This document shows positions 1 through 64,000 of a stretch of DNA of 64,000 nucleotides, in pieces. The notes below the pieces were generated by a model. It saw only the letters and a program-made list of their open reading frames with translations. It had not been told where the DNA came from and did no database searches. The DNA lies in IMG/VR virus record IMGVR_UViG_3300009160_000032, positions 27,110 through 91,109 of that record. One strand, given 5' to 3'. Origin of the DNA: a virus. Position 1 is the first letter of the stretch. Every line of letters begins with the position of its first letter. A program made the translations under genes and the position numbers.

Positions 1-18
1 TATTTATTGACCCACAAC

Positions 19-3000
19 TCATTGGTTACAAAGTAGATTAAAGTTTATTCCAACATTTATTTTAAAATCTTGAGTAACACTTAATGGAATACAATTACCA
101 TTATATACAGTAACAGTATCATCAGTATTAATAACATAATTTAAACCTTCTGATTGTAAATTACTTAAACTCGATTCAAGTGCGGTTATCCAATCGTTTT
201 GAGATGGGTAACTAGCAATAGGACTTGTATTACCATATCCCGTAAAAAATTCATCATGAACTAAAGTATTACCATTTAAAACTAAATCAATATACCAAGT
301 ACTTTCTAATGAATTAAGATCACAACCAGTCAAAACATATCCTTGAGATTGTAATAAACTATTTAACACAACCGCAAATGAGGTCACTGTTGGATTAGAC
401 CCCCAAGGATAGATAGGACAAGTGATTTCTTGTATAGGACAATCAACCGCAAATAATTGACCAACCAACGCACAAGGTTTACATGGTATTGGAACTATTT
501 GACAACCCATTTGTCTTCTCCAAACAAATTTTTGTCTATGAAATATAGAATTTTCCAATCTTACTCCTGATGTTACCAATGTTGTTGCTGGTATCATTTG
601 TCCAACTAATTTTATCCAATAATCGCCTATTCCATTAACATAGTCGATCATTGTTCTATATGTAAAGTTATCGTTAGGGATATTAATCGCCTGTTCAGAT
701 TCTAAGTATTTCCAATATATAGACTGTAATGTTGGGTATCCTCCTGTTTTACCATCGGTAATAAATTGTCTATTTCTAACATTGATCATGTTATGCCAAA
801 ATGTTTGAGCAAACTCAAAGAATGTTTTTTGTTTTGGTTTTGGGTTAATTTCAGTCCAATCTATACCTCCCCTATTTGGGTATGGTCCGTTTGGATTAGG
901 GTTACAATATGTTGGTTCAACATAGTCTAATCCCTCATTTGGTATTGGGTAATTATACTGTCTTGACATTGACCAAACATCATAAACCAACCCTTGAGCC
1001 GGATTTAAAAATACGTCAACATTTTTAACGTTTACAACAAATCTTTCATCATAAACCCTATAGTATGCAGTAAATCCACCATCAGACGTATTTCTTAAAC
1101 CAACATTATCAATAGTCCAACTTTTTTTATTATCAATTACTTTAACTAAATCATAACCTAAAGACATAAATGGAAATTTACGATACCTATCAAGGTATGT
1201 TTGACCATAATTAAATGGTAATAGAACAGTTTGGTAATTAGGGTTTTGACCAACAAATACTTGATTTGTCTCTACAACTTGTTCAGGCATGTGATGATCA
1301 GGTGTTGATTCATACCAACCTCCTCCTATTTGGAAGAAATACCCTTCGCTTTCTTGTGCTGCGGTTGGGTAACCTAAACTATCCATTGGATAATCTAACC
1401 TTGTTGTTGTTACTCCACTAATAGTCGTTTGTAATGTAAAACCGCTATATAGGACTCCCATTATTGAAAATGTATCTGTAGGGTCTGAAACAGGAAGTTG
1501 TTGTACATACAGACCACCTGAAATATTTAAATATTGATTTTCAAACTGAGAAAGGTTTATTCTTTCATCTGCAATGTATATGTATTCATTAAAATCAATT
1601 AAAGCCTCAGGTGCTCCAATCAATCTTAATAAAATTTCAATAGATCTTCTTGTTCCCTTTGATTTAAACAAATAGGCGGCATTTAAAATTAAATTTTTAT
1701 AGAATTGGTAATTAATTTCATCAGGAGTTAACGCTCTTGAGTATCCAGGAAAATTACTTTCTTGATTGGTACCAAAAATTGAATCTAAAAGCGATTCATT
1801 ACTTATTGGTGAAATGTTTGTTTTCCACCCTAATGTTTCTGCAAGATTTTTTAATAATTGTGATGGTATGTCATTACCTGTATTGTAATTAACGGATGTC
1901 ATATTTGCCAATGACATAACAAATTTTCTCACCTCATCAAAACTTCTTCCGTATATCTGTAATACCTTTTCTAATTTTCTATCACCAGTATCAAATTCTT
2001 TTAATGCTCCTGTGGTTAAAAACCTTGATATTAAATTAGTATTATATGAGTCTAAGTTTTCACATAAGTCATTTAAAGTTGTTAAATATTTATCAAAATC
2101 GTTAGTTCTAATATCTAAATTCCACAATCCATCCAAAGGCCATGTAATGTTTTGACTTGTTGTTGTGTAAGTACCATCATTGTTTTCTTGTGGAACTTGG
2201 AAAGTTGCGGTATAAATTGGTTGTATTAATCTATTTAAAAGAAATTTTTCTACCTCATCAAAAAAATCATTAAACGATTTTTCCGTATAAGTAGTGTTGG
2301 GTCTTAATATGATATTATCTGTTGTTGCGGACATCCCTGAAAAAGGATTTCCATTTACATAAAGTTTTAAATAATTATCAGTTTCATCAGTAGGATCTAA
2401 AAATACTACGTTATATTCGGAATTATTAACAAATATTGAATAGTTCCTATATTGAACTGTTAAATTTCTTAAAGGTGATTGCTCAACCTCACTTAATTCA
2501 AAGTTTCTTGTTGCGTTTGTTGTAAAATCAATATCAAATGGATTTCTTATCCAATTTAAAGGTATCTCTAAATATGTTTCATTTAAAATTTTGTTATATA
2601 AAATATTAACTGCCGTTAGTCCTGTTTGAAAATTAAGGTTATTCTTTAAACATTCTACGGATGCCGGAAAATAATTAATTATTCTTGTTATAGACGTTGA
2701 AATTCTTTTTGTTAGTGATCCAAATAATGTAAAGTTGGTTATTTCACTTAAATCAAAATTTGGGTAAACTTGTAAATTTTTAGCAATTAAGACTTTTGAC
2801 TCTTCGATACTTTTTAAATCTAAATCAGATAAACTTATCGGATCTGAAAAAGCACCAATATTAAATGTTCTGTTTTGTTTTTCAGTAATTCCTGTTGTGA
2901 ACTCAAAATTAGCGTTAGTTAATCCCCCACCGGCAACTAATTGAACCCCAACTAAATCGTCAGAAAATGTACTATCTCCTGTATCAGTTTGTGGAGGCCA

Positions 3001-3021
3001 TTTATATTTTATTACTGCCAT
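19..3021 (-). CDS. large baseplate/tail protein with P2 gpI-like segment
   Basis: This 1000-residue protein ends the wedge gene cluster. I see a central helical region (about residues 360-480) containing RFLTTGALKEFDTGDRKLEK and, later, FKSKGTRRSIEILLRLIGAP. That layout resembles the P2 gpI (Tail_P2_I) type of baseplate protein that links wedge to fibres; this is family-level inference. The rest is beta-rich, Asn/Thr/Tyr-rich sequence typical of virion surface proteins. A Cys-rich stretch (MGCQIVPIPCKPCALVGQLF) lies near residue 855, followed by two more Cys. The start overlaps the stop of the upstream gene in a TAATG junction, implying translational coupling. The TGA stop lies 18 bases from the window edge. 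It could be a gp7/gp10-like wedge component; the exact T4 counterpart is unclear. Confidence 0.6.
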   Translation of the reverse strand: MAVIKYKWPPQTDTGDSTFSDDLVGVQLVAGGGLTNANFEFTTGITEKQNRTFNIGAFSDPISLSDLDLKSIEESKVLIAKNLQVYPNFDLSEITNFTLFGSLTKRISTSITRIINYFPASVECLKNNLNFQTGLTAVNILYNKILNETYLEIPLNWIRNPFDIDFTTNATRNFELSEVEQSPLRNLTVQYRNYSIFVNNSEYNVVFLDPTDETDNYLKLYVNGNPFSGMSATTDNIILRPNTTYTEKSFNDFFDEVEKFLLNRLIQPIYTATFQVPQENNDGTYTTTSQNITWPLDGLWNLDIRTNDFDKYLTTLNDLCENLDSYNTNLISRFLTTGALKEFDTGDRKLEKVLQIYGRSFDEVRKFVMSLANMTSVNYNTGNDIPSQLLKNLAETLGWKTNISPISNESLLDSIFGTNQESNFPGYSRALTPDEINYQFYKNLILNAAYLFKSKGTRRSIEILLRLIGAPEALIDFNEYIYIADERINLSQFENQYLNISGGLYVQQLPVSDPTDTFSIMGVLYSGFTLQTTISGVTTTRLDYPMDSLGYPTAAQESEGYFFQIGGGWYESTPDHHMPEQVVETNQVFVGQNPNYQTVLLPFNYGQTYLDRYRKFPFMSLGYDLVKVIDNKKSWTIDNVGLRNTSDGGFTAYYRVYDERFVVNVKNVDVFLNPAQGLVYDVWSMSRQYNYPIPNEGLDYVEPTYCNPNPNGPYPNRGGIDWTEINPKPKQKTFFEFAQTFWHNMINVRNRQFITDGKTGGYPTLQSIYWKYLESEQAINIPNDNFTYRTMIDYVNGIGDYWIKLVGQMIPATTLVTSGVRLENSIFHRQKFVWRRQMGCQIVPIPCKPCALVGQLFAVDCPIQEITCPIYPWGSNPTVTSFAVVLNSLLQSQGYVLTGCDLNSLESTWYIDLVLNGNTLVHDEFFTGYGNTSPIASYPSQNDWITALESSLSNLQSEGLNYVINTDDTVTVYNGNCIPLSVTQDFKINVGINFNLLCNQ

Positions 3022-3929
3022 TATTGTGTTATATTTGCAAAGTTTTTACTAAAATCTATGTTATCACCTCTATCTTGTTTTACTTCATATAAAAGTTCGT
3101 TATATTGATCTCTAATTTCAAATAAATTGTATTGTTTGTAAATGTTATTCTGAGTATCGTAAAGTGTATAAATTCCATCATTAAGAGACTTAGTCTGATT
3201 ACCAAACAAAGAAATTGCCAATGTGGAAATGTCGTGTTCAACCATTTCAATCTCCATAGTAACAGGATTAAAGAATGTATTACTTATTATTATTTCTTGA
3301 TCTGGTTGACCAATAAATGGTGTTGCGTTTGGTTTGTTAGATGGTGATGAAGAAGGTGATAATGTACAAAATATTAAATTTGTAACCCCATTCACATATT
3401 GATATCTAACAGTGCTTGTTGAGGTGTTTGTGGTATTTTGGACCACGGGTTCGCAGTAAAAAGATGAGGTAACTATTCTGAAAAAATTTGGTATTTTAGC
3501 CCCACTTGTCTGTAAGTATTCAACCCTATAACCAATTAAACCTTGATTAACAAATTTATCTCTGAATGAAACGGGAACGTTACTTATATCTATTACTATC
3601 CCTTTTATGTTTGGTAGTGCTGCCAATATACCACAATCAGTTATTCTAGTTCTAATTTCTGCGGGTCTTATATATAATGTATAAATCCCTAATTGATTAA
3701 AAATATTTGATGGTAGTCTTAAATTATATAGTCCACCTAAGATTTCTACACCTGAATTACCTCCAGTATTTGTGTTGTGAAAATAAGGGGTCAAAACCGC
3801 AGAAGAATTTAATTTTGTCAACTGAAAGTTGTTTGTAACGTCTCTTGACTCCGTATAATTTAATATAATATCAACGTCAGTTGGACTTACGTCCGCCGGT
3901 CTTATTGTTCCATATGTTCCTGTTGCCAT
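3021..3929 (-). CDS. hypothetical virion protein, baseplate cluster
   Basis: I do not recognise this 302-residue protein. It opens with MATGTYGTIRPADVSPTDVD and contains several Ser/Thr/Asn-rich beta-type segments and an acidic, charged C-terminus (YEVKQDRGDNIDF). There is no signal peptide or membrane segment. It is the first gene after a short gap that carries a promoter-like TATTTATA element 20 bases upstream. It is translationally coupled through TAATG to the 1000-residue protein that follows, so the two probably act together in the outer baseplate or in attaching fibres. Assignment as a structural protein rests on context only. Confidence 0.5.
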   Translation of the reverse strand: MATGTYGTIRPADVSPTDVDIILNYTESRDVTNNFQLTKLNSSAVLTPYFHNTNTGGNSGVEILGGLYNLRLPSNIFNQLGIYTLYIRPAEIRTRITDCGILAALPNIKGIVIDISNVPVSFRDKFVNQGLIGYRVEYLQTSGAKIPNFFRIVTSSFYCEPVVQNTTNTSTSTVRYQYVNGVTNLIFCTLSPSSSPSNKPNATPFIGQPDQEIIISNTFFNPVTMEIEMVEHDISTLAISLFGNQTKSLNDGIYTLYDTQNNIYKQYNLFEIRDQYNELLYEVKQDRGDNIDFSKNFANITQ

Positions 3930-3949
3930 GTAATTTTACTTTGTTATTT

Positions 3950-3957
3950 TATAAATA
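3950..3957 (-). promoter_or_regulatory. TATTTATA promoter-like element
   Basis: On the minus strand the sequence reads TATTTATA, 20 bases before the start codon of the 302-residue baseplate-cluster gene. It is the only intergenic space between this gene and the next upstream one, and it matches the element found before many other genes in the window. Confidence 0.4.
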
Positions 3958-3964
3958 TTAATAA

Positions 3965-5107
3965 TTAAGTTTCCACGTTAAAAAAACCATAACCATATTT
4001 GACTAAATCTCCTATGTTATCAACTTCTCCTAATCTTTCGATAGATTCTAACGCCGAATTTTTCCCCCTTTCAATAAATAAATCAGATCTTATTTCAGGT
4101 TCATAAGCCACCCCAATTAATGCTTCTTCTTTTGTCATCGCAGATAAAACCAAATCATTTTGTGTTAATCCCGAAGATTGAACAAAATATAATGTTGTAC
4201 CTCCACTTAGGTCCCAATAATCCACACCATTTATTGTATACGCAGAATACGATCCATTTGGTACTGATCCGTAATAGATACCAACAACTCCTGTTTCTCC
4301 TGTTACTTGTATTCCTAATGGGTATGGTACTGGTCCATACTGTTCTAAGTCAGATAATGTAGAATTTGTCGTTCCTGTTACCAAAAATGGTACTCCAACA
4401 TAACTTGAACTTATATAATCTATAATATTTGGGTTCGAGTCTCCTGTAAATAAGAAATCATAACTTACGGGAATGTTTGCCCAATTACCCCCTTGTTGGT
4501 AAAATACTACCGTTCCATTTGGATTAATTGGTACTATATTTTGGTAAGGTACGTTTATGGTTTTTGTAACTTCAGTTATCCCCCAAGGTGTAGTTCCTTT
4601 AATTTTTATTGTATAAATACCATTAGATGCGGGGTACGTATGGTTTAATGATGAGGGTGAAAAAATATTAATAGGGACTATCGGCGATCCATCCCCCCAA
4701 TCTATTTCAAATACCGATTGAGTTACATTATTTGATGTATTAAAAACATAAAATGTATATGGATTAATAGTGTCAGATGAAAAAATAAAGTTATTTAAAG
4801 TTTCTTTTTGGTAAATTAAACCATCAAACACAGAATACCATCCCATATCGTATGTTGTCTGTGTTAACATGATTGGAATAGTTAACCCTGTTAAGGTTGA
4901 GTCTCCGTTTGTTCCCCCTGATAATAATTGGGTCATGGAAGAATAAACATATGTTGTCCCTGTTTCACAATTAACGTAAGTTACCCCTGTAGGACAACAA
5001 GGATCTTCCACATATATTTCTTCACAATCTCCTGTCCAATTAATAGGAAATATTTTATTCTTTATATCTTCAAGACCAATCTGTATATAATATCTTTGTT
5101 CTTCCAT
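3965..5107 (-). CDS. PKD-domain virion protein
   Basis: This 380-residue protein has an N-terminal segment with a Cys cluster (CEEIYVEDPCCPTGVTYVNC, about residues 29-48) and a central PKD-like Ig fold around residues 130-190, recognised by IDWGDGSPIV, LNHTYPASNGIYTIKI and a closing TKTINV strand. PKD domains are common in cell-surface and phage adhesive proteins and mediate protein or sugar contacts. The C-terminus is helical and charged. The start codon abuts the end of the upstream 260-residue gene (TAATG-type overlap), so the gene belongs to the wedge operon. Likely role: decoration of the baseplate periphery or fibre attachment; inference from domain and context. Confidence 0.55.
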   Translation of the reverse strand: MEEQRYYIQIGLEDIKNKIFPINWTGDCEEIYVEDPCCPTGVTYVNCETGTTYVYSSMTQLLSGGTNGDSTLTGLTIPIMLTQTTYDMGWYSVFDGLIYQKETLNNFIFSSDTINPYTFYVFNTSNNVTQSVFEIDWGDGSPIVPINIFSPSSLNHTYPASNGIYTIKIKGTTPWGITEVTKTINVPYQNIVPINPNGTVVFYQQGGNWANIPVSYDFLFTGDSNPNIIDYISSSYVGVPFLVTGTTNSTLSDLEQYGPVPYPLGIQVTGETGVVGIYYGSVPNGSYSAYTINGVDYWDLSGGTTLYFVQSSGLTQNDLVLSAMTKEEALIGVAYEPEIRSDLFIERGKNSALESIERLGEVDNIGDLVKYGYGFFNVET

Positions 5108-5889
5108 TATGGGTTCATATATTCATACCAGTTTATTGGTGTTGTTGTTCCAACTCTATTATTATTGTTGTCTTTAATAGTATATGTAAAATCACTGTAA
5201 TCTAAATTAACTTCATAATAAAAATACTCAGCGGGATCAAAATTATATTGTGTAGGTAAAATACTTGTTTGTGGAGTGTTTGTCATAATAACATAACTTC
5301 CCGTTTTACCGTTAAAGAATTTGGCCCTCATATAAAAAGTATCTATATCAATAAAATCTCTACTTCTAACCCAATAAATAAAAAACCCTTCTTTATCTCC
5401 AACAAAGTCTAACTTAAATTCAGGTTTTTTTATGTTAACAGTAGGGATGGACGGACTTAAAACTAAACCGTTTTCTATTCCCCCTTGTTGTACTGGTAAA
5501 ATTATTGTTAAATAATTTCTTTGTGTTGCAGAATCTTTAGTATCATATAGGTCTAACTTGAAGAAACTTTTTGTGAATGGTTTTGTGTAATAATAGACTT
5601 CATTAACGGAAAATCCTTCGGTTAAATAAGAAGAGTTCCATAAATTAAGAGATTGATCAAAAAATCCAAAATCGTAATTTATATCGGTCTTATCAGTATT
5701 ATCATGTTTTTTATGTGAGAATCTTGCAACCTCAAAATCATTTTCTTTACCAATAACCTCATCAATAGTTTTAAGAACAAATTCATCAATGGCGTCATCA
5801 TTACCATCTATGTCCCACTTAACTTCAACAGGTATATTAATATAAACGTCTGTTGGTTTTTTCAATATTTTATAATTATTCACAATCAT
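5107..5889 (-). CDS. hypothetical virion protein, baseplate cluster
   Basis: An unrecognised 260-residue protein. It starts MIVNNYKILKKPTDVYINIP and continues with beta-rich, aromatic sequence (YYYTKPFTKSFFKLDLYD; DPAEYFYYEVNLDYSDFTY). It has no membrane segment and no Cys. It overlaps the end of the upstream 577-residue gene by 14 bases and the start of the downstream PKD gene by 1 base, so all three are translated from one message. Location between known wedge genes makes a baseplate or fibre-connector role likely. Confidence 0.5.
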   Translation of the reverse strand: MIVNNYKILKKPTDVYINIPVEVKWDIDGNDDAIDEFVLKTIDEVIGKENDFEVARFSHKKHDNTDKTDINYDFGFFDQSLNLWNSSYLTEGFSVNEVYYYTKPFTKSFFKLDLYDTKDSATQRNYLTIILPVQQGGIENGLVLSPSIPTVNIKKPEFKLDFVGDKEGFFIYWVRSRDFIDIDTFYMRAKFFNGKTGSYVIMTNTPQTSILPTQYNFDPAEYFYYEVNLDYSDFTYTIKDNNNNRVGTTTPINWYEYMNP

Positions 5890-7609
5890 CTATAATAGGT
5901 TCTGCAATTACGTTTGGATTATTTATATTACTTCCGTCTCCAATTAATCTGAATATAATTTGATCGTAAGGGTAATGACTACCATTTAAAAATGGGTAAT
6001 CAACTCCGAATCCTTCACTATCTTTGTACCCATATGGGTAAATATCTCTCCATCTAAAAGTTTGACTTGTTATTGAGAAATATGAGTAGTCAGGAACTAA
6101 ATCTATATTTTGATATCCTTCTTCATTTACAGATGTTGAGAAAACTTTAATTGTCATTGGGTGGTGTACTTTATAGTAATACCCTAATTGATTTGATGGT
6201 GTTAACAAACTTGTTGATGTAAAGTAGTTAGGATTAAATGTGAATTTTTGATAGGTACTTGATATAACTCGTTCTTTTTGTTCATAAGGATTAAATTCAC
6301 AAAAGTCTCCATTTATGTTATCTCCAATATTTAAATTATCGACATAATAAAAAACATTACCATTAGATGTGTAATTGTTTGTTAAAAACCCTGTATCCGA
6401 TTGTGTATTTGTTTGATCCCACCAAACACTAGGTTGGTTATTCTCTAAAGGTAAATTAAATTCGTAACCCTCTTTAAGATTTGTATTCGGACCTAATGTC
6501 CACCCAAAATATCCTTTCCAAATAAAACTAAAAAATAACTCGCTTACAGGTCTGTTAAGGTTATCCCTTAAACCGTCAATATCAATGTTATTATTAAACA
6601 TTAAATTGTAACTGTCATTACCTTCTTTAATTGAAGATCTATCAACCCCATTTGGTGTTAAGACCGCTTTTTCAAATTTAACGGCTTTACTAAAAATATT
6701 TTTTTCAAATCCGGCATTAACTAAAACAGAATCTTCAATACTAGTTAATATTTTGTGAACCCTAACATAATAGTTTGAGGTTGTGTCTATTTCATTAGTT
6801 GCGTTTATAATTCTTTTAAATGTCCCTGTTGTGTTCACACTGAAAGTGGTACCTAAATACCCTATATTTTGTATGTTAAAAATGTAATCTTCAGAATCAT
6901 AATTTTCATTACCCAAAGAAGTCACTTGAAAGGTGTCTGTTCCATTGTAATTAAAGTTAAGTTTAACTGATTCTCCAACAGATAATCCATGATTCATAGG
7001 ACATCTAAATGATATTACATCGTCACCATATAAAGTGTTGTTTTCAATAATAAACGGTATTCCATCAAAAGCCTGCCAAGACCATGTGTTTGTAGTATCT
7101 TGATCATCAGCATATAATTGTCGATCAACATTTAAATGTGGGTACGTTAAATAATACATCCAATTATATGTTGTTGCACTTTTATTAATAAAACTAACAT
7201 GATTACCCACACCTGTTGTGTATCCATTTACATTATTATCTGTCCTAATAAGATCAAATTCATAATATTGTGGAAATCCATCCCAAGGTGCTGATGGATT
7301 ACCTATTGATGTAACCGCATTTGATATAGCGTTTGTGTAATATAAATTATTTCTATATGGAACATAAGACGTTCCTCCACTGTATTGGTTTTTAAATAAA
7401 AATACTATCTTTGTTGTTGGTCTAAATATTGTAGATTCTCCTCTTTCTTTTTGAAACAACTCAGCCAAATTTATTTCTTCGGTTCTATCATATTCAACTT
7501 GTTGTTTAAACGTTTGATTTAGAGGAACTCTTACCGCTTCATCAACATTTGAGGATATTTTATTCTTTTTAGATCCTAATAATATTTGTATAGTTTCATT
7601 ATTACCCAT
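5876..7609 (-). CDS. hypothetical baseplate-cluster protein
   Basis: A 577-residue protein I cannot assign. Its N-terminus (IQILLGSKKNKISSNVDEAV, then KQQVEYDRTEEINLAELFQKE) is charged and predicted helical; the rest is rich in Asn, Tyr, Thr and Phe, like phage fibre and baseplate shells. It overlaps the 1822-residue gene by 8 bases upstream and the 260-residue gene by 14 bases downstream. That tight coupling suggests stoichiometric assembly with them. A gp8- or gp10-like wedge role is possible but not shown by sequence. Confidence 0.5.
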   Translation of the reverse strand: MGNNETIQILLGSKKNKISSNVDEAVRVPLNQTFKQQVEYDRTEEINLAELFQKERGESTIFRPTTKIVFLFKNQYSGGTSYVPYRNNLYYTNAISNAVTSIGNPSAPWDGFPQYYEFDLIRTDNNVNGYTTGVGNHVSFINKSATTYNWMYYLTYPHLNVDRQLYADDQDTTNTWSWQAFDGIPFIIENNTLYGDDVISFRCPMNHGLSVGESVKLNFNYNGTDTFQVTSLGNENYDSEDYIFNIQNIGYLGTTFSVNTTGTFKRIINATNEIDTTSNYYVRVHKILTSIEDSVLVNAGFEKNIFSKAVKFEKAVLTPNGVDRSSIKEGNDSYNLMFNNNIDIDGLRDNLNRPVSELFFSFIWKGYFGWTLGPNTNLKEGYEFNLPLENNQPSVWWDQTNTQSDTGFLTNNYTSNGNVFYYVDNLNIGDNINGDFCEFNPYEQKERVISSTYQKFTFNPNYFTSTSLLTPSNQLGYYYKVHHPMTIKVFSTSVNEEGYQNIDLVPDYSYFSITSQTFRWRDIYPYGYKDSEGFGVDYPFLNGSHYPYDQIIFRLIGDGSNINNPNVIAEPIIDDCE

Positions 7610-10600
7610 TTGTATCTGCGTTATTTACATAAAGTTTAATGAATCTATCAAGTGCGGTAAAACCGTTATTCAATCCAAAATAAAAATGGAACGGTGCCCC
7701 AACAAGAATAGGGTCTAAACCAGGTGTGTTTGGTGCTCCATAAGTAACGTTAACTGTTGTTGGGTTAGGTCCTGGGGTAAAGTTTGCAATATGACCTTCT
7801 TGTGTTGTTGTGGTTTTAAAATAATCTGAGGTTTGGAAATCTAAACTCTGGTATTTGTTTTTATAAAACCCTCCACTTGTTATAAATGGGGATGTATACC
7901 AATTATTATTCTCCGTCCCAAAAATGTAATTTGATGGGGAAGTAATTTGCCATTTATAGAATGGAACTTCTTGTGTGGATGGATACCCATAATTATAACC
8001 AACAAATGGTGAAATGTTATATGTTTGTATTCCAGGTGTTAATTTTTTTCTTGTTATTTTTTCCTCGTTATTGTCTTGAAAGAAAATACCAAAAATAGGT
8101 CTTGATGGTGATTGGGTGTCGTCTCCAATGAATAAGTAGTTATTTGGGTAGTTCTGTTCTAAATAAGGATTTACTTTAAATTCACTATTTGTTGAGATTG
8201 CTTGTGCAAAATCTCCGTCAATTCTATCACCACCTCTCGTACTATTAAAGAACTGAACAACACCTATACCTTCTCCTTGATTTCCGTTTGTAGATACCGG
8301 AAACATTTGTTGTATTATAGTTTGATTCAGTAATCTAGAAATGAATCCCATTTGCATAATATCAGAATCATCACTATATGAAGTTGATTTTAATTGGTTT
8401 GCAAAATAACCCTCTAAATTTTCATTATTACATATTTGATTAATGAATTCATCTCTTGGTCCTAAATCTACAATTGTTGTTGGACTTTGTATTTGTTTGT
8501 CGTTATATCCTGGATTATTGATAAATAATGCCGCCAAGTTATTTGGTGGGGTTGGTGATGGTTTACCAATGAATTGGTTAACAAATCTATCCCAAGGAGA
8601 TGATCTATAATAGAAAGTATTTTGTGCGTCATCAAAAACTACAGTATCTTTACAGTAATTGTATGTTGGGTCAGTAACTGAATTATTTGCATATGTGGAT
8701 GTCTTATTAAATGAAGGCATATATAAAAATCCATTTATCCAATTGTTTTGGAATACTCTTGCAAAGACCCCTCTACATGCCGCTAACATTAACAAGTATC
8801 TAACTTTCCATTCTAAAAATAATTTCACATCTTCATCGTATTGTGAAATATATTTTTTATTTAAAAGGCAATAACATCCTTTAACAACTCTATTACTTGG
8901 TACATCACAATTTGGGTTTACGGTAATTCCGGTACCTGAACCTGAGTAACATTGTAACGAAACCAAACCATCACAAGTTAATGTTGAGGTTAATCCCGTA
9001 ACTAATCCTGTTGAGTCAGCATAATTACCTGTTGGTAGTGTTCCTGGACCACCAATACTAGGGTTTGACTGAACCCCACTACCCTTAAAGAAATAAAAGT
9101 TATTATTTTGATGTAGTCCATATCCTGTTTGAGAATCGTTACCATCTTGAGTTCTTGTTGATGTTGGTATTCTATCACTTCTCATCACAAGTTTAGTTTC
9201 ATCCAAGAAGTTAACTGTCGTAGTTAAATATCTATAATATGCTCTTGAGTATAATCCATTATACCCATCGAATGGCGTACCATAATCATTATTCGATCCA
9301 ACTGAATCATAAAAATTATATATTACAGGGTTTAATGCTGGTCCTGCCTGTGAAAAAGAACCTATAAACGTACCACCAACAAAATAGTCTTGAACATATT
9401 TTGGTATAACCCAATTATATGGTGATGATGTAAACAAATTGTATGGTGATGATGATATTGTTGATAACGGAGGGAACGTTATGTCAGGTCTATAAGAACC
9501 TGAGTTATCATCTGTTGATAAATAATAGTAAGGTAATGTTGACGTAAATCCTGTATATTGACCTGGTGTAAGATCAAATATTAATGATGGAAAATATAAA
9601 TTGTTTGTTGTATTATCAACAGTATCGTGAGATAATGGTTTAATATTATTTGTTGATAATGGTTGTATAGGGTAATTTAAATAATAGTTACCAGTAATTA
9701 TAGGTCCAACCCCATATGAAGAATTACCAAATATTATTGATAAATCGTATTCTATTTCTTGTTTAGGGGTAAAAGGGTCCACCCCTCTTGTTAATATTAT
9801 AACCTCTAAAGTATTTCTAACACTATTTTCAATTGCATCTATTGCGTTACCCGATGAATATAATGCTGGAGTTAATAACCCCACACTACATTCATCACCA
9901 TAAACAAATCCTATATCGTGTAATAAGTATTTCTTAGGGAATTTATTTAAATCGGCAATACTAAAGTTTGTATTACCTGTAAATGAATTAACCGTATATC
10001 CAGTTATTACTTGAAAATACTCAATGTCGGTAGGGTATTCTAAATAATAGTCAGTTTGACCTGTATTAATTACGTATATTGTTGACTGCAGTAGTCCTGA
10101 CCCATTTGATGCGGGGTCGGCATAATCTATTGTTCTAACTATTGGTGTTACAGAATCACCTGTAAATGTAGTACCTGTAATTGAGGTGTTATTAAATTGA
10201 TTTTGGGTTGCTCCTGTTAAATTAACCCAACCTCCCGACAATTTTGGGTCTTGGAAGGTTATTACTTCTCCCACACCTAATTGTTGGATCATACCAGCTT
10301 TTGCAATAACAACTAATACCTGATCTTCAAAAGGGTCACTTGGTGTTCCAACTAAAGATGGATTTACCTTGGTTTTAACTTTATTAACACCTGAGTTTGC
10401 ACCTCCTGAAGGAGAGTTTTTAAAATATTTATCTCTAGTATTAAACTCATTTAATTTTTGTGGGTATGTTTCTTTAGTGGGATACGCAAACCATCTTTCA
10501 TCACTACCGACACTTTTTTCGGCACCAAATAGAAATGGTTGTGGGGCATGTAATTTATAAAGATTTGTGGAATCTATTAGATCATAACCTGAAAATATTC

Positions 10601-13070
10601 TTTGATAATCCAATAATGCTTGTGTTAACACATCTCCTGTTATTTCCTCCTCAAAAACTCTATTAATAAGTGACTTATACTGAAGGGTACCTCCACAATA
10701 AAATTTACCTTTATTATTTTCATCAGTATTATCGTCAGGACTAGCTTGTGGGTAGTTAGGGTGTTCAGCTAAAGAATATGTACCAGGTGAACTTAATGGA
10801 GCTAAGAACGTATTATCTGTTGTTGTTGTTGCGGGATTACCGGCTTCTGACTGCTGGTTATTATATTCATTATTTACTTGTTGGGTTACGGAACTAATAT
10901 CAAAATCATCATCAATTTCCGCACTTCCACAGTCGCATGAACAGGCGTTACATTCAGGATAAGATAACATAGGTAATCCAATTCTAGGAAAACCTTTTAA
11001 TCTTACTATGAATACAATTACAAAAGCAAAGAAAACCAAATATAATGCTAATTTAAATACCGCCTGTAATATTTGCCAAGCGGTTCTAAGTATTACCCCA
11101 ATATTAAATACGGGACCTCCTGGAATTGCCGTTGCCGCACTTTCAAGTGCTGATTGTACCGCATCTATGGTTTCCCTAACTTGTATGTATAAAAAATACA
11201 AACATAATATAACTAAAACCCATTTTAAAACAGGCCAAGCCCAAGCTACAAAGTGAGCCACAAATAATAACACTAATATTGGGAATGTTAATATGTTTAA
11301 TAGTAACATCGCCAAGAAATATATAAAATCAAATTTTTGTACCGCATCATTAACAGGGAATGGATTATTTTTAGAAATACACTCTCTATCATCAATCTCT
11401 TTAATCCCTAAATGTCTTGCTCTAGATATACCGTTCTTATAACGGTCTAAAAACATTGCGGTAGTATAAACCTTATTATAATTAAGTTCAAAAAATCTAT
11501 CCTCACAATTGATTGCCTCTTGAATCATTGTGGAATCCCCATAATCGTCCCAATCTAAACTAAATGCGTATGACCTAAAAGAATCGTACGCAGCCTGATC
11601 GTAGAATGTGAATTCAAAGTCTTGTGTTTGAGTTGTGTCTACCGCATTTGAGTTTATTCCTATGTTGGCTCCAGGGGTGTTAATTGGTATACTAGTTAAA
11701 CTTCCTGTATATGGTACACCGTTTATTGTTATAGTAACGTCCTGAGAGTTAACATAAGATTGTAAAATTAATCCACCTGTTTGTGCAGGTAATACTATTG
11801 CCGGGTTTAAACTTGTTGTGGTACCAGGAACTGAAACCGAATAATTTAAAGGAACACCTAATGTTGGATCCGCGTTTGGTGTTGTTGATGCCCAACCATA
11901 CTCTTTAATATTTGGAACTAAGAAATTTGCTCTCAGTATTTCGTTTTGGATTCCTCCGTCATTTTGCCAACTAACTTTAAATCTGTATTTACCTTTTGTT
12001 GGAATCCCTACTGTGGGGTCCAAAGAAATAATTTGATTACCAAACTCATCAGTAACAATATAATCTAAGTTCATAGGGACTTTTAATAAGTAAGTTCCGT
12101 CACCGTCAATTATTTTACCCCCTTGTTCTATTTCATATTCTTCAAGTGCTGGATACCCATTTCCATCAACATTTATTGTTTGTCTTATTGCCGATACTCT
12201 ACCTTGTCCCGCCTTTAATGAACAGAATGTACCTGCCGCCAATGGAACTCTACAATTTGTTTTTAACGCTTGTTCGTCTTGGGTGGTTGCAATTGACCCC
12301 ATAAATGCCGCAGTTGGTTTTATGGTTAAATTTATCTCTTCAGACAAGTCAAAATCTTGTCTTGTAATTCCAATGAAACAAATATCAGGTTCTCCCCATA
12401 ATGGTTCAACATTAACTTGTTTAACTAATGTTATAATTTGTGGTAACTCACTTAAATTGTTTGATGATTTAAACTTAGAACCGTTAAATTGACTTTCAAC
12501 CGCAAATCCACTATCTATTAAATCTTGTGGTGTTAACGAAAAACATCCTATGTTTGAAAGGTCAAGGTTCATGACAAGGGTTTGTTGTCCTGTAGGTACC
12601 CCAAAAATCATAAAGTCACCACTATCGTTTGTTGTTACTGTGTACTTATAATATTTGTCATAAACTTCTATTACCGATCTTTCAAGAATTGCTTCGTCTC
12701 TATCAAAGAAACTACCCGTTGGTACGTGACCTAAATACTCAGGAGATTTAGGTAATAAATTATATTTATACCCATCTTCATTTTTATTATTTAATGTTTT
12801 GTAAGGATATAATTCACTTATAATTGGGTTTAACTCATCCTCATTTGTTAACGGTATAAAAACAGATAATTTTGCGTTTGCAAGTCCAAATCCTCCATTA
12901 ACTGAAACTCTACCTGCAATAACACCATAATCGGCACATCTTCTTTCGTATATTTCTGCTTGTGTTAATTTAAGTGATAGTATTTCTATAAAGTCAAAAT
13001 CTTGATCAAACTTTAAATTTACAGATTTATCTACACCTATATTAGTTCGTATTCTATATGAATGTGGCAT
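7602..13070 (-). CDS. giant baseplate-cluster protein with membrane-spanning cluster
   Basis: This 1822-residue protein lies directly downstream of the gp6-like wedge gene. The N-terminal part has Ig-like or carboxypeptidase-regulatory-like repeats (GVIAGRVSVNGGFGLANAKL; NDSGDFMIFGVPTGQQTL). Around residues 580-697 there is an unusual hydrophobic stretch with three to four predicted membrane helices (FLAMLLLNILTFPILVLLF; WVLVILCLYFLYI; LALYLVFFAFVIVFIV). It is followed near residue 705 by a CNACSCDC cluster that could bind metal. The C-terminal 1000 residues are beta-rich and Asn/Tyr/Pro-rich. A TATTTATC element 14 bases upstream probably drives it. It may contribute to host-membrane penetration, but that is inference; no known T4 baseplate protein has such a segment. 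Confidence 0.6.
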   Translation of the reverse strand: MPHSYRIRTNIGVDKSVNLKFDQDFDFIEILSLKLTQAEIYERRCADYGVIAGRVSVNGGFGLANAKLSVFIPLTNEDELNPIISELYPYKTLNNKNEDGYKYNLLPKSPEYLGHVPTGSFFDRDEAILERSVIEVYDKYYKYTVTTNDSGDFMIFGVPTGQQTLVMNLDLSNIGCFSLTPQDLIDSGFAVESQFNGSKFKSSNNLSELPQIITLVKQVNVEPLWGEPDICFIGITRQDFDLSEEINLTIKPTAAFMGSIATTQDEQALKTNCRVPLAAGTFCSLKAGQGRVSAIRQTINVDGNGYPALEEYEIEQGGKIIDGDGTYLLKVPMNLDYIVTDEFGNQIISLDPTVGIPTKGKYRFKVSWQNDGGIQNEILRANFLVPNIKEYGWASTTPNADPTLGVPLNYSVSVPGTTTSLNPAIVLPAQTGGLILQSYVNSQDVTITINGVPYTGSLTSIPINTPGANIGINSNAVDTTQTQDFEFTFYDQAAYDSFRSYAFSLDWDDYGDSTMIQEAINCEDRFFELNYNKVYTTAMFLDRYKNGISRARHLGIKEIDDRECISKNNPFPVNDAVQKFDFIYFLAMLLLNILTFPILVLLFVAHFVAWAWPVLKWVLVILCLYFLYIQVRETIDAVQSALESAATAIPGGPVFNIGVILRTAWQILQAVFKLALYLVFFAFVIVFIVRLKGFPRIGLPMLSYPECNACSCDCGSAEIDDDFDISSVTQQVNNEYNNQQSEAGNPATTTTDNTFLAPLSSPGTYSLAEHPNYPQASPDDNTDENNKGKFYCGGTLQYKSLINRVFEEEITGDVLTQALLDYQRIFSGYDLIDSTNLYKLHAPQPFLFGAEKSVGSDERWFAYPTKETYPQKLNEFNTRDKYFKNSPSGGANSGVNKVKTKVNPSLVGTPSDPFEDQVLVVIAKAGMIQQLGVGEVITFQDPKLSGGWVNLTGATQNQFNNTSITGTTFTGDSVTPIVRTIDYADPASNGSGLLQSTIYVINTGQTDYYLEYPTDIEYFQVITGYTVNSFTGNTNFSIADLNKFPKKYLLHDIGFVYGDECSVGLLTPALYSSGNAIDAIENSVRNTLEVIILTRGVDPFTPKQEIEYDLSIIFGNSSYGVGPIITGNYYLNYPIQPLSTNNIKPLSHDTVDNTTNNLYFPSLIFDLTPGQYTGFTSTLPYYYLSTDDNSGSYRPDITFPPLSTISSSPYNLFTSSPYNWVIPKYVQDYFVGGTFIGSFSQAGPALNPVIYNFYDSVGSNNDYGTPFDGYNGLYSRAYYRYLTTTVNFLDETKLVMRSDRIPTSTRTQDGNDSQTGYGLHQNNNFYFFKGSGVQSNPSIGGPGTLPTGNYADSTGLVTGLTSTLTCDGLVSLQCYSGSGTGITVNPNCDVPSNRVVKGCYCLLNKKYISQYDEDVKLFLEWKVRYLLMLAACRGVFARVFQNNWINGFLYMPSFNKTSTYANNSVTDPTYNYCKDTVVFDDAQNTFYYRSSPWDRFVNQFIGKPSPTPPNNLAALFINNPGYNDKQIQSPTTIVDLGPRDEFINQICNNENLEGYFANQLKSTSYSDDSDIMQMGFISRLLNQTIIQQMFPVSTNGNQGEGIGVVQFFNSTRGGDRIDGDFAQAISTNSEFKVNPYLEQNYPNNYLFIGDDTQSPSRPIFGIFFQDNNEEKITRKKLTPGIQTYNISPFVGYNYGYPSTQEVPFYKWQITSPSNYIFGTENNNWYTSPFITSGGFYKNKYQSLDFQTSDYFKTTTTQEGHIANFTPGPNPTTVNVTYGAPNTPGLDPILVGAPFHFYFGLNNGFTALDRFIKLYVNNADTNG

Positions 13071-13081
13071 TAATTTCTTTT

Positions 13082-13147
13082 CTTGATAAATAGTTTATTT
13101 CCTATTTTAAAAGGATAACCCTTTTATAAAAAAAGGAAATTATCAAG
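13082..13147 (-). repeat. nested inverted repeat between gp6-like and 1822-residue genes
   Basis: An outer arm pair cttgataa (13082-13089) and ttatcaag (13140-13147) encloses tttcct (13098-13103) with aggaaa (13134-13139). Inside is a further imperfect arm pair around aaaagg/ccttttata. The structure covers the TGA stop of the gp6-like gene and the TATTTATC element of the next gene. It may act as a processing site or weak terminator; there is no long T run after it. Confidence 0.45.
13085..13092 (-). promoter_or_regulatory. TATTTATC promoter-like element
   Basis: Minus-strand TATTTATC lies 14 bases before the ATG of the 1822-residue gene. The leader after it is A-rich (AAGAAAAGAAATTA). Same element and spacing as six other genes here. 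Confidence 0.5.
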
Positions 13148-14984
13148 AATATGTTACTGAAGATAAATTAACAACACTTACTCTAATATCTTTGTTTCCA
13201 AATCTAACTTGGTATATTTGCGTTGGGTCAGCAAAAATAGTGTCGGATATCAACTGAATTTCTTTTGTTGATTGATTAGAATATGGTTGTGATGTTTGTG
13301 ATGAAGAATACTGTCCCCCAACTTTGTTAAAGACCTGTATATCCGATATTGACAATACTCCGTTTTCCGCTTGTATTAGTCTTCTTAATTCAGAAATATT
13401 AACATTTTGACCTAATTGTCTTGACGTTGGTGACATATATGTAGATACAATATCTATGATTTTTGCAATTATAGATCCCTGACTTTGTGAAGAATCTAAA
13501 ACCACCGCAATGTCAAACCCTAAGTCAATAACATTAGCACTTTCTACAGATATGTAATCATTTATCATTCTATAGTTTGATAAATAATTTGCAATATTAG
13601 TTTTTAATGCGTTTGGAACTACTGATGTAAGTGTCCCACTTGAGTCATAAGAAAGTAATTTTATTTTTATTTTGTTATTTTCCTCTACTATCGACACTTT
13701 AGATGGTGCCCCAAATTGTGAAGGCATATTTCTTAATAATGAATCATAGTCATTAACCGTTACCGCTCTATTTTGTGATGAGAAGTTGAAAGAAACAAAA
13801 TTTCTAATTTCCTCTAATGTTGGTGCTGCCGCTCCACCAACCGCAGCGATCGGGTTTGTACAACTTAATGAGTTTGACGTACTTGTATTAAGACTCTCAG
13901 AAGGACCGTTAACAAAGAAATTACTTTTCTGTACTTGAGTAATAACCCCAACACCGACATTACTTGATATTCCCCCACCAATTCTATACTGAATAAACAA
14001 TGTTGAGTTTGATTTAAGTGTACTTCCTAAACCTAAATTATTAACGTATTTGTTTATGTTAATTGATTGTCCATTCCTTGCAAATTCCCTTAATTGTTCT
14101 TCCGCAGAATTATTACCACCACCAAAAGTTAATTTCATAAAACCTTGTGGGGTATATTCTGTAATAAATTTATCACTTGTTGTAATGTATCTACCGATTT
14201 TAATACCAGGAGCATCCGAAGGTTTTGTTGGGTCTTCAACAAAAACTCTGTCTTCAACTAAGGCCCTTACTTCATAAAATCTGTTATTAGGAGATAAAAA
14301 ATCTTGATCTGAAGGTACGTTACTATATTGTGATCCGTCTTTTACAATGACACTAGTTACTCCCAACACATTTCTTTCAGGTAAAAATAACTCAAAAAAT
14401 GGTTTAACATCGTTAGGTGTTATAACTCTTTTAAAAACTTTAGTTAAACCATTAAGAACTACTTCTCTTTTGGTTACTGTGTAATTTTGTATTGTACCAT
14501 TTGAATCTATATTTGGTCTTACTATTCTTGAATTTGGTTGTCCTTCTCCATTATATTGAGATGAAAAATCTATATCATACACAGTTTCATATGATTGACC
14601 TGCACCATTAACTTGAGTACCTCTTCTTAATATACCACAATATCTTATATCTTCCTTATCTCCAAACGCAGGTACAACAATAGAAAAATCAACTAATGAT
14701 ATTGATGGTCTTTGTCCCGGTATTTTTAAACCGTATGTTCTTGCAATGTTAAATAATGAAGTCTTTTGTTGTGCGTATTGTAATACAGTCTCTTGTATAC
14801 TTCTATCAATTTGAAAATTAAGGTTGTCGGCAACTGCGGCATTTAAATCCATTAAAACGGAAAATACCGAAGCATCATTAAAATTTTGTATTAATTCAGG
14901 ATAATAAGTTTTTACGTAATTAACTAATTCTGTTCTAACTCCTTGAAAATCCCTTGTTGTATATGATATTTTTTTATCTGCCAT
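13143..14984 (-). CDS. baseplate wedge protein gp6-like (baseplate J family)
   Basis: A 613-residue protein of the gp6/baseplate J type, which forms the wedge ring around the hub in contractile tails. The N-terminus MADKKISYTTRDFQGVRTEL, followed by TYYPELIQNFNDASVFSVLMDLNA, is the characteristic start of this family, and the later PTLEEIRNFVSFNFSSQNRAVTVNDYDSLLRNMP segment (about residues 388-420) matches the helical domain that precedes the wedge C-terminal part. Length is close to T4 gp6 (660 residues). It begins 4 bases after the stop of the gp25-like gene, the usual gp25-gp6 pairing. Strong assignment from motif plus synteny. Confidence 0.87.
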   Translation of the reverse strand: MADKKISYTTRDFQGVRTELVNYVKTYYPELIQNFNDASVFSVLMDLNAAVADNLNFQIDRSIQETVLQYAQQKTSLFNIARTYGLKIPGQRPSISLVDFSIVVPAFGDKEDIRYCGILRRGTQVNGAGQSYETVYDIDFSSQYNGEGQPNSRIVRPNIDSNGTIQNYTVTKREVVLNGLTKVFKRVITPNDVKPFFELFLPERNVLGVTSVIVKDGSQYSNVPSDQDFLSPNNRFYEVRALVEDRVFVEDPTKPSDAPGIKIGRYITTSDKFITEYTPQGFMKLTFGGGNNSAEEQLREFARNGQSININKYVNNLGLGSTLKSNSTLFIQYRIGGGISSNVGVGVITQVQKSNFFVNGPSESLNTSTSNSLSCTNPIAAVGGAAAPTLEEIRNFVSFNFSSQNRAVTVNDYDSLLRNMPSQFGAPSKVSIVEENNKIKIKLLSYDSSGTLTSVVPNALKTNIANYLSNYRMINDYISVESANVIDLGFDIAVVLDSSQSQGSIIAKIIDIVSTYMSPTSRQLGQNVNISELRRLIQAENGVLSISDIQVFNKVGGQYSSSQTSQPYSNQSTKEIQLISDTIFADPTQIYQVRFGNKDIRVSVVNLSSVTYS

Positions 14985-14988
14985 ACTA

Positions 14989-15447
14989 TTAAATATTTAA
15001 AATAATGAAATCACTACTGTTAAATGCGTCGGAAGTTATTTTATAATCAATCCTAACTCTTGCAGTATGTTCTTTTTGTGAAATGTTTGGTACGGTAAAC
15101 TCTCTTTGATCCTCACCGTTTATAAAAGTACCTTTGTCTTCATACTCTGTTGAGGCGTCTGTAATTAAAACATTAGTAATTAAAACCCCAGGCATAAATT
15201 CCTCAACGGAATCTCTAATTTCAGCCTCTATTTCGGCAAATGTTGGTCCGTCTAATGGTTCAAAAATATATTCATATAATCTTGATCCAAAATCAGGTAA
15301 ATAATATCTACTTCCTTTTCTTGTTAATAATAAATGTATAAGATTAGTTCTAACTTCTTCAGAAGCGTAATCTGTTAAATCTAAATATTTACCGTTAAAG
15401 GAATCCCTAAAAGGGAAAGTAATCCCGTAAGTTATACCATTTGCCAT
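14989..15447 (-). CDS. baseplate wedge protein gp25-like
   Basis: This 152-residue protein belongs to the GPW/gp25 family. It shows the family core: ITFPFRDSFNGKYLDLTDYA, then VRTNLIHLLLTRKGSRYYLP, DFGSRLYEYIFEPLD, and an acidic helix before MPGVLITNVLI. The family member in T4 is part of the inner baseplate wedge and nucleates sheath polymerisation. It is directly followed by the gp6-like gene, as in T4-like and many other contractile systems. A TATTTATT element lies only 4 bases before the ATG, and a terminator for the preceding gene lies further upstream, so it probably starts its own late unit. Confidence 0.92.
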   Translation of the reverse strand: MANGITYGITFPFRDSFNGKYLDLTDYASEEVRTNLIHLLLTRKGSRYYLPDFGSRLYEYIFEPLDGPTFAEIEAEIRDSVEEFMPGVLITNVLITDASTEYEDKGTFINGEDQREFTVPNISQKEHTARVRIDYKITSDAFNSSDFIILNI

Positions 15448-15451
15448 ATCT

Positions 15452-15459
15452 AATAAATA
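15452..15459 (-). promoter_or_regulatory. TATTTATT promoter-like element
   Basis: Minus-strand TATTTATT 4 bases before the gp25-like ATG. A second near match (TTATTTATATAA) lies about 20 bases further upstream, just after the terminator of the DUF5522 gene; either could serve the wedge operon. Confidence 0.35.
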
Positions 15460-15484
15460 TAGTATTCGGATATTTTATATAAAT

Positions 15485-15511
15485 AAAAAAATCACTGATT
15501 TCTCAGTGATT
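15485..15511 (-). terminator. rho-independent terminator after DUF5522 gene
   Basis: A perfect 9-bp stem (AATCACTGA/TCAGTGATT) with a 4-base loop, followed on the minus strand by a run of seven T. It overlaps the TGA stop of the DUF5522 gene and separates the replication/nucleotide block from the baseplate wedge block. Confidence 0.85.
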
Positions 15512-15721
15512 CTTTAATCTTGTGTTTCCTCTTTCAGACATAGGTTCATAGGGACAATGTAAACATCCGTTTCCACAACATCTACCCCTTTTCATATGAA
15601 AAGATTCTGTCATTACTATATTACCGTTTTTATCCTTATAAAAGTCAGGTTCAGGAGATTTTTTTGTTATCTCCCGAACATATAACTGTTGTATCCAATC
15701 TTTAGATGCGCTTACTGTCAT
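15503..15721 (-). CDS. DUF5522-type small Cys-rich protein
   Basis: A 72-residue protein with the hallmark of the DUF5522 family: NIVMTESFHMKRGRCCGNGC followed by LHCPY (about residues 29-53). The family is mostly found in small Bacteroidota proteins and has no established function; the Cys and His spacing suggests metal binding. The gene sits 10 bases after the ribonucleotide reductase gene and ends in a strong terminator, so it is the last gene of that transcript. It may have been taken from a host. Presence is a useful hint to the host phylum. A role in redox or metal supply to the reductase is only a guess from position. Confidence 0.8.
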   Translation of the reverse strand: MTVSASKDWIQQLYVREITKKSPEPDFYKDKNGNIVMTESFHMKRGRCCGNGCLHCPYEPMSERGNTRLKNH

Positions 15722-15731
15722 TTTAATTTTA

Positions 15732-17591
15732 TTATACTATTTCACAAGCCCCACCAGCACAGGCGGCTTCCCCTCTAAGGTCGGTATTATCTTGTAACTC
15801 AATAACTTTTGTAAGATCCACATCTTTTAATGTGTTTAATAATCTATCAAAATCTTCTTTTGTACAATCTTCAAAAGGTGCTTGGGTATAAGTTCCTCCG
15901 TTATAAGGTAATACAGATAGTCCATTATAAAACTTACGGTTATCCCACATCCATTCACCAACTAATTCCCATTCGTCTTCTTTAATTGAAACTGTTGCCG
16001 ATACGTTATGAGTATTTTGTCCTGTTCTATGACCTGGTTTAATCCATTCTTGTGCAACTTTTTTAACTCTTTCCAACATTTGGAATACTGATTCGTGTCT
16101 TATGATAGCACCTTCAGGGGCTTTTTGTGGTATACCAATTACTGCAGTATCGTGAGGACGGAAAAACTCATCTTCAATCAACTCAGGGTGATTAATCGCC
16201 AAGTAATTATAGATTGATTCATTTTTACCTACACGGATTCTTCTTAGGTAATAATCGTTATGCCAAGCGTGGATTCCTGACGATGTGCCCAATACCAATG
16301 ATGAGGTTCCGGATGGTTTAACTGTCGTTGATCTTGCAGATTTGTTAATTCCAATAAGACCTGCAACCCTTTCATTTTCTTCTTTAACGGCTTGAGCCGC
16401 CGCTTTCATATCATATCCTAAAACAACACCCGAACCGATTCCTGTCATTCCAACACCAATAAGTGCGTCTTTTTCAGTTGTTCTTTTCCAAACGTCTCTT
16501 AGGTAATGGAAGTCAGTATAACCTGCTTGTAATGTTCCAATGAATGCGGCCCCTTTAACTCTTTGTTCAAAATCTTCTTGTGATTCAATATCAGACGCAT
16601 TTACTTCACATAAGTTACAGAATTGGTTAGGACGAAGTGCAATCTCACAACAAGGATTAGTTCCCCAATCTTTATCGTTTGACAAATAGATACCAGGTTC
16701 TCCTGCTCCTGATAACTCAATACGTTTCCAAAGACCCATAAAGAATTCTTTTGTAATTTTGTGACGAAGAAGTACTGCCGAGTTATTTGCTCTACCTCTT
16801 TGTGCATTTTGTTCCCACCAATTACCTGACTTACAAGAAATCATTTCTTCATCATCAGCCGAGAATAATGAGATAAGTGCCGCTCTTCTAATACCACCTG
16901 CAAGTACTGCGTCTGCAATATGACATATAATATCGTGAGTTTCAATTGATGTTAATTTTTCACCATCTTTTTTGTTATTTAAAACTTTTGTTATGTGGTG
17001 GATACAATCTTTTAACGGTTGAGGTCCTGGAGCTTTTCCTCCAGAAGTAACCAATAAGGCTCCTTTATGTCGGATATCCGAAAAATCAAACACAGGGGTT
17101 GACGCTTTTGTGCCCATATATGACTCAATAAGTACTTTAATTGCGTCTGCCCATCCTTCAATTGAATCTCCAATTAAGTACCTTCTTGTTCTTGTTGGAT
17201 TTGGTTTTTTAATTTCTGGTAGTTTATCTACGTGGTGTCTTTGTACCGAGAACCCTACTCCTGTACCTCCTAAAAGTAAGAACATTGTCTCCGAAAATGC
17301 GTCCGTATGGTCAATAGGTAAATAAGCACAGTTATAAACTCTATTTGGTGAAATCTCAATTGGTTTACCTCCAAATTGTAATGATCTCATTGATGGAAGA
17401 ATTTTTTTATCATATACCATTTTGTATACGTTTTCAATTTCTTCTTTAATTTGTGGGTATTTTTTTTGGTGCATTTCTTTGTTTCTTGTTACCAATTCTT
17501 CCCACGATTCCCTTCTATTTAATTCAGGTACAAATTTAGCGTATTTCATATACACCGTAATATCACTCAATATTTTTTGTGAAATATCCAT
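15732..17591 (-). CDS. nrdJ: adenosylcobalamin-dependent ribonucleotide reductase (class II, monomeric type)
   Basis: This 619-residue enzyme should reduce ribonucleotides to deoxyribonucleotides using vitamin B12 coenzyme, supplying dNTPs for phage DNA. It carries SMRSLQFGGKP and RVYNCAYLP (C88) near the N-terminus, LLLGGTGVGFSVQ, NPCCEIALRPNQFCNLCEVN with the active-site loop cysteine, TVKPSGTSSLVLGTSSGIHAW, and a C-terminal CAGGAC pair with the four-residue spacing of the swivelling redox cysteines of the Lactobacillus-type monomeric enzyme. There is no separate small subunit gene nearby, as expected for class II. It lies between the helicase and DUF5522 genes. T4 itself uses class I NrdAB, so this is a lineage-specific replacement. 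Confidence 0.9.
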   Translation of the reverse strand: MDISQKILSDITVYMKYAKFVPELNRRESWEELVTRNKEMHQKKYPQIKEEIENVYKMVYDKKILPSMRSLQFGGKPIEISPNRVYNCAYLPIDHTDAFSETMFLLLGGTGVGFSVQRHHVDKLPEIKKPNPTRTRRYLIGDSIEGWADAIKVLIESYMGTKASTPVFDFSDIRHKGALLVTSGGKAPGPQPLKDCIHHITKVLNNKKDGEKLTSIETHDIICHIADAVLAGGIRRAALISLFSADDEEMISCKSGNWWEQNAQRGRANNSAVLLRHKITKEFFMGLWKRIELSGAGEPGIYLSNDKDWGTNPCCEIALRPNQFCNLCEVNASDIESQEDFEQRVKGAAFIGTLQAGYTDFHYLRDVWKRTTEKDALIGVGMTGIGSGVVLGYDMKAAAQAVKEENERVAGLIGINKSARSTTVKPSGTSSLVLGTSSGIHAWHNDYYLRRIRVGKNESIYNYLAINHPELIEDEFFRPHDTAVIGIPQKAPEGAIIRHESVFQMLERVKKVAQEWIKPGHRTGQNTHNVSATVSIKEDEWELVGEWMWDNRKFYNGLSVLPYNGGTYTQAPFEDCTKEDFDRLLNTLKDVDLTKVIELQDNTDLRGEAACAGGACEIV

Positions 17592-17617
17592 ATTATTTAA
17601 ATTTAATTATTTTATTT

Positions 17618-19003
17618 TTATTCAGTTTTTTGATTCTCTCGTTCTTTTCTTTTTTCTAACAATTCTTTAACCCTTTGTCTTTGTCTTTCTTCTTTTTGTT
17701 CTTCAAGACCTAAGAATGTGGTTGTAGATTCGGTATCAATGTCAATCATAGCGTTATCAAATTTGCAATTTTCAAAAACCACACCGTCATCTCCGACACG
17801 AGACTTGGTAATTGCAATTGTGGCTAATTTCATTTCTTTTTGTTGTAACGTTTTTGCTACTGTAATAATAACGTGACCTACTTGAGCCTTTTTGATTGAT
17901 CCTCCCATTTGATCGGTTGTAACAACTTGAGAAGATATAGATGCTCTATTACCTTGTGTTGCGGTCCAACCAACAAGATTTAATTCATGACACATAGACT
18001 CAAATCCTCTCATAACCGAACCTTCACTTTTCCATTCGTCACCCAAATTTTTATCAGGAACGATACAGTCAATATAATCCAAAACAATCATGTCTATCTT
18101 AATTCCGTCCGCAATCATTTTTCTGATTTCGTTCTTTATTTGAGTCATTGTTTTAGTATCTGAAGGTAGTTTTTTCAAATCTAATGTGTTTGGCATTTTT
18201 TCTTTGATTTCTTTTACCTTATTCATCACCTCTTCTTTTTTTTCTGATAATTCATCAGGGTGAATCTTTGTCCAAAGGGTAAAATGTTTCCTTTGTATCA
18301 CTTTTGGGTTGTCTTCAAAAAATATTTGAAGAACGTTAAATCCTAAGTTAAATGCGTGATTTGAAATCTTTGTGAGGATGGTAGACTTACCTACTCCTGT
18401 TGGCGCCAATATAACACCGATCTCACCTTTTGCTAATCCTCCTTTTAACAACCTATCAATTCCTGGAATTCCCATTGGGATAGGGTGTCTGTAATCCTCG
18501 TCCAAGACTTGGTCTAAATTTGAGAAGACATCCATTGTTGTAGTGTCTTTTGACCCAACAAGTAGGGCTTCTCTAACCAGTTCTTCTAGTGTGTCATAGT
18601 TTTCAAACTCACCACCGTCTATGATTTTTTGTGCCTTTTTCATTACTTTCTGTAACTCTTGTTGTTTACAGAATTTAAGTGCCTTTTCTTGTACGAAATC
18701 TACACCATCGATAGGTGCGTCCTTGATTTTTTTAATTGTGTCAAGAACTACTTTAACTGCGGTTTCTTGTTGTAATTCGGATTTTGCGACTTGTTCTAAG
18801 GTATCAAACGATGGTGTATGCTCGTATTTTGTATAATACTCTTTTACCATCTGAATGATAATCTTAAAGTACTTATTCTCAAAATAATTATTTTCAATAA
18901 CGTCAATAATTGAGTGAGAAAATTCTTTGTCTAAAATGATTTGATTAAGTAATTGTATCTGAAAATTGTTACCGAGATATTCAAAATTTTTATTAGTCGC
19001 CAT
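17618..19003 (-). CDS. replicative DNA helicase, DnaB/gp41-like
   Basis: A 461-residue RecA-fold helicase of the DnaB/T4 gp41 type that unwinds DNA at the phage fork. The N-terminal domain (residues 1-150) is helical. The motor carries Walker A LAPTGVGKSTIL (about 199-210), an FFED motif after it, Walker B MIVLDYIDCIVPD near residue 300, and the H4-like TATQGNRAS segment. The Lys/Glu/Arg-rich C-terminus (RQRQRVKELLEKRKERENQK) may bind a primase or polymerase. No primase gene was recognised in the window. A TATTTATC element lies 22 bases upstream, and the reductase gene follows after 26 bases. Confidence 0.88.
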   Translation of the reverse strand: MATNKNFEYLGNNFQIQLLNQIILDKEFSHSIIDVIENNYFENKYFKIIIQMVKEYYTKYEHTPSFDTLEQVAKSELQQETAVKVVLDTIKKIKDAPIDGVDFVQEKALKFCKQQELQKVMKKAQKIIDGGEFENYDTLEELVREALLVGSKDTTTMDVFSNLDQVLDEDYRHPIPMGIPGIDRLLKGGLAKGEIGVILAPTGVGKSTILTKISNHAFNLGFNVLQIFFEDNPKVIQRKHFTLWTKIHPDELSEKKEEVMNKVKEIKEKMPNTLDLKKLPSDTKTMTQIKNEIRKMIADGIKIDMIVLDYIDCIVPDKNLGDEWKSEGSVMRGFESMCHELNLVGWTATQGNRASISSQVVTTDQMGGSIKKAQVGHVIITVAKTLQQKEMKLATIAITKSRVGDDGVVFENCKFDNAMIDIDTESTTTFLGLEEQKEERQRQRVKELLEKRKERENQKTE

Positions 19004-19025
19004 AGTTTTTCTTTCTGTTAGTAAT

Positions 19026-19033
19026 GATAAATA
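19026..19033 (-). promoter_or_regulatory. TATTTATC promoter-like element
   Basis: Minus-strand TATTTATC, 22 bases before the helicase ATG, in the 33-base gap after the 149-residue gene. Spacing is longer than the 13-15 bases seen for most copies, so support is weaker. Confidence 0.3.
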
Positions 19034-19036
19034 CTC

Positions 19037-19486
19037 TTACTTTTGAATAAATTGTGGATAGAAATAATTAAATTTTTTACCTGAAAAAATGTCAGTTAGG
19101 TCTGTAAGTACCTGTTTTAACTTTGGCCGTAGATCTACGGTATATCTTACCTTTGGTGGGTACACTTTAGCGTCAAATGATCTCTGACAAATTATCATGT
19201 TATCAACTTTAACATAAAGGTTAAAGTTTTCAAGTCCTTCTGTAATTGAAGTGTTCAATACATCTGGATTTTCAGTAATCTCATATCTGTTTTCCAACAT
19301 ATAAACTACCGATCTCATTTTTAAATCATACTTAAGGTCATTACAAAATGTCCTTATATAATCATAAAACTCTTCCGATTTGTGGGCGTGTTTATTAAAC
19401 CCTTTTACATTAAAAAATCTTTGTACTACGATGTTGTCATTACACATCAACAAAAATTCTAACTTAGTTACGTCTTGTTCTTTCAT
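19037..19486 (-). CDS. hypothetical protein in replication block
   Basis: An unrecognised 149-residue protein. It starts MKEQDVTKLEFLLMCNDNIV and reads as a mixed alpha/beta soluble domain, with RFFNVKGFNKHAHKSEEFYD and VRYTVDLRPKLKQVLTDLTD as notable segments. It begins 2 bases after the exonuclease stop and precedes the helicase by 33 bases. The position would suit a helicase-loading or replication accessory protein, but no motif supports that. Confidence 0.5.
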   Translation of the reverse strand: MKEQDVTKLEFLLMCNDNIVVQRFFNVKGFNKHAHKSEEFYDYIRTFCNDLKYDLKMRSVVYMLENRYEITENPDVLNTSITEGLENFNLYVKVDNMIICQRSFDAKVYPPKVRYTVDLRPKLKQVLTDLTDIFSGKKFNYFYPQFIQK

Positions 19487-19488
19487 TT

Positions 19489-20505
19489 TTACTTTTTTGT
19501 TCTGTTTCTAAAATTTGTTTTTTCTTTTCTTGATAGTTTTAAAAATGGCTTTAAAAAATTAACCCAAGCATCATCACCCTTTGGTAAATATTTAAAGAAT
19601 CCGTCATCCATCATCATTCTAATTAAGTTCCTGTGACCCCTTCCATCAGGATCCAATGACTCTGAGTAATACGACTGAACTAATTCTTTTCCTTCTTCGG
19701 AAATTAAAGGTTTTGATAAATCAATTAATTTTTCGTTTATTACAAAAAACTCATCTCCAAATATCCCTTCCTTTGTTTTTCCACTTAAAAGATTTTTTAA
19801 AACCATATTATCTTTTTGTTCTTTAAGTAACTCTTCACCCTTTGTTAAAATATCGGTAAAACTAATTTCCTTTTCAAGTATTTCAGGAAATAATTTTATA
19901 AAAGTTTTTTCACCAAGATAAAAGATACCATCAATATTATCCGAACTATCACCGGTTAATATCTTATAAGTTTTAACATTATAATGTGGGATCTCTGTTT
20001 GATCAATTTTGATTGTATCCCCATTTTTAAAGTACTTCTTTGCTTGTGGCGAATAGATACTTACCTTTTCAGAAATAAGTTGTGTGAGGTCTCTATCTGA
20101 CGAAAAAATTGTTTTATCCTCGTCTTCAGAAATCTGACAATAATAAGCAATTAGATCATCGGCTTCCGAATTCTCAACATCTAATTGTCTTACAAACATT
20201 TCTTCAAGATATTGTTTAACCCTTTGTTTTTGGTTTGAGAAGGACTCTTCTCTAAATTCTTCGGGTTTAACGGATTTACGGTTTAATTTATATTTTGGGT
20301 ATAACAATCTTCTTTGTGAAGAACTTGTTTCTCCGTCCCAAAATACAACCACTTTATTGTAGTTATTTTCTTCAAGGAAACGTCTTACGGTATTTAGAAA
20401 GTGCCAAATACCGCCAACGTGTTCTCCTTTATTAAAGAAATCTTTTACTCCGTGAAATCCAATTTTTAATAGGTTGTTTCCGTCAACCAATAACGTTTTT
20501 GTCAT
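19489..20505 (-). CDS. FEN-type 5'-3' exonuclease / RNase H-like
   Basis: A 338-residue PIN-fold nuclease like T4 RNase H, which removes RNA primers from lagging-strand fragments. Visible metal-binding acidic motifs are LLVDGNNLLK at the N-terminus, VVVFWDGETSSSQRRLLYP (about residues 53-71), SEADDLIAYYC followed by IFSSDRDLTQL, and the helix-hairpin-helix region KILTGDSSDNIDGI. These appear in the correct order for the FEN family. The basic C-terminus (LSRKEKTNFRNRTKK) may contact DNA. It lies 23 bases after the recombinase gene in the replication operon. Confidence 0.85.
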   Translation of the reverse strand: MTKTLLVDGNNLLKIGFHGVKDFFNKGEHVGGIWHFLNTVRRFLEENNYNKVVVFWDGETSSSQRRLLYPKYKLNRKSVKPEEFREESFSNQKQRVKQYLEEMFVRQLDVENSEADDLIAYYCQISEDEDKTIFSSDRDLTQLISEKVSIYSPQAKKYFKNGDTIKIDQTEIPHYNVKTYKILTGDSSDNIDGIFYLGEKTFIKLFPEILEKEISFTDILTKGEELLKEQKDNMVLKNLLSGKTKEGIFGDEFFVINEKLIDLSKPLISEEGKELVQSYYSESLDPDGRGHRNLIRMMMDDGFFKYLPKGDDAWVNFLKPFLKLSRKEKTNFRNRTKK

Positions 20506-20528
20506 TTCTGTTAATTACAGGGTTCTTA

Positions 20529-21533
20529 CTATGATTCTTCTTTTTCTGTTTTCAAATCAAAATCACCATCAACTCCGATAATTTCTTTCCAATACTCAGC
20601 GTATTCTTTTTTGTATTGTTCAATTGAAGCCTTCTCTTCAGAAGCCTCTTTTCCAGGTAAAAATCCATGTGGTGTTATAATTATTTTCCCGTCTTCAAAC
20701 CCAAGTCCGTTGATGTGGTTTTTCATAACAGATACCTTTGTTCTCGATGCAAATTTAATTGTTCGTTTGTCTTTGGTTGCCGTGATTTTAGTTGTCCCAG
20801 CCCCTTTCTGATTTCCAAATAAGAATACCAACGATGAGTTTAACCAAATTGCTTCACCACCTTTTGCTTTAATTTTTGGTTGTCCAAAAGGATTATCAGG
20901 TAATTCAACCCAAGGTTGGTTTACAATGATTAATGTATTTTCGAATTTAGAATCAGATTTACGTGATCCTGAAATACGTTGGTTAATCCCCATACCAATT
21001 TTGTCGGCTAAAGTAGACGCATTATGTTGTTTACCTCCTTTACCTTCAAAAGTCATTTTACAAGGAACAGAACCAACTGAATCCCACATAAAACATAAAC
21101 TATAATCTAATTCTCCTTTTTCTTGTGCATCTAATAAAGAATTTATGTAATCGGTAATTTGTTCTATATAACTAAAGTTATTATTGAATATGTAAAACCC
21201 GTCCCAATCTAATTCTCCTGTCTCTTCATCAACAACTTCTTCACATTCAAATCCCATAAGTTTTGCGTGTTCAAAACTCCATTTTTGTTCTGTAATAATA
21301 AACACAGGAAGAATACCTTTCTTTTGTGCATCTACTGCGGTTTTAACTAAGGCAGTTGTCTTACCAGTATCAGAATGTCCCAAGAACATATTAATATGTC
21401 CCATCGCCGGACCTGGTAATCCAACTGCGTCTAAAAATGACTCTCCAAGATCAAAAAATCTTTGTGGTTTATATTTTGCAGACGTGGAAAATTTCTTCTT
21501 TAATAAACCGAAATCTGTTTTTTTAATTGCCAT
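20529..21533 (-). CDS. uvsX: UvsX/RecA-like recombinase
   Basis: A 334-residue strand-exchange protein. It carries Walker A MFLGHSDTGKTTAL (about residues 49-62), an ITEQKWSFEHAKLMGF segment, Walker B-like SLCFMWDSVGSVP near residue 150, and IIVNQPWVELPDNPFGQPKI in the region of the DNA-binding loops. The Gly-rich loop and overall length fit T4 UvsX (391 residues) better than bacterial RecA. The acidic C-terminus (DGDFDLKTEKEES) is typical of recombinases. It overlaps the upstream 96-residue gene by 11 bases. Expected role is recombination-dependent replication and repair together with the gp32-like protein. Confidence 0.85.
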   Translation of the reverse strand: MAIKKTDFGLLKKKFSTSAKYKPQRFFDLGESFLDAVGLPGPAMGHINMFLGHSDTGKTTALVKTAVDAQKKGILPVFIITEQKWSFEHAKLMGFECEEVVDEETGELDWDGFYIFNNNFSYIEQITDYINSLLDAQEKGELDYSLCFMWDSVGSVPCKMTFEGKGGKQHNASTLADKIGMGINQRISGSRKSDSKFENTLIIVNQPWVELPDNPFGQPKIKAKGGEAIWLNSSLVFLFGNQKGAGTTKITATKDKRTIKFASRTKVSVMKNHINGLGFEDGKIIITPHGFLPGKEASEEKASIEQYKKEYAEYWKEIIGVDGDFDLKTEKEES

Positions 21534-21813
21534 CTTTGTTTTGTTCTTTTAATACGTTTAACATTTCCTCAGTTATTTCAAACTTTTCTTCCCTTTTAAT
21601 GTTGTACTTGTAAATAATTTCCAACATTTCAAGTTTACCTTTAGCATTTGACATTTTTTCTATCACTTTATCTATTTCTTCTAAATGTTGTGGGTGTTCT
21701 CCAATAGCAACGGGATTGTTGAAATAGATTAAAATAGTCGCTTCGGCTTCCGCCATTTCAGACCTATACTTTAAGCATAGTGCCTCATACATTTTTTCAA
21801 TTATTTTATTCAT
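21523..21813 (-). CDS. small helical protein upstream of recombinase
   Basis: A 96-residue, mostly helical protein with many Glu and Lys (MNKIIEKMYEALCLKYRSEM; ITEEMLNVLKEQNKDGN). No known family was recognised. Its end overlaps the recombinase start by 11 bases, so the two are co-translated. Position next to UvsX and SSB would suit a recombination mediator like UvsY, but size and sequence do not show this. Confidence 0.5.
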   Translation of the reverse strand: MNKIIEKMYEALCLKYRSEMAEAEATILIYFNNPVAIGEHPQHLEEIDKVIEKMSNAKGKLEMLEIIYKYNIKREEKFEITEEMLNVLKEQNKDGN

Positions 21814-21836
21814 ATATTTTTGATTTTAAAAAGTAA

Positions 21837-21873
21837 GAACTTGGACACCTTGTCTAAGTAGATGTCCAAGTTC
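21837..21873 (-). terminator. hairpin after SSB gene
   Basis: A perfect 11-bp stem (GAACTTGGACA/TGTCCAAGTTC) with a 15-base loop lies 6 bases after the SSB stop. On the minus strand it is followed by TTACTTTTTAAAA. It could attenuate transcription so that SSB is made in excess over the recombinase, or stabilise the SSB message. Confidence 0.6.
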
Positions 21874-21879
21874 AATAAA

Positions 21880-22743
21880 TTAGAATGGTAATTCTTCATC
21901 CACTTGGTCGTTAGACTGTGGATCCTTTACATCATTAATTGATTTTTTACCTCCACCCATTGTAACATTTGATACTTCGTTATTTGAGTAAGCGTATTTT
22001 CCCGCATCAGAATCCCATCTTGGTGTTTCTCCTCTTGCGATTGACTCAAGGTATTCGATAGGTTTTTTAGAATAAACATCCTCCCAAGTAAGTTTGTCAG
22101 AAACCCACTCATTCATAGTGTTTTCATCTTCATGAACAGATGTAGGATCATCATACATAACCGTTTGAATTACGGTATAGAATGCTCCTTTTGGAGTTTT
22201 TGCCTTTGTCAACTCAAGGATAAGGTCTCTTCCTTTTTCGGAATCAGCAACGTCTCCTTTTGCCTTATAGATAGGAATAATTTTATCAAAAATACCTTCT
22301 TGTTTGTAGTTGTGCTTAAATCTCCAAAATTTAACTCCATCTTCTTCTCTGTCTCGGTCAATAACTTTAACAATATAAAACTTACGAGGTTTGTATTGTT
22401 TTGCAAGTTCTTTATCAGAATCCTTACCTGTTGACATTAGTTCGTCATAAACTTCACTTAATGGTGAACGCTCATTGTCATTCTTGGCAGGATCATAAAA
22501 CTTTTGCCATTTTCCGTCGATAAAAATTTCATGGAACCATACTTCTTTAAATGGTGAAGAACCATCTGGTGTAGGTAAGATACGGACTCTTTTTTGTCCT
22601 TGTTTTTCGTTATCCTTAAGGATTGCCGCGAAATACTTTTTCATTCTTTCTTCTTGTGTAAATTTTGAGGTGGAAGAAGAACCACCTTGTTTTGAGGTCT
22701 CGTATTGAGCCAAAACTGCATCTAAAACATTGTTTGTCGCCAT
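21880..22743 (-). CDS. gp32-like single-stranded DNA-binding protein
   Basis: A 287-residue protein that should coat ssDNA during replication and recombination. It has the T4-gp32-like core: KRVRILPTPDGSSPFKEVWF, then KPRKFYIVKVIDRDREEDGVKFWRFK, a later YTVIQTVMYDDPTS, and a flexible acidic C-terminus ending DQVDEELPF, as in bacterial and phage SSBs that recruit partners by the tail. The N-terminal stretch MATNNVLDAVLAQYE may be the cooperativity arm. Unlike T4 gp32 there is no Cys at all, so the zinc ribbon is lost. It is followed by a hairpin and driven by a sigma70-like promoter. Confidence 0.85.
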   Translation of the reverse strand: MATNNVLDAVLAQYETSKQGGSSSTSKFTQEERMKKYFAAILKDNEKQGQKRVRILPTPDGSSPFKEVWFHEIFIDGKWQKFYDPAKNDNERSPLSEVYDELMSTGKDSDKELAKQYKPRKFYIVKVIDRDREEDGVKFWRFKHNYKQEGIFDKIIPIYKAKGDVADSEKGRDLILELTKAKTPKGAFYTVIQTVMYDDPTSVHEDENTMNEWVSDKLTWEDVYSKKPIEYLESIARGETPRWDSDAGKYAYSNNEVSNVTMGGGKKSINDVKDPQSNDQVDEELPF

Positions 22744-22775
22744 TGTGTATATATTTATTAAAGGTTTACGTAGAA

Positions 22776-22804
22776 AATATAGTTATAAAAAATAGGGTAG
22801 TCAA
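22776..22804 (-). promoter_or_regulatory. sigma70-like promoter of SSB gene
   Basis: On the minus strand TTGACT (22804-22799) and TATATT (22781-22776) are separated by exactly 17 bases, and the start codon lies 32 bases after the -10 element. TATATTTTC also approximates the Bacteroidota -7 element TAnnTTTG. Differs from the TATTTATA class, so it is likely an early/middle promoter for the replication block. Confidence 0.55.
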
Positions 22805-22814
22805 TAAAGTATTT

Positions 22815-22850
22815 AAAAAAATTTGAGAGAGACACTGATGTCCCTCTCAA
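22815..22850 (-). terminator. rho-independent terminator after Pro/Ala-repeat protein gene
   Basis: An 11-bp stem with one mismatch (gagagggac against gtctctctc on the minus strand) and a 6-base loop, followed by seven T on the minus strand. It ends the hub-side transcript just upstream of the SSB promoter. Confidence 0.8.
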
Positions 22851-22855
22851 AAGTG

Positions 22856-23557
22856 TTACATCATATCATCTTCATCTTGACCGTACTGATTAAACGTGTC
22901 CTCGATTTGATTTGGTGAATATTGTTTTACTTCATCTGTAGTTAAAATATATTCATTTTTTCCTGATTGTTCCATTTCTTGTTGTTTATCAACAAAGAAA
23001 TCAGATAGTTTTTGTTTGAATGGTCCTGAATCTAAACTTCTTAATTCTAATTTTTCTTGTGGAGTTTTAGGTCTGTACTTTTCAATTTTATCTTCAATAG
23101 ATGTTAATCTATTTGTTAGTCCATCCATTTCTTTAAGTTTAGAGTCCATACCCTCTAATTGTTTAAACAAGTTTTGGAAATATTCTTCTTGTTTATCCTC
23201 AATATTTTTTTGTGCGGTAACTAAATCAGTAATATCTAATTCTTCTCCTTCTTCTTCTCCTTCTTTACCAACTTCTTCAACGTCAGGATCTGTCGCAACA
23301 TCAATAGGTGCCGGTGCTCCTCCTGCGTCAGGTGCCGGTGCTCCTCCTGCGTCAGGTGCCGGTGCTCCTGCGTCAGGTGTGGGTAATCCTCCTGCGTCAG
23401 GTGCAGGTGCTCCACCTAAACCCGCCAAAGGATCTTCAGGTTCCGGTGCTCCACCTAAACCCGCCAAAGGATCTTCAGGTGCCCCTTGTTCTGTTATATA
23501 ATTAGTGATAAAATTCACCCTTCTAATTTCTTCTAAAATTTTTCTGTCTATACTCAT
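22856..23557 (-). CDS. Pro/Ala/Gly-repeat protein with coiled-coil, possible virion-internal protein
   Basis: A 233-residue protein in three parts. Residues 1-24 (MSIDRKILEEIRRVNFITNY) form a basic amphipathic helix. Residues 25-88 are tandem repeats of the EDPLAGLGGAP and APAPDAGG types encoded by 39-bp and 24-bp DNA repeats. The remainder is acidic (VEEVGKEGEEEGEELDITDL) and then a coiled coil (NLFKQLEGMDSKLKEMDGL; LTSIEDKIEKYRPKTPQEKL). The N-terminal helix followed by ITE resembles the start of two other proteins here and could be a packaging signal. One base separates it from the upstream 74-residue gene and a terminator follows. Function unknown; a scaffold or head-core role is a guess. 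Confidence 0.5.
   Translation of the reverse strand: MSIDRKILEEIRRVNFITNYITEQGAPEDPLAGLGGAPEPEDPLAGLGGAPAPDAGGLPTPDAGAPAPDAGGAPAPDAGGAPAPIDVATDPDVEEVGKEGEEEGEELDITDLVTAQKNIEDKQEEYFQNLFKQLEGMDSKLKEMDGLTNRLTSIEDKIEKYRPKTPQEKLELRSLDSGPFKQKLSDFFVDKQQEMEQSGKNEYILTTDEVKQYSPNQIEDTFNQYGQDEDDMM
23307..23477. repeat. coding tandem repeats, 24 bp and 39 bp
   Basis: Four units of a 24-bp repeat (23307-23330, 23331-23354, a 21-bp shortened copy 23355-23375, and a diverged copy 23376-23399) are followed by two copies of a 39-bp repeat (23400-23438 and 23439-23477). The tract is much richer in G+C than its surroundings. All unit lengths are multiples of three, so copy-number changes keep the reading frame. 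Confidence 0.9.
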
Positions 23558-23558
23558 T

Positions 23559-23783
23559 TTATCCGTTTAATAATGTTTTTATACCAGTTTTAGTTTCTAC
23601 CTGGATTTTTTTAAATTTATTCATAGTATTGTCTACTCTTTCTATAAGACCATCTTTCATTCTTACAACATAACATTCGTTTGTCTCTAAATCACAAACT
23701 TGTTTGGTTCCGTCACCCATATCTTTTTCAGAAATCTTGGTGTTTTTACCCAAATAATTGTCTAAAATTAATTTTGTATTCAT
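23559..23783 (-). CDS. hypothetical 74-residue protein
   Basis: A small soluble protein, unrecognised, with a central GDGTKQVCDLETNECYVVRM segment and two Cys. The Lys-rich remainder suggests a compact beta domain. It has its own TATTTATA element 14 bases upstream and is followed after 1 base by the Pro/Ala-repeat protein, so the pair forms a short late-type operon between the hub gene and the replication block. Confidence 0.5.
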   Translation of the reverse strand: MNTKLILDNYLGKNTKISEKDMGDGTKQVCDLETNECYVVRMKDGLIERVDNTMNKFKKIQVETKTGIKTLLNG

Positions 23784-23797
23784 AGTTATTATTTTAT

Positions 23798-23805
23798 TAT
23801 AAATA
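23798..23805 (-). promoter_or_regulatory. TATTTATA promoter-like element
   Basis: Minus-strand TATTTATA exactly 14 bases before the ATG of the 74-residue gene, in an A-rich leader with no Shine-Dalgarno sequence. Confidence 0.5.
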
Positions 23806-23830
23806 TATCGTTAGGTGTAAATGTTTTAAA

Positions 23831-26800
23831 TTATGCACCTAATCCTAATCCATTAGCCCTATTAATCGCACTTATTATTTTATTGTTTAATGATGTTTGA
23901 TCAGATGGTTGTAATTGTAAGTACACATTATCATCAACAAGATTAGGCCATGTGGTAATATATAATTTACCAAACCCTTGGGCGATTGGTAATAATGCTG
24001 GATTTGTGGTTAATTGGGCGGTAGTTAAATTAGAAAGGAAAGTATCTCCATTAGGATTTTTAGCCAAACTTAAAAATTTATTAACTAAAACTGTAATTGG
24101 ATTTGTTACCGAGCTAAACGCCGCGGTTGGTATTATTTGCCCATTACCACTACTTTGACAATAGTAACTATTTGTTACTCCTGATATATATAAATCATTA
24201 TCACCTAAATGTGATTGATTTAAAGGTATATTTCCAAAATTATTTGAGTTCACTTTAAATGTGGTTCCATCATAATTAGCAATATATCCGATTATGAATA
24301 TATAATATCTTAATGCAGTATTTTGGTTACCTAATGGTAATTTACTATTTACGGTTGTTTTAATTGTGTCAACAATACTTGCTTCAGAAATTACTGTTTG
24401 GGTTGATGCGGAGTAGTTAAATACATCAAACGGAGAAACTAAGAATTGACCACATTGATTTGAACTTGGGGTATTAGGTCCGTTAACAGTATTCATTTTA
24501 CTATTTTGTTGTCCAATTATGTTTGTTGTTATATTTGCACTTGTTGTATTTTTAACTTTATTTAAAAGTGGTGTAACAAAATTCTTATATATTGTTTGTA
24601 GATATGAATCTTGAGCCGATATCTCATAAACGGGTTGTCTTGTTCCTGAAAAAGATGTTGTAAAACTTCCAGGTCCAATAGAGTGTGAAACACTTTGTAT
24701 TTGGTATGGTCCTGAGAACATGGGGACATTTCTTAGGTTAAAATACATTTTTGGTTGTATTAAAGCATTACCTAACATTGAGACATCACAAGTATATACT
24801 CTATATTTGTAAAAATTATACATTGATTGACTTTGTGGAGTAACATTAATACCTCCCGCCTGATTTGCGGTATATTCTAACATTCTTATTTCTTCTGCGG
24901 TTTTTTGACCTGAATTCATATTAATGTCAAAACTTGTAAAGATACCTTGATTAAATCTACCAACATCCATATTAAAAGCAACTAATTTATTAGACTGACC
25001 CCAATCTTGTTTTTTACTTTGATTTTCCAATAATGGGTTTTCAGATTGTCTATTAATTTGGAATACGTCGTTTCTAAAGTCACTATTAGGGATATCTAAA
25101 TTCTTACTTGATTCATTTGCAAAAGTACAAACCATTTTAGTTTTAGAATTTCTAAAATCAACATTTAAGAATGTACCAAAAATATCATTAGCAATTGACG
25201 TTGATCCTTGATTAGATGGGTTTGGTCTTACTGATATATCATTTACATCATAATAATTAACATATCCGGCGTAATCCAAAACGGTAAATCCACTCGCCTC
25301 TATTAGTTCTCTTAATATTTGCCAAAGTGGTCTATCAGGAGTTTTTAAAATAGATTCTTCAAGTTTATCTTTCCAAGCAACTACATCACAATAAACTTCA
25401 CCTGCAATATTTCTTGATGCCCTATCTATAAATAAAAAGTCTTCAAAAAGAGAATTTTCTTTATAATCATTTCCCGCAATCCATTTATCGTTAAATGCCT
25501 TCATTTTTTCCCAAGTCTCAATTCTACCAATATTTCCAGTATAATTCGCCCTATTTGGTTGTGGGGTAATAACCTGTGAAGGTAAGTTTTTAAGGACTTC
25601 AGGCATTAATGTGTTTATAATATCATTCTTAAACAAATTACAACTTTCAAAATGACTATTTAATAATTCTCTAAATTTAAACTCATTAAACGTATTATCA
25701 TTTAATTTTTGTGTTGCATATATTTTAATTAATGGGGCAAAATCTCTAATGTTATCAACAGAAAATGATATATCAAGATCAATAAAGAAATCGGTGATAA
25801 ATGATCCTATATTTGTATATTCTAACTGAGGTATTGTTGAGAACCCAACATAGGTCTCTAAAGCTCTCCACTCATCAGGATAGGCATTCTGTGATTGGGC
25901 TAAAGTAGTCGTACCGTTTAATGACGGTAAAGAATATGGGGTATCTAAATTATAGGATTTAGGTACTATCTTGTCCACCAAAGGTAAACTAGTTAAACTA
26001 TAAAATACTCTTTTATTGTAAAAAGAAGGATTACCATTATCAAACAATAGATCGTAATTTATAAATTTATTAAGTAAATCATAAACTAATTCTAATTGTT
26101 TATCTTTAATTGCGGTAATTGCGTTGTCACTTATATTTTCACTTATAAAAACCGATTCAGGTACTTTAAATAATTCAGTTGCTAATAATTGAAAGTTCCT
26201 ATACTTTATTAAAACCGAATCTTCAGCTGATGGGGTTCCCTGTGGTGTTTTTATTATGTTGGTATAGTCATATTTTGATTTAGAAAAATTTAAAAAGTGT
26301 TCTTCGAATAAATCTAAAACTCTCTTTTCAAAAATAGAAAATATTTCGTCTATTTTTGTATATTTTGTAACGTCTCCGTCTATTAAAAAGTTTTGTTGTT
26401 TTGACTCATCAAGAATAATACTTTTTAGGTACTCATCTGGTGAATTAATTCCTAATCTATTATTATCAAAATACCCGTAATTTGGTAATGCCCAAAACAT
26501 TCTAACAGATCCGTTAAAAACCGCAGGATTATTTTTTACCTCAACTTTTAATTTTTCTTGACCTTGTGGACCACTAAAACATTCATATTTTGTTTGATTA
26601 AAACTAGATCCAAATGATGGGGTAATAAAATAATTTGATCCTGAATCCTCCTTAATCATTGTTGATAACGTAGAAATCTTTAAAGCTCTATTAGGGTCCG
26701 CATCATCAAACCCAAAATCATAATTCATTAATGAGTTATCGGATAAATTTAAATACAATTTTTTACTGTCAATATTTTCTTGTATTTCTAAATCAGTATA

Positions 26801-29800
26801 GTTTTCAAATAGGGTTAACCCATTATAAAAAACATTCAAATCATTAATAAGTTTTGGGTAAAACCCTACATTCATTTGAGTTGCAGTTAAAAATCCTGAT
26901 GTAATATCTCTTTGTAATGATACTTCGGTATTAGCACTTGTAACTGTGGTGTATCCAGATAAGTTATATATCTTTGATATGTTTTGAGTTATTGGGTCAA
27001 AATTTGTTGTGTAGTCAAAATTATCCCAAGGGGTTGTCATAAAATCAAATCCATTATCAATCCAACTTTTATATCTGTGCCATATTGATCCGTACTTTAA
27101 AACCCAAGCGTATGGTAATCTATGTACTGACCCAAATTTTTTAAAAGTAGCAAACATATAATCCAAATCAGTTGTTGCGGTACCGTCAAGTTTTTTATAT
27201 TTTTCCCTTAAAGTTGTTAGTGGTAATGAATTTAAAAACAAATAGGCGGCTTCTTTATAAGGATATAAATTACTATTTCTAAAATTTTCAACCCCTTTTG
27301 AAATTGAGTTAACAAAATATGGGGTATTTAACATTGATGTTGTTTGGTTATATAACAATTCGTTATCGTACTCAACATAATTTACTGTTCCTTCCGTTAA
27401 AAATTGTTTTTCATATTTTTTACTTCTTTCTTCATAAAAATTATATAAACTTTGTTTTGTGGTTAAATTTATTGTTGGGTCTGTAACTCCATTATTGTTA
27501 AAATATGTAAATGGTCTAACAAAATTAGAATCGCTATTATCTTTAAAGTTGGCAGTTTGGACTATTGTTGTATTATAAAAAATTGTATTATTAGTATTAA
27601 ATGCTAATTTAGTGTCTCCACTAACACTAAGTGAGTTTGCTAAATTTTTATTTACCCAATCAACGTTAACATACGGATAAATGTCTGTTCTATCAAACTC
27701 ATTATTTTTTGTTGAGTTTAGAAAGTTACCAACGTCTGTTGAATTTCCAAGAACAGGTTGTGATGGTGGTTCATATGAAGATAAATAGAATGGGGTTTCA
27801 GTCACACTTTTAAGATAAGAAGTATTATAAATCCCTCTTCTAAAATTTTGCCAACTTTCCCCATTACCCTCATTTGAGATGTGTTTTAATATTAATTCAA
27901 AGTTTCTTGCATTAAAATTATAGTTCTTTAAAAGTTCAATTAAAAATGGATTGTCTGTACCTAAAGAATTTTTTATATTCTCGGCTTCCATATCTATTAT
28001 AACTTTATAGATACTATTTTCATTACTACCACCCCTATTTAATTTAGAATAAAAGGCGTAGGTTAAAACTCTTTCATATATTTCATATATAAATTTAACA
28101 TCTTCAGTACTTGAGAATATTTCAAAAGTTATCGGATACTCAATAGAGTTTAAAGTTGTGTATGGTAAATTAACTTTTTGGTTCTGTGTTGTTATAAAAT
28201 TAGTTTGAGCATTCCTTTGTGTGAACCCATAAAGGTACTCTTCCACAAATTCAACTTCGGGCCAAATATTATAATCGTTTGATCCTGTTTCTGCGGGATA
28301 GTCTCCGGGGTATTTTAATTGATAAGTTGTTTTACTCGGATTAGAATTGTCTTCCACGATAAATTGTGGCCAAGGAAAAACAGGGGAGTTAGATCTTGCA
28401 ATCTTAGGTCTATCAACTGAAGTACTGTTAGATACACTATCTATTATCGCCCTTCTCCTTGTTGGGTCGTCTCTTTTGTTCCAAGCACTTTTATGGACCT
28501 CATCCAAAATTCTTAAAAACGCTTCTGAATTGGCTAACAAAACTCCGGCCATGTTTTTTATGGTCGGTTTAAACCCAAGATTTAATTCTAAAGTATCTTT
28601 AAGTGCGTTTGTTAATTCTTGTTCTATTTCAGTTTTTTTAGTTTTTAACTGTTTTTCTAAATCATTAATTTTTTCAATAAAACTTTTATCTCCCTCACTT
28701 ATACCATCAAAAATAAAATAATTTTCTGTCGGTAATTGAGCCGCGATTTCTGTCTTATATTTAACAAAATTAGGATCGGTATCTCCTGTTGGTGAGGTAT
28801 TATAGATAAATTGGTAGGATTGTTTATAATCTATAGGATCACTAGTTGTTAATATACTATCGTTTTTGTCATAATAAAAATCTTCTAATTTAATATTAAG
28901 TGGTATTGTCGATACTGTTGTTTTTCCCGCAATAGTATAATTTGCGGTAGCACTAGAACCAAAGGTGGGGTTATCTCCTAATTTTTTTAAATTATCGGAT
29001 ATTATACTTTGTAATTTATTTAAAGTCGTGGCCGTTAATCCACCTGTCACTATTTCTTTTTTAAATTTATAATTTTTTACAAAAGTAACAGTGTTATTAG
29101 AAGTGTATGAACTTAATACTAATGGAGCTTGTATGTATAAATTTTGATTATACCAAGAATCTTTGTTATAATATATTTCATTTTTAAACTCTGTTAATTG
29201 GTTAAGATATAATTCAGAATTAGTTAAAGCACTTAAAGATTCTTGATTTTGATAGTTATTTAATATGTCCGTAATAAACGTTTTAAGTTTTTCTTTAAAC
29301 TCATAAACAGTATATTCAGGCATATTTTCATCCATCAATTTTTTCTTTTTATACTCTTTGTAAACCTCCCTTATCTTTTGATATCCTCTTGTTAATTTTG
29401 CACTTGATGCAACACTATTTTGGGTAGCAACATTTGGTGTTGAGGTTACAGTTGCATTTGCCTCATACATGTGAGGTAATGCTAATGTATCGGAAAGTTT
29501 AATCTCATTTAATACTGTAAATTGATATGGTTGAAATTTTAGGTCTATGTTAAAACTTCCTGATTCGGCATCAAATCTACTTTTAAAATCGGATAACTGT
29601 AATTTATATCTAATTGCCTTTCCATACCACCCTTTTAAAGTTAAGGTAAATGGTGGGTATGGAAATTGGAAAAAGACTGCATAGGGCGAATTATCCGCTA
29701 ATTCAAATAATGCTCTTCCTCTAACATCAATTAGTGAAATTGACACTTCAGTTCTTAAACTTGTTTCAGTACTAACTTTAATACTTCTAATCCCTAATAA

Positions 29801-30226
29801 ACCAGTGTCTGTTGTTTGATTTTTACCTTCACTTAAAAAAGTTTGATTTAAATAAAACTCATTTGAGTTTTTGGGGTTTTTTACCGCAGTTTGATTTGCT
29901 TGGTTAACTCCTTGTCCTTGTAAAGCCCCTTTACCTGTAATTTGATCTGTATATGAATTATCTAAAAATTTTTTATTTCCAGGGTTTAAAAAATTAATAG
30001 TTGCTATTGATAAGTTTTGTAAGTCTGTTGTGTCAGGTGTTGTCCCAATAATTAATTTTGTTCTTGGTAATACCTTACACTCTAAATTTGCATACATTAC
30101 CAAATTTTCATGTTTAACTGCACGTTCTTTTACATTACCGTCGTTATCTATAATTTTATTGGGATCTATAATTATTATATTCTGGTAATCAAAGTCTACT
30201 AAAATATTTTCATTTTCAATCGCCAT
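23831..30226 (-). CDS. giant baseplate hub protein
   Basis: At 2131 residues this is the largest protein in the window. The N-terminal 250 residues include KGWYGKAIRYKLQLSDFKSR, and near the C-terminus YRVYTCDVSMLGNALIQPKM followed by FSGPYQIQSVSHSIGPGSF matches the way gp27/gpD-type hub proteins end their beta-barrel domains. The long middle part is Asn/Tyr/Phe-rich with no catalytic motif I can name. The gene overlaps the gp53-like gene by 11 bases and follows the tape measure and another giant protein, the position of hub genes in contractile tails. I see no lysozyme domain. Hub assignment is moderately supported; several functions may be fused. Confidence 0.6.
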   Translation of the reverse strand: MAIENENILVDFDYQNIIIIDPNKIIDNDGNVKERAVKHENLVMYANLECKVLPRTKLIIGTTPDTTDLQNLSIATINFLNPGNKKFLDNSYTDQITGKGALQGQGVNQANQTAVKNPKNSNEFYLNQTFLSEGKNQTTDTGLLGIRSIKVSTETSLRTEVSISLIDVRGRALFELADNSPYAVFFQFPYPPFTLTLKGWYGKAIRYKLQLSDFKSRFDAESGSFNIDLKFQPYQFTVLNEIKLSDTLALPHMYEANATVTSTPNVATQNSVASSAKLTRGYQKIREVYKEYKKKKLMDENMPEYTVYEFKEKLKTFITDILNNYQNQESLSALTNSELYLNQLTEFKNEIYYNKDSWYNQNLYIQAPLVLSSYTSNNTVTFVKNYKFKKEIVTGGLTATTLNKLQSIISDNLKKLGDNPTFGSSATANYTIAGKTTVSTIPLNIKLEDFYYDKNDSILTTSDPIDYKQSYQFIYNTSPTGDTDPNFVKYKTEIAAQLPTENYFIFDGISEGDKSFIEKINDLEKQLKTKKTEIEQELTNALKDTLELNLGFKPTIKNMAGVLLANSEAFLRILDEVHKSAWNKRDDPTRRRAIIDSVSNSTSVDRPKIARSNSPVFPWPQFIVEDNSNPSKTTYQLKYPGDYPAETGSNDYNIWPEVEFVEEYLYGFTQRNAQTNFITTQNQKVNLPYTTLNSIEYPITFEIFSSTEDVKFIYEIYERVLTYAFYSKLNRGGSNENSIYKVIIDMEAENIKNSLGTDNPFLIELLKNYNFNARNFELILKHISNEGNGESWQNFRRGIYNTSYLKSVTETPFYLSSYEPPSQPVLGNSTDVGNFLNSTKNNEFDRTDIYPYVNVDWVNKNLANSLSVSGDTKLAFNTNNTIFYNTTIVQTANFKDNSDSNFVRPFTYFNNNGVTDPTINLTTKQSLYNFYEERSKKYEKQFLTEGTVNYVEYDNELLYNQTTSMLNTPYFVNSISKGVENFRNSNLYPYKEAAYLFLNSLPLTTLREKYKKLDGTATTDLDYMFATFKKFGSVHRLPYAWVLKYGSIWHRYKSWIDNGFDFMTTPWDNFDYTTNFDPITQNISKIYNLSGYTTVTSANTEVSLQRDITSGFLTATQMNVGFYPKLINDLNVFYNGLTLFENYTDLEIQENIDSKKLYLNLSDNSLMNYDFGFDDADPNRALKISTLSTMIKEDSGSNYFITPSFGSSFNQTKYECFSGPQGQEKLKVEVKNNPAVFNGSVRMFWALPNYGYFDNNRLGINSPDEYLKSIILDESKQQNFLIDGDVTKYTKIDEIFSIFEKRVLDLFEEHFLNFSKSKYDYTNIIKTPQGTPSAEDSVLIKYRNFQLLATELFKVPESVFISENISDNAITAIKDKQLELVYDLLNKFINYDLLFDNGNPSFYNKRVFYSLTSLPLVDKIVPKSYNLDTPYSLPSLNGTTTLAQSQNAYPDEWRALETYVGFSTIPQLEYTNIGSFITDFFIDLDISFSVDNIRDFAPLIKIYATQKLNDNTFNEFKFRELLNSHFESCNLFKNDIINTLMPEVLKNLPSQVITPQPNRANYTGNIGRIETWEKMKAFNDKWIAGNDYKENSLFEDFLFIDRASRNIAGEVYCDVVAWKDKLEESILKTPDRPLWQILRELIEASGFTVLDYAGYVNYYDVNDISVRPNPSNQGSTSIANDIFGTFLNVDFRNSKTKMVCTFANESSKNLDIPNSDFRNDVFQINRQSENPLLENQSKKQDWGQSNKLVAFNMDVGRFNQGIFTSFDINMNSGQKTAEEIRMLEYTANQAGGINVTPQSQSMYNFYKYRVYTCDVSMLGNALIQPKMYFNLRNVPMFSGPYQIQSVSHSIGPGSFTTSFSGTRQPVYEISAQDSYLQTIYKNFVTPLLNKVKNTTSANITTNIIGQQNSKMNTVNGPNTPSSNQCGQFLVSPFDVFNYSASTQTVISEASIVDTIKTTVNSKLPLGNQNTALRYYIFIIGYIANYDGTTFKVNSNNFGNIPLNQSHLGDNDLYISGVTNSYYCQSSGNGQIIPTAAFSSVTNPITVLVNKFLSLAKNPNGDTFLSNLTTAQLTTNPALLPIAQGFGKLYITTWPNLVDDNVYLQLQPSDQTSLNNKIISAINRANGLGLGA

Positions 30227-30539
30227 AATAAAAGTAATAATTTTCTATCGTATTTTTATAATCTTGTAGTGAACCAACTAAAGGGAAAGGTACACGTAAA
30301 ATTGATCCGTCAGGAATATTCCATTCTTCACCCCCAAACTGAGGGTTTGCCGCTAATACCAACCAACCAAAAAATGGTGTTCCATAATATTGTTGTGATA
30401 TCTTGTCAAGTCTAGATTGTCCGACTTTATAAATATAGTTCTTATCTGACGGTTTTGTATCTAATTTTACAAAAGGAACAATATTTTGTTCTCCATTAAT
30501 TAAAAATTGGTTATACCTATTATAATATTGTAATCCCAT
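30216..30539 (-). CDS. LysM-type baseplate wedge protein, gp53-like
   Basis: A 107-residue protein with a LysM-like core: YIYKVGQSRLDKISQQYYGT followed by PFFGWLVLAANPQFGGEEWNI and GSILRVPFP. T4 gp53 has the same LysM fold and joins neighbouring wedges in the baseplate; short LysM proteins also occur beside hubs in P2-type tails. It overlaps the hub gene start by 11 bases and begins 2 bases after the 1614-residue gene, so all three are translationally linked. The LysM-like domain is clear; the gp53 equivalence is inferred from length, fold and location. Confidence 0.75.
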   Translation of the reverse strand: MGLQYYNRYNQFLINGEQNIVPFVKLDTKPSDKNYIYKVGQSRLDKISQQYYGTPFFGWLVLAANPQFGGEEWNIPDGSILRVPFPLVGSLQDYKNTIENYYFYYGD

Positions 30540-30540
30540 A

Positions 30541-33500
30541 TTAATTTAATTTAACTTTACCATCAAAGGTATTTTTTTTATTATCCCAATTTGTTTGACC
30601 GTATATTTGAGTGATTTGAGTTTTCTTATCTTTAGATAAACTATCATTACTATCTAATGGTTGTGTTTCATATTTTAATCTTCTATTCACATTATCCTCA
30701 AATTTAAAAGTTTTTAATTCTTTAAGAATATTGTCATTAGAATCTTGTGTCATTTTTTCTTTATCCCTACCGTAAGCCTCCTCAAAATTCACCCTTAAAG
30801 CATCATATTTTTTTGTTAGATCGGCCTTTGCTCCTGATATGGCTTCTATTTCGGGGGTTGAGACAAATTCTATAAACAATAGTTCATATTTATCTTTATT
30901 TGTAAATGTTTGTGATAATAATGTGTATAAACGTTTATCTTCGTCTTTATCTAATTCAGAAAGGGAATAGTCTGTTATTTCAAAACAATTTTCATTATCA
31001 TAAAATTTTTCATTAGGTAATGGTATTATTTTTAAATCACTTTTTTCAATCGCATAATCATTTAATTTTTTGGCGACTGTTAAATAATCATCTATCATTT
31101 TCTCAAATACTGTAATATCTCCCGTTAAATTATAAATTTTTACATTACCATCTGATAATATCTTACCATCAATTCCTGTTAATGTTTGTACGTTTCCTAA
31201 TTTTTTTGTTGTGACAACATTAAGTTTGTTAAAAGTCTTTATTAGGTTTTGTTCATTATCGGTTATAGTATTTATTGGTTGAGCTAAATCTCTTATAATT
31301 TCTTTTTCAACACTTTCTACATAGGCCTTTAATTTCCTTTTAGTGTCTCTAATTATATTTTCTTGACCAGATAAAGATAAAATTTCTTTAAAACAACTTA
31401 TTAACGAATTTGTTTCATTATCTATATCTTCTTTTATTTTAGAACTTAGTTTATTTATTCTTTTTTCAAACTCATTTGGTTTTCCATAAAGTTTTGTATC
31501 AATTTTACTTGCGGTATTAATTATTGTATTCCCTGAAGAATAATTCCTTTCAAAAGTTACTAACTGTAACATACTATAATTAAATTGATCTACAATAGTA
31601 TTATATTGGTTTGTACTAACATTAATATAATCTCTAGTTTGATCTGCCAATTGTGTGTAAATTTTTGTATAATCAATATCCCCACTTTCAGTATCCCCAC
31701 TTTTAATTGTTGTTAATACCGAACCTATAGTATCTCCACCATCATTAGTTTGTTCATTATTAACTGTTGCATTTGCAATAGCCTTATCAACCAACTCCAC
31801 TAAAGCGTAGTTAAGTTCAGTTTCTTCCGCCCTTTCATCATACATTTCTGTATTTGCATAAAAATTAAACGACAATGCATTTTGTAAACTTTCTATTGGT
31901 CTTGCCAATCCGTGTCCTCCAATAAATTTAAGATCCAAACTAACCTTAACAACCATTGGTTGTATACCAATACCTTCAGGGTTTATATCAAAAAATGGTG
32001 CTTCATAAGTTATAGATAAAGTTCCGGGTATTGCCTTAGTATGGTAGAAATCTCCAACTCTAATTACTAAAACAGGTGGGGCCCCAAATGTTGTATTTAA
32101 CGCATCATCATATTTTGGTCTACCATCACTTCCAATAACAGGAATTGTTTGACCAGGTCTAACACATTGATTTAAAAACGTAAGTCTTGAATTTAATCCT
32201 TCAGGTGTCATTGAGTGAAATGCCGGATTGAAGAACTTTAATTTATCTTTTAGTGTTTCAAGAACCATCGGGTCACTTTCTTTCAATAATTCAAAATAAT
32301 CACATTCAGTTAATAATCTTCTTATTAATTTTTTACCTATAGCCTGTTTAAGTTTATCTTGAATGTCTGTATTTGGTTGTGGTTTAACTGCTTGTGAATT
32401 AACTTGGTCAGGAGAACTTTGGTTTACATTGTTTTGGTTTGTGGGGTCAGTCGAAGTAACATCATCAACTATAGTTATTTTACTAACTATTGCCGCATTT
32501 ACCGCCAAATTAGGATAACTATAAAGTATTTCTTTTTGAGTTAGGTTTATTGTAGAACTTAATGGGGCAACTATAGTTTGGTTTGTATTAAAGTCTTGTC
32601 CATTTTGTGGTTGATTAGAGTCAAAATAATTTTTTATAGTTATTTTTGATAGACCTCCGCTTGCCGATATTGTTAATTTTTTATTATCTATTTCTGATTT
32701 AAGTTTTTCAGAAAGGAAAGTTTTTGCGGATTCCGCAAATTCAATTGTTTTACCTTCAATTTTTATGTCAACAATATTTTTATTTGAGACAATACTTCTA
32801 ATTCCGGAAATAAAGTCATTATTAATTGAATCGTAATTTGTTTGTACTATAGTTTTAATAAACGATTCAGTGTTAGATTTAAGGTATGTTGCGTTTGTGT
32901 TTCCTTGGATTAAACATTCAACTGGCGATAATGCGGTAATTGTATTAACATCTGAAATGTATTTTGTTACTTGTTGTTCAAAGTTAAAATTTGTAGTTTC
33001 CGGACCAAAATAAAACCCTAAACCTTCATAGTTTAAACTAAAGTTTTTTTCTTCTTCAGGAGTATTTCCTATTGTATTTGCGTTTTCGGGTGATGTATTT
33101 TCTGCCGGTATTTCATTTTGTATTTGATCTAATTCTTCAGGTGTTAGTCTTGGGTCGTTCAATAAGTTCTGATACATCTCAAGTTCCCTTAGTGGTAATG
33201 TGTTAAATTTGGCGGCCAACTCATATAGATCATATTTTGTACAACCCGCAATAAATGATTTAACAACATTATCAAACTTTTCTTTACCCAATTTTTCTAA
33301 TTGTTTATTCACCAATAAATTCATTATAGATGGGTGATCAACAACTATTTTAAACCCTAATTTTCCTGTTCTTGTTGTGTTCTTATACGTATATATTGGT
33401 TCAGGTCTACCTAAGAAAGGTATCTCGTCAAAGTTTGCCGTACTACCATCACTAAACTCAACATCATATGGTGGAAACCACATAATACGACCTCCGTTAG

Positions 33501-35385
33501 GTCCTCTTTCACATAATGGTAATTCATCAACAGTAAACCCCGGTCTATCGGATGTTCTCCAAGCCAAGTTCTCAATTGAGATCATATACTTTTTGGCCCC
33601 CTTAGATGTTACATTTGTTGATCCAATTCCTTTTATCGGTGCAATATTTAAATTATATGTTTTGTCAAGAACTGAATATGAAAATCTTCTATTTTCAGTT
33701 GTTATACCTTCTGACTTTTGAAGATCATTAAATGTATAATATGGTGTATCTTTAGTAAAAATTCTACAGTATTCTATTCCCGCTTCTTCCCCTGTTGAAT
33801 TATCAACATATGACATTACTTTAGAACCTTTAGTTATTTCTTTATACCCATCATGGAATACTTTACTAACTTGATTAATCGCATTACCTGCATGTTTTAA
33901 TCTTCTTTTACCAAGTAGATTATCTGCAGAATTAACTAATCTTTGTGTGTTATCTAATATTGAACCTTGTTTTAATCCAAAGTTTGTTGATTCGTTAAAT
34001 AAGTAAGAAGAGCTTATTTGATTAAAGTCCCCATCTTGGGACACTAAGTCCCCCCCTTTTTTAACTTTATATCCTGCGGCCTCTTTAAATCTTGGTGATG
34101 TCCAAACAAACCCACCATCAGGTTTTCCTCCGTTTTCAGATGCGATACTGTTAAGTCCAAATTTGGCCTCTTCCATTCCGTTACCTTCAAATTGGTTACC
34201 CATTTCATCAGGACCAAAGACAATCGCATTTGTTAATTTACCATATGAATTAACGGGCACTGCATTTACAGGTGATGTTATATATTCAGGATTATTAATG
34301 TCAGAACCTATATAATAACCTCCACTAACTGTGGCTCCAACCGCTCTTAATATTGAGTTTACGCCTGCAATTGCTACGTTTCCTAAACCTCCTATTTCAT
34401 AAGATGGTCTATATAAATTTTTATTTAATAATGAATATAGTGTAGATATTTGTCCCGCTCCTGTTTGTTCTAATAATCTTTTAGATGGTTGTAAAAATCT
34501 ACTTGACCCATCCGATAATAAATTAAATGATCCAGCGGCGGTATTTTGTAAAACGTTTGCAATTTGATTTCCTGTTGATGGATTTCTATTTGAGTCTTCG
34601 TCAATAAATAATGGACCAACTAATGGTGATCCAGGACTAAAGTCTCCTCTTAATCTATCTAAAAATGTTATTGTACTTGATGGTATTGTAATTCTATAAT
34701 CTCTACTTCCACCAAGACCACTTCCTGCTAAAGCGGAAGGTGATGTTAAATTTGTATTTGTTTCTCTAAATAATTGTCTTTGTTCTTCGGCCGCAACGTT
34801 AGCATTAAAATTTGTCTCTAATTTTGTTGCCGATAATCTCATCAAATATGAATCACTTGATAATGAACCGTCACTACCTATAGGATTACTTTGAGTATAT
34901 AATAAATAAGGATCGTATTTTGATGGTGTAAAAAATATTGGGTCAAAGTACGGTTGATGAACCTGATTTGCTAATAGAAATTCAGTAACATCAAACATCT
35001 CATTAAATCCTCCAATAGGTCCGTACTTGTTTTTACTATAGGCCGAGTCAATGAAAAATTCATTTATAATATCTAAATTTGTTTCAGATGGGTTATACTC
35101 CCCCGCATTTGTTGCGGGTATTATTGGGTCCTGTTGTAATCCAATAGTATTAACAAATCCACCATTTGGTCCGTATTTGTTTAACGTATAAAATTCATCA
35201 GCAACATTTGTTGATCCTATGTTCGGTAAATTTACATTCGAATAGTCAGATAATGTTTCCTCAAAGTTTTGTGGTCCTAACGGGGCACTAAACGCACCAC
35301 TAACATTATAGGGCGGTAAGGTTCTTGAAACTAATGAATTTCTAAAATCCGAACTATTATTAAAACTTAAACTACTTTCTGGCAT
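30541..35385 (-). CDS. giant baseplate/tail-tube junction protein
   Basis: A 1614-residue protein between tape measure and LysM protein. The N-terminal half is Asn/Ser/Gly-rich with repeated KYGPNGGF/KYGPIGGF segments (about residues 70-125). A region near residue 600 (ISIENLAWRTSDRPGFTVDE) and one near 1105 (VIRVGDFYHTKAIPGTLSIT, then MVVKVSLDLKFIGGHGLARP) look like conserved virion domains. The C-terminal 350 residues are Lys/Glu-rich and probably helical. Its position would suit the gp48/gp54 proteins that start the tail tube, but size and sequence are unlike T4. A TATTTATT element lies 15 bases upstream. Confidence 0.5.
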   Translation of the reverse strand: MPESSLSFNNSSDFRNSLVSRTLPPYNVSGAFSAPLGPQNFEETLSDYSNVNLPNIGSTNVADEFYTLNKYGPNGGFVNTIGLQQDPIIPATNAGEYNPSETNLDIINEFFIDSAYSKNKYGPIGGFNEMFDVTEFLLANQVHQPYFDPIFFTPSKYDPYLLYTQSNPIGSDGSLSSDSYLMRLSATKLETNFNANVAAEEQRQLFRETNTNLTSPSALAGSGLGGSRDYRITIPSSTITFLDRLRGDFSPGSPLVGPLFIDEDSNRNPSTGNQIANVLQNTAAGSFNLLSDGSSRFLQPSKRLLEQTGAGQISTLYSLLNKNLYRPSYEIGGLGNVAIAGVNSILRAVGATVSGGYYIGSDINNPEYITSPVNAVPVNSYGKLTNAIVFGPDEMGNQFEGNGMEEAKFGLNSIASENGGKPDGGFVWTSPRFKEAAGYKVKKGGDLVSQDGDFNQISSSYLFNESTNFGLKQGSILDNTQRLVNSADNLLGKRRLKHAGNAINQVSKVFHDGYKEITKGSKVMSYVDNSTGEEAGIEYCRIFTKDTPYYTFNDLQKSEGITTENRRFSYSVLDKTYNLNIAPIKGIGSTNVTSKGAKKYMISIENLAWRTSDRPGFTVDELPLCERGPNGGRIMWFPPYDVEFSDGSTANFDEIPFLGRPEPIYTYKNTTRTGKLGFKIVVDHPSIMNLLVNKQLEKLGKEKFDNVVKSFIAGCTKYDLYELAAKFNTLPLRELEMYQNLLNDPRLTPEELDQIQNEIPAENTSPENANTIGNTPEEEKNFSLNYEGLGFYFGPETTNFNFEQQVTKYISDVNTITALSPVECLIQGNTNATYLKSNTESFIKTIVQTNYDSINNDFISGIRSIVSNKNIVDIKIEGKTIEFAESAKTFLSEKLKSEIDNKKLTISASGGLSKITIKNYFDSNQPQNGQDFNTNQTIVAPLSSTINLTQKEILYSYPNLAVNAAIVSKITIVDDVTSTDPTNQNNVNQSSPDQVNSQAVKPQPNTDIQDKLKQAIGKKLIRRLLTECDYFELLKESDPMVLETLKDKLKFFNPAFHSMTPEGLNSRLTFLNQCVRPGQTIPVIGSDGRPKYDDALNTTFGAPPVLVIRVGDFYHTKAIPGTLSITYEAPFFDINPEGIGIQPMVVKVSLDLKFIGGHGLARPIESLQNALSFNFYANTEMYDERAEETELNYALVELVDKAIANATVNNEQTNDGGDTIGSVLTTIKSGDTESGDIDYTKIYTQLADQTRDYINVSTNQYNTIVDQFNYSMLQLVTFERNYSSGNTIINTASKIDTKLYGKPNEFEKRINKLSSKIKEDIDNETNSLISCFKEILSLSGQENIIRDTKRKLKAYVESVEKEIIRDLAQPINTITDNEQNLIKTFNKLNVVTTKKLGNVQTLTGIDGKILSDGNVKIYNLTGDITVFEKMIDDYLTVAKKLNDYAIEKSDLKIIPLPNEKFYDNENCFEITDYSLSELDKDEDKRLYTLLSQTFTNKDKYELLFIEFVSTPEIEAISGAKADLTKKYDALRVNFEEAYGRDKEKMTQDSNDNILKELKTFKFEDNVNRRLKYETQPLDSNDSLSKDKKTQITQIYGQTNWDNKKNTFDGKVKLN

Positions 35386-35400
35386 TATCCAATTTTATTT

Positions 35401-35408
35401 AATAAATA
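35401..35408 (-). promoter_or_regulatory. TATTTATT promoter-like element
   Basis: Minus-strand TATTTATT 15 bases before the ATG of the 1614-residue gene, in the short gap after the tape-measure gene. Confidence 0.45.
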
Positions 35409-35426
35409 GAATTTAAGAATGTTTTT

Positions 35427-37436
35427 TTAATAAAAACTTGTTCCTTCGATTGATTTTGTTGCCGCCCTTACTTTATCTAAAAATTCGGGTTTAAGTATCA
35501 TTGTCTCAAGAACGCCTTTTAATTCGTTTTGATTCATATTTGTTGGCACATTTTTTAAATCAATTGTCATATCCAATTTATGGTTAATATCGTTTGTCGA
35601 CTTTATTTCTTTTGCCGTTGTTTCAACTTCTCTTTTGTCTATACCCATAGTCATCATAATATCCGTTAAAGATTTTTCTCTTTGTTTTTCTATTGAGGAC
35701 ATTCCCATAGTCTCATTTGTTAAAATGGGTTTTGTTTCTATTGTTGCCGGAGTAACGGATCCTTGCGGATTTTTAATAAGGTCCATCATCATCTTAACCT
35801 CATCTTCACTTTTTGGTCCATCTGTAGTTGATATAATAGTATCTTTATCATTTATTCTACCTATTGATCCTTCAGGTCCCATAATTAATCTATCATTACC
35901 AGGTAAACTAATAAAGTCATCTAAATTAAATGTATTGGTTAAAAACGTAGTAACACTACCTATAGCATTTGTAAAACCATCCAAAGCGGTTGTCATTCCG
36001 GCCAACATAATACCTATACTTGATTCTACTGTATTTGCAATACCCTCTAATTTAGGCGTTATTTTAGTAACCGCATCTCCAATCAATTCAATTTTTTTAT
36101 CAATAATTTGTCCGGCTTCATCACTTAATTTATCAAGTTGGGTTAAGGATACGTTAGCCAACTTATCAGTGCTTTCCGCAATTTGGGCTATCATTTTTTC
36201 TCCTGTTTTAGATCCGGCGATTTGAGATGGAATTACAGTTTCTAAAGCTTTTAATGTTTGATTAAATTTAGTGTTCACATCCATTTGGGATTCCACAAGT
36301 TTTATTAAAGTTTTATCCTCACCAGGTTTTGCCTCAAATGTTTCTTTTATTTGTTTATTTTGGGACGATAAGAAATCTTGTAATTTTGTTTTTTCATAGG
36401 CATTCATGTCTTGAAGTGCCTTCGTAACTTGTTGTCCATCTTGTTCATACGTAACTTCAAATTTACCATCTTTACCTTTGGTAAGTAAGTTGGTAAGTTT
36501 CTCCATCTCTTTAGGGTCGGCAATTTGGAGTCCTGTTGTATTAATTAAATCTTGTTTATCTTGTAGTTGTGACATTGAGATACCCATTTTCGCTAACTCG
36601 TCAGCACTATAACCTGCCGCAGTTTCTATTTCTTTTAAAAAGTCCATACCGATTGCAGACATTTTACCTGTTTCGTCAACAAATTTTGATGACATTTTTG
36701 CAATCTCTTCTTGTAGTTTTGCGGGTTCATTTCTTGCCAAGAACCTAACCCTTTCAACATTCATCAGTTCAGAAGAACCTGTTGCCCCCAATCTTGATAG
36801 TGTGTTTACAAATTCTTGAGCCTTTTCAGGTTTATAAAGTAGTTCAGCCGAACTAACCGCCTTACCCATATCAACTCTTAAAACCGCAGATTTGGCTGCC
36901 ATGTCGGCAAGTCCCATAACCCCGTCTTTAAAATTAAATTTAGATAATGCGGACATGTTTGTACTAACCGCATTGGCAACTGCCTTAGCATTAACACCAA
37001 TAAGATTAGCACTCTCCATTATGTTTGCCATCTCAGAGTTCGCCTCATAAATTGATTTACCTAAATTTGCATAATTTTCAAATAAGACTTTTGATTCAAT
37101 TCCTGTTGCCTGTGTTGTTGCAAATAATTCATCTGTTGCGTTTTTATTTAAAACTATTTGAGTTCCAAATGTTTCAAATAACGCCGATTGTTGTTTTACT
37201 ATTGAGTCTACACTACCTCCTAATCTTGTAATTTCGGTAAGACCTTCTGTAAGAGTTTGTTTTAAAAGAAATGCCTGTTCCCTACCGGCCCCAATTGAGC
37301 TGGCCATTTTTGAAAACTCTTTATCGATGTTTTCAACCATCTCTTGGATTCCGGTTAAATTTTTCTTTAGAGCATCTGCAAAATCTTTTCCTGTCCCAGA
37401 ATCAAAAGTAGTACCCGAAGCAAAAAACATCATCAT
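35427..37436 (-). CDS. tape measure protein
   Basis: A 669-residue, mostly helical protein that should set tail length and be threaded inside the tube. Typical tape-measure content is seen: long Ala/Lys/Glu-rich helices (ANIMESANLIGVNAKAVANA; MAAKSAVLRVDMGKAVSSAE), a hydrophobic Gly-rich stretch near residue 470 (SSIGIMLAGMTTALDGFTNA), and a Met/Thr/Lys-rich C-terminus. It lies between the tail-assembly chaperone and the baseplate proteins, the conserved place for this gene. It starts with three consecutive Met codons; I chose the first because a TATTTATA element lies 13 bases before it. T4 gp29 (590 residues) is the nearest functional counterpart. Confidence 0.75.
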   Translation of the reverse strand: MMMFFASGTTFDSGTGKDFADALKKNLTGIQEMVENIDKEFSKMASSIGAGREQAFLLKQTLTEGLTEITRLGGSVDSIVKQQSALFETFGTQIVLNKNATDELFATTQATGIESKVLFENYANLGKSIYEANSEMANIMESANLIGVNAKAVANAVSTNMSALSKFNFKDGVMGLADMAAKSAVLRVDMGKAVSSAELLYKPEKAQEFVNTLSRLGATGSSELMNVERVRFLARNEPAKLQEEIAKMSSKFVDETGKMSAIGMDFLKEIETAAGYSADELAKMGISMSQLQDKQDLINTTGLQIADPKEMEKLTNLLTKGKDGKFEVTYEQDGQQVTKALQDMNAYEKTKLQDFLSSQNKQIKETFEAKPGEDKTLIKLVESQMDVNTKFNQTLKALETVIPSQIAGSKTGEKMIAQIAESTDKLANVSLTQLDKLSDEAGQIIDKKIELIGDAVTKITPKLEGIANTVESSIGIMLAGMTTALDGFTNAIGSVTTFLTNTFNLDDFISLPGNDRLIMGPEGSIGRINDKDTIISTTDGPKSEDEVKMMMDLIKNPQGSVTPATIETKPILTNETMGMSSIEKQREKSLTDIMMTMGIDKREVETTAKEIKSTNDINHKLDMTIDLKNVPTNMNQNELKGVLETMILKPEFLDKVRAATKSIEGTSFY

Positions 37437-37449
37437 ATTCTTTTTATTT

Positions 37450-37457
37450 TATAAATA
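37450..37457 (-). promoter_or_regulatory. TATTTATA promoter-like element
   Basis: Minus-strand TATTTATA 13 bases before the first of three ATG codons of the tape-measure gene. Confidence 0.5.
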
Positions 37458-37463
37458 CCTATT

Positions 37464-37619
37464 TTATTGTTTTGGGTTATTCATTTCAATAACCTTATCT
37501 ATCATATAATTTCTTTGATATGTTGGTACTTTAAGAAAATCAGAATATGACATTCTAAGAAATTTCGCTAAAAATATATATTGATCTAATAGATATTGTT
37601 TATATGTCAAAGAAAGGCC
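37464..37619 (-). CDS. frameshift extension of tail-assembly chaperone (51 codons)
   Basis: This open frame has no upstream ATG and overlaps the end of the 251-residue chaperone gene in the +1 frame. It encodes a 51-residue helical segment (GLSLTYKQYLLDQYIFLAKF, then MSYSDFLKVPTYQRNYMIDK) that looks like the second part of tail chaperones: a hydrophobic helix followed by a short domain with a conserved Pro-Xaa-Tyr. The overlap holds GAC TTT TTT CGG. Phe-tRNA on TTT can move +1 onto TTC, or back 2 on the T run, before the rare CGG codon; either gives a 296-residue fusion. Separate initiation at the internal ATG (37553) is the alternative and would give only 29 residues. Confidence 0.55.
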   Translation of the reverse strand, partial: GLSLTYKQYLLDQYIFLAKFLRMSYSDFLKVPTYQRNYMIDKVIEMNNPKQ

Positions 37620-38355
37620 GAAAAAAGTCAACCCCAAACGTTATCGAGGTCGATACGTTTTCTCCAGACGGGGCTATTACTTCTAAGGTTAAATCTAACC
37701 CTGGCTCATTTTGTGAAATGAATCTTTTTATATATTTTGAATCCATAATTGGCATGTTCTGAACAAACTCAATTATTTTACCTCTATCTGATTCACCATT
37801 TAATTCAACAATTTGTTCTTGTAGTGTCCATATTGTTAATGGAGCAACTCTACCTTTAGGATATTTGGTTTCCATATCAGTAATTTTAGTCTTATCTCCC
37901 AAAGTTAAAAGTCTTAATTTAACTGTCGCTCCAGTTCTTGGTAAAGTCGTTGTAAAAGTACCGTCTTCGTTTGGTGTTGTGTTTGGTTTTTTAAAATTAA
38001 TCTCATCAATAATAAAAGTGTGTTGGAACATCTTTCCTGTTGCGGGATCCATTAAATTTATTGTGTACTCAGGACCGAATGACGTATTTCTTAAGAAGAT
38101 TAAAATTGCTTCAATGTCTCCATCCAAAAGATCTTCAGGTTTTATTTCAGGTTCATATAATTTATTTCTTAACAAAGTTATTAATAAATTATTATTTTTT
38201 ACTCCCGAACTTAAAACGTCCTCATCTGTTGCGTTTAAGTAACCAATTTTTACCCCAGATTTTTTATTTTTATAATATAAACCTCTAGACGGTAACTCAA
38301 CAACATCGTGAGGTAAATTAAAATTAGTCTGTCCATATAAAATTTCATTTTCCAT
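37600..38355 (-). CDS. tail-assembly/baseplate protein of the T4 gp26-gp51 family
   Basis: A 251-residue protein. The N-terminal segment NLPHDVVELPSRGLYYKNKK, followed by VKIGYLNATDEDVLSS, is the signature of the T4 baseplate protein family (gp26/gp51 type). Later LLDGDIEAILIFLRNTSFGP and GDKTKITDMETKYPKGRVAP fit the same family. In many phages a protein of this kind sits just before the tape measure and works as a tail-assembly chaperone. Here the tape-measure gene follows after 164 bases that hold an overlapping extension frame. The 3' end contains a T6-CGG slip-prone sequence. No TATTTATA match lies close upstream; the nearest is an imperfect TTTTTATAATA. Confidence 0.75.
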   Translation of the reverse strand: MENEILYGQTNFNLPHDVVELPSRGLYYKNKKSGVKIGYLNATDEDVLSSGVKNNNLLITLLRNKLYEPEIKPEDLLDGDIEAILIFLRNTSFGPEYTINLMDPATGKMFQHTFIIDEINFKKPNTTPNEDGTFTTTLPRTGATVKLRLLTLGDKTKITDMETKYPKGRVAPLTIWTLQEQIVELNGESDRGKIIEFVQNMPIMDSKYIKRFISQNEPGLDLTLEVIAPSGENVSTSITFGVDFFRPFFDI

Positions 38356-38397
38356 ATACTTTTTTATTATAAAAATAATTACATTTGTTTTATAGTA

Positions 38398-38432
38398 AAT
38401 AAAAATCCATACCGTTCAAGACAATATGGATT
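38398..38432 (-). terminator. terminator after tail tube gene
   Basis: An 8-bp stem (AATCCATA/TATGGATT) with a 13-base loop, 26 bases after the tube-gene stop, followed on the minus strand by TTTTATTT. It separates the highly expressed tube gene from the chaperone gene. Confidence 0.7.
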
Positions 38433-38458
38433 AAATATTTTATATGTAAAAAGATTTT

Positions 38459-38947
38459 TTAGTAAACAAGAATTGCTCTATCCATCTTTAAGGTCATTGA
38501 AACTTCAACAGGACCGTCAGTACCATAACCAACTGAACCAAAATCGGCACTTGTTGGGAAAGCGTTAACTAGAATCCATCTTTCAATTACAACCCCTGTA
38601 GGATCTAACATTTCTAAATCTACATTTCTTTTATATCCTGCAGCGTATCCCATACGACCAGTTACTGATTCCGCAACCAATCTTACCCATTCCATAACCG
38701 CTTGGGTTGATGAAGGTCCAATTGGGTCCAACATCTTAACAGTAATATCACCCCAACTAAATGAACCTGCAACATATGTTTCAGTGTTAAGGAATTTTAT
38801 TGTATTTGGTGTTATGGTAATTTTTGGTCTTGATGCAGTTTGAACGAACCATTCATTGATACCCAAATCAGTAGGGAACCTCAATATAAATCGGTTCTGT
38901 TTTTTTGGTTCATACGGTATCGGCATTTTCATTAAAAGATCAGCCAT
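38459..38947 (-). CDS. tail tube protein, gp19-like
   Basis: A 162-residue protein matching the T4 gp19 family of inner tube subunits in length and pattern: MPIPYEPKKQNRFILRFPTD at the N-terminus, VQTASRPKITITPNTIKFLN, the strand GSFSWGDITVKMLDPIGPSS, and a C-terminal VEVSMTLKMDRAILVY. Tube subunits stack as hexamers inside the sheath. The gene has its own TATTTATA element with a 39-base A-rich leader and its own terminator, which fits a very abundant protein made from a single-gene message. Confidence 0.9.
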   Translation of the reverse strand: MADLLMKMPIPYEPKKQNRFILRFPTDLGINEWFVQTASRPKITITPNTIKFLNTETYVAGSFSWGDITVKMLDPIGPSSTQAVMEWVRLVAESVTGRMGYAAGYKRNVDLEMLDPTGVVIERWILVNAFPTSADFGSVGYGTDGPVEVSMTLKMDRAILVY

Positions 38948-38986
38948 GTTTTCAATTTTTTAATTTAAGTTTATTTTTATTTTTAT

Positions 38987-38994
38987 TATAAATA
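38987..38994 (-). promoter_or_regulatory. TATTTATA promoter-like element of tube gene
   Basis: Minus-strand TATTTATA, preceded by CCGTA, 39 bases before the tube ATG with a purely A/T leader. The sheath gene has the same element at 38 bases. Confidence 0.5.
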
Positions 38995-39033
38995 TACGGT
39001 AGAAAAAATTTTTCTATTTACTTCAAGTTTTTT

Positions 39034-39936
39034 TTAAAATATTCTTCTACTAGACCGGTGCTCATATAATCTTTTTTCACCTCCTTTAGTTAAATATATA
39101 TTTAAATCTTTATTACCTATATCTGAAAATCTTTTCTTTACTGATTGTACATTTCTTTCATCATCATCTGAAAAACCAAATGAAGGTTTATTGAATTTAA
39201 ATAGACCTCCTCCAATAGACTCTTTACCTGTGTTAACGTGATTTACAAATTGAGCCTTTTGGAATTTTTTGGACGACCTCATCATTTTATTGTAGTATTT
39301 TAATAATTCATTAAATTTGGCCTCTTCTGGGTTTGACGCAGATCCACTACCGTAAGACACGGGAGAGAATTGACATCTGTCCAAGTAATCAGTTATTAAC
39401 CAACTTTCATTTTCAATTTGTTTTAATCCCGAAAGTCTCCTGTATTCCTTTAAATGTCTAACCAACTCACTTTTTTCAATACCGTACATATTATTTTCTA
39501 TAATATATTTAACGGCCTTTTTAAGTGTTGCCGGTGAATGTCCTCTAGCGGTTACAATTGCAATCACAGAACCATTGTTAATAGCCTCTTTAAAGTCATT
39601 CCATACTTCCTTAGACGCTATTGGTGCTTGTTTGATATCTTCTAAAAACTTTCTATCTCCCGTAACACTAAAGTCTCTAAATGGGTCTGTATCATAACCA
39701 ACTATAGTTTGTCCTTCATACTCAAAAGGATTTCCTATTAAAGTTCGATACTCAGCAAAATCCTCCGTATTCATTCCTATAACATTACCGTCCTCATCTT
39801 TAAAATAAATTTTAGTTGGCATTTTCATGAGGTTATCATCCCAATCAAAAGCGTAATATTTAGAAGCATAATTTGTTGATTTTTGATCAACCACTTCTTT
39901 TAATATTTTTTTTGCTAAAAATTTGTAATAATTCAT
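39034..39936 (-). CDS. HAD-like hydrolase domain protein, possibly packaged
   Basis: The protein carries an FDWDDNLMKMP motif (residues 30-40 from the chosen start), equivalent to the DxD motif I of HAD phosphatases, then VIAIVTARGHS as motif II and SWLITDYLDRC as a possible acidic motif. That suggests a phosphohydrolase. The first 14 residues (MNYYKFLAKKILKE) form a basic helix ending in an LxE motif, similar to other short leaders here, and the C-terminus is Arg-rich (HRSSRRIF). I chose ATG 39936 because the upstream ATG at 39954 lies before a TATTTATA element that would fall inside the coding region. Located between sheath and tube genes. Confidence 0.6.
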   Translation of the reverse strand: MNYYKFLAKKILKEVVDQKSTNYASKYYAFDWDDNLMKMPTKIYFKDEDGNVIGMNTEDFAEYRTLIGNPFEYEGQTIVGYDTDPFRDFSVTGDRKFLEDIKQAPIASKEVWNDFKEAINNGSVIAIVTARGHSPATLKKAVKYIIENNMYGIEKSELVRHLKEYRRLSGLKQIENESWLITDYLDRCQFSPVSYGSGSASNPEEAKFNELLKYYNKMMRSSKKFQKAQFVNHVNTGKESIGGGLFKFNKPSFGFSDDDERNVQSVKKRFSDIGNKDLNIYLTKGGEKRLYEHRSSRRIF

Positions 39937-39940
39937 ATCA

Positions 39941-39948
39941 TATAAATA
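39941..39948 (-). promoter_or_regulatory. TATTTATA promoter-like element
   Basis: Minus-strand TATTTATA 4 bases before the chosen ATG of the HAD-like gene and just after the sheath terminator region boundary. It overlaps the alternative longer start. Confidence 0.35.
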
Positions 39949-39954
39949 TGTCAT

Positions 39955-39989
39955 ATGTATAAAAAAAAAGAGGGAATTACCCCTCTTTT
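39955..39989 (-). terminator. terminator after sheath gene
   Basis: A perfect 9-bp stem (AAAAGAGGG/CCCTCTTTT) with a 6-base loop, followed on the minus strand by a run of T. It lies about 20 bases after the stop of the sheath gene. Confidence 0.85.
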
Positions 39990-40009
39990 AAATTTAGATT
40001 TTTTATTTA

Positions 40010-43000
40010 TCAAACATCTTCGAAAGAAGCTCCCGTTGGTGTTATAAAGAATGTAATATCTATGAACTCTAACGATCTTGTTGGTTTGATGTAAATTTTA
40101 CCTGTCATTTGATTTCTATCTAAATCAGCAGTGTCACTTGAAACCGTTACTCTAAAGTCGTAAAGACCTCTGTCTCTTCTGATTCCGTCTAAAATAGGGT
40201 TAACCGCATTTAAGAAATCTTGTCTTACTTTTTCATCGTTTTGATCGAAAAGTAATCTAACTGAAACCGCAGATATTAATTTACGTGCTTGTAATAACAA
40301 TCTTCTAACGTTGATTCTATCAAGGGCTGATTGTCTAACTTGTAAAGTTTTGTTACCCCATATTACCGTACCTACATCTGAGAAAGTTGCAATTGGGTTA
40401 ATTCTTCCAAGATATAAAACATCTCTATCTTCTTGAGTCAACTTCTTACGTGCTTTAATTGAGTTAACAATACCACGAGTGTAACCCGCCGCTGCGAACC
40501 AAGGGAACGCGATGTTATCAGTTAACGCCAAGTTTCTTGTTACTTCAGCGGTTGGTGGTAAATAAATTTGAGTATTATTTACACTATCACGAGTTAATAC
40601 CCAAGGGTAATAAGTGGCCGTGTAGTTAGAGTCGATTCCCGTACCGTCAAGATTATCTACTGCCTCTTGTGGGTAAATTAATCCGTCAATACCTGTTGTT
40701 GTTGGTAATAACAAATTGTAATCAGGTGTTGTTGTAATGTACAATGAATCCGCTCTATCATTCTCAACCATATCAATAGTGTCTTCAACAAGGTCACTAT
40801 TATTTACATAATCAATACCAGGAGTTACGAATACGTTAATGTTAACCGCTTCAGGGTTAGCAAATGTTCTAATTCCTAACAAATATGCGTAATAATCGGT
40901 ATTTGCGTATTCTCTTGTTCCATCACCAACAGTGATTTGTTTGAACGCTCCCCAACCAATTGCGTTTGGATATCTTGTTGTAGCACAAGCTCCGTTAAGG
41001 TAACCTGTTCTACCTAATTGGTATTTGTCGGCGTTTGTTCTTCTTTCTCTGTAAATGTCCCAACCGTCAAATCCACCTTGTACTAATACTGTAAATTTAC
41101 GAGCGAATAATCTATAGTATGGGTTTGTCTCAACTGTAGGTTCACTACTAAAGTCTGCCGCTCCTGCGTAGAACCTAGGAGTTCCACTTGTTGCAAATAC
41201 ATTTGCAATTGTGATACCACTTGCGTTTTTATCCATGTGGAAACCTCTTGTTCTATATAACCAAGGAGAAGATTCAGTGGCGAAACATATGTTGGACGGG
41301 TTTCTTTTTCCTTTGTATTCAAAGAAACTAGGATCGTATCCATAATCTGCACTTGTAGAAAATCCTAAGTAAGTTTTTCTAATATTATCTCCCGAAGAAA
41401 GTCCTGCATCATCAGTTCCTGATGGAGTACCAAACGGAGGATTAAATACTAATTCACCAGGGAAATCATATTTTGTTTTAATAATAGGGAATGGAGATCT
41501 TGCTCCTGAATACTCTCTAAAATTGTATCCCTCAAAACCACAAGGTAAAGAATCAATAGGAGCATCCTCATTCATTTCTACCATTACGTATCTTGACTTT
41601 AATTCGTATTCACCGTCTAACGTACCTATTTTTTTAGCTATAAAGTTATTTTCACTTGGGTTCATAGAACAGTTAGTAAATTTCTCAACAACAACAGGGT
41701 TAGAATCTGTATCATAATAATCACGAACTAAAACCGTAAATGTTTCATTTGCAAATGAGATATCAGATATTGATACTTTAACTTCTGTATTTGCACTATT
41801 ACCATCAGAAATTGTATAGAATTTAAATAGATTATAAACTTTAGAACCTCTTAATTCAGAAACAACCCATGGACTTTCAGGTGATTGATATTTTTCTAAA
41901 TACCATCCAATTGATGTTGGGTCTTCACTTTGTGCTTCAGGTAAAGATATTAAATCACATTTTAAACCTCTAATATAACCTTTATTGTATGCCCATCTTA
42001 ATAATGATTGGAATCTTTCCTCAACAAATAAAGGAACTACGTTTCTTGGTTTACCAAAATTACTACCTCCAAACACTTTAGAAATATATTCGGAATCTGA
42101 ATTAGAGAAAGAAGTTACAAAACTAAAATTATTACCAAGGTAATTTGTTGCGTTTATTACGAATTTTGCAAAAGGATTTTTAAGTACGTCATCATATTGT
42201 CCTGTACAATCAATGTTAACATCTGTTAAACCTGTTATTTCAAATCTTGGATTAACATCATCACTATAGTCGGCAATACCTCTTGATCTTAAAGTTGCAA
42301 CAACCATATCATCATACTCTGTATATGAATTACCACTATAAACATAAATCATACCCACAACGGTACCTGAATAACAATCTAAAACAGTTGTTGTAGTTGT
42401 AGTTGTTGGTACAACAGGTGTAGGGGTAACACAAGGATTTGGAGTTGGTGTTGGTATTGGTAATGTTGAAGTTGTTGTTGTAATAGGATTAATTAAAGTT
42501 AAACCTGTAACTACATTCCAAAAAGAATAACCTGTATATAAACCATTTCCTGTATTTTCAAATAACGCATAATACCAAGGATCATTAAATGGTGATGTAA
42601 AATCAGTTAATGAACTTGATGGTGATGGAACATTAAACACGTTTGTAGATGCGGTATATCCTGTTGATAACACATCATAATCATCTCCGTCAATTGTACC
42701 AAAATATGCAATAGACGTATTTTCTGAAGGTGGGTTTAATATTCTTTGGTATGTGAAGAATTGTAAATCGTTTAACAATGTTGAGGTACTACCATTAAAT
42801 TGTTCATATTGATTAGTTAAAATATCTTCGATCTCATCAGGGAATAAACCAAATTCAACTGATGATGCACTGTTTGAACATCCCGTAAACGTTACTGTGA
42901 AAGGAATTGTTTTAGCCAATACACAAACAGGTTCACAAGAACCAGAAGGGGTAACTGCACTTAAACAATATGGTGTTAATGTTGCTGGATCTAAATTTGC

Positions 43001-43339
43001 ACTTGTAATTATAGACCAAGATGGTCCTGCATCATATCCTGATAAACCTAATACTCTTGTAACAAACAATTGATTTGATTGTTGTAAGTAGGATTTAGCG
43101 ATATAAGCCGCCTCATATTTTGGAATTTGTGTATTAACAAATTTTTCAGGTGTTGTACCACCAAAGTAGGATTGGAATTCGTCAAAGTTTTTTATAAAGA
43201 TTGGTTCAAATGCTGGACCTTTTAAAGTTTCTCCGACAATCCCTAAAGTTGTAACACCAACACTCTGTGCCACAAAACTTAAATCTACTTCTGAAGTATA
43301 GACACCAGGTGAAACGAAAATTTTACTGTTAGTTGCCAT
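40010..43339 (-). CDS. tail sheath protein, enlarged
   Basis: This 1109-residue protein is the contractile sheath subunit. Start FVSPGVYTSEVDLSFVAQSV and GVTTLGIVGETLKGP are classical; the C-terminal third (GAFKQITVGDGTREYANTDY, later DRINVRRLLLQARKLISAVS and QMTGKIYIKPTRSLEFIDIT) is the conserved sheath core that locks into the tube. It is far longer than T4 gp18 (659 residues). The extra sequence, about residues 130-420, has Cys-containing beta domains and a Thr/Pro-rich linker near residues 285-315 (PTPTPNPCVTPTPVVPTTTT). This is probably a surface-exposed decoration domain. Single-gene transcription is suggested by an upstream TATTTATA element and a terminator. Confidence 0.92.
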   Translation of the reverse strand: MATNSKIFVSPGVYTSEVDLSFVAQSVGVTTLGIVGETLKGPAFEPIFIKNFDEFQSYFGGTTPEKFVNTQIPKYEAAYIAKSYLQQSNQLFVTRVLGLSGYDAGPSWSIITSANLDPATLTPYCLSAVTPSGSCEPVCVLAKTIPFTVTFTGCSNSASSVEFGLFPDEIEDILTNQYEQFNGSTSTLLNDLQFFTYQRILNPPSENTSIAYFGTIDGDDYDVLSTGYTASTNVFNVPSPSSSLTDFTSPFNDPWYYALFENTGNGLYTGYSFWNVVTGLTLINPITTTTSTLPIPTPTPNPCVTPTPVVPTTTTTTTVLDCYSGTVVGMIYVYSGNSYTEYDDMVVATLRSRGIADYSDDVNPRFEITGLTDVNIDCTGQYDDVLKNPFAKFVINATNYLGNNFSFVTSFSNSDSEYISKVFGGSNFGKPRNVVPLFVEERFQSLLRWAYNKGYIRGLKCDLISLPEAQSEDPTSIGWYLEKYQSPESPWVVSELRGSKVYNLFKFYTISDGNSANTEVKVSISDISFANETFTVLVRDYYDTDSNPVVVEKFTNCSMNPSENNFIAKKIGTLDGEYELKSRYVMVEMNEDAPIDSLPCGFEGYNFREYSGARSPFPIIKTKYDFPGELVFNPPFGTPSGTDDAGLSSGDNIRKTYLGFSTSADYGYDPSFFEYKGKRNPSNICFATESSPWLYRTRGFHMDKNASGITIANVFATSGTPRFYAGAADFSSEPTVETNPYYRLFARKFTVLVQGGFDGWDIYRERRTNADKYQLGRTGYLNGACATTRYPNAIGWGAFKQITVGDGTREYANTDYYAYLLGIRTFANPEAVNINVFVTPGIDYVNNSDLVEDTIDMVENDRADSLYITTTPDYNLLLPTTTGIDGLIYPQEAVDNLDGTGIDSNYTATYYPWVLTRDSVNNTQIYLPPTAEVTRNLALTDNIAFPWFAAAGYTRGIVNSIKARKKLTQEDRDVLYLGRINPIATFSDVGTVIWGNKTLQVRQSALDRINVRRLLLQARKLISAVSVRLLFDQNDEKVRQDFLNAVNPILDGIRRDRGLYDFRVTVSSDTADLDRNQMTGKIYIKPTRSLEFIDITFFITPTGASFEDV

Positions 43340-43377
43340 ATTTTTTTAATATTAATTTATTATAATTTATTTTTATA

Positions 43378-43385
43378 TATAAATA
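43378..43385 (-). promoter_or_regulatory. TATTTATA promoter-like element of sheath gene
   Basis: Minus-strand TATTTATA preceded by CCGG, 38 bases before the sheath ATG with a purely A/T leader, matching the tube gene arrangement. Confidence 0.5.
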
Positions 43386-43421
43386 CCGGTGTTTTCCGCA
43401 AAAACTTTACTTATATCAAAC

Positions 43422-43429
43422 TATTTATA
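43422..43429 (+). promoter_or_regulatory. TATTTATA promoter-like element (plus strand)
   Basis: TATTTATA on the plus strand, 35 bases before the ATG of a 53-residue plus-strand gene and divergent from the sheath promoter, with about 36 bases between the two elements. Confidence 0.4.
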
Positions 43430-43464
43430 TCTTGGTAAGATTTTTTTCTGCCTTTTTTCTACCT

Positions 43465-43626
43465 ATGGATAAAGAACCAAAAAAAATAAAAAATTTAAAA
43501 ATTGATAAGGATGCTCACGAAATTTTAAAAAAATATTGTGACAAAAGAGGTATTAAAATGTATAGGTTTTTAGAGAATCTAATTATAGAAAAATGTAAGG
43601 AAAAGAAAGACGTTTACGGAGAATAA
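43465..43626 (+). CDS. small RHH-like basic protein
   Basis: A 53-residue protein on the opposite strand to its neighbours. The pattern KKIKNLKIDKDAHEILKKYC followed by RGIKMYRFLENLIIEKC (a short strand and then two helices) resembles ribbon-helix-helix DNA-binding proteins of the Arc/CopG type. Such a protein could regulate the divergent sheath promoter. An in-frame TTG at 43432 would lengthen it by 11 residues; I prefer the ATG. It ends 1 base before the stop of the converging 343-residue gene. Confidence 0.5.
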   Translation: MDKEPKKIKNLKIDKDAHEILKKYCDKRGIKMYRFLENLIIEKCKEKKDVYGE

Positions 43627-44658
43627 TTATATTAACTTTTGTTGTAAAATTAAATTAGAATCCTTTGTTATATCGTCTTTAACAATATCAATTTTAATTA
43701 TGTCACCTGTATTGATTTGTATCTCACTAATATTATTACCATAAAAATCACCATTAATAAAAATACTATACGAATCAACGTTATCTGTGTTAGAAACTTT
43801 CATATCCGTTGTAAAAAATATTTTATCCGTAAATGATTCAGATCCCACTTTATAGTTAAAGGTTAAATCAAGTGGTAATAAATCATTTTTCTTAGGTTTA
43901 CGTTTTTTAATTGATGTGTCGGTTTCATAAACTTGCATTGTTCTTACAATTGCAGGTTCTACAACAAAATCGTTCTCATCTAAAAGAAACCCCTGTAACG
44001 TCATTGGGTATTTTTGAATATAGTATTTTCTTTTCTCCAAATCCAAAACCGACTCATCGGCAATATCTCCCATAATTATAGGAATATAGTGTCCTTTTAT
44101 TTTTTGATATGCCTGTCTTGAGGCAAAGACTTGCATGACCACTTTATTAAATTCATTAATCTCCCTCATTCTGTTACATATTATTATAACAGTATAATTT
44201 ATTTGTACGGGAATTGGTTGTGGTATTTTATAAACATCCATACCATGTCTTTGTCCGTCCCATGTTGGTACTTGAGCATAATGATAAAGTCTTCTATTAG
44301 GAATGTTATATTTTATTTGAGGGTCCCCAAACTTTACTTCAGGTTGTCTTACTACAGTTACAAATGGAGGTTCGGCATTTTTATCTATGTTTTGAAAATT
44401 CCAAGTTTCAGTAAACTGAGACCAATTTTGGGTTGTTATTAAAATATCAATCATAGATATTTTTTTACCGTCTATTGTTATTGAAAAGTTTTCTTTAACA
44501 AATTCTAAAAATCCTTTATCTAAATCCGCATGTAAAAGACCTTTAGGTAAAAAAGTACCATGTTCCCCAATCATATCAGCAAGTTGTTGTCTCCTTTCTA
44601 AAGGACTAACCCCAAATTCTAATGGTATGTGTTTTTTTATTTTCTTTGGTAATCCCAT
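43627..44658 (-). CDS. tail terminator / sheath stabiliser, gp15-like
   Basis: A 343-residue protein located directly upstream of the sheath gene, as T4 gene 15 is. A segment reading IPQPIPVQINYTVIIICNRM, followed by a helix and HYIPIIMGDIADESVLDLEKR, then KYPMTLQGFLLDENDFVVEP, has the same order of features as T4 gp15 (Pro-rich strand, NPSPI-like start, helix, PF-loop and an aliphatic beta return). The N-terminus is basic and the last 90 residues form an extra beta domain absent from T4 gp15. It should cap the tube and sheath and join tail to neck. Assignment is from pattern and synteny, so it is moderate. Confidence 0.6.
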   Translation of the reverse strand: MGLPKKIKKHIPLEFGVSPLERRQQLADMIGEHGTFLPKGLLHADLDKGFLEFVKENFSITIDGKKISMIDILITTQNWSQFTETWNFQNIDKNAEPPFVTVVRQPEVKFGDPQIKYNIPNRRLYHYAQVPTWDGQRHGMDVYKIPQPIPVQINYTVIIICNRMREINEFNKVVMQVFASRQAYQKIKGHYIPIIMGDIADESVLDLEKRKYYIQKYPMTLQGFLLDENDFVVEPAIVRTMQVYETDTSIKKRKPKKNDLLPLDLTFNYKVGSESFTDKIFFTTDMKVSNTDNVDSYSIFINGDFYGNNISEIQINTGDIIKIDIVKDDITKDSNLILQQKLI

Positions 44659-44667
44659 AATTCTTTA

Positions 44668-45180
44668 TTATAATCCTCTAAATTCATTAGACGTTACTGG
44701 TGACGCAATTATTGTCCTATAAAAAGGTTTAAATCCTTTATATGTGTGTTTTATGTCGGAAATTACACGTCCATCATTAGCGACTGTATAATATCTCACA
44801 AAATTCTCAGTATCGTAATACCCAATATAATCACCAAAACTAATATCAATATTTAATTCTTCTAAAGTTTTTAAATAAACAGATATTGTAATATTACCTG
44901 GCTCAAACTGATCAATTTTAGTTGACCCCATAAGTTTGTTTTCAGGAGCTGCGATTCCAACATAAGCATTAAACTCAACAGGAGGTAAAAAATTAATACT
45001 GTCCGAAGTAGTTTCACCGTAAACATCATCAATTTTTGTTTTGATTCTATCAACACGATATAAAACACAAGTATAGTTCATATCTCCGTATAACCATTCT
45101 TGTCCCATAGAAATTTCAAGAGAAAAATCCTTTTCCCCAAAAAATTTACCTAACCTTGTTATTGGAATTTTATTATCCAT
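44668..45180 (-). CDS. neck/head-completion protein, possibly gp14-like
   Basis: A 170-residue protein just upstream of the gp15-like gene, with 9 bases between. It begins MDNKIPITRLGKFFGEKDFS and continues with beta-rich sequence (DMNYTCVLYRVDRIKTKIDD; PVEFNAYVGIAAPENKLMGS) and a conserved-looking GYYDTENFVRYYTVANDG. T4 gene order (13-14-15-18) would make it the gp14-type neck protein, although it is shorter than T4 gp14 (256 residues). No catalytic motif is visible. A TATTTATC element lies 14 bases before the ATG. Confidence 0.5.
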   Translation of the reverse strand: MDNKIPITRLGKFFGEKDFSLEISMGQEWLYGDMNYTCVLYRVDRIKTKIDDVYGETTSDSINFLPPVEFNAYVGIAAPENKLMGSTKIDQFEPGNITISVYLKTLEELNIDISFGDYIGYYDTENFVRYYTVANDGRVISDIKHTYKGFKPFYRTIIASPVTSNEFRGL

Positions 45181-45194
45181 TTAAATCTTTTATT

Positions 45195-45202
45195 GATAAA
45201 TA
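45195..45202 (-). promoter_or_regulatory. TATTTATC promoter-like element
   Basis: Minus-strand TATTTATC 14 bases before the ATG of the neck gene, in the 55-base divergent gap shared with the SNF2 helicase gene. Confidence 0.5.
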
Positions 45203-45235
45203 TCTTTTTTTTGTTTATTTTTTATAAAAAAAGTT

Positions 45236-46999
45236 TTGTCTAATATTAAACAAATTATTGAGCACCAAGCTTTGGACATTTTGGACACATATAGTGGGTC
45301 CAATAACCATATTTTGTATCTTAAAACAAAAAAAGAAACTAATAAAAAATTCTACCCAACGAGGTCTCAATCGGATTACATAATTAATTATGAAAATGTA
45401 AAACCAAAGGTGGCAAGGAAATGGGTCGATTTAGATACTTACTTTGCAAAAAAGTTTTCAGAAGAACGATACCTATTAAATGTTCCTGAAAAAATATATG
45501 TTGAGAAGTTATTGGTTGAGAAAGAAAAATCTTACCATATATGGGGTAAGTTTTTTGAGACCGATTCTTTATCTGAATTTTGGGTTCCTAAATCGGCGTT
45601 AATTAAAACTCACATTATTGAGGAGGTATCAATAGATTATTCAAAGTACGACCACAGACCTCCATTAACTCATCAAAAAGAGGCTATTGAAAAATTAACA
45701 GGATCAAGAAGGTTTATATTAGCGGATGATATGGGACTTGGTAAAACAACCTCGACTATTATCGCAGCATTAGAAACGGGAGCAAAAAAGATTTTAATTA
45801 TTTGTCCCGCATCACTTAAGATAAATTGGGAAAGAGAAATTGCAAATTATACAGACAGGTCCGTTTATATTGCGGAAGGAAAAAAGTTTTCAACTGAATC
45901 TGATTTTGTAATTGTAAACTATGATATATTAAAAAATTTCCACGATCCAAAGGAGAAGGACAATTCTTTGTTATTTAAATCTGAATTTGAGTTGGTTATT
46001 TTAGATGAGGCACATATGGTTTCTAACGCTCAAGCACAAAGAACTAAAATTATTAATAGTTACGTTAAAACTATAAAAAGAGTTTGGTTGTTAACTGGAA
46101 CCCCGATGACATCAAGACCTATGAATTACTATAACCTTTTAAATATAATTGAAAGTCCCGTCGCACAAAATTGGATGGCTTATGCTATTCGTTATTGTCA
46201 AGGATACCAATTTACTGCGGGAAAAAGAAAAGTTTGGAACGTAACGGGAGCATCCAATTTGGAGGAATTAAGGGATAGAACCTCAAAACAAATTTTAAGA
46301 AGACTAAAGGAAGAAGTGTTAGACTTACCTGATAAAATTATTACTCCTGTTTATTTAAGATTAAAATCAAAAGAATATGAAGATTTAATGGGGGAATATT
46401 ATGAATGGTTTGATAAAAACTCAAATGAGTCTTCTTCATTAACTGTTCAGTTTTCTAAATTAATGAAAGTCAGAAAAGTGATCTCAAACGAAAAGGTAAA
46501 ACAAACTATAGAATTTGTAGAAAACATTATTGAACAGGGAAAAAAAGTTATTATATTCACAAACTTTACCGATACTCTACAAACAATATATCAACATTTT
46601 GGTAAACAAGCGGTTTATCTTGATGGTAGTTGTAACAAAGTCCAAAGACAATTTGCGGTTGACCAATTTCAAGACAATGAAAAAATAACCGTATTTGTTG
46701 GGAACTTAAAGGCAGCAGGGGTTGGGTTAACTTTGACTTCAGCCGAGGCGGTAATAATGAATGACTTATCTTTTGTACCTGCGGAACACGCTCAAGCGGA
46801 AGATAGAGCATATAGATACGGTCAAAAAAATAATGTATTAGTCTACTACCCGTTATTTGAAAATACGATAGAAGGTGCGGTTTATGACATTTTAAATCAT
46901 AAGAAAAAAATCATTAGTACTGTGATGGGAGATGAGATATCGGAAAACGTAGGGGATGTTGTGGAAGAAATTTTATCTTTAATAAACAAACATCGTTAA
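45236..46999 (+). CDS. SNF2-family helicase/translocase
   Basis: A 587-residue superfamily 2 enzyme. The N-terminal 140 residues form a separate domain. The motor shows PLTHQKEAIEKL (motif Q), ILADDMGLGKTTST (about 161-174), VILDEAH (254-260), WLLTGTPMTSRP (motif III), AAGVGLTLTSAEAV and the SNF2-type QAEDRAYRYGQ. It probably remodels or unwinds branched DNA as T4 UvsW does, but UvsW is less SNF2-like. The frame has no ATG before the Walker motif, so I use TTG at 45236; it is divergent from the neck gene. A plus-strand promoter could not be read with confidence. Confidence 0.85.
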   Translation: MSNIKQIIEHQALDILDTYSGSNNHILYLKTKKETNKKFYPTRSQSDYIINYENVKPKVARKWVDLDTYFAKKFSEERYLLNVPEKIYVEKLLVEKEKSYHIWGKFFETDSLSEFWVPKSALIKTHIIEEVSIDYSKYDHRPPLTHQKEAIEKLTGSRRFILADDMGLGKTTSTIIAALETGAKKILIICPASLKINWEREIANYTDRSVYIAEGKKFSTESDFVIVNYDILKNFHDPKEKDNSLLFKSEFELVILDEAHMVSNAQAQRTKIINSYVKTIKRVWLLTGTPMTSRPMNYYNLLNIIESPVAQNWMAYAIRYCQGYQFTAGKRKVWNVTGASNLEELRDRTSKQILRRLKEEVLDLPDKIITPVYLRLKSKEYEDLMGEYYEWFDKNSNESSSLTVQFSKLMKVRKVISNEKVKQTIEFVENIIEQGKKVIIFTNFTDTLQTIYQHFGKQAVYLDGSCNKVQRQFAVDQFQDNEKITVFVGNLKAAGVGLTLTSAEAVIMNDLSFVPAEHAQAEDRAYRYGQKNNVLVYYPLFENTIEGAVYDILNHKKKIISTVMGDEISENVGDVVEEILSLINKHR

Positions 47000-47017
47000 T
47001 ATTTTAAATGTATGTGA

Positions 47018-47025
47018 TATTTATA
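47018..47025 (+). promoter_or_regulatory. TATTTATA promoter-like element (plus strand)
   Basis: TATTTATA preceded by GTGA, exactly 14 bases before the ATG of the 101-residue gene. It is a plus-strand example with the same spacing as the minus-strand copies. Confidence 0.55.
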
Positions 47026-47039
47026 ATAAAAAATTAATT

Positions 47040-47345
47040 ATGGATAGATATAGTACAAAAAAAATAGAGAATATCTTAAGAAGAATTTTAAGAGAAGAGG
47101 AAGAAGAAAGTGAACTAACCTCAATCTTTAAAGAAAAAGGATATTCAAATATTCCTGAAGCGTGTAAACCAAGTACAGACACCTCAACAGGAGAAATTTC
47201 ATCTAATATTAAATCGTGTTTTGATGAATTTCAAAAGGCAAATCAACAAGTAATGGATATTGCAAACGCATTAAAAGGTCTTATGGACGAAAAAGGAATA
47301 CAAGCAGAATCAAGAAGAAGATCTTTAAATAGAAGAAGATACTAA
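47040..47345 (+). CDS. small basic/acidic protein with packaging-signal-like N-terminus
   Basis: A 101-residue protein whose first 24 residues (MDRYSTKKIENILRRILREE) form a basic amphipathic helix followed by a Glu run. The helix resembles the leaders of the HAD-like and Pro/Ala-repeat proteins. The C-terminus is Arg-rich (ESRRRSLNRRRY). Middle: two Cys and a helix (FDEFQKANQQVMDIANALKG). It has an individual promoter-like element and a strong terminator, so it is a single-gene unit. I infer a virion-internal or head-core protein; nothing shows enzymatic function. Confidence 0.5.
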   Translation: MDRYSTKKIENILRRILREEEEESELTSIFKEKGYSNIPEACKPSTDTSTGEISSNIKSCFDEFQKANQQVMDIANALKGLMDEKGIQAESRRRSLNRRRY

Positions 47346-47369
47346 ATAAAATAAAAAATATTTATTATT

Positions 47370-47395
47370 CCCCATCTTAACAGGTGGGGTTTTTT
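47370..47395 (+). terminator. rho-independent terminator after 101-residue gene
   Basis: Stem CCCCATC/GGTGGGG (7 bp with one G-T pair), 6-base loop TTAACA, followed by six T. Nearly the same stem occurs again at 47863-47880. Confidence 0.9.
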
Positions 47396-47419
47396 GTTTA
47401 TTAAAATAATTAATATGTT

Positions 47420-47435
47420 ATCTTATTAATAAGAT
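47420..47435. repeat. 16-base perfect palindrome
   Basis: ATCTTATTAATAAGAT is a perfect palindrome 34 bases before the ATG of the 123-residue gene. It could be an operator or a short dyad binding site; it is all A/T except its two outer G-C pairs, so chance formation is possible. Confidence 0.4.
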
Positions 47436-47468
47436 GAGAATTAATAAACATTAAAAAAAAAAGAAATT

Positions 47469-47840
47469 ATGGAAACAGTTATTTTACTATCAGTTTTATC
47501 TACTTTGGGTGTAGTTGCGGTTGTTACTTCAGTTGTGGTTATGTTTTTAAAGTTAAAAGGTAAGGTTGGTAAAGACACATTTTTTACAGAGGTTAAATCA
47601 TTTCATGATTATATTGACCACATTGAAAGGGAAAGAATAAACTCTATCTCTGAATTAAACAATCATGTTGAAAGATTGTATAAAGAATTATCAACAAATT
47701 TAAATGCTTACGGTGATGAGTCACACCGCAGATTGATGGAAACCGAAAGAGTACTTCAAAATGAATTATCACTATTACAAAGGAATTTAGATTCTCGTTG
47801 TGATAAATTAGATTCAAAAATTAAAGAAAAAAAACAATAA
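47469..47840 (+). CDS. membrane-anchored coiled-coil protein
   Basis: A 123-residue protein with one N-terminal membrane helix (about residues 4-27, VILLSVLSTLGVVAVVTSVV) followed by a positively charged KLKGKVGK and a long coiled coil (IDHIERERINSISELNNHVE; RLMETERVLQNELSLLQRNL). This arrangement is seen in spanin-like and lysis-inhibition-type phage proteins, but there is no lipobox or second partner gene, so function is open. Start: ATG after an AAGAAATT leader. A terminator follows directly. No TATTTATA element is present; the 16-base palindrome lies upstream. Confidence 0.55.
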   Translation: METVILLSVLSTLGVVAVVTSVVVMFLKLKGKVGKDTFFTEVKSFHDYIDHIERERINSISELNNHVERLYKELSTNLNAYGDESHRRLMETERVLQNELSLLQRNLDSRCDKLDSKIKEKKQ

Positions 47841-47860
47841 AAAATATATTCTCATCTTAT

Positions 47861-47887
47861 AACCCTACCATAACGGTGGGGTTTTTT
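47861..47887 (+). terminator. rho-independent terminator after coiled-coil gene
   Basis: Stem CCCTACC/GGTGGGG with loop ATAAC, extended by AA/TT, followed by six T. Sits 20 bases after the stop codon. Confidence 0.9.
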
Positions 47888-47898
47888 ATTTCTTTTGA

Positions 47899-47906
47899 TA
47901 TTTATT
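47899..47906 (+). promoter_or_regulatory. TATTTATT promoter-like element (plus strand)
   Basis: TATTTATT preceded by TTGA, 4 bases before the ATG of the 708-residue fusion gene and just after a terminator. As with the HAD-like and gp25-like genes, the short spacing would leave almost no leader. Confidence 0.4.
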
Positions 47907-47910
47907 TTTA

Positions 47911-50037
47911 ATGAAAGTTACTTTTAAAAACATAGGGGCAAATATAGATGATAAGAAAAACGATCTATTAAAGAAGTTTTGTAAATTTTTACAAAAAAAT
48001 CACAAATTAAAAGAGGATATTACTATCCATCTTATGGGTGAAAAAATTGGCAGAATGACAACAGGTAGTCAACATAAAGAAAAGGGTATTAAGGTATTAA
48101 TAAATAATAGAATGAATAGGGATATCTTAAGAACTTTGGCTCACGAATGGGTTCATTCATATCAAAGAAATGTTATTGGCAGAGATAGGGGACCAGATAT
48201 TGGAGGTCAAAATGAAGATGAAGCAAATTCATTGTCAGGATCTTTAGTTAAATCTTTTGAAAAAGAAAATCCTGATTTAGATAATATAATATATGAAGGG
48301 TACGGTACAATCTATAAAAGAATTGATTTATTAAAAGAGGAAATTATTATCTACGATAAAGTTAATATAAAAAATAACTTTATTATGGAAATGAAAAAGA
48401 TTGGTATCGATAAATTACCTTATTCATATTCGGCAATAAAACAATTTGTTGATCCAAAAACTATGGATATCCACTATAATAAACATTATAAAGGATATGT
48501 AAAAAAACTTAATGATGCTTTATCTAAAAAAAAATATGGTGATTTAGAGTTAGAAGATATTATTAAATCAATTGGTAAATATGATGACACCATAAGAAAT
48601 AATGCCGGAGGTGCATTTAATCACGCATTATTTTGGAAAATGTTGTCTCCAAAGAAACAGGTCCCTAAAGGTGAGGTATTTGAAAAGATCAACAAACAAT
48701 ACGGTAACATTAAAAAAATGAAAGATGAGTTTAATGATGTTGCAAAGAAAAGGTTTGGTTCTGGTTGGGTTTGGTTATTCTTAACAAAGACAAATAGATT
48801 AAAAATTATGTCTACACCAAATCAAGATAATCCATTAATGAACGTTATAAAAGACGGTGGTTATCCACTACTTGGTCTTGATCTTTGGGAGCATTCGTAT
48901 TATTTAAAATATCAAAATAAAAGGGATGAATACATTAAAAATTTTTGGAATAGTGTTAATTGGGAATTTGTTAATGAATTGTACTTAAGTAGGACAAAAA
49001 ACATAAATGAGTCATTAACTGAGGATTCTATTTTATCTGAAGCTAAAGAGGTCTTCCCATTAACCTCAAAATCTTTTAGAGGTTTAATAAACGATGCTTA
49101 CCCTAAATGTGATGGTTTAAAACACACAAACGGTTGTTTAGGAAAAATTGAGACAGAACAATGTAAAACTGATGAAGGGATCATTGGTGGTAAATATACT
49201 GAGCAAAATTATGGAGGTATTGGTAATTGGTCTATTATAAATAGATTTGATACGAATAGTTCCGTACATAAAGAGATTCAAAAAATTTGGTCAGAGGAAA
49301 CTAATTCCGTAGAAAATTTTAGAACATGGATTACAAATAACATGGGAGAACTGGTTGGGGATGAAGGAAGATTTACTGAAAGATTGGTGAATCTAAACGT
49401 AAAAACAATAGTTGACGGTAGAGCAAATGAGAATTATGCAAAGTCAGTTTTAGTTACTTCATTTAAGTTAAATCCTGAAGAGGAAGGTCTTACTTGGAAT
49501 ATTATAGAGAGGTGTGCTGGGGATGTTAGGGATAGAAAATTAGGTCAAGACTTTGATGTTGTTATTGATAATGTCTCATATTACATTCAGGTAAAGCCAA
49601 TTGATTATAAAAAAATTGAAAAGATTGGGTCAGAGAGGGGATACTATTATAAGGTACCTTCTTGGCATTACCATTCTAAATATACTGAAAGTAACGTTGA
49701 TGTTATTTTGTATGTTGATAGACCAAAAGAAAAATTTGTTATGTTTAGAAATGATTTTGCGAGAATTCAAACGGTTGCGAACCCAACAACATTCCCTAAA
49801 TTTTTTGTAATATATTACGAGAATCCTTTAAAAACAAATATGGATTTTGAGGTTATAGTCGAGCCTGATAAGGTAGAATCAAAACTTAAACTTACAAGAG
49901 ACACCCAAACAGAAATTGAGTACTATAGAGAAAGGATACAATATTATAAAGATAAATTACGTGAACTTGGCGATTCTGAAAATATAACTGAAATGATCAA
50001 GTATTACAATGAAGAGTTATATCAACTTATTAATTAA
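47911..50037 (+). CDS. three-domain protein: HEWVH metalloprotease-like, Mn superoxide dismutase, PD-(D/E)xK-like
   Basis: This 708-residue protein joins three domains. Residues 1-130: a small zincin-like domain with LAHEWVHSYQR (H78, E79, H82) and a possible third ligand E102 or E104. Residues 169-358: an essentially complete Fe/Mn superoxide dismutase (LPYSYSAIKQFVDPKTMDIH; NNAGGAFNHALFW; RFGSGWVWLF; STPNQDNPLM; GLDLWEHSYYLKYQNKRDEY). All four metal ligands are present (H188, H238, D324, H328), and Q305 is in the place used by Mn enzymes. Residues 380-708: a domain with GQDFDVVIDNVSYYIQVKP, a D-(x)n-QxK pattern of PD-(D/E)xK nucleases, then a coiled C-terminus. IYE-G (127-130) and LSE-A (376-378) at the two linkers match prohead-protease sites. 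SOD is firm; the flanking domains are tentative. Confidence 0.82.
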   Translation: MKVTFKNIGANIDDKKNDLLKKFCKFLQKNHKLKEDITIHLMGEKIGRMTTGSQHKEKGIKVLINNRMNRDILRTLAHEWVHSYQRNVIGRDRGPDIGGQNEDEANSLSGSLVKSFEKENPDLDNIIYEGYGTIYKRIDLLKEEIIIYDKVNIKNNFIMEMKKIGIDKLPYSYSAIKQFVDPKTMDIHYNKHYKGYVKKLNDALSKKKYGDLELEDIIKSIGKYDDTIRNNAGGAFNHALFWKMLSPKKQVPKGEVFEKINKQYGNIKKMKDEFNDVAKKRFGSGWVWLFLTKTNRLKIMSTPNQDNPLMNVIKDGGYPLLGLDLWEHSYYLKYQNKRDEYIKNFWNSVNWEFVNELYLSRTKNINESLTEDSILSEAKEVFPLTSKSFRGLINDAYPKCDGLKHTNGCLGKIETEQCKTDEGIIGGKYTEQNYGGIGNWSIINRFDTNSSVHKEIQKIWSEETNSVENFRTWITNNMGELVGDEGRFTERLVNLNVKTIVDGRANENYAKSVLVTSFKLNPEEEGLTWNIIERCAGDVRDRKLGQDFDVVIDNVSYYIQVKPIDYKKIEKIGSERGYYYKVPSWHYHSKYTESNVDVILYVDRPKEKFVMFRNDFARIQTVANPTTFPKFFVIYYENPLKTNMDFEVIVEPDKVESKLKLTRDTQTEIEYYRERIQYYKDKLRELGDSENITEMIKYYNEELYQLIN

Positions 50038-50045
50038 TATAAAGA

Positions 50046-50053
50046 TATTTATA
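50046..50053 (+). promoter_or_regulatory. TATTTATA promoter-like element (plus strand)
   Basis: TATTTATA preceded by AAGA, exactly 14 bases before the ATG of the neck gene, in the 30-base gap after the fusion gene. Confidence 0.5.
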
Positions 50054-50067
50054 TAAAAACAACCATT

Positions 50068-51195
50068 ATGTCGATAATAAGTAATGAAGAAAGAGAAAGA
50101 CTATATACGAGAGTACGACATGTCTTGGGAGCACCTTTAAGATCTGTTGAACTTGAGGATGAACAGTTAGACACTTTATTAGAGTTCTCTATTGAGGACT
50201 ACTCTCAGTACATCCAAGATTGGTTAATTGAGAGTCAGTGGACAAGTCTTTGGGGTCTTAATGTTGAAACCCAATCATTGGCTAACGCATTTATGACAAA
50301 AAGTTTAGATTATGAAACAAGGTACACTTACGCATATTCTAAAATTGTAGGACTACAGGCAGGAGGAGATTCTGTAATGAAAAAAGATTACATCCAATTA
50401 GTTCCTAATCAACAAATATATGAAATACCTGCAGGTAGAGAAATTAATGAACTTTTATGGTTCAGTCCTGCAACCTTAAACAATACAATGTTTGATCCAT
50501 GGTCTTTTGGTTCTTTAGGTGTTGGTGGTGGACTTGGAGGAGGTGGAGGTCTTGCTCAAATGGGTAATATGGCAGGTAGTTACTTTATGATGCCGGCTTT
50601 TGATATGTTATTAAGAATGCAAGAAATTAATATACAAAGAAGAATTATTGTTGGGGATTTAACATATAGGATTACCGCATTACCTGGAGGTAAAAAGGCG
50701 ATTCACTTAATGAATACTCCCGGTAGTAAATTTGATTTTGGTAACTCAACATTAGCAAAAGGTAAGGTTTGGTATTGGTATTATCCAACAGATGAAAACG
50801 ATAGAGACAGATGTTTAAAAGAGAATCCAGATATAATTAAAATGCCTTCTGATGTTCCCTTTGAAAGAGTAAGTTGGACCGAACTAAATAACCCGTCACA
50901 AATTTGGGTTAGAAGGTGGTTTGTGGCATCAGCGAAAGAATTATTATCAAAAGTAAGAGGTAAGTTTAGTGGTAATTTAAAGGCTCCTGATGGTGATCTT
51001 ACTATGGATTATCAGTCATTGGCTACGGAAGGTAAAGATGAAAAAACTAAATTACTTGACGAATTGATTGGTACTGAAGGTAGACTCACAAGATTAAAAC
51101 CGGAAAAGGTAATGGAAAGAGAAGCGTTAATTGCGGAAAACTTAAACAAGACTCTTAAATTTAGAGCCATGCCAAGACAAATTTATGTAATATGA
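50068..51195 (+). CDS. neck protein gp13-like
   Basis: A 375-residue protein. The N-terminal helices (LYTRVRHVLGAPLRSVELED, then LDTLLEFSIEDYSQYIQDWL) and the later RIIVGDLTYRITALPGGKKA and GKVWYWYYPTDENDRDRC segments resemble gp13-type neck proteins of T4-like phages, which close the filled head and dock the tail. A Gly-rich insert (GVGGGLGGGGGLAQMG, about residue 150) is unusual. It lies on the plus strand, apart from the other neck genes on the minus strand. It overlaps the next small gene by 4 bases. Family call from pattern, moderate. Confidence 0.6.
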   Translation: MSIISNEERERLYTRVRHVLGAPLRSVELEDEQLDTLLEFSIEDYSQYIQDWLIESQWTSLWGLNVETQSLANAFMTKSLDYETRYTYAYSKIVGLQAGGDSVMKKDYIQLVPNQQIYEIPAGREINELLWFSPATLNNTMFDPWSFGSLGVGGGLGGGGGLAQMGNMAGSYFMMPAFDMLLRMQEINIQRRIIVGDLTYRITALPGGKKAIHLMNTPGSKFDFGNSTLAKGKVWYWYYPTDENDRDRCLKENPDIIKMPSDVPFERVSWTELNNPSQIWVRRWFVASAKELLSKVRGKFSGNLKAPDGDLTMDYQSLATEGKDEKTKLLDELIGTEGRLTRLKPEKVMEREALIAENLNKTLKFRAMPRQIYVI

Positions 51196-51536
51196 CAAAT
51201 ACACCACAAAGAAAAAATGTTATTAAATATCAAACGTCTATTGATCCACCAAAAGAACAAGACAAGTCGTTAATCATTTCTAAAGATAAGTACACCACAA
51301 ACGATGAAACCCTCTTAATAGTAAGAGGAGTTCCAAATTCTGAGGTAACTTTAAATTCTACGGTTACAAAAAGAATTGTTGTTAAATCATTAACTTCAGT
51401 TTTAGTAAAACCTGATATGGGTATGATAGATGAAGAGTGGGATGAATTACTTTTAGAAAAAGGATCTTGCGTCCAATTCCAATTTGTTCAAGGTAATTGG
51501 TATATCTTATCTTCAGATGGTTTAAAAATATCTTAA
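51192..51536 (+). CDS. hypothetical protein after neck gene
   Basis: A 114-residue protein, unrecognised. Predicted beta-rich (DETLLIVRGVPNSEVTLNST; RIVVKSLTSVLVKPDMGM) with a single Cys and an acidic loop (IDEEWDELLLEKG). The start overlaps the gp13-like stop by 4 bases, so they are co-translated and perhaps co-assemble. The end overlaps the DNA polymerase gene on the other strand by 4 bases. Confidence 0.5.
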   Translation: MTNTPQRKNVIKYQTSIDPPKEQDKSLIISKDKYTTNDETLLIVRGVPNSEVTLNSTVTKRIVVKSLTSVLVKPDMGMIDEEWDELLLEKGSCVQFQFVQGNWYILSSDGLKIS

Positions 51537-54466
51537 ACCAATTCTTCCCATCCAGGTTCTGCCAATTCATACATATAGTTAGGGTCAATACCAACCTTTT
51601 CCCAAAACTCTATTTCACCATCTTCCAGTTTAATTAAATGTTCTTCAATATCATCTTGGTCCTTTTCTTCAAACGGAACACCATTAATTAACTCACATTG
51701 TGTTTTTGTAAAGAACCCTCTTTCTTCAGGATTCTTAACTAATAATCCATCTCTCACTTCTTCTTTAAAAACTATTAATAAAGGTTCGACCCTTTTATTA
51801 AATGTTGCAATCGCCCTTTGGATATTGTATTCCCCTAACATATCAGGATTATTTTCAATGTCTGATGGGTTTAACATGTATGAGTTTAACTGGACAACAG
51901 AATCTGTTGTAGCAAGTTTATATGCCATATCTGTTGGTATTCCGGTATTTGCTTCTTTATTTTTAGAATTACTACGTACCCAATTATCTTCAGACCAAGA
52001 TTTTTCCCAACCATTATTAAGTAGTAAAGTTTCCTTTTCTTTATAAGATACTTTAGATTTTGTAGAATCAGAGTAAAATAAATTTATCTGATCATCATTC
52101 CAACCGGCCTTTGGTTTATTAACTTTCTGAACATCTCCGTGTGAGGCCTTAGTTCCGTTATTTACGTAGTAGATTATATCTCCCAAATTTACATTAAGAT
52201 TGTCACGTATTGCAAGTTCCATATGAGCCTGTCTTGACATAAGTGATCCGGCTTTAGTTGTTTGTTTACTTCGTTTAATGTAATCATCAATTGATTGTTT
52301 TATTCTTGATTTAGACGCAATTTGCATTAATGGAATTTTTTGATCGAATATCTTTTGTACGTATTCATAATAGTATTCCACAAAAGATTGACCATCCCCC
52401 TCTAAAAGTTGTCTTATCCCCTTATCTAAGAAAACCTCAATATATTTTGGCATTTTTTTAGATTTGATTGAATTACCCGTTAATTTAATTTTACCATTAT
52501 GTTCCATAGTTGCGTAGTTCTTACGTGCTAAGTTTATACAAGAGTCCCACGTACCATCACAATCAAGACCCATTTCACCTTTCATGAATGTATCATTAAA
52601 TTCTGCAACATCAGCATTATAACCTCTATATTCTTCACCTACTTTAACCAACCAATTTAATCCTTTACCGATATAAACTTTATGATCCACACCACCTTTA
52701 GGTAATGAAAAGTTCATACCGTCCGTATCGCATACAAGTGGGGTATATCCTCTTTTAACAAAGAACTTTAACATCTGACGAAGATATTGTCTTCCTGTAC
52801 AAGTGATCTGTTCGCCCATATTTATATCCCCCCACGGGAATACTTGAGGTGCCGATAAGGAACCAAAGAATGCATTAATAAAAATCTTAATTGGTAATTG
52901 TTTTCTATCGAATGACAATGATTTCTTTTTATCAATACCCTTATATTCCGAAGCCAAATTCTTATACATAATACGAGAATTACGGAAAAATGTTAATAAA
53001 CCTTTCATCGCCCCCGTAATATCACATTCAGGGAATACATCGTGTACCAACTGAATAGACGGATATAGTGATGAGTAGTCAAGTTTTAACACGTCTTTTG
53101 AATAACCCACTTTAAGTAATCGTGATAACCCACCGACAAATCTTCTTTGTTCTTCTTTTTTAGGAATTGCCAAACCAAACTTATATGACCAAGCAAGCAT
53201 TATCATTTTCCATAATGTTGCGGTTCCCATTGTTGAGACCCTTTCATATGTTGTTGGGACTAAAGACGCAAGTAGGAAAGTTCCTTGATTGAACTCGTCA
53301 TCCACTATCAAGGTTTCCTCAAGGTCATCGTCAAGATAACGCTCAACTATATCGTCCCCAGTTGTTTTTATATAAATGTCTCCTCGTCTAAAACAAACCT
53401 CATCAATTTTAGAATCAACACCAACTTTCTTATATTTACCATTTTCAGTGTTTAACCAATACTCGTCTTTTTCAGCGTACATAGGACCAATCTTTGTGTG
53501 GTCAATATATATACGATCTTTAGCCTCACCATCTATAAATTTGGTAATGTACTTCAATCCCGCCTCTTTAATATTTGAATTGATTGCTTGAGCTCTACGA
53601 ACAGAGTGGATAATATCAATCACATTATATCCCCACAACTGAACCTGATTAAATTTCTCAACCTCATTTGCCAATTTTAACATTGATTCCTTTTGGGATA
53701 TTGTTCTTTTTGGGTTAAGGGACTTTGCTATTTTTTTAATATCAAGATTTAAAGCCTTACATCTTTCGAATATCCAAAACCAGTCAAAATTTGCTGAATT
53801 GTATCCTGAAATAATTGATGGTTTAAGTTCGTCTATTGTTCTGAAGAACTCAACAAGACCACTTCTTTCATCATCTTCATCTTTACATTCAATAACTTTT
53901 AGGAATCCTTTATTGGTTTTCATTCCAATCATAAAGATACGACCGTCTTTTGGTTCTAATGCGGTTGTCTCAAGGTCAAATCCAAATCTAGTGATATCAT
54001 TATATTCCTCAAATCCTTTGAACAATCTTTTTTCTTTTGAGATGAGGTACTGTTCGACAGGGGGTAACATTAAAAATTTATTTTTTGTATTTTCACCCCA
54101 AGGATCAATACCTCCATCACGAAAAAATTGTGTTAGAGATCGATAACCTTTCATTGACTTAACCATAAATGTTAGACCATTTTCTAATCTTTCATTTCCA
54201 TCAGTTCTTAATTTGTCTATTACAATTCCGTACTTAGACATCGCCTCTTTTTGTAGTGCTTTAGATCCTTGATAAAAGTTTAATCCTTTTAGGTCTCCTA
54301 CCCAAGCAAATGCAATTAAACTATCTCTTACAATAGATTTTCCTTTTCCCGGTATTTCTTTGATTTTATAAATATGGTCCGACACGTAGTCAAACTCAAT
54401 TGCAACGATGTGCTCTTCCGAATCATTTCCTTCTAGAAATGACTTAATTTCTTCTTGTGATATCAT
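51533..54466 (-). CDS. family B DNA polymerase, T4 gp43-like
   Basis: A 977-residue replicative polymerase with 3'-5' exonuclease. Exo I is FGFDLETTALEPKDGRIFMI (D164, E166); exo II is ISGYNSANFDWFWIF; polymerase motif A is LKLDYSSLYPSI near residue 465; motif B is PIKIFINAFFGSL near 530; motif C is CDTDGMNF near 580. Motif C therefore ends in Gly where nearly all family B enzymes have Ser. Length is slightly above T4 gp43 (898). The C-terminus carries an acidic tail (EERGFFTKTQCELINGVPFE; acidic end) that may bind a clamp. Clamp and loader genes are not in the window. An A-rich, T-rich leader of 100 bases precedes it. Confidence 0.95.
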   Translation of the reverse strand: MISQEEIKSFLEGNDSEEHIVAIEFDYVSDHIYKIKEIPGKGKSIVRDSLIAFAWVGDLKGLNFYQGSKALQKEAMSKYGIVIDKLRTDGNERLENGLTFMVKSMKGYRSLTQFFRDGGIDPWGENTKNKFLMLPPVEQYLISKEKRLFKGFEEYNDITRFGFDLETTALEPKDGRIFMIGMKTNKGFLKVIECKDEDDERSGLVEFFRTIDELKPSIISGYNSANFDWFWIFERCKALNLDIKKIAKSLNPKRTISQKESMLKLANEVEKFNQVQLWGYNVIDIIHSVRRAQAINSNIKEAGLKYITKFIDGEAKDRIYIDHTKIGPMYAEKDEYWLNTENGKYKKVGVDSKIDEVCFRRGDIYIKTTGDDIVERYLDDDLEETLIVDDEFNQGTFLLASLVPTTYERVSTMGTATLWKMIMLAWSYKFGLAIPKKEEQRRFVGGLSRLLKVGYSKDVLKLDYSSLYPSIQLVHDVFPECDITGAMKGLLTFFRNSRIMYKNLASEYKGIDKKKSLSFDRKQLPIKIFINAFFGSLSAPQVFPWGDINMGEQITCTGRQYLRQMLKFFVKRGYTPLVCDTDGMNFSLPKGGVDHKVYIGKGLNWLVKVGEEYRGYNADVAEFNDTFMKGEMGLDCDGTWDSCINLARKNYATMEHNGKIKLTGNSIKSKKMPKYIEVFLDKGIRQLLEGDGQSFVEYYYEYVQKIFDQKIPLMQIASKSRIKQSIDDYIKRSKQTTKAGSLMSRQAHMELAIRDNLNVNLGDIIYYVNNGTKASHGDVQKVNKPKAGWNDDQINLFYSDSTKSKVSYKEKETLLLNNGWEKSWSEDNWVRSNSKNKEANTGIPTDMAYKLATTDSVVQLNSYMLNPSDIENNPDMLGEYNIQRAIATFNKRVEPLLIVFKEEVRDGLLVKNPEERGFFTKTQCELINGVPFEEKDQDDIEEHLIKLEDGEIEFWEKVGIDPNYMYELAEPGWEELV

Positions 54467-54566
54467 ATATTTTTTTTAAAGTTTGGTTTATTATCTATCA
54501 TACAAAGATGACATTTACCTTACATTAATAAATATATGTTTTTTATCCGTCTAAGTCAATTAATTT

Positions 54567-55142
54567 TTAACCACGAGGAACCACTGGACCAACCACCTCC
54601 GAATCATTTTGTAATGTATCAAAATAATTTAAATTTCTTTTAGAATACGTATTTCTTATATCGTTATTTCTAAATTTTGAATTTAACATTTTTTGAACGT
54701 AAATTTCCGCGGCGCGAGGAGTAACTTTATTTAAATCTTTTCCAACATAACCCTCAAGTTGTAGGTTATCTCTTATAGCATTTTCGGGATTTTTAACTTC
54801 AGTGTTTTTTAACGATGCAATTATTTCTCTTGTAACCTTACCACCCTTAAGACTTTCCTCATAATTTTTAACATCAGAATTTTTTTTCTCTATATTTTCT
54901 TCTAACTCTTTTTTTCTGTTTAAACTTGTTTCATCGTTTTTTTCTTTTAAACCATTTAATTCTTTTTGATCGGAATTAATAGATTTAATTTGTGTGTTAT
55001 ACTTTCTCACCTCTTCTTTTACTAAATCATCGATTGTTTTTAACACAATTAAATCAATCCCTGTAGTGGTTAAACTAGGGTGAGTTCTTCTTGCTAATTC
55101 AGCATCTGTAATATCTTTTATATTTGTTCTTGTAGTTGTCAT
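54567..55142 (-). CDS. coiled-coil protein next to tail fibre
   Basis: A 191-residue protein. After an N-terminal Thr-rich start (TRTNIKDITDAELARRTHPS) it has a long charged coiled coil (SINSDQKELNGLKEKNDETS to NSDVKNYEESLKGG, about residues 50-100) and a Lys/Asn-rich C-terminal domain (RNNDIRNTYSKRNLNYFDTL) ending VVGPVVPRG. No enzyme motif. It follows the 1264-residue repeat fibre by 20 bases, so it may be a fibre chaperone or trimerisation partner; that is inferred from context. Confidence 0.5.
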   Translation of the reverse strand: MTTTRTNIKDITDAELARRTHPSLTTTGIDLIVLKTIDDLVKEEVRKYNTQIKSINSDQKELNGLKEKNDETSLNRKKELEENIEKKNSDVKNYEESLKGGKVTREIIASLKNTEVKNPENAIRDNLQLEGYVGKDLNKVTPRAAEIYVQKMLNSKFRNNDIRNTYSKRNLNYFDTLQNDSEVVGPVVPRG

Positions 55143-55161
55143 ATTATTTATATTTTATTTA

Positions 55162-58100
55162 TTATGAAGTAGGACTTACCGCAACTAATGCAGGTGTTCC
55201 ATCTAAGTAAATTAATTTTAATGTTGATGTTGAGTCATTTAATAATGTGCAAGTATAATTGTTATAAACGTGGGTTGCCAAAGTAAAATCCTCACTAACA
55301 TCATATTGTATTACATTATATTGGAAATCATCACCAACGGTATTACCAACAAAATTGTTAAATATATTATTATTATTAAAATTAGATCCAACCTCATTAC
55401 CGTAAGTGTGATCACCAAACTTATTATCGTATACATTATCACCCCAAATATTTCCAGCAACAAAAAACTGACCAAAATAATTACCAATTGTATTATGAAC
55501 AAAGTCAACACCTATAGTATTACCAAAGAAACTAACTCCAGCAATATTTGATTCAAAACCGGTACTTATTTGATTAAACCAAGAGACTTCACCAATTTTA
55601 TTATATGCTGCATTATCATTGATTTGGTTTAAATTGAAAAAGTACCCAATATCATTACCAGTAAAATACACTCCTAATATATTTTCTTGAAATAAATCAC
55701 CAATTCTATTATAATTAAATCCGTCGCCTATTGTATTTGTATTACAACCCCAACCTATTTGATTATTATTGTATCCTCCACCCGAAGTATCGTATGTTAC
55801 ATTGTAAATAAAACTATCCCCAACTGTATTTTGAATAAAATTATTTCTAATTATATTTCCACCATCTCCAAGATTAGGAGCTTCATTATCAATACCAAAA
55901 TAGTTACCTATTATATTTGAATTAAAATCATTTAAAATGTAGTTTGAAATTCCTGTATCGTTTAAACTACCAAAATAATTACCTATTTGGTTATTAGTAA
56001 AACCAGATCCTATGTTATTATTTATAAAATGATTACCTATGTGGTTATCCTCAAAAAAGGCATCACCTAACGTTACCCCAACGGAAGTAACTCCGGCTAA
56101 CGTATCAACCCCATTATCAATAGTGTCTCCATTACTAAACCCACCAATATATAAATTAACCGTCATTGCACTAAAACCATCATCAGTAACAACTTCTGCG
56201 GTACCACCTACGCCATTATCAACAACATCCCCAACTTGGAAACTTGTAATTCCCGTAACATTAAATGTTGCATCATTTCCTCCTGTGGTTATTGTTATAC
56301 TATCGTTTATTTGGTAATATGTTCCGGGAGTATTAATTGTAACTCCTGTTATAACACCTAAACCATCGGTTAATATATCCACAGTTAAAGAACTTCCAAG
56401 TCCTCCTGTTGTTGGGACATTTGTAGAGTCGGAGTACCCCGTACCTCCACTTGTTAATGTTATCCCTGAAACTGGACCTTGTAACTTTTCATAATAAACA
56501 GTAGTCACTATACCAATTTTATTACCTCCAGTTCCGTTAGAGTCCAAACCAAAATTATTACCAATTACGTTATTAAGAAAATAATTACCAATTATATTTT
56601 TATTAGCTTTATCAAAACAACCAAAGTAGTCCCCAACTACGTTACCCTCAAAACTATTCCCAATCTCGTTGTTAGAAAAATAATTTTTTATGTTATTATT
56701 TTCAAAATTATCACCAATAGTATTGTCGGTAAAATAATTCCCAATAACATTATTATACAGATATTTCCCAATCAAATTTCTCTGAAAAGAATCATTTATT
56801 ACATTACCCTGATTTTGTGAACCACCATAACCAAAATCATTATCAAATTTATTTTCTAAGAAAAAATCACCTATTTTATTACTTGAAAATCTGACACCGC
56901 TATTAGGTTCGGTATATACTGAATTCCATTCAGTGTCTTGTGGACTTACAGAACTATTCCACGATCCTTCCGTTGCAATATTATAAATCGCCCCACTACT
57001 ATCTCTAGCGATTTCCAAGACTCCTGGTATAATAATATCAATATCATTAACACCATTTCTTTTTGTAAATGTAACTGTAGGTCCTATGTTATTACCAAGT
57101 GAATCCATTTCAGTTCTTTCATATTGGAAACCTCCTCCGTTACCATCTAATGTCCATTGATTAAATTTAATTTTAAAATACTGAGATGTGGATGTGACTT
57201 TCATTACCAACTCTTTACCTAAGATTCTATAATCAATAGAGCCACCTAAAGAATCATTAAAAATATTATAAGCTCTACCCGTGATATTAGATAAATCGCC
57301 CCAACCAAAAAGAGTATTAATTGGTAAATTTTTTTGGAAGTACTGACCTATTTTATTGTTGAAAAATTGATTAGGGATTATATTCCCATTAAAATAATAT
57401 TTAGTTTCATTATTATAAAAACTATCATTAATTATATTATTATTAAAACCATTACCAATAAGATTAAGATTAAAATCAGATCCAATTTGATTTTTATTAA
57501 ACCCATTAAGTATTGTGTTACCTTGAGATGATCCATTAATAGTATTCACTAGGTAGTTTGTACCAATTTGATTGTTTTGGAAATTTTGTCTTACTGTATT
57601 TCTGTAAAATCCGTTACGAATATAATTTCTATAAAATTCAAAATTATCTAAGTTACCAAAGTCACCAATTAAATTATCTTGAAAGTTATCTAATATTTCA
57701 TTTTTATAAAACGCAGAATAAATAAGATTGTTACTAAAACCATTTCCAATAATGTTGTCTTCAAAATCAACACCATTCTCATTCAATAATTGGTTATTAC
57801 TAAAATCATTACCAATATGGTTAGAGGTTAAATTTGCATTTATTAAGTTACGATTAAAATAATGTCCTATGATGTTATCGTCTATATCGTTTACTGATAC
57901 ATTTTCATAACAATAATCACCCCAAACGTTATTTTGATTGTCAGTTCCAAAAGTATTATTGTAACAGTAATCACCAAATTTATTACTTTCGTATTGTCCT
58001 TCTAAAAATACATTGTTTGGTAGTAAGAATGTTCCACTACTAACATTTGTATAGTTATTTGTGTAATTACCTATATAGTTATTTTTTGCGTAATCATTTA

Positions 58101-58956
58101 ATATCGCATCCCCAAATGTACTGTACTGTTCGTAATCGTTTGATCTAACGTTTGTTCTTTTATAACTAAAGTAACCATTACCGTTTGTTTCTTCTATTGT
58201 AAGATAAAAACTTTGACCCACACCAACCGCCGTTATTGTATCACCTGACACGTTCATAATTACATTGTCGGTAATTCCTGTTATTTCATAATAACTCGGA
58301 CTACTATTAGGTATATAAATAATATCACCTACCGACAGAGAAGTGAAAGAAGTATCAACACCATTAACTGTACCATTACTTAATAACTCAATTGTACCAT
58401 TTAATCTTAACTCGTCTCTATATGTGAATAATTTATATCTTTTAAATAAAATATTTCTATGATCATAATCAGTCCTATTATTAAACTCATCAATTCTTTC
58501 AGTAATCCTACCAAAGGCAACACCATTAGTAACTTCAGTTGTATTATACATTATATCATAACGTATAAAGTCGTTAGGGTGTATTGGTTGATAAGCAACA
58601 GGACTAATTGTATTAATACTTGTGGCCAATACTACAATTGGCTCAACAGGACCTTGTTTATAATTTTCAGAAGTAATTGGGGTTCCATTATAATCAAAAT
58701 CAGGTTGATCATAACATGTTTTAAAATCTTCTATTATATAATAAGAACCTTGAGTTAAGTCACTAGTCGACATTAAAGTAAATAAAGTTGAGTAACTTAC
58801 AGGTGTTGCACTTAAAATGTAACTTGCAAAATCTACAATAGGTGTGTGTTTGGTTGTTCCTGTGGGTACATCATAATTTACAATAGGTATTATGTCTATT
58901 GAGGTGTACCCCGTATTACCAACGTAAGGTAAGTCTGATATTTTTTTATTTGCCAT
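55162..58956 (-). CDS. long tail fibre of NxIGxxF-type repeats
   Basis: A 1264-residue protein. The start MANKKISDLPYVGNTGYTSI is typical of virion-attached fibre N-termini. Residues about 290-560, 690-840 and 960-1230 are dozens of short repeats built on N-x-I-G-x-x-F with Asn/Gly/Phe at fixed spacing (for example NNIGSGFTNNQIGNYF), which should form a solenoid or right-handed beta-helix. Two blocks interrupt it: one near residues 560-690 with NVRFSSNKIGDFF-type ends, and one near 840-960 with TSGGTGYSDSTNVPTTGGLG and GTYYQINDSITITTGGNDAT, a Gly-rich fibre domain. A TATTTATA element lies 9 bases before the ATG. Likely host-recognition fibre. Confidence 0.75.
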   Translation of the reverse strand: MANKKISDLPYVGNTGYTSIDIIPIVNYDVPTGTTKHTPIVDFASYILSATPVSYSTLFTLMSTSDLTQGSYYIIEDFKTCYDQPDFDYNGTPITSENYKQGPVEPIVVLATSINTISPVAYQPIHPNDFIRYDIMYNTTEVTNGVAFGRITERIDEFNNRTDYDHRNILFKRYKLFTYRDELRLNGTIELLSNGTVNGVDTSFTSLSVGDIIYIPNSSPSYYEITGITDNVIMNVSGDTITAVGVGQSFYLTIEETNGNGYFSYKRTNVRSNDYEQYSTFGDAILNDYAKNNYIGNYTNNYTNVSSGTFLLPNNVFLEGQYESNKFGDYCYNNTFGTDNQNNVWGDYCYENVSVNDIDDNIIGHYFNRNLINANLTSNHIGNDFSNNQLLNENGVDFEDNIIGNGFSNNLIYSAFYKNEILDNFQDNLIGDFGNLDNFEFYRNYIRNGFYRNTVRQNFQNNQIGTNYLVNTINGSSQGNTILNGFNKNQIGSDFNLNLIGNGFNNNIINDSFYNNETKYYFNGNIIPNQFFNNKIGQYFQKNLPINTLFGWGDLSNITGRAYNIFNDSLGGSIDYRILGKELVMKVTSTSQYFKIKFNQWTLDGNGGGFQYERTEMDSLGNNIGPTVTFTKRNGVNDIDIIIPGVLEIARDSSGAIYNIATEGSWNSSVSPQDTEWNSVYTEPNSGVRFSSNKIGDFFLENKFDNDFGYGGSQNQGNVINDSFQRNLIGKYLYNNVIGNYFTDNTIGDNFENNNIKNYFSNNEIGNSFEGNVVGDYFGCFDKANKNIIGNYFLNNVIGNNFGLDSNGTGGNKIGIVTTVYYEKLQGPVSGITLTSGGTGYSDSTNVPTTGGLGSSLTVDILTDGLGVITGVTINTPGTYYQINDSITITTGGNDATFNVTGITSFQVGDVVDNGVGGTAEVVTDDGFSAMTVNLYIGGFSNGDTIDNGVDTLAGVTSVGVTLGDAFFEDNHIGNHFINNNIGSGFTNNQIGNYFGSLNDTGISNYILNDFNSNIIGNYFGIDNEAPNLGDGGNIIRNNFIQNTVGDSFIYNVTYDTSGGGYNNNQIGWGCNTNTIGDGFNYNRIGDLFQENILGVYFTGNDIGYFFNLNQINDNAAYNKIGEVSWFNQISTGFESNIAGVSFFGNTIGVDFVHNTIGNYFGQFFVAGNIWGDNVYDNKFGDHTYGNEVGSNFNNNNIFNNFVGNTVGDDFQYNVIQYDVSEDFTLATHVYNNYTCTLLNDSTSTLKLIYLDGTPALVAVSPTS

Positions 58957-58965
58957 TTTTTATTT

Positions 58966-58973
58966 TATAAATA
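58966..58973 (-). promoter_or_regulatory. TATTTATA promoter-like element
   Basis: Minus-strand TATTTATA 9 bases before the ATG of the 1264-residue fibre, in a 19-base gap after the oxygenase gene. Confidence 0.35.
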
Positions 58974-58975
58974 TT

Positions 58976-59602
58976 TTACTTTTGAAAATATTTTGATATA
59001 CGTTGACTTAATCTTACTCTTGGATCATTTTTATCTCTATTTAAAATTTCATAAGGTAATAAGAATCCAAAACTTAAAAACACTCTTCTTGAGTTAAACT
59101 CTTCGGTCCAATGTTTATATAAAGAAGCCTCAAAACAGTATAGGTCTTTTTGTTCTATGACAGGTGAAGAATCGCCTATAAAAATTTTGTAATCTTCTGA
59201 TAACACACTAATGTTACACTTATAGTTTATGTAACCATCAAGTGACGCATCATAGTGGGGTTGTACTCTACCACCTTTTTTCATATCAACCGCCTGAATA
59301 AAGATATTATCAAGTGGTAGGTTATTCTTTTCAGATATCCTTTTAAAAATAGTTTTGATAATTTGGGGAACTTCTTGTTGTAAAACTTTAGAAACTGATT
59401 GAAAATTTGTAATGTAGTTTGTAAGTTCGGTATTTGAGATGTCTATAATACAAGATTTTCCCTTCAGTGTTTTTGAGATTTCACTTAAGTGGTAATTCGG
59501 ATCTCCATCTTCAGGATTTAACGAATCAACCCAATCAACAATTAGATTAACCTCATCATCACTGATGAAATTTTTTATTATTTTATGATTTTCAGATTCC
59601 AT
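58976..59602 (-). CDS. 2-oxoglutarate/Fe(II) oxygenase (prolyl-4-hydroxylase-like)
   Basis: A 208-residue oxygenase fold. The metal-binding HxD is QPHYDASLDG (about residues 116-125), and the distal His with the cosubstrate-binding Arg is in YKHWTEEFNSRRVFLSFGF (about 160-180). Phage and host P4H-like enzymes of this size hydroxylate proline or other residues in proteins, or modify nucleic acids. It overlaps the upstream 82-residue gene by 25 bases and precedes the repeat fibre by 19 bases, suggesting that it may modify a fibre or adhesin. Substrate is unknown. Confidence 0.8.
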   Translation of the reverse strand: MESENHKIIKNFISDDEVNLIVDWVDSLNPEDGDPNYHLSEISKTLKGKSCIIDISNTELTNYITNFQSVSKVLQQEVPQIIKTIFKRISEKNNLPLDNIFIQAVDMKKGGRVQPHYDASLDGYINYKCNISVLSEDYKIFIGDSSPVIEQKDLYCFEASLYKHWTEEFNSRRVFLSFGFLLPYEILNRDKNDPRVRLSQRISKYFQK

Positions 59603-59826
59603 TTATTAAGAAATTCTTTTGGACCAATTTCTAATTCCATAATAGATAAGTTTTTCTTATCGTAAATAGAGTTCATTTTTTCCTCAGATCCCGCCATTGT
59701 ACAAAACCAATGTGTTGCAGGTTCTTCTCCTGTTGATGAACAAGGTATTTTCATCACATTTTTATTTACCCAAGCTTCTCTTACTTGTTCTACCTTATCG
59801 TTTTCTGTTAAAATATTTATTCTCAT
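59578..59826 (-). CDS. small hypothetical protein
   Basis: An 82-residue soluble protein: MRINILTENDKVEQVREAWV, then VMKIPCSSTGEEPATHWFCT, and ELEIGPKEFLNKWNLKIIK. Two Cys and one His are close together (PCSSTGEEPATHWFC) and could bind metal, but no family was recognised. Its end overlaps the oxygenase start by 25 bases, so the two are coupled. It starts 5 bases after the 79-residue gene. Confidence 0.5.
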   Translation of the reverse strand: MRINILTENDKVEQVREAWVNKNVMKIPCSSTGEEPATHWFCTMAGSEEKMNSIYDKKNLSIMELEIGPKEFLNKWNLKIIK

Positions 59827-59831
59827 ATTAT

Positions 59832-60071
59832 TTATTTTTTTAGTAAATCTAATAATTCTTGTTTTTCTTCTTTAGTGATTGATTTGTATTTTCTCATATC
59901 AACAATTACTTTTAATTGTTCAGGAAGAAAAACACCATTTAATGCGGTTTTAGCCACCTCACATTCTCTATGAGTCATTTCAAACGCCTCTTTAACGTTA
60001 TCCACCCAAGTTTCAGTTTCAACTGATTTAAGGTATTTGTTATCTGTTGTTCTTTGTATTAACTTTATCAT
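59832..60071 (-). CDS. small helical protein
   Basis: A 79-residue protein: MIKLIQRTTDNKYLKSVETE, then ETWVDNVKEAFEMTHRECEV and KSITKEEKQELLDLLKK. It is mostly helical and soluble with no recognised family. First gene of a tight unit with the 82-residue protein and the oxygenase (gaps of 5 bases, then overlap). Confidence 0.5.
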   Translation of the reverse strand: MIKLIQRTTDNKYLKSVETETWVDNVKEAFEMTHRECEVAKTALNGVFLPEQLKVIVDMRKYKSITKEEKQELLDLLKK

Positions 60072-60115
60072 AATATTATTTTTTTTATATAATGTATTTT
60101 TAAGGGTTACGATTC

Positions 60116-61477
60116 TTAATTAAAAAAATTGAACACTAATCCTCCCCAATCGTGATAAGTTTGGTCAGAGCCTGGGTCTGAAGTTACTCTAATACCACCT
60201 ACTGAGGTAATGTTTTCAAATGTCACATCAATATTACCAGGGAAGTATAAATCTGCACTATCATTAGCATCGTAATTTTGATTATATAACGTATATGACC
60301 ATACTGTAACCCAATCTTCAATTGAGTTGTCATATAAATCTATTGTGAGGTCTGAGGATTCGTACTCCTCGTGAACGTGTGCGGTCGCAATACCACATTT
60401 ACTTGTTGTAAGCCTAATTACATTTAGAATTGGTGGAAATTCAATATTGTAATCGTTAAAATCGGTATCTCCACCATACGTTGACCAATTAATTGAAATT
60501 AATGGTGTATCTTCCTGAGTAATAATAGAATTAAGTTTAATTTCAATAGGTGTATAGTATAAGGAATCACCTACAAAATCTTCATTTGCAAAGTCATATA
60601 CTGTTAAAAATACACTATCCTCTGTTGGCCCCAAAAAGGAACCAATTCCTGATGATACAATTAAGTTAAATTGTGGTGGTTCATAAAAATAATTAAAAGG
60701 AGTGATAAATGATGGTGTAGTTATTTGAGTTTTATTTCTTTGGAAACTATTACATAGATTATAATTTCCGTTGATAACGTCACTAAAAACTGCAAAATAC
60801 AAACCTTGTTGAAAAAACTCTCCTCCATAAACCCATACTAACTCATCACCAAGAGTATTTTCTAAAACATCAACAACTAAACCACCATTGGATGTTAATT
60901 CAGAGTTACCCCAAATTATTGGAGTGTCTCCTGTAGCAATAAAAACACAACCTGTTACGTTAGGATTATTAACCTCAGTAACTGTGATTATTATATCGTT
61001 TGCGGGGGTACTACCACTAACAAAATCAGTTCCTAATATTGTTATTGTATCTCCTACTACGTAACCATCCCCACTCGTTGCAATAGTAATGTTATTAAGT
61101 GTTGTCCCACACCAATAACCATCAAAAGATACCCCAACACCCAAACCACTTGTTGTTCCTGTAACACCATTAAATGTTTCGTAACCCTCTGGTGAAGTCC
61201 AAACATAATCAAAATTAAAAGACCCTCCACTAATTATATTTGCAACATTACTAAAATCATCGTAATCTTGGTAATCTGTGATTTCGTACGTTTCTCCAAT
61301 TATTAAACGATAATTAAAGTCACCGATATTACCACTAATAGAACCTGTTTGAGTTAATAATGCTCTATATGTTCCACTATTATTTGATGACCCCGTAACG
61401 CTTAAATTCCCATTAATTGTTATATCACCATTTATGGTTTGTCCCGATAAGTTATCTACTATGTATTTTGTTGCCAT
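60116..61477 (-). CDS. tail fibre/adhesin, MATKYIVDNL module
   Basis: A 453-residue protein with the N-terminal module MATKYIVDNLSGQTINGDIT, shared almost exactly with the next upstream gene. Residues about 130-170 (TIATSGDGYVVGDTITILGT) form the same Gly-rich fibre domain type seen in the 1264-residue fibre. The rest is Thr/Asn/Tyr/Gly-rich and beta-structured, ending GGIRVTSDPGSDQTYHDWGG. The N-terminal module probably attaches to a baseplate or collar site, and the remainder is variable receptor-binding sequence. Virion role is inferred from composition and context. Confidence 0.65.
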   Translation of the reverse strand: MATKYIVDNLSGQTINGDITINGNLSVTGSSNNSGTYRALLTQTGSISGNIGDFNYRLIIGETYEITDYQDYDDFSNVANIISGGSFNFDYVWTSPEGYETFNGVTGTTSGLGVGVSFDGYWCGTTLNNITIATSGDGYVVGDTITILGTDFVSGSTPANDIIITVTEVNNPNVTGCVFIATGDTPIIWGNSELTSNGGLVVDVLENTLGDELVWVYGGEFFQQGLYFAVFSDVINGNYNLCNSFQRNKTQITTPSFITPFNYFYEPPQFNLIVSSGIGSFLGPTEDSVFLTVYDFANEDFVGDSLYYTPIEIKLNSIITQEDTPLISINWSTYGGDTDFNDYNIEFPPILNVIRLTTSKCGIATAHVHEEYESSDLTIDLYDNSIEDWVTVWSYTLYNQNYDANDSADLYFPGNIDVTFENITSVGGIRVTSDPGSDQTYHDWGGLVFNFFN

Positions 61478-61480
61478 TTT
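61431..61480. repeat. duplicated fibre N-terminal module, copy 1
   Basis: About 50 bases spanning the first 14 codons and the start of the 453-residue fibre gene closely match 62014-62063, including gttatctactatgtatttt followed by gttgccatttt. Evidence for segmental duplication of the fibre attachment module. Confidence 0.7.
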
Positions 61481-61487
61481 ATTCTTA

Positions 61488-62060
61488 TTAATTATATACT
61501 CTTATTTCTAGTGATGTGGATTGTAAATTATTATAATAACTACCAGTAGCATCAAATTGAAATAAATATATTTCTTCAGAATTACCAATTTGAGTTGTTA
61601 TCCAATATGGGTCTGATGGCCTAGAAGAGGTTGTGGTAAAAGTTATAGTTTTGCCTATAAGAAATAAACTATCACTATATATATTGTAAGTGCCAGCATT
61701 ATTATAAGTAAACCAAATATTACCAATAGTGTTTTCTAATACAGTTGCTACTGGAGCTCCTGTGTTGTAGTTTAAACCCTCAACACCTACCCAACTGTTA
61801 GGTTCTTCACTTGCAGTTGCAACAAATGTATATGTATCAGGATAAACTGGTCCCCCTACATTACTAAAGTCCCAACTTCCAGTAGGTAAATATCCACCAA
61901 GTTGGTATGTCACACCAACAGTTACCGAACCACTTGACATAGTTTGTGGATCATTCCCACCACTCTGTGTTAATAGTGCAGTATATACTTTATATGGTTG
62001 TAATTGTTGATCATTTATAGTTTGACCCGGTAAGTTATCTACTATGTATTTTGTTGCCAT
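61488..62060 (-). CDS. tail fibre/adhesin paralogue, MATKYIVDNL module
   Basis: A 190-residue protein. Its first 15 residues (MATKYIVDNLPGQTIND) match the N-terminus of the downstream 453-residue gene, and the DNA is conserved through the start codon and beyond, indicating duplication of the attachment module. The next region (YKVYTALLTQSGGNDPQ) also aligns with TYRALLTQTGSISG of the paralogue. After that the two diverge. A small adhesin or tip protein is likely. Confidence 0.6.
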   Translation of the reverse strand: MATKYIVDNLPGQTINDQQLQPYKVYTALLTQSGGNDPQTMSSGSVTVGVTYQLGGYLPTGSWDFSNVGGPVYPDTYTFVATASEEPNSWVGVEGLNYNTGAPVATVLENTIGNIWFTYNNAGTYNIYSDSLFLIGKTITFTTTSSRPSDPYWITTQIGNSEEIYLFQFDATGSYYNNLQSTSLEIRVYN

Positions 62061-62063
62061 TTT
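62014..62063. repeat. duplicated fibre N-terminal module, copy 2
   Basis: Second copy of the module, at the start of the 190-residue gene; differs from copy 1 by a few substitutions (gacccggta versus gtcccgata). Confidence 0.7.
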
Positions 62064-62080
62064 TTTATTTTTTAATTTAT

Positions 62081-63157
62081 TTAGTCAATAGGTAATCCAG
62101 CCATATAATCAACCGTTATATTACTCCACCCAATACCAAATTCATATTTCATAACTTTATCAACAACAACATATGATTCAAATTGTGTTGTACCGGAACT
62201 AACATCAGAATTAATAAAAATACCACTTAAAAAATATACATCATTTGTGGTATTAGCGGTTGTTGCTGCTGGTAAATTTGCAATAATATAATCATAAGCA
62301 GAATCCCTGATAGTTTCTGTGGCAAATATCATTTGTTTATTATAAACCTCTTCAGTAGTTCCTGTGAATCCACTTAAAGTAGATTTAAATGGCCATAAAA
62401 TATCCGTCAATTTCCAAAAAGAATAATTTTCATTATTAAAAGGTGCGTTATTTTGATCTGGTGCTGAACTTAGTTGATTTACAACTTGGTCAATTGCACC
62501 CGCAACAGCACCACAGGTATTATCAGTTAAACTATTTGCTTTACCTCTTCTTAACATTCTACCTGAACGCCCATCTTCAGTAACACCAATGTGTGGCATA
62601 CTTGTTACAAACAAGGTTCCACCAAGATCAGTTGCTACGTGACTTGCAAATGCCCCAAAACCAACACTACCAACAAACGGATAACCTGCTAGTCCTCCTG
62701 ATTGAAATGGACCTAAGAAAGAATTAATACTTGTTGGCCATCCACCGATATTTCCGGGTAAATATGCCGCATCAACGTCATCAGAACAAATACCTTCAGC
62801 TAAAACAATATCAGTTGATGGTATTCCTTCATTTGTAACATATTCTGTTGTATATGTTCCCCATACTTCAGATAATACGGCTCCTGAAAATGGTTGGTAT
62901 CCTCCGTCAACGGTAACAGTTCTTACTGTTTCAGTATATGCGCTCTGACCTGTTAATGGTGCTGGTACAATTATTTCATATATTCTATCATATAATGGAA
63001 CGTCTAATTCGTATGTTCCATAAGGATAATCCGAAATATTGTTAAATGGTATTACTTCAGGACCTAAATCAACTGTTCCACCAGTTGTGGGTAAAAAAGT
63101 AACGTTTGCCGTTAGTCCTGATAAATTTGTGCTTGTTATTCTAATTCCTTGTATCAT
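62081..63157 (-). CDS. fibre-associated protein with LCIB/C-type beta-carbonic-anhydrase signature
   Basis: A 358-residue protein. Residues 1-95 are a beta-rich, Thr/Pro/Gly-rich fibre-type domain. Residues about 120-295 show the order of conserved elements of the limiting-CO2-inducible LCIB/C family: ICSDDVDA (C124, D126), GGLAGYPFVGSVGFGAFASH, a strand then MPHIGVTEDGRSG (H189), LRRGK, and NTCGAVAGAI (C215). The Cys-His-Cys triad that binds zinc in beta-carbonic anhydrases of this family is therefore preserved, as are the nearby Asp and Arg. It would interconvert CO2 and bicarbonate or bind it. The gene lies between two fibre genes. Family call is from recalled motifs, so moderate; activity is unproven. 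Confidence 0.6.
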   Translation of the reverse strand: MIQGIRITSTNLSGLTANVTFLPTTGGTVDLGPEVIPFNNISDYPYGTYELDVPLYDRIYEIIVPAPLTGQSAYTETVRTVTVDGGYQPFSGAVLSEVWGTYTTEYVTNEGIPSTDIVLAEGICSDDVDAAYLPGNIGGWPTSINSFLGPFQSGGLAGYPFVGSVGFGAFASHVATDLGGTLFVTSMPHIGVTEDGRSGRMLRRGKANSLTDNTCGAVAGAIDQVVNQLSSAPDQNNAPFNNENYSFWKLTDILWPFKSTLSGFTGTTEEVYNKQMIFATETIRDSAYDYIIANLPAATTANTTNDVYFLSGIFINSDVSSGTTQFESYVVVDKVMKYEFGIGWSNITVDYMAGLPID

Positions 63158-63185
63158 TTTTTTGTTTTTTTTATTTTTTATTTAT

Positions 63186-64000
63186 TTATAATATTAATCC
63201 GAAATTCAAATCATTTTCTGGTATGTCTAATGCGTTTAACCCACCTAGACAAGGAGCCTCAGTTAATGTTTCTATTGTTAAAACATCTAATTCATCGTAA
63301 TATGATAATCTGTTATCACCATTTTTATTTTTAAATACATTAACTGTTGTGATATCATATAACATACCTGTACTTAAACAAACATTATTAACTTCAGTAT
63401 TAACAATATTCCATTGGAATGAATCGCCAATTGTGTTATTGTAAAAGTTATCAGGAATAATATTATTGTAAAAATATTCACCGATGGTATTATCTATAAA
63501 ATTATTTCCAATTCTATTTCCTTGAGCGTTTGATCCCCCAAAACCAAATCCATCTTGTACCTCATTAGAATTGAAATAAGTTCCTATTGTGTTGTATGAG
63601 AATGAACCATAACAAATATTAAATGAAAAATTATCACCAATATTGTTATGTATTGTGATACCACTAAAAATATTAGGTGAACACCCAAATCCTATATTAT
63701 TATATCCAAACTCACCTAATATCTCATTAGCTTTAAAATCTGTTTTAAGTTGATTACTCCAAAAATTACCTTGAATGTCATTACCCTTAAAATTATTCAT
63801 AATTTGGTTGTTCTCAAAAGTAAGACCTAAGTTGTCAACTCCACCAATTGTGTTTGTGTTAAAACCATTTAATATTGAATTTTTTATAAAAGCACAATAT
63901 ATGTCATTATTGTAAAAATCGTTTAAAATATTGTTACTTAAAAAATTAAATTTAATTGTATTACTTTCAAAATAGGTCCCAATTATATTACCCCTAAAAG
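63186..64000 (-). CDS. repeat tail fibre, N-terminus beyond the window
   Basis: The 3' part of a fibre gene that continues past base 64000: the frame stays open to the window edge (FRGNIIGTYFESNTIKF and so on), so the ATG at 63800 is internal. About 270 residues are visible. They carry the same N-x-I-G-x-x-F repeats as the 1264-residue fibre (GNNFIDNTIGEYFYNNIIPD) and finish with a distinct C-terminal domain (GMLYDITTVNVFKNKNGDNR to LNFGLIL). The gene is a paralogue of the long fibre. Confidence 0.8.
   Translation of the reverse strand, partial: FRGNIIGTYFESNTIKFNFLSNNILNDFYNNDIYCAFIKNSILNGFNTNTIGGVDNLGLTFENNQIMNNFKGNDIQGNFWSNQLKTDFKANEILGEFGYNNIGFGCSPNIFSGITIHNNIGDNFSFNICYGSFSYNTIGTYFNSNEVQDGFGFGGSNAQGNRIGNNFIDNTIGEYFYNNIIPDNFYNNTIGDSFQWNIVNTEVNNVCLSTGMLYDITTVNVFKNKNGDNRLSYYDELDVLTIETLTEAPCLGGLNALDIPENDLNFGLIL

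Follow-up and report, generated by a model that had tools for sequence, protein, structure and literature searches.

A zincin-superoxide dismutase-nuclease fusion protein of T4-like metagenomic phages carries prohead-protease-type motifs at both domain joints

In polyvalent proteins of phages, a single polypeptide brings together enzymatic domains of different kinds, and these proteins are predicted to be packaged in the head and injected (Iyer et al. 2017, PMC5512222). Superoxide is mentioned neither in the main text of that paper nor in the part of a jumbo-phage survey available to us. The T4 prohead protease gp21 cleaves after L/I-x-E (PMC9026906), and such sites are contained in T4 ipI-III, gp22, gp23, and gp24. 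In the ejection proteins of SPN3US and phiKZ, a gp21-related protease cuts internally, 20 to 254 residues from the N terminus (PMC10052503). Phage superoxide dismutases (SODs) are usually taken as metabolic passengers. In 2019, oxidative-stress genes including SOD were described in freshwater phages together with a grazer-burst hypothesis, and a protective role akin to the one suggested in the initial annotation of the locus studied here was proposed for these SODs and other antioxidant genes (PMC6802176).

Analysis of a stretch of 64,000 nucleotides (the window), which is part of a 91-kb IMG/VR record of a T4-like myovirus, revealed a single open reading frame joining a zincin-like domain, an Fe/Mn SOD, and a nuclease-like domain. 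The T4-like gene set comprises tail sheath, tube, baseplate, UvsX, and ssDNA-binding protein, along with ribonucleotide reductase, a DnaB-like helicase, an SNF2-type helicase, and DNA polymerase. The reading frame starts with ATG and has no internal stop. Its parts and the elements directly upstream are as follows.

47863..47887, + strand: terminator-like hairpin and T-run directly upstream of the fusion gene (position by eye)
47898..47905, + strand: promoter-like motif ATATTTAT, 5 nt before the ATG of the fusion gene
47911..50037, + strand: zincin-SOD-nuclease fusion gene, 708 aa, with full-length homologues in many contigs
47911..48285, + strand: zincin-like domain, residues 1-125 (alignment A1, AF2 model, PDB matches)
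48280..48390, + strand: joint 1, residues 124-160, ending in I-M-E, then MKKIG
48391..48987, + strand: Fe/Mn SOD domain of Mn type, residues 161-359 (Pfam, PDB, ligands, Gly at X(D-2))
48988..49053, + strand: joint 2, residues 360-381, SRTKNINESLTEDSILSEAKEV, with three [LI]xE motifs
49054..50034, + strand: PD-(D/E)XK nuclease-like domain, residues 382-708 (alignment A3, AF2 model, PDB matches)

The initial annotation had read one frame as a fusion of a zincin-like domain, an Mn-SOD, and a D...QxK nuclease-like domain, and family matches, folds, and conservation bear this out. It had also raised the possibility of an artefactual join of separate genes. A search for the domain order in other phages found the full-length fusion in many IMG/VR contigs, and an assembly artefact or gene join was ruled out because the full-length fusion recurs in many independent contigs (99 zincin-SOD-nuclease ORFs, 344 loci). 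We regard the domain architecture as established, and likewise its conservation. The fusion-bearing phages are large, T4-like, and known from metagenomes only. No fusion and no nucB was found in INPHARED, where a weak zincin match occurred in Synechococcus phages only. The sequence type is not unseen, since UniProt already holds A0A6J5L953, a 501-aa "superoxide dismutase" of an uncultured Caudovirales phage with a nuclease-like fold that matches the model. No discussion of a protein of this type was found in the literature covered, which consisted mainly of open-access papers.

The middle domain had been described as a complete Mn-SOD with four ligands and Q305, and Pfam, PDB, and residue positions agree. 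Within residues 160-360, where a missing match to either Pfam family would have spoken against an SOD, both families match far over the gathering cut-off: PF00081 over residues 166-246 (1.7e-20) and PF02777 over residues 252-356 (1.4e-38). The best PDB match was the SOD 6gsc (2.9e-60 over residues 168-358); we take 6gsc, 6gsb, and 5a9g to be Sphingobacterium-type Mn-SODs. The metal ligands H188, H238, D324, and H328 and the C-terminal-side Q305 are at the positions given earlier. Two residues before the Asp ligand stands a Gly, the X(D-2) residue of Mn-preferring SodFM1 enzymes (PMC10172142). The domain shares ligands and Mn-type second-sphere residues with Sphingobacterium-type Mn-SODs, which gave the best PDB matches, and with Bacteroidota SodFM1, and is predicted to be an active Mn-type enzyme.

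PD-(D/E)XK nucleases often act as dimers. The SOD fold might serve as a dimerisation scaffold that pairs the nuclease (and zincin) domains, with dismutase activity incidental. SodFM1 enzymes are dimers (PMC10172142), and the WEHxYY stretch at the C-terminal side of the SOD is conserved, as such a scaffold would have it. However, the metal ligands, the Gln, and the neighbouring active-site residues are invariant among the aligned homologues. Pairwise dN/dS, with dS high in several pairs, was 0.03-0.12 for the SOD (mostly <0.07), 0.06-0.32 for the zincin, and 0.03-0.34 for the C-terminal cargo where computable; the SOD value was below that of zincin or cargo in most pairs. The cargo is also missing from the short forms, and the [LI]xE joints described below would part the domains. 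We regard the scaffold explanation as improbable.

Phylogenetic analysis placed 39 phage SODs and one metagenome-bin SOD (L166) in one group (100/100) apart from 79 bacterial SODs. The phage SODs thus form one clade in this tree, with Bacteroidota SODs nearest. The closest bacterial SODs found, mostly from Bacteroidota, differ in being single-domain proteins with about 45-54% identity to the phage SOD (54% at most), and many of them start with a Tat-like RRxF signal. The metagenome-bin member (L166:2920-3645) is a standalone 241-aa SOD from a Fluviicola bin, on a long branch inside the phage clade. SOD matches in records named Staphylococcus, Salmonella, Escherichia, or Listeria phage were left out because they look like host contamination. 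Host-like SODs in the phage-labelled INPHARED records OR850395, OR845917, AFYI01000005, and similar ones are probably bacterial contamination as well.

An alternative is an auxiliary metabolic enzyme, that is, an uncut and unpackaged fusion whose SOD, merely tethered to the nuclease, lowers superoxide in late infection, whether it stems from respiration in the cell, from sunlight, or from the oxidative burst of a grazer. Consistent with this explanation are the invariant active-site residues, the Bacteroidota SODs as nearest bacterial relatives, the unfused SODs of PA5oct-type and Vibrio phages, and the published proposal for freshwater phages, which includes grazing (PMC6802176). It leaves unexplained the [LI]xE motifs at both joints, the exchangeable cargo with leaders, and the motif held in common with head genes, and no catalase was found in five large related records. 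An auxiliary enzyme of this kind is rather unlikely, although it deserves more weight than the dimerisation scaffold.

The N-terminal domain carries HEWVH at residues 78-82. H78, E79, H82, and the downstream E102/E104 are invariant in alignment A1 (30 sequences), as in zincin-like metallopeptidases. Pfam gave weak matches to several zincin families. Structure prediction, which the initial annotation had suggested for both terminal parts, yielded an AF2 model with a pLDDT of 88.6, whose highest-probability PDB matches were zincins and YbeY-type HExxH folds, all weak (E >= 0.05).

The C-terminal domain contains E507, D547, and Q560/K562 (D547-x12-Q560-V-K562, within E...GQD-x12-QVK) and a conserved Cys. 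In alignment A3 (13 sequences), E131, D171, Q184, and K186, the residues characteristic of PD-(D/E)XK enzymes, are invariant. The AF2 model (pLDDT 85.0) showed a restriction-endonuclease-like fold in PDB and BFVD comparisons. It resembles I-Ssp6803I, DpnI, SPARDA, Hjc, and RecU (best PDB matches, E >= 0.006); the first three matches had a probability of 1.0 and an E value of 0.006, with other superfamily members below and none at E <0.001, and a BFVD match was annotated PD(D/E)XK. On this model, the domain is PD-(D/E)XK nuclease-like. It shares the fold and the D...QxK motif with I-Ssp6803I, DpnI, and Hjc/RecU and differs from known PD-(D/E)XK enzymes by an additional N-terminal region with the conserved Cys and by a helical C terminus. 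No sequence-family match was found for it.

IMG/VR scans, in which the best 80 matches per query were analysed, revealed 142 relatives of the whole protein, 79 of the nuclease, 365 of the zincin, and at least 587 of the SOD. The best 80 of the at least 587 SOD relatives were all SOD fusions: 44 zincin-SOD (alone or with an unmodelled domain), 19 with nucC, 10 with nucB, 4 with domD, and 3 SOD-nucE. The first 344 loci contained zincin-sod-nucB (99), zincin-sod (75, some possibly with one more, unmodelled domain at the C terminus), zincin-sod-nucC (21), zincin-sod-domD (10), and smaller classes; these family counts are ORFs over overlapping loci, not dereplicated by contig or genome, and do not represent independent phages. 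The SOD is followed by nothing, by at least two related PD-(D/E)XK nucleases, by two other domains, or by small repeated domains. The zincin-SOD part is fixed and the C-terminal part is exchangeable. SOD-nucE without zincin occurs in L416, L419, and L426 (512 aa) and in L221 (534 aa); in L221, nucB has an ORF of its own, headed by a leader. Profile comparison showed nucE and nucB to be homologous (probability 90, E 1.6e-6), and the nuclease domain in the window is related to that of L221. nucC was considered as a PD-(D/E)XK nuclease as well. It shows only a D...SxK-like motif; profile comparison did not link it to nucB or nucE, and Pfam gave nothing above the cut-off.

Further arrangements were observed among the loci. 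A C-terminal cargo of about 377 aa follows the SOD in L401-L403, L409, L411, L417, L421-L423, and L427 and is incomplete in L410. In L039-L041 and L035-L037, the SOD gene is bordered by small paralogues in tandem (about 100-175 aa, MKIIITESQ leader), and their domain is also fused to this gene. In L254, a 106-kb phage contig, zincin (128 aa) and nucB are separate genes, with no SOD in the stretch examined.

Occurrences of [LI]xE were tallied region by region (five regions) in 115 distinct zincin-SOD proteins, leaving out near-identical stretches; this test was devised only after the linkers had been inspected. The ratio of observed to shuffled counts was 2.2 in joint 1 and 3.2 in joint 2, vs 0.45 in the zincin, 0.96 in the SOD, and 0.96 in the cargo. 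At joint 1, [LI]xE directly precedes MKK in 115/115 of these proteins; the motif is short, and joint 1 is a Glu/Leu-rich helix with Met at P1'. At joint 2, 44 of 46 non-redundant linkers have [LI]xE with a small residue, Asp, or Asn at P1', and 68 sites were observed (shuffled mean 8.6, maximum 20, 2000 shuffles); a first run had given 47 sites vs 4.9 in shuffled linkers (0/5000). Many short forms stop straight after the SOD and hence have joint 1 only.

The same elements occur outside the fusion. At the N terminus of standalone nucB and domD proteins, [LI]xE comes after a [TS]E(S/N/Q) leader (for example, MKIIISESQYKLIKEN and MKYIFTESQLDILKNKILINED); joint 2 is built in the same two parts. 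About 20 ORFs of genome G001 fit a loose version of the leader pattern. The major head protein of related records contains FLINE-A, corresponding to FLTE-A in its T4 counterpart. The [LI]xE motif at both joints is that of the T4 prohead protease (gp21), and its presence there is what is new here. A gp21-type protease was found in four of five large related records (the record of the window, G000, was outside this search), as was gp23.

Self-processing offers another source of cleavage: the zincin domain, not gp21, would cut the joints. The HExxH and Glu residues are invariant, and an autoprocessing role has been proposed for polyvalent proteins with a zincin hub (PMC5512222). Against this, the joint motifs fit the specificity of gp21, [LI]xE leaders occur on zincin-less proteins as well, and SOD-nucE without zincin retains a joint-1-like N terminus. 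Cleavage by the zincin therefore seems doubtful, with little probability attached to it.

The genomic localization of the fusion gene was compared across loci. In almost all of them, an SNF2 helicase gene stands on one side of it and a gp13-like neck gene on the other, and small leader-type genes are often found in between. About half of the fusion homologues compared have a hairpin and T-run upstream comparable to that in the window. A portal gene was identified in G001 (PHROGs). Two neighbours in the window are listed below.

47040..47345, + strand: small protein with a leader-like N terminus (MDRYSTKKIENILRRILREEEE) and the ATATTTAT motif
50068..51195, + strand: gp13-like neck protein (head-tail adaptor Ad2), adjoining the fusion gene, with the ATATTTAT motif

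In addition, a HAD-like protein with a leader-like N terminus and the ATATTTAT motif is encoded at 39034-39954. ATATTTAT is a genome-wide promoter-like motif in G001 (L174-L188) and in the window. In G001, 76/134 of its sites (57%) are found just upstream of an ORF, no more than 28 nt from its start, vs 12-27% for nine control octamers. Across representatives, the motif precedes the SOD fusion in 24/31, gp13 in 29/31, and a 170-aa gene in 27/27, vs 0/28 for SNF2 helicase, 2/14 for DNA polymerase, and 1/27 for tail sheath; given the last count, it is not a mark of all virion genes. In G001, it stands upstream of the gp21-type protease and a scaffold-like gene, and 10/15 leader-type ORFs have it vs 55/277 others (Fisher p 1.9e-4). 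This distribution suggests that the fusion gene is regulated in common with head and neck genes, and we infer late timing. The T4-type late promoter TATAAATA was not found upstream of the fusion gene, although it is enriched upstream of G001 genes. Synteny and the common promoter-like motif uphold the earlier placement of the gene in a virion-gene region.

A fixed zincin-SOD part followed by C-terminal parts that are exchanged, with [LI]xE at each joint, points to head packaging and maturation cleavage. The reading that sequence patterns support best is a late, head-packaged pro-protein that is cut at its joints by a gp21-type protease and whose zincin, SOD, and nuclease are ejected with the genome; we give it an even chance. 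The pro-protein would be made late and destined for the head, with a zincin-like metallopeptidase and an active Mn-SOD strung in one chain, joined in the long forms by a cargo (the PD-(D/E)XK nuclease in this case). As the head matures, the gp21-type protease would cut the [L/I]-x-E joints, and the freed enzymes would leave with the genome. The SOD would then clear superoxide near the entering DNA or within the cell just infected, and the nuclease, perhaps with the zincin, would attack host or rival targets. The narrower claim that heads carry active Mn-SOD and nuclease released by the protease from one pro-protein, providing an antioxidant before phage gene expression, is plausible but falls somewhat short of an even chance. 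Against packaging stands the lack of a leader at the fusion protein's own N terminus, since T4 targeting sequences are N-terminal.

The protein was compared with the known systems. With polyvalent proteins, it shares unlike biochemical domains in one chain, a zincin-like peptidase, a nucleic-acid-directed domain, a virion-gene neighbourhood, and the prediction that it is packaged and injected; it differs in its fixed zincin-SOD order and in having [LI]xE at both joints. With T4 IPI-III, Alt, and the capsid targeting sequence, it shares L/I-x-E sites, a gp21-type protease (in related genomes), and a structural-gene neighbourhood, and its cargo has standalone relatives that bear leaders. In T4, however, the targeting sequence is a short stretch at the N terminus, whereas the sites in the fusion are internal and what is carried includes an enzyme of a house-keeping type. 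Its N terminus is occupied by the zincin, the leader-like motif is internal, and because its own N terminus has no targeting leader, the fusion was not filed as a T4 internal protein, although by analogy it may work like one. Internal cleavage by a gp21-related protease is common to the packaging model and the SPN3US/phiKZ ejection proteins, but the SPN3US motif is A-x-E and the parts removed there are propeptides, not conserved enzymes. On the packaging reading, it would be a new form of two known kinds of protein, the T4 internal proteins and the polyvalent proteins.

The SOD described here is part of a conserved multi-domain protein found in many T4-like contigs, with exchangeable nuclease-type parts and prohead-protease motifs. 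The rules for leaders and joints provide a sequence handle for listing packaged proteins of uncultured phages. If the packaging model is true, internal and not only N-terminal gp21 sites would let one gene provide the head with several enzymes. Infection may deliver the phage's own antioxidant enzyme to the cell, and oxidative stress during DNA entry would then be a selective force on phages.
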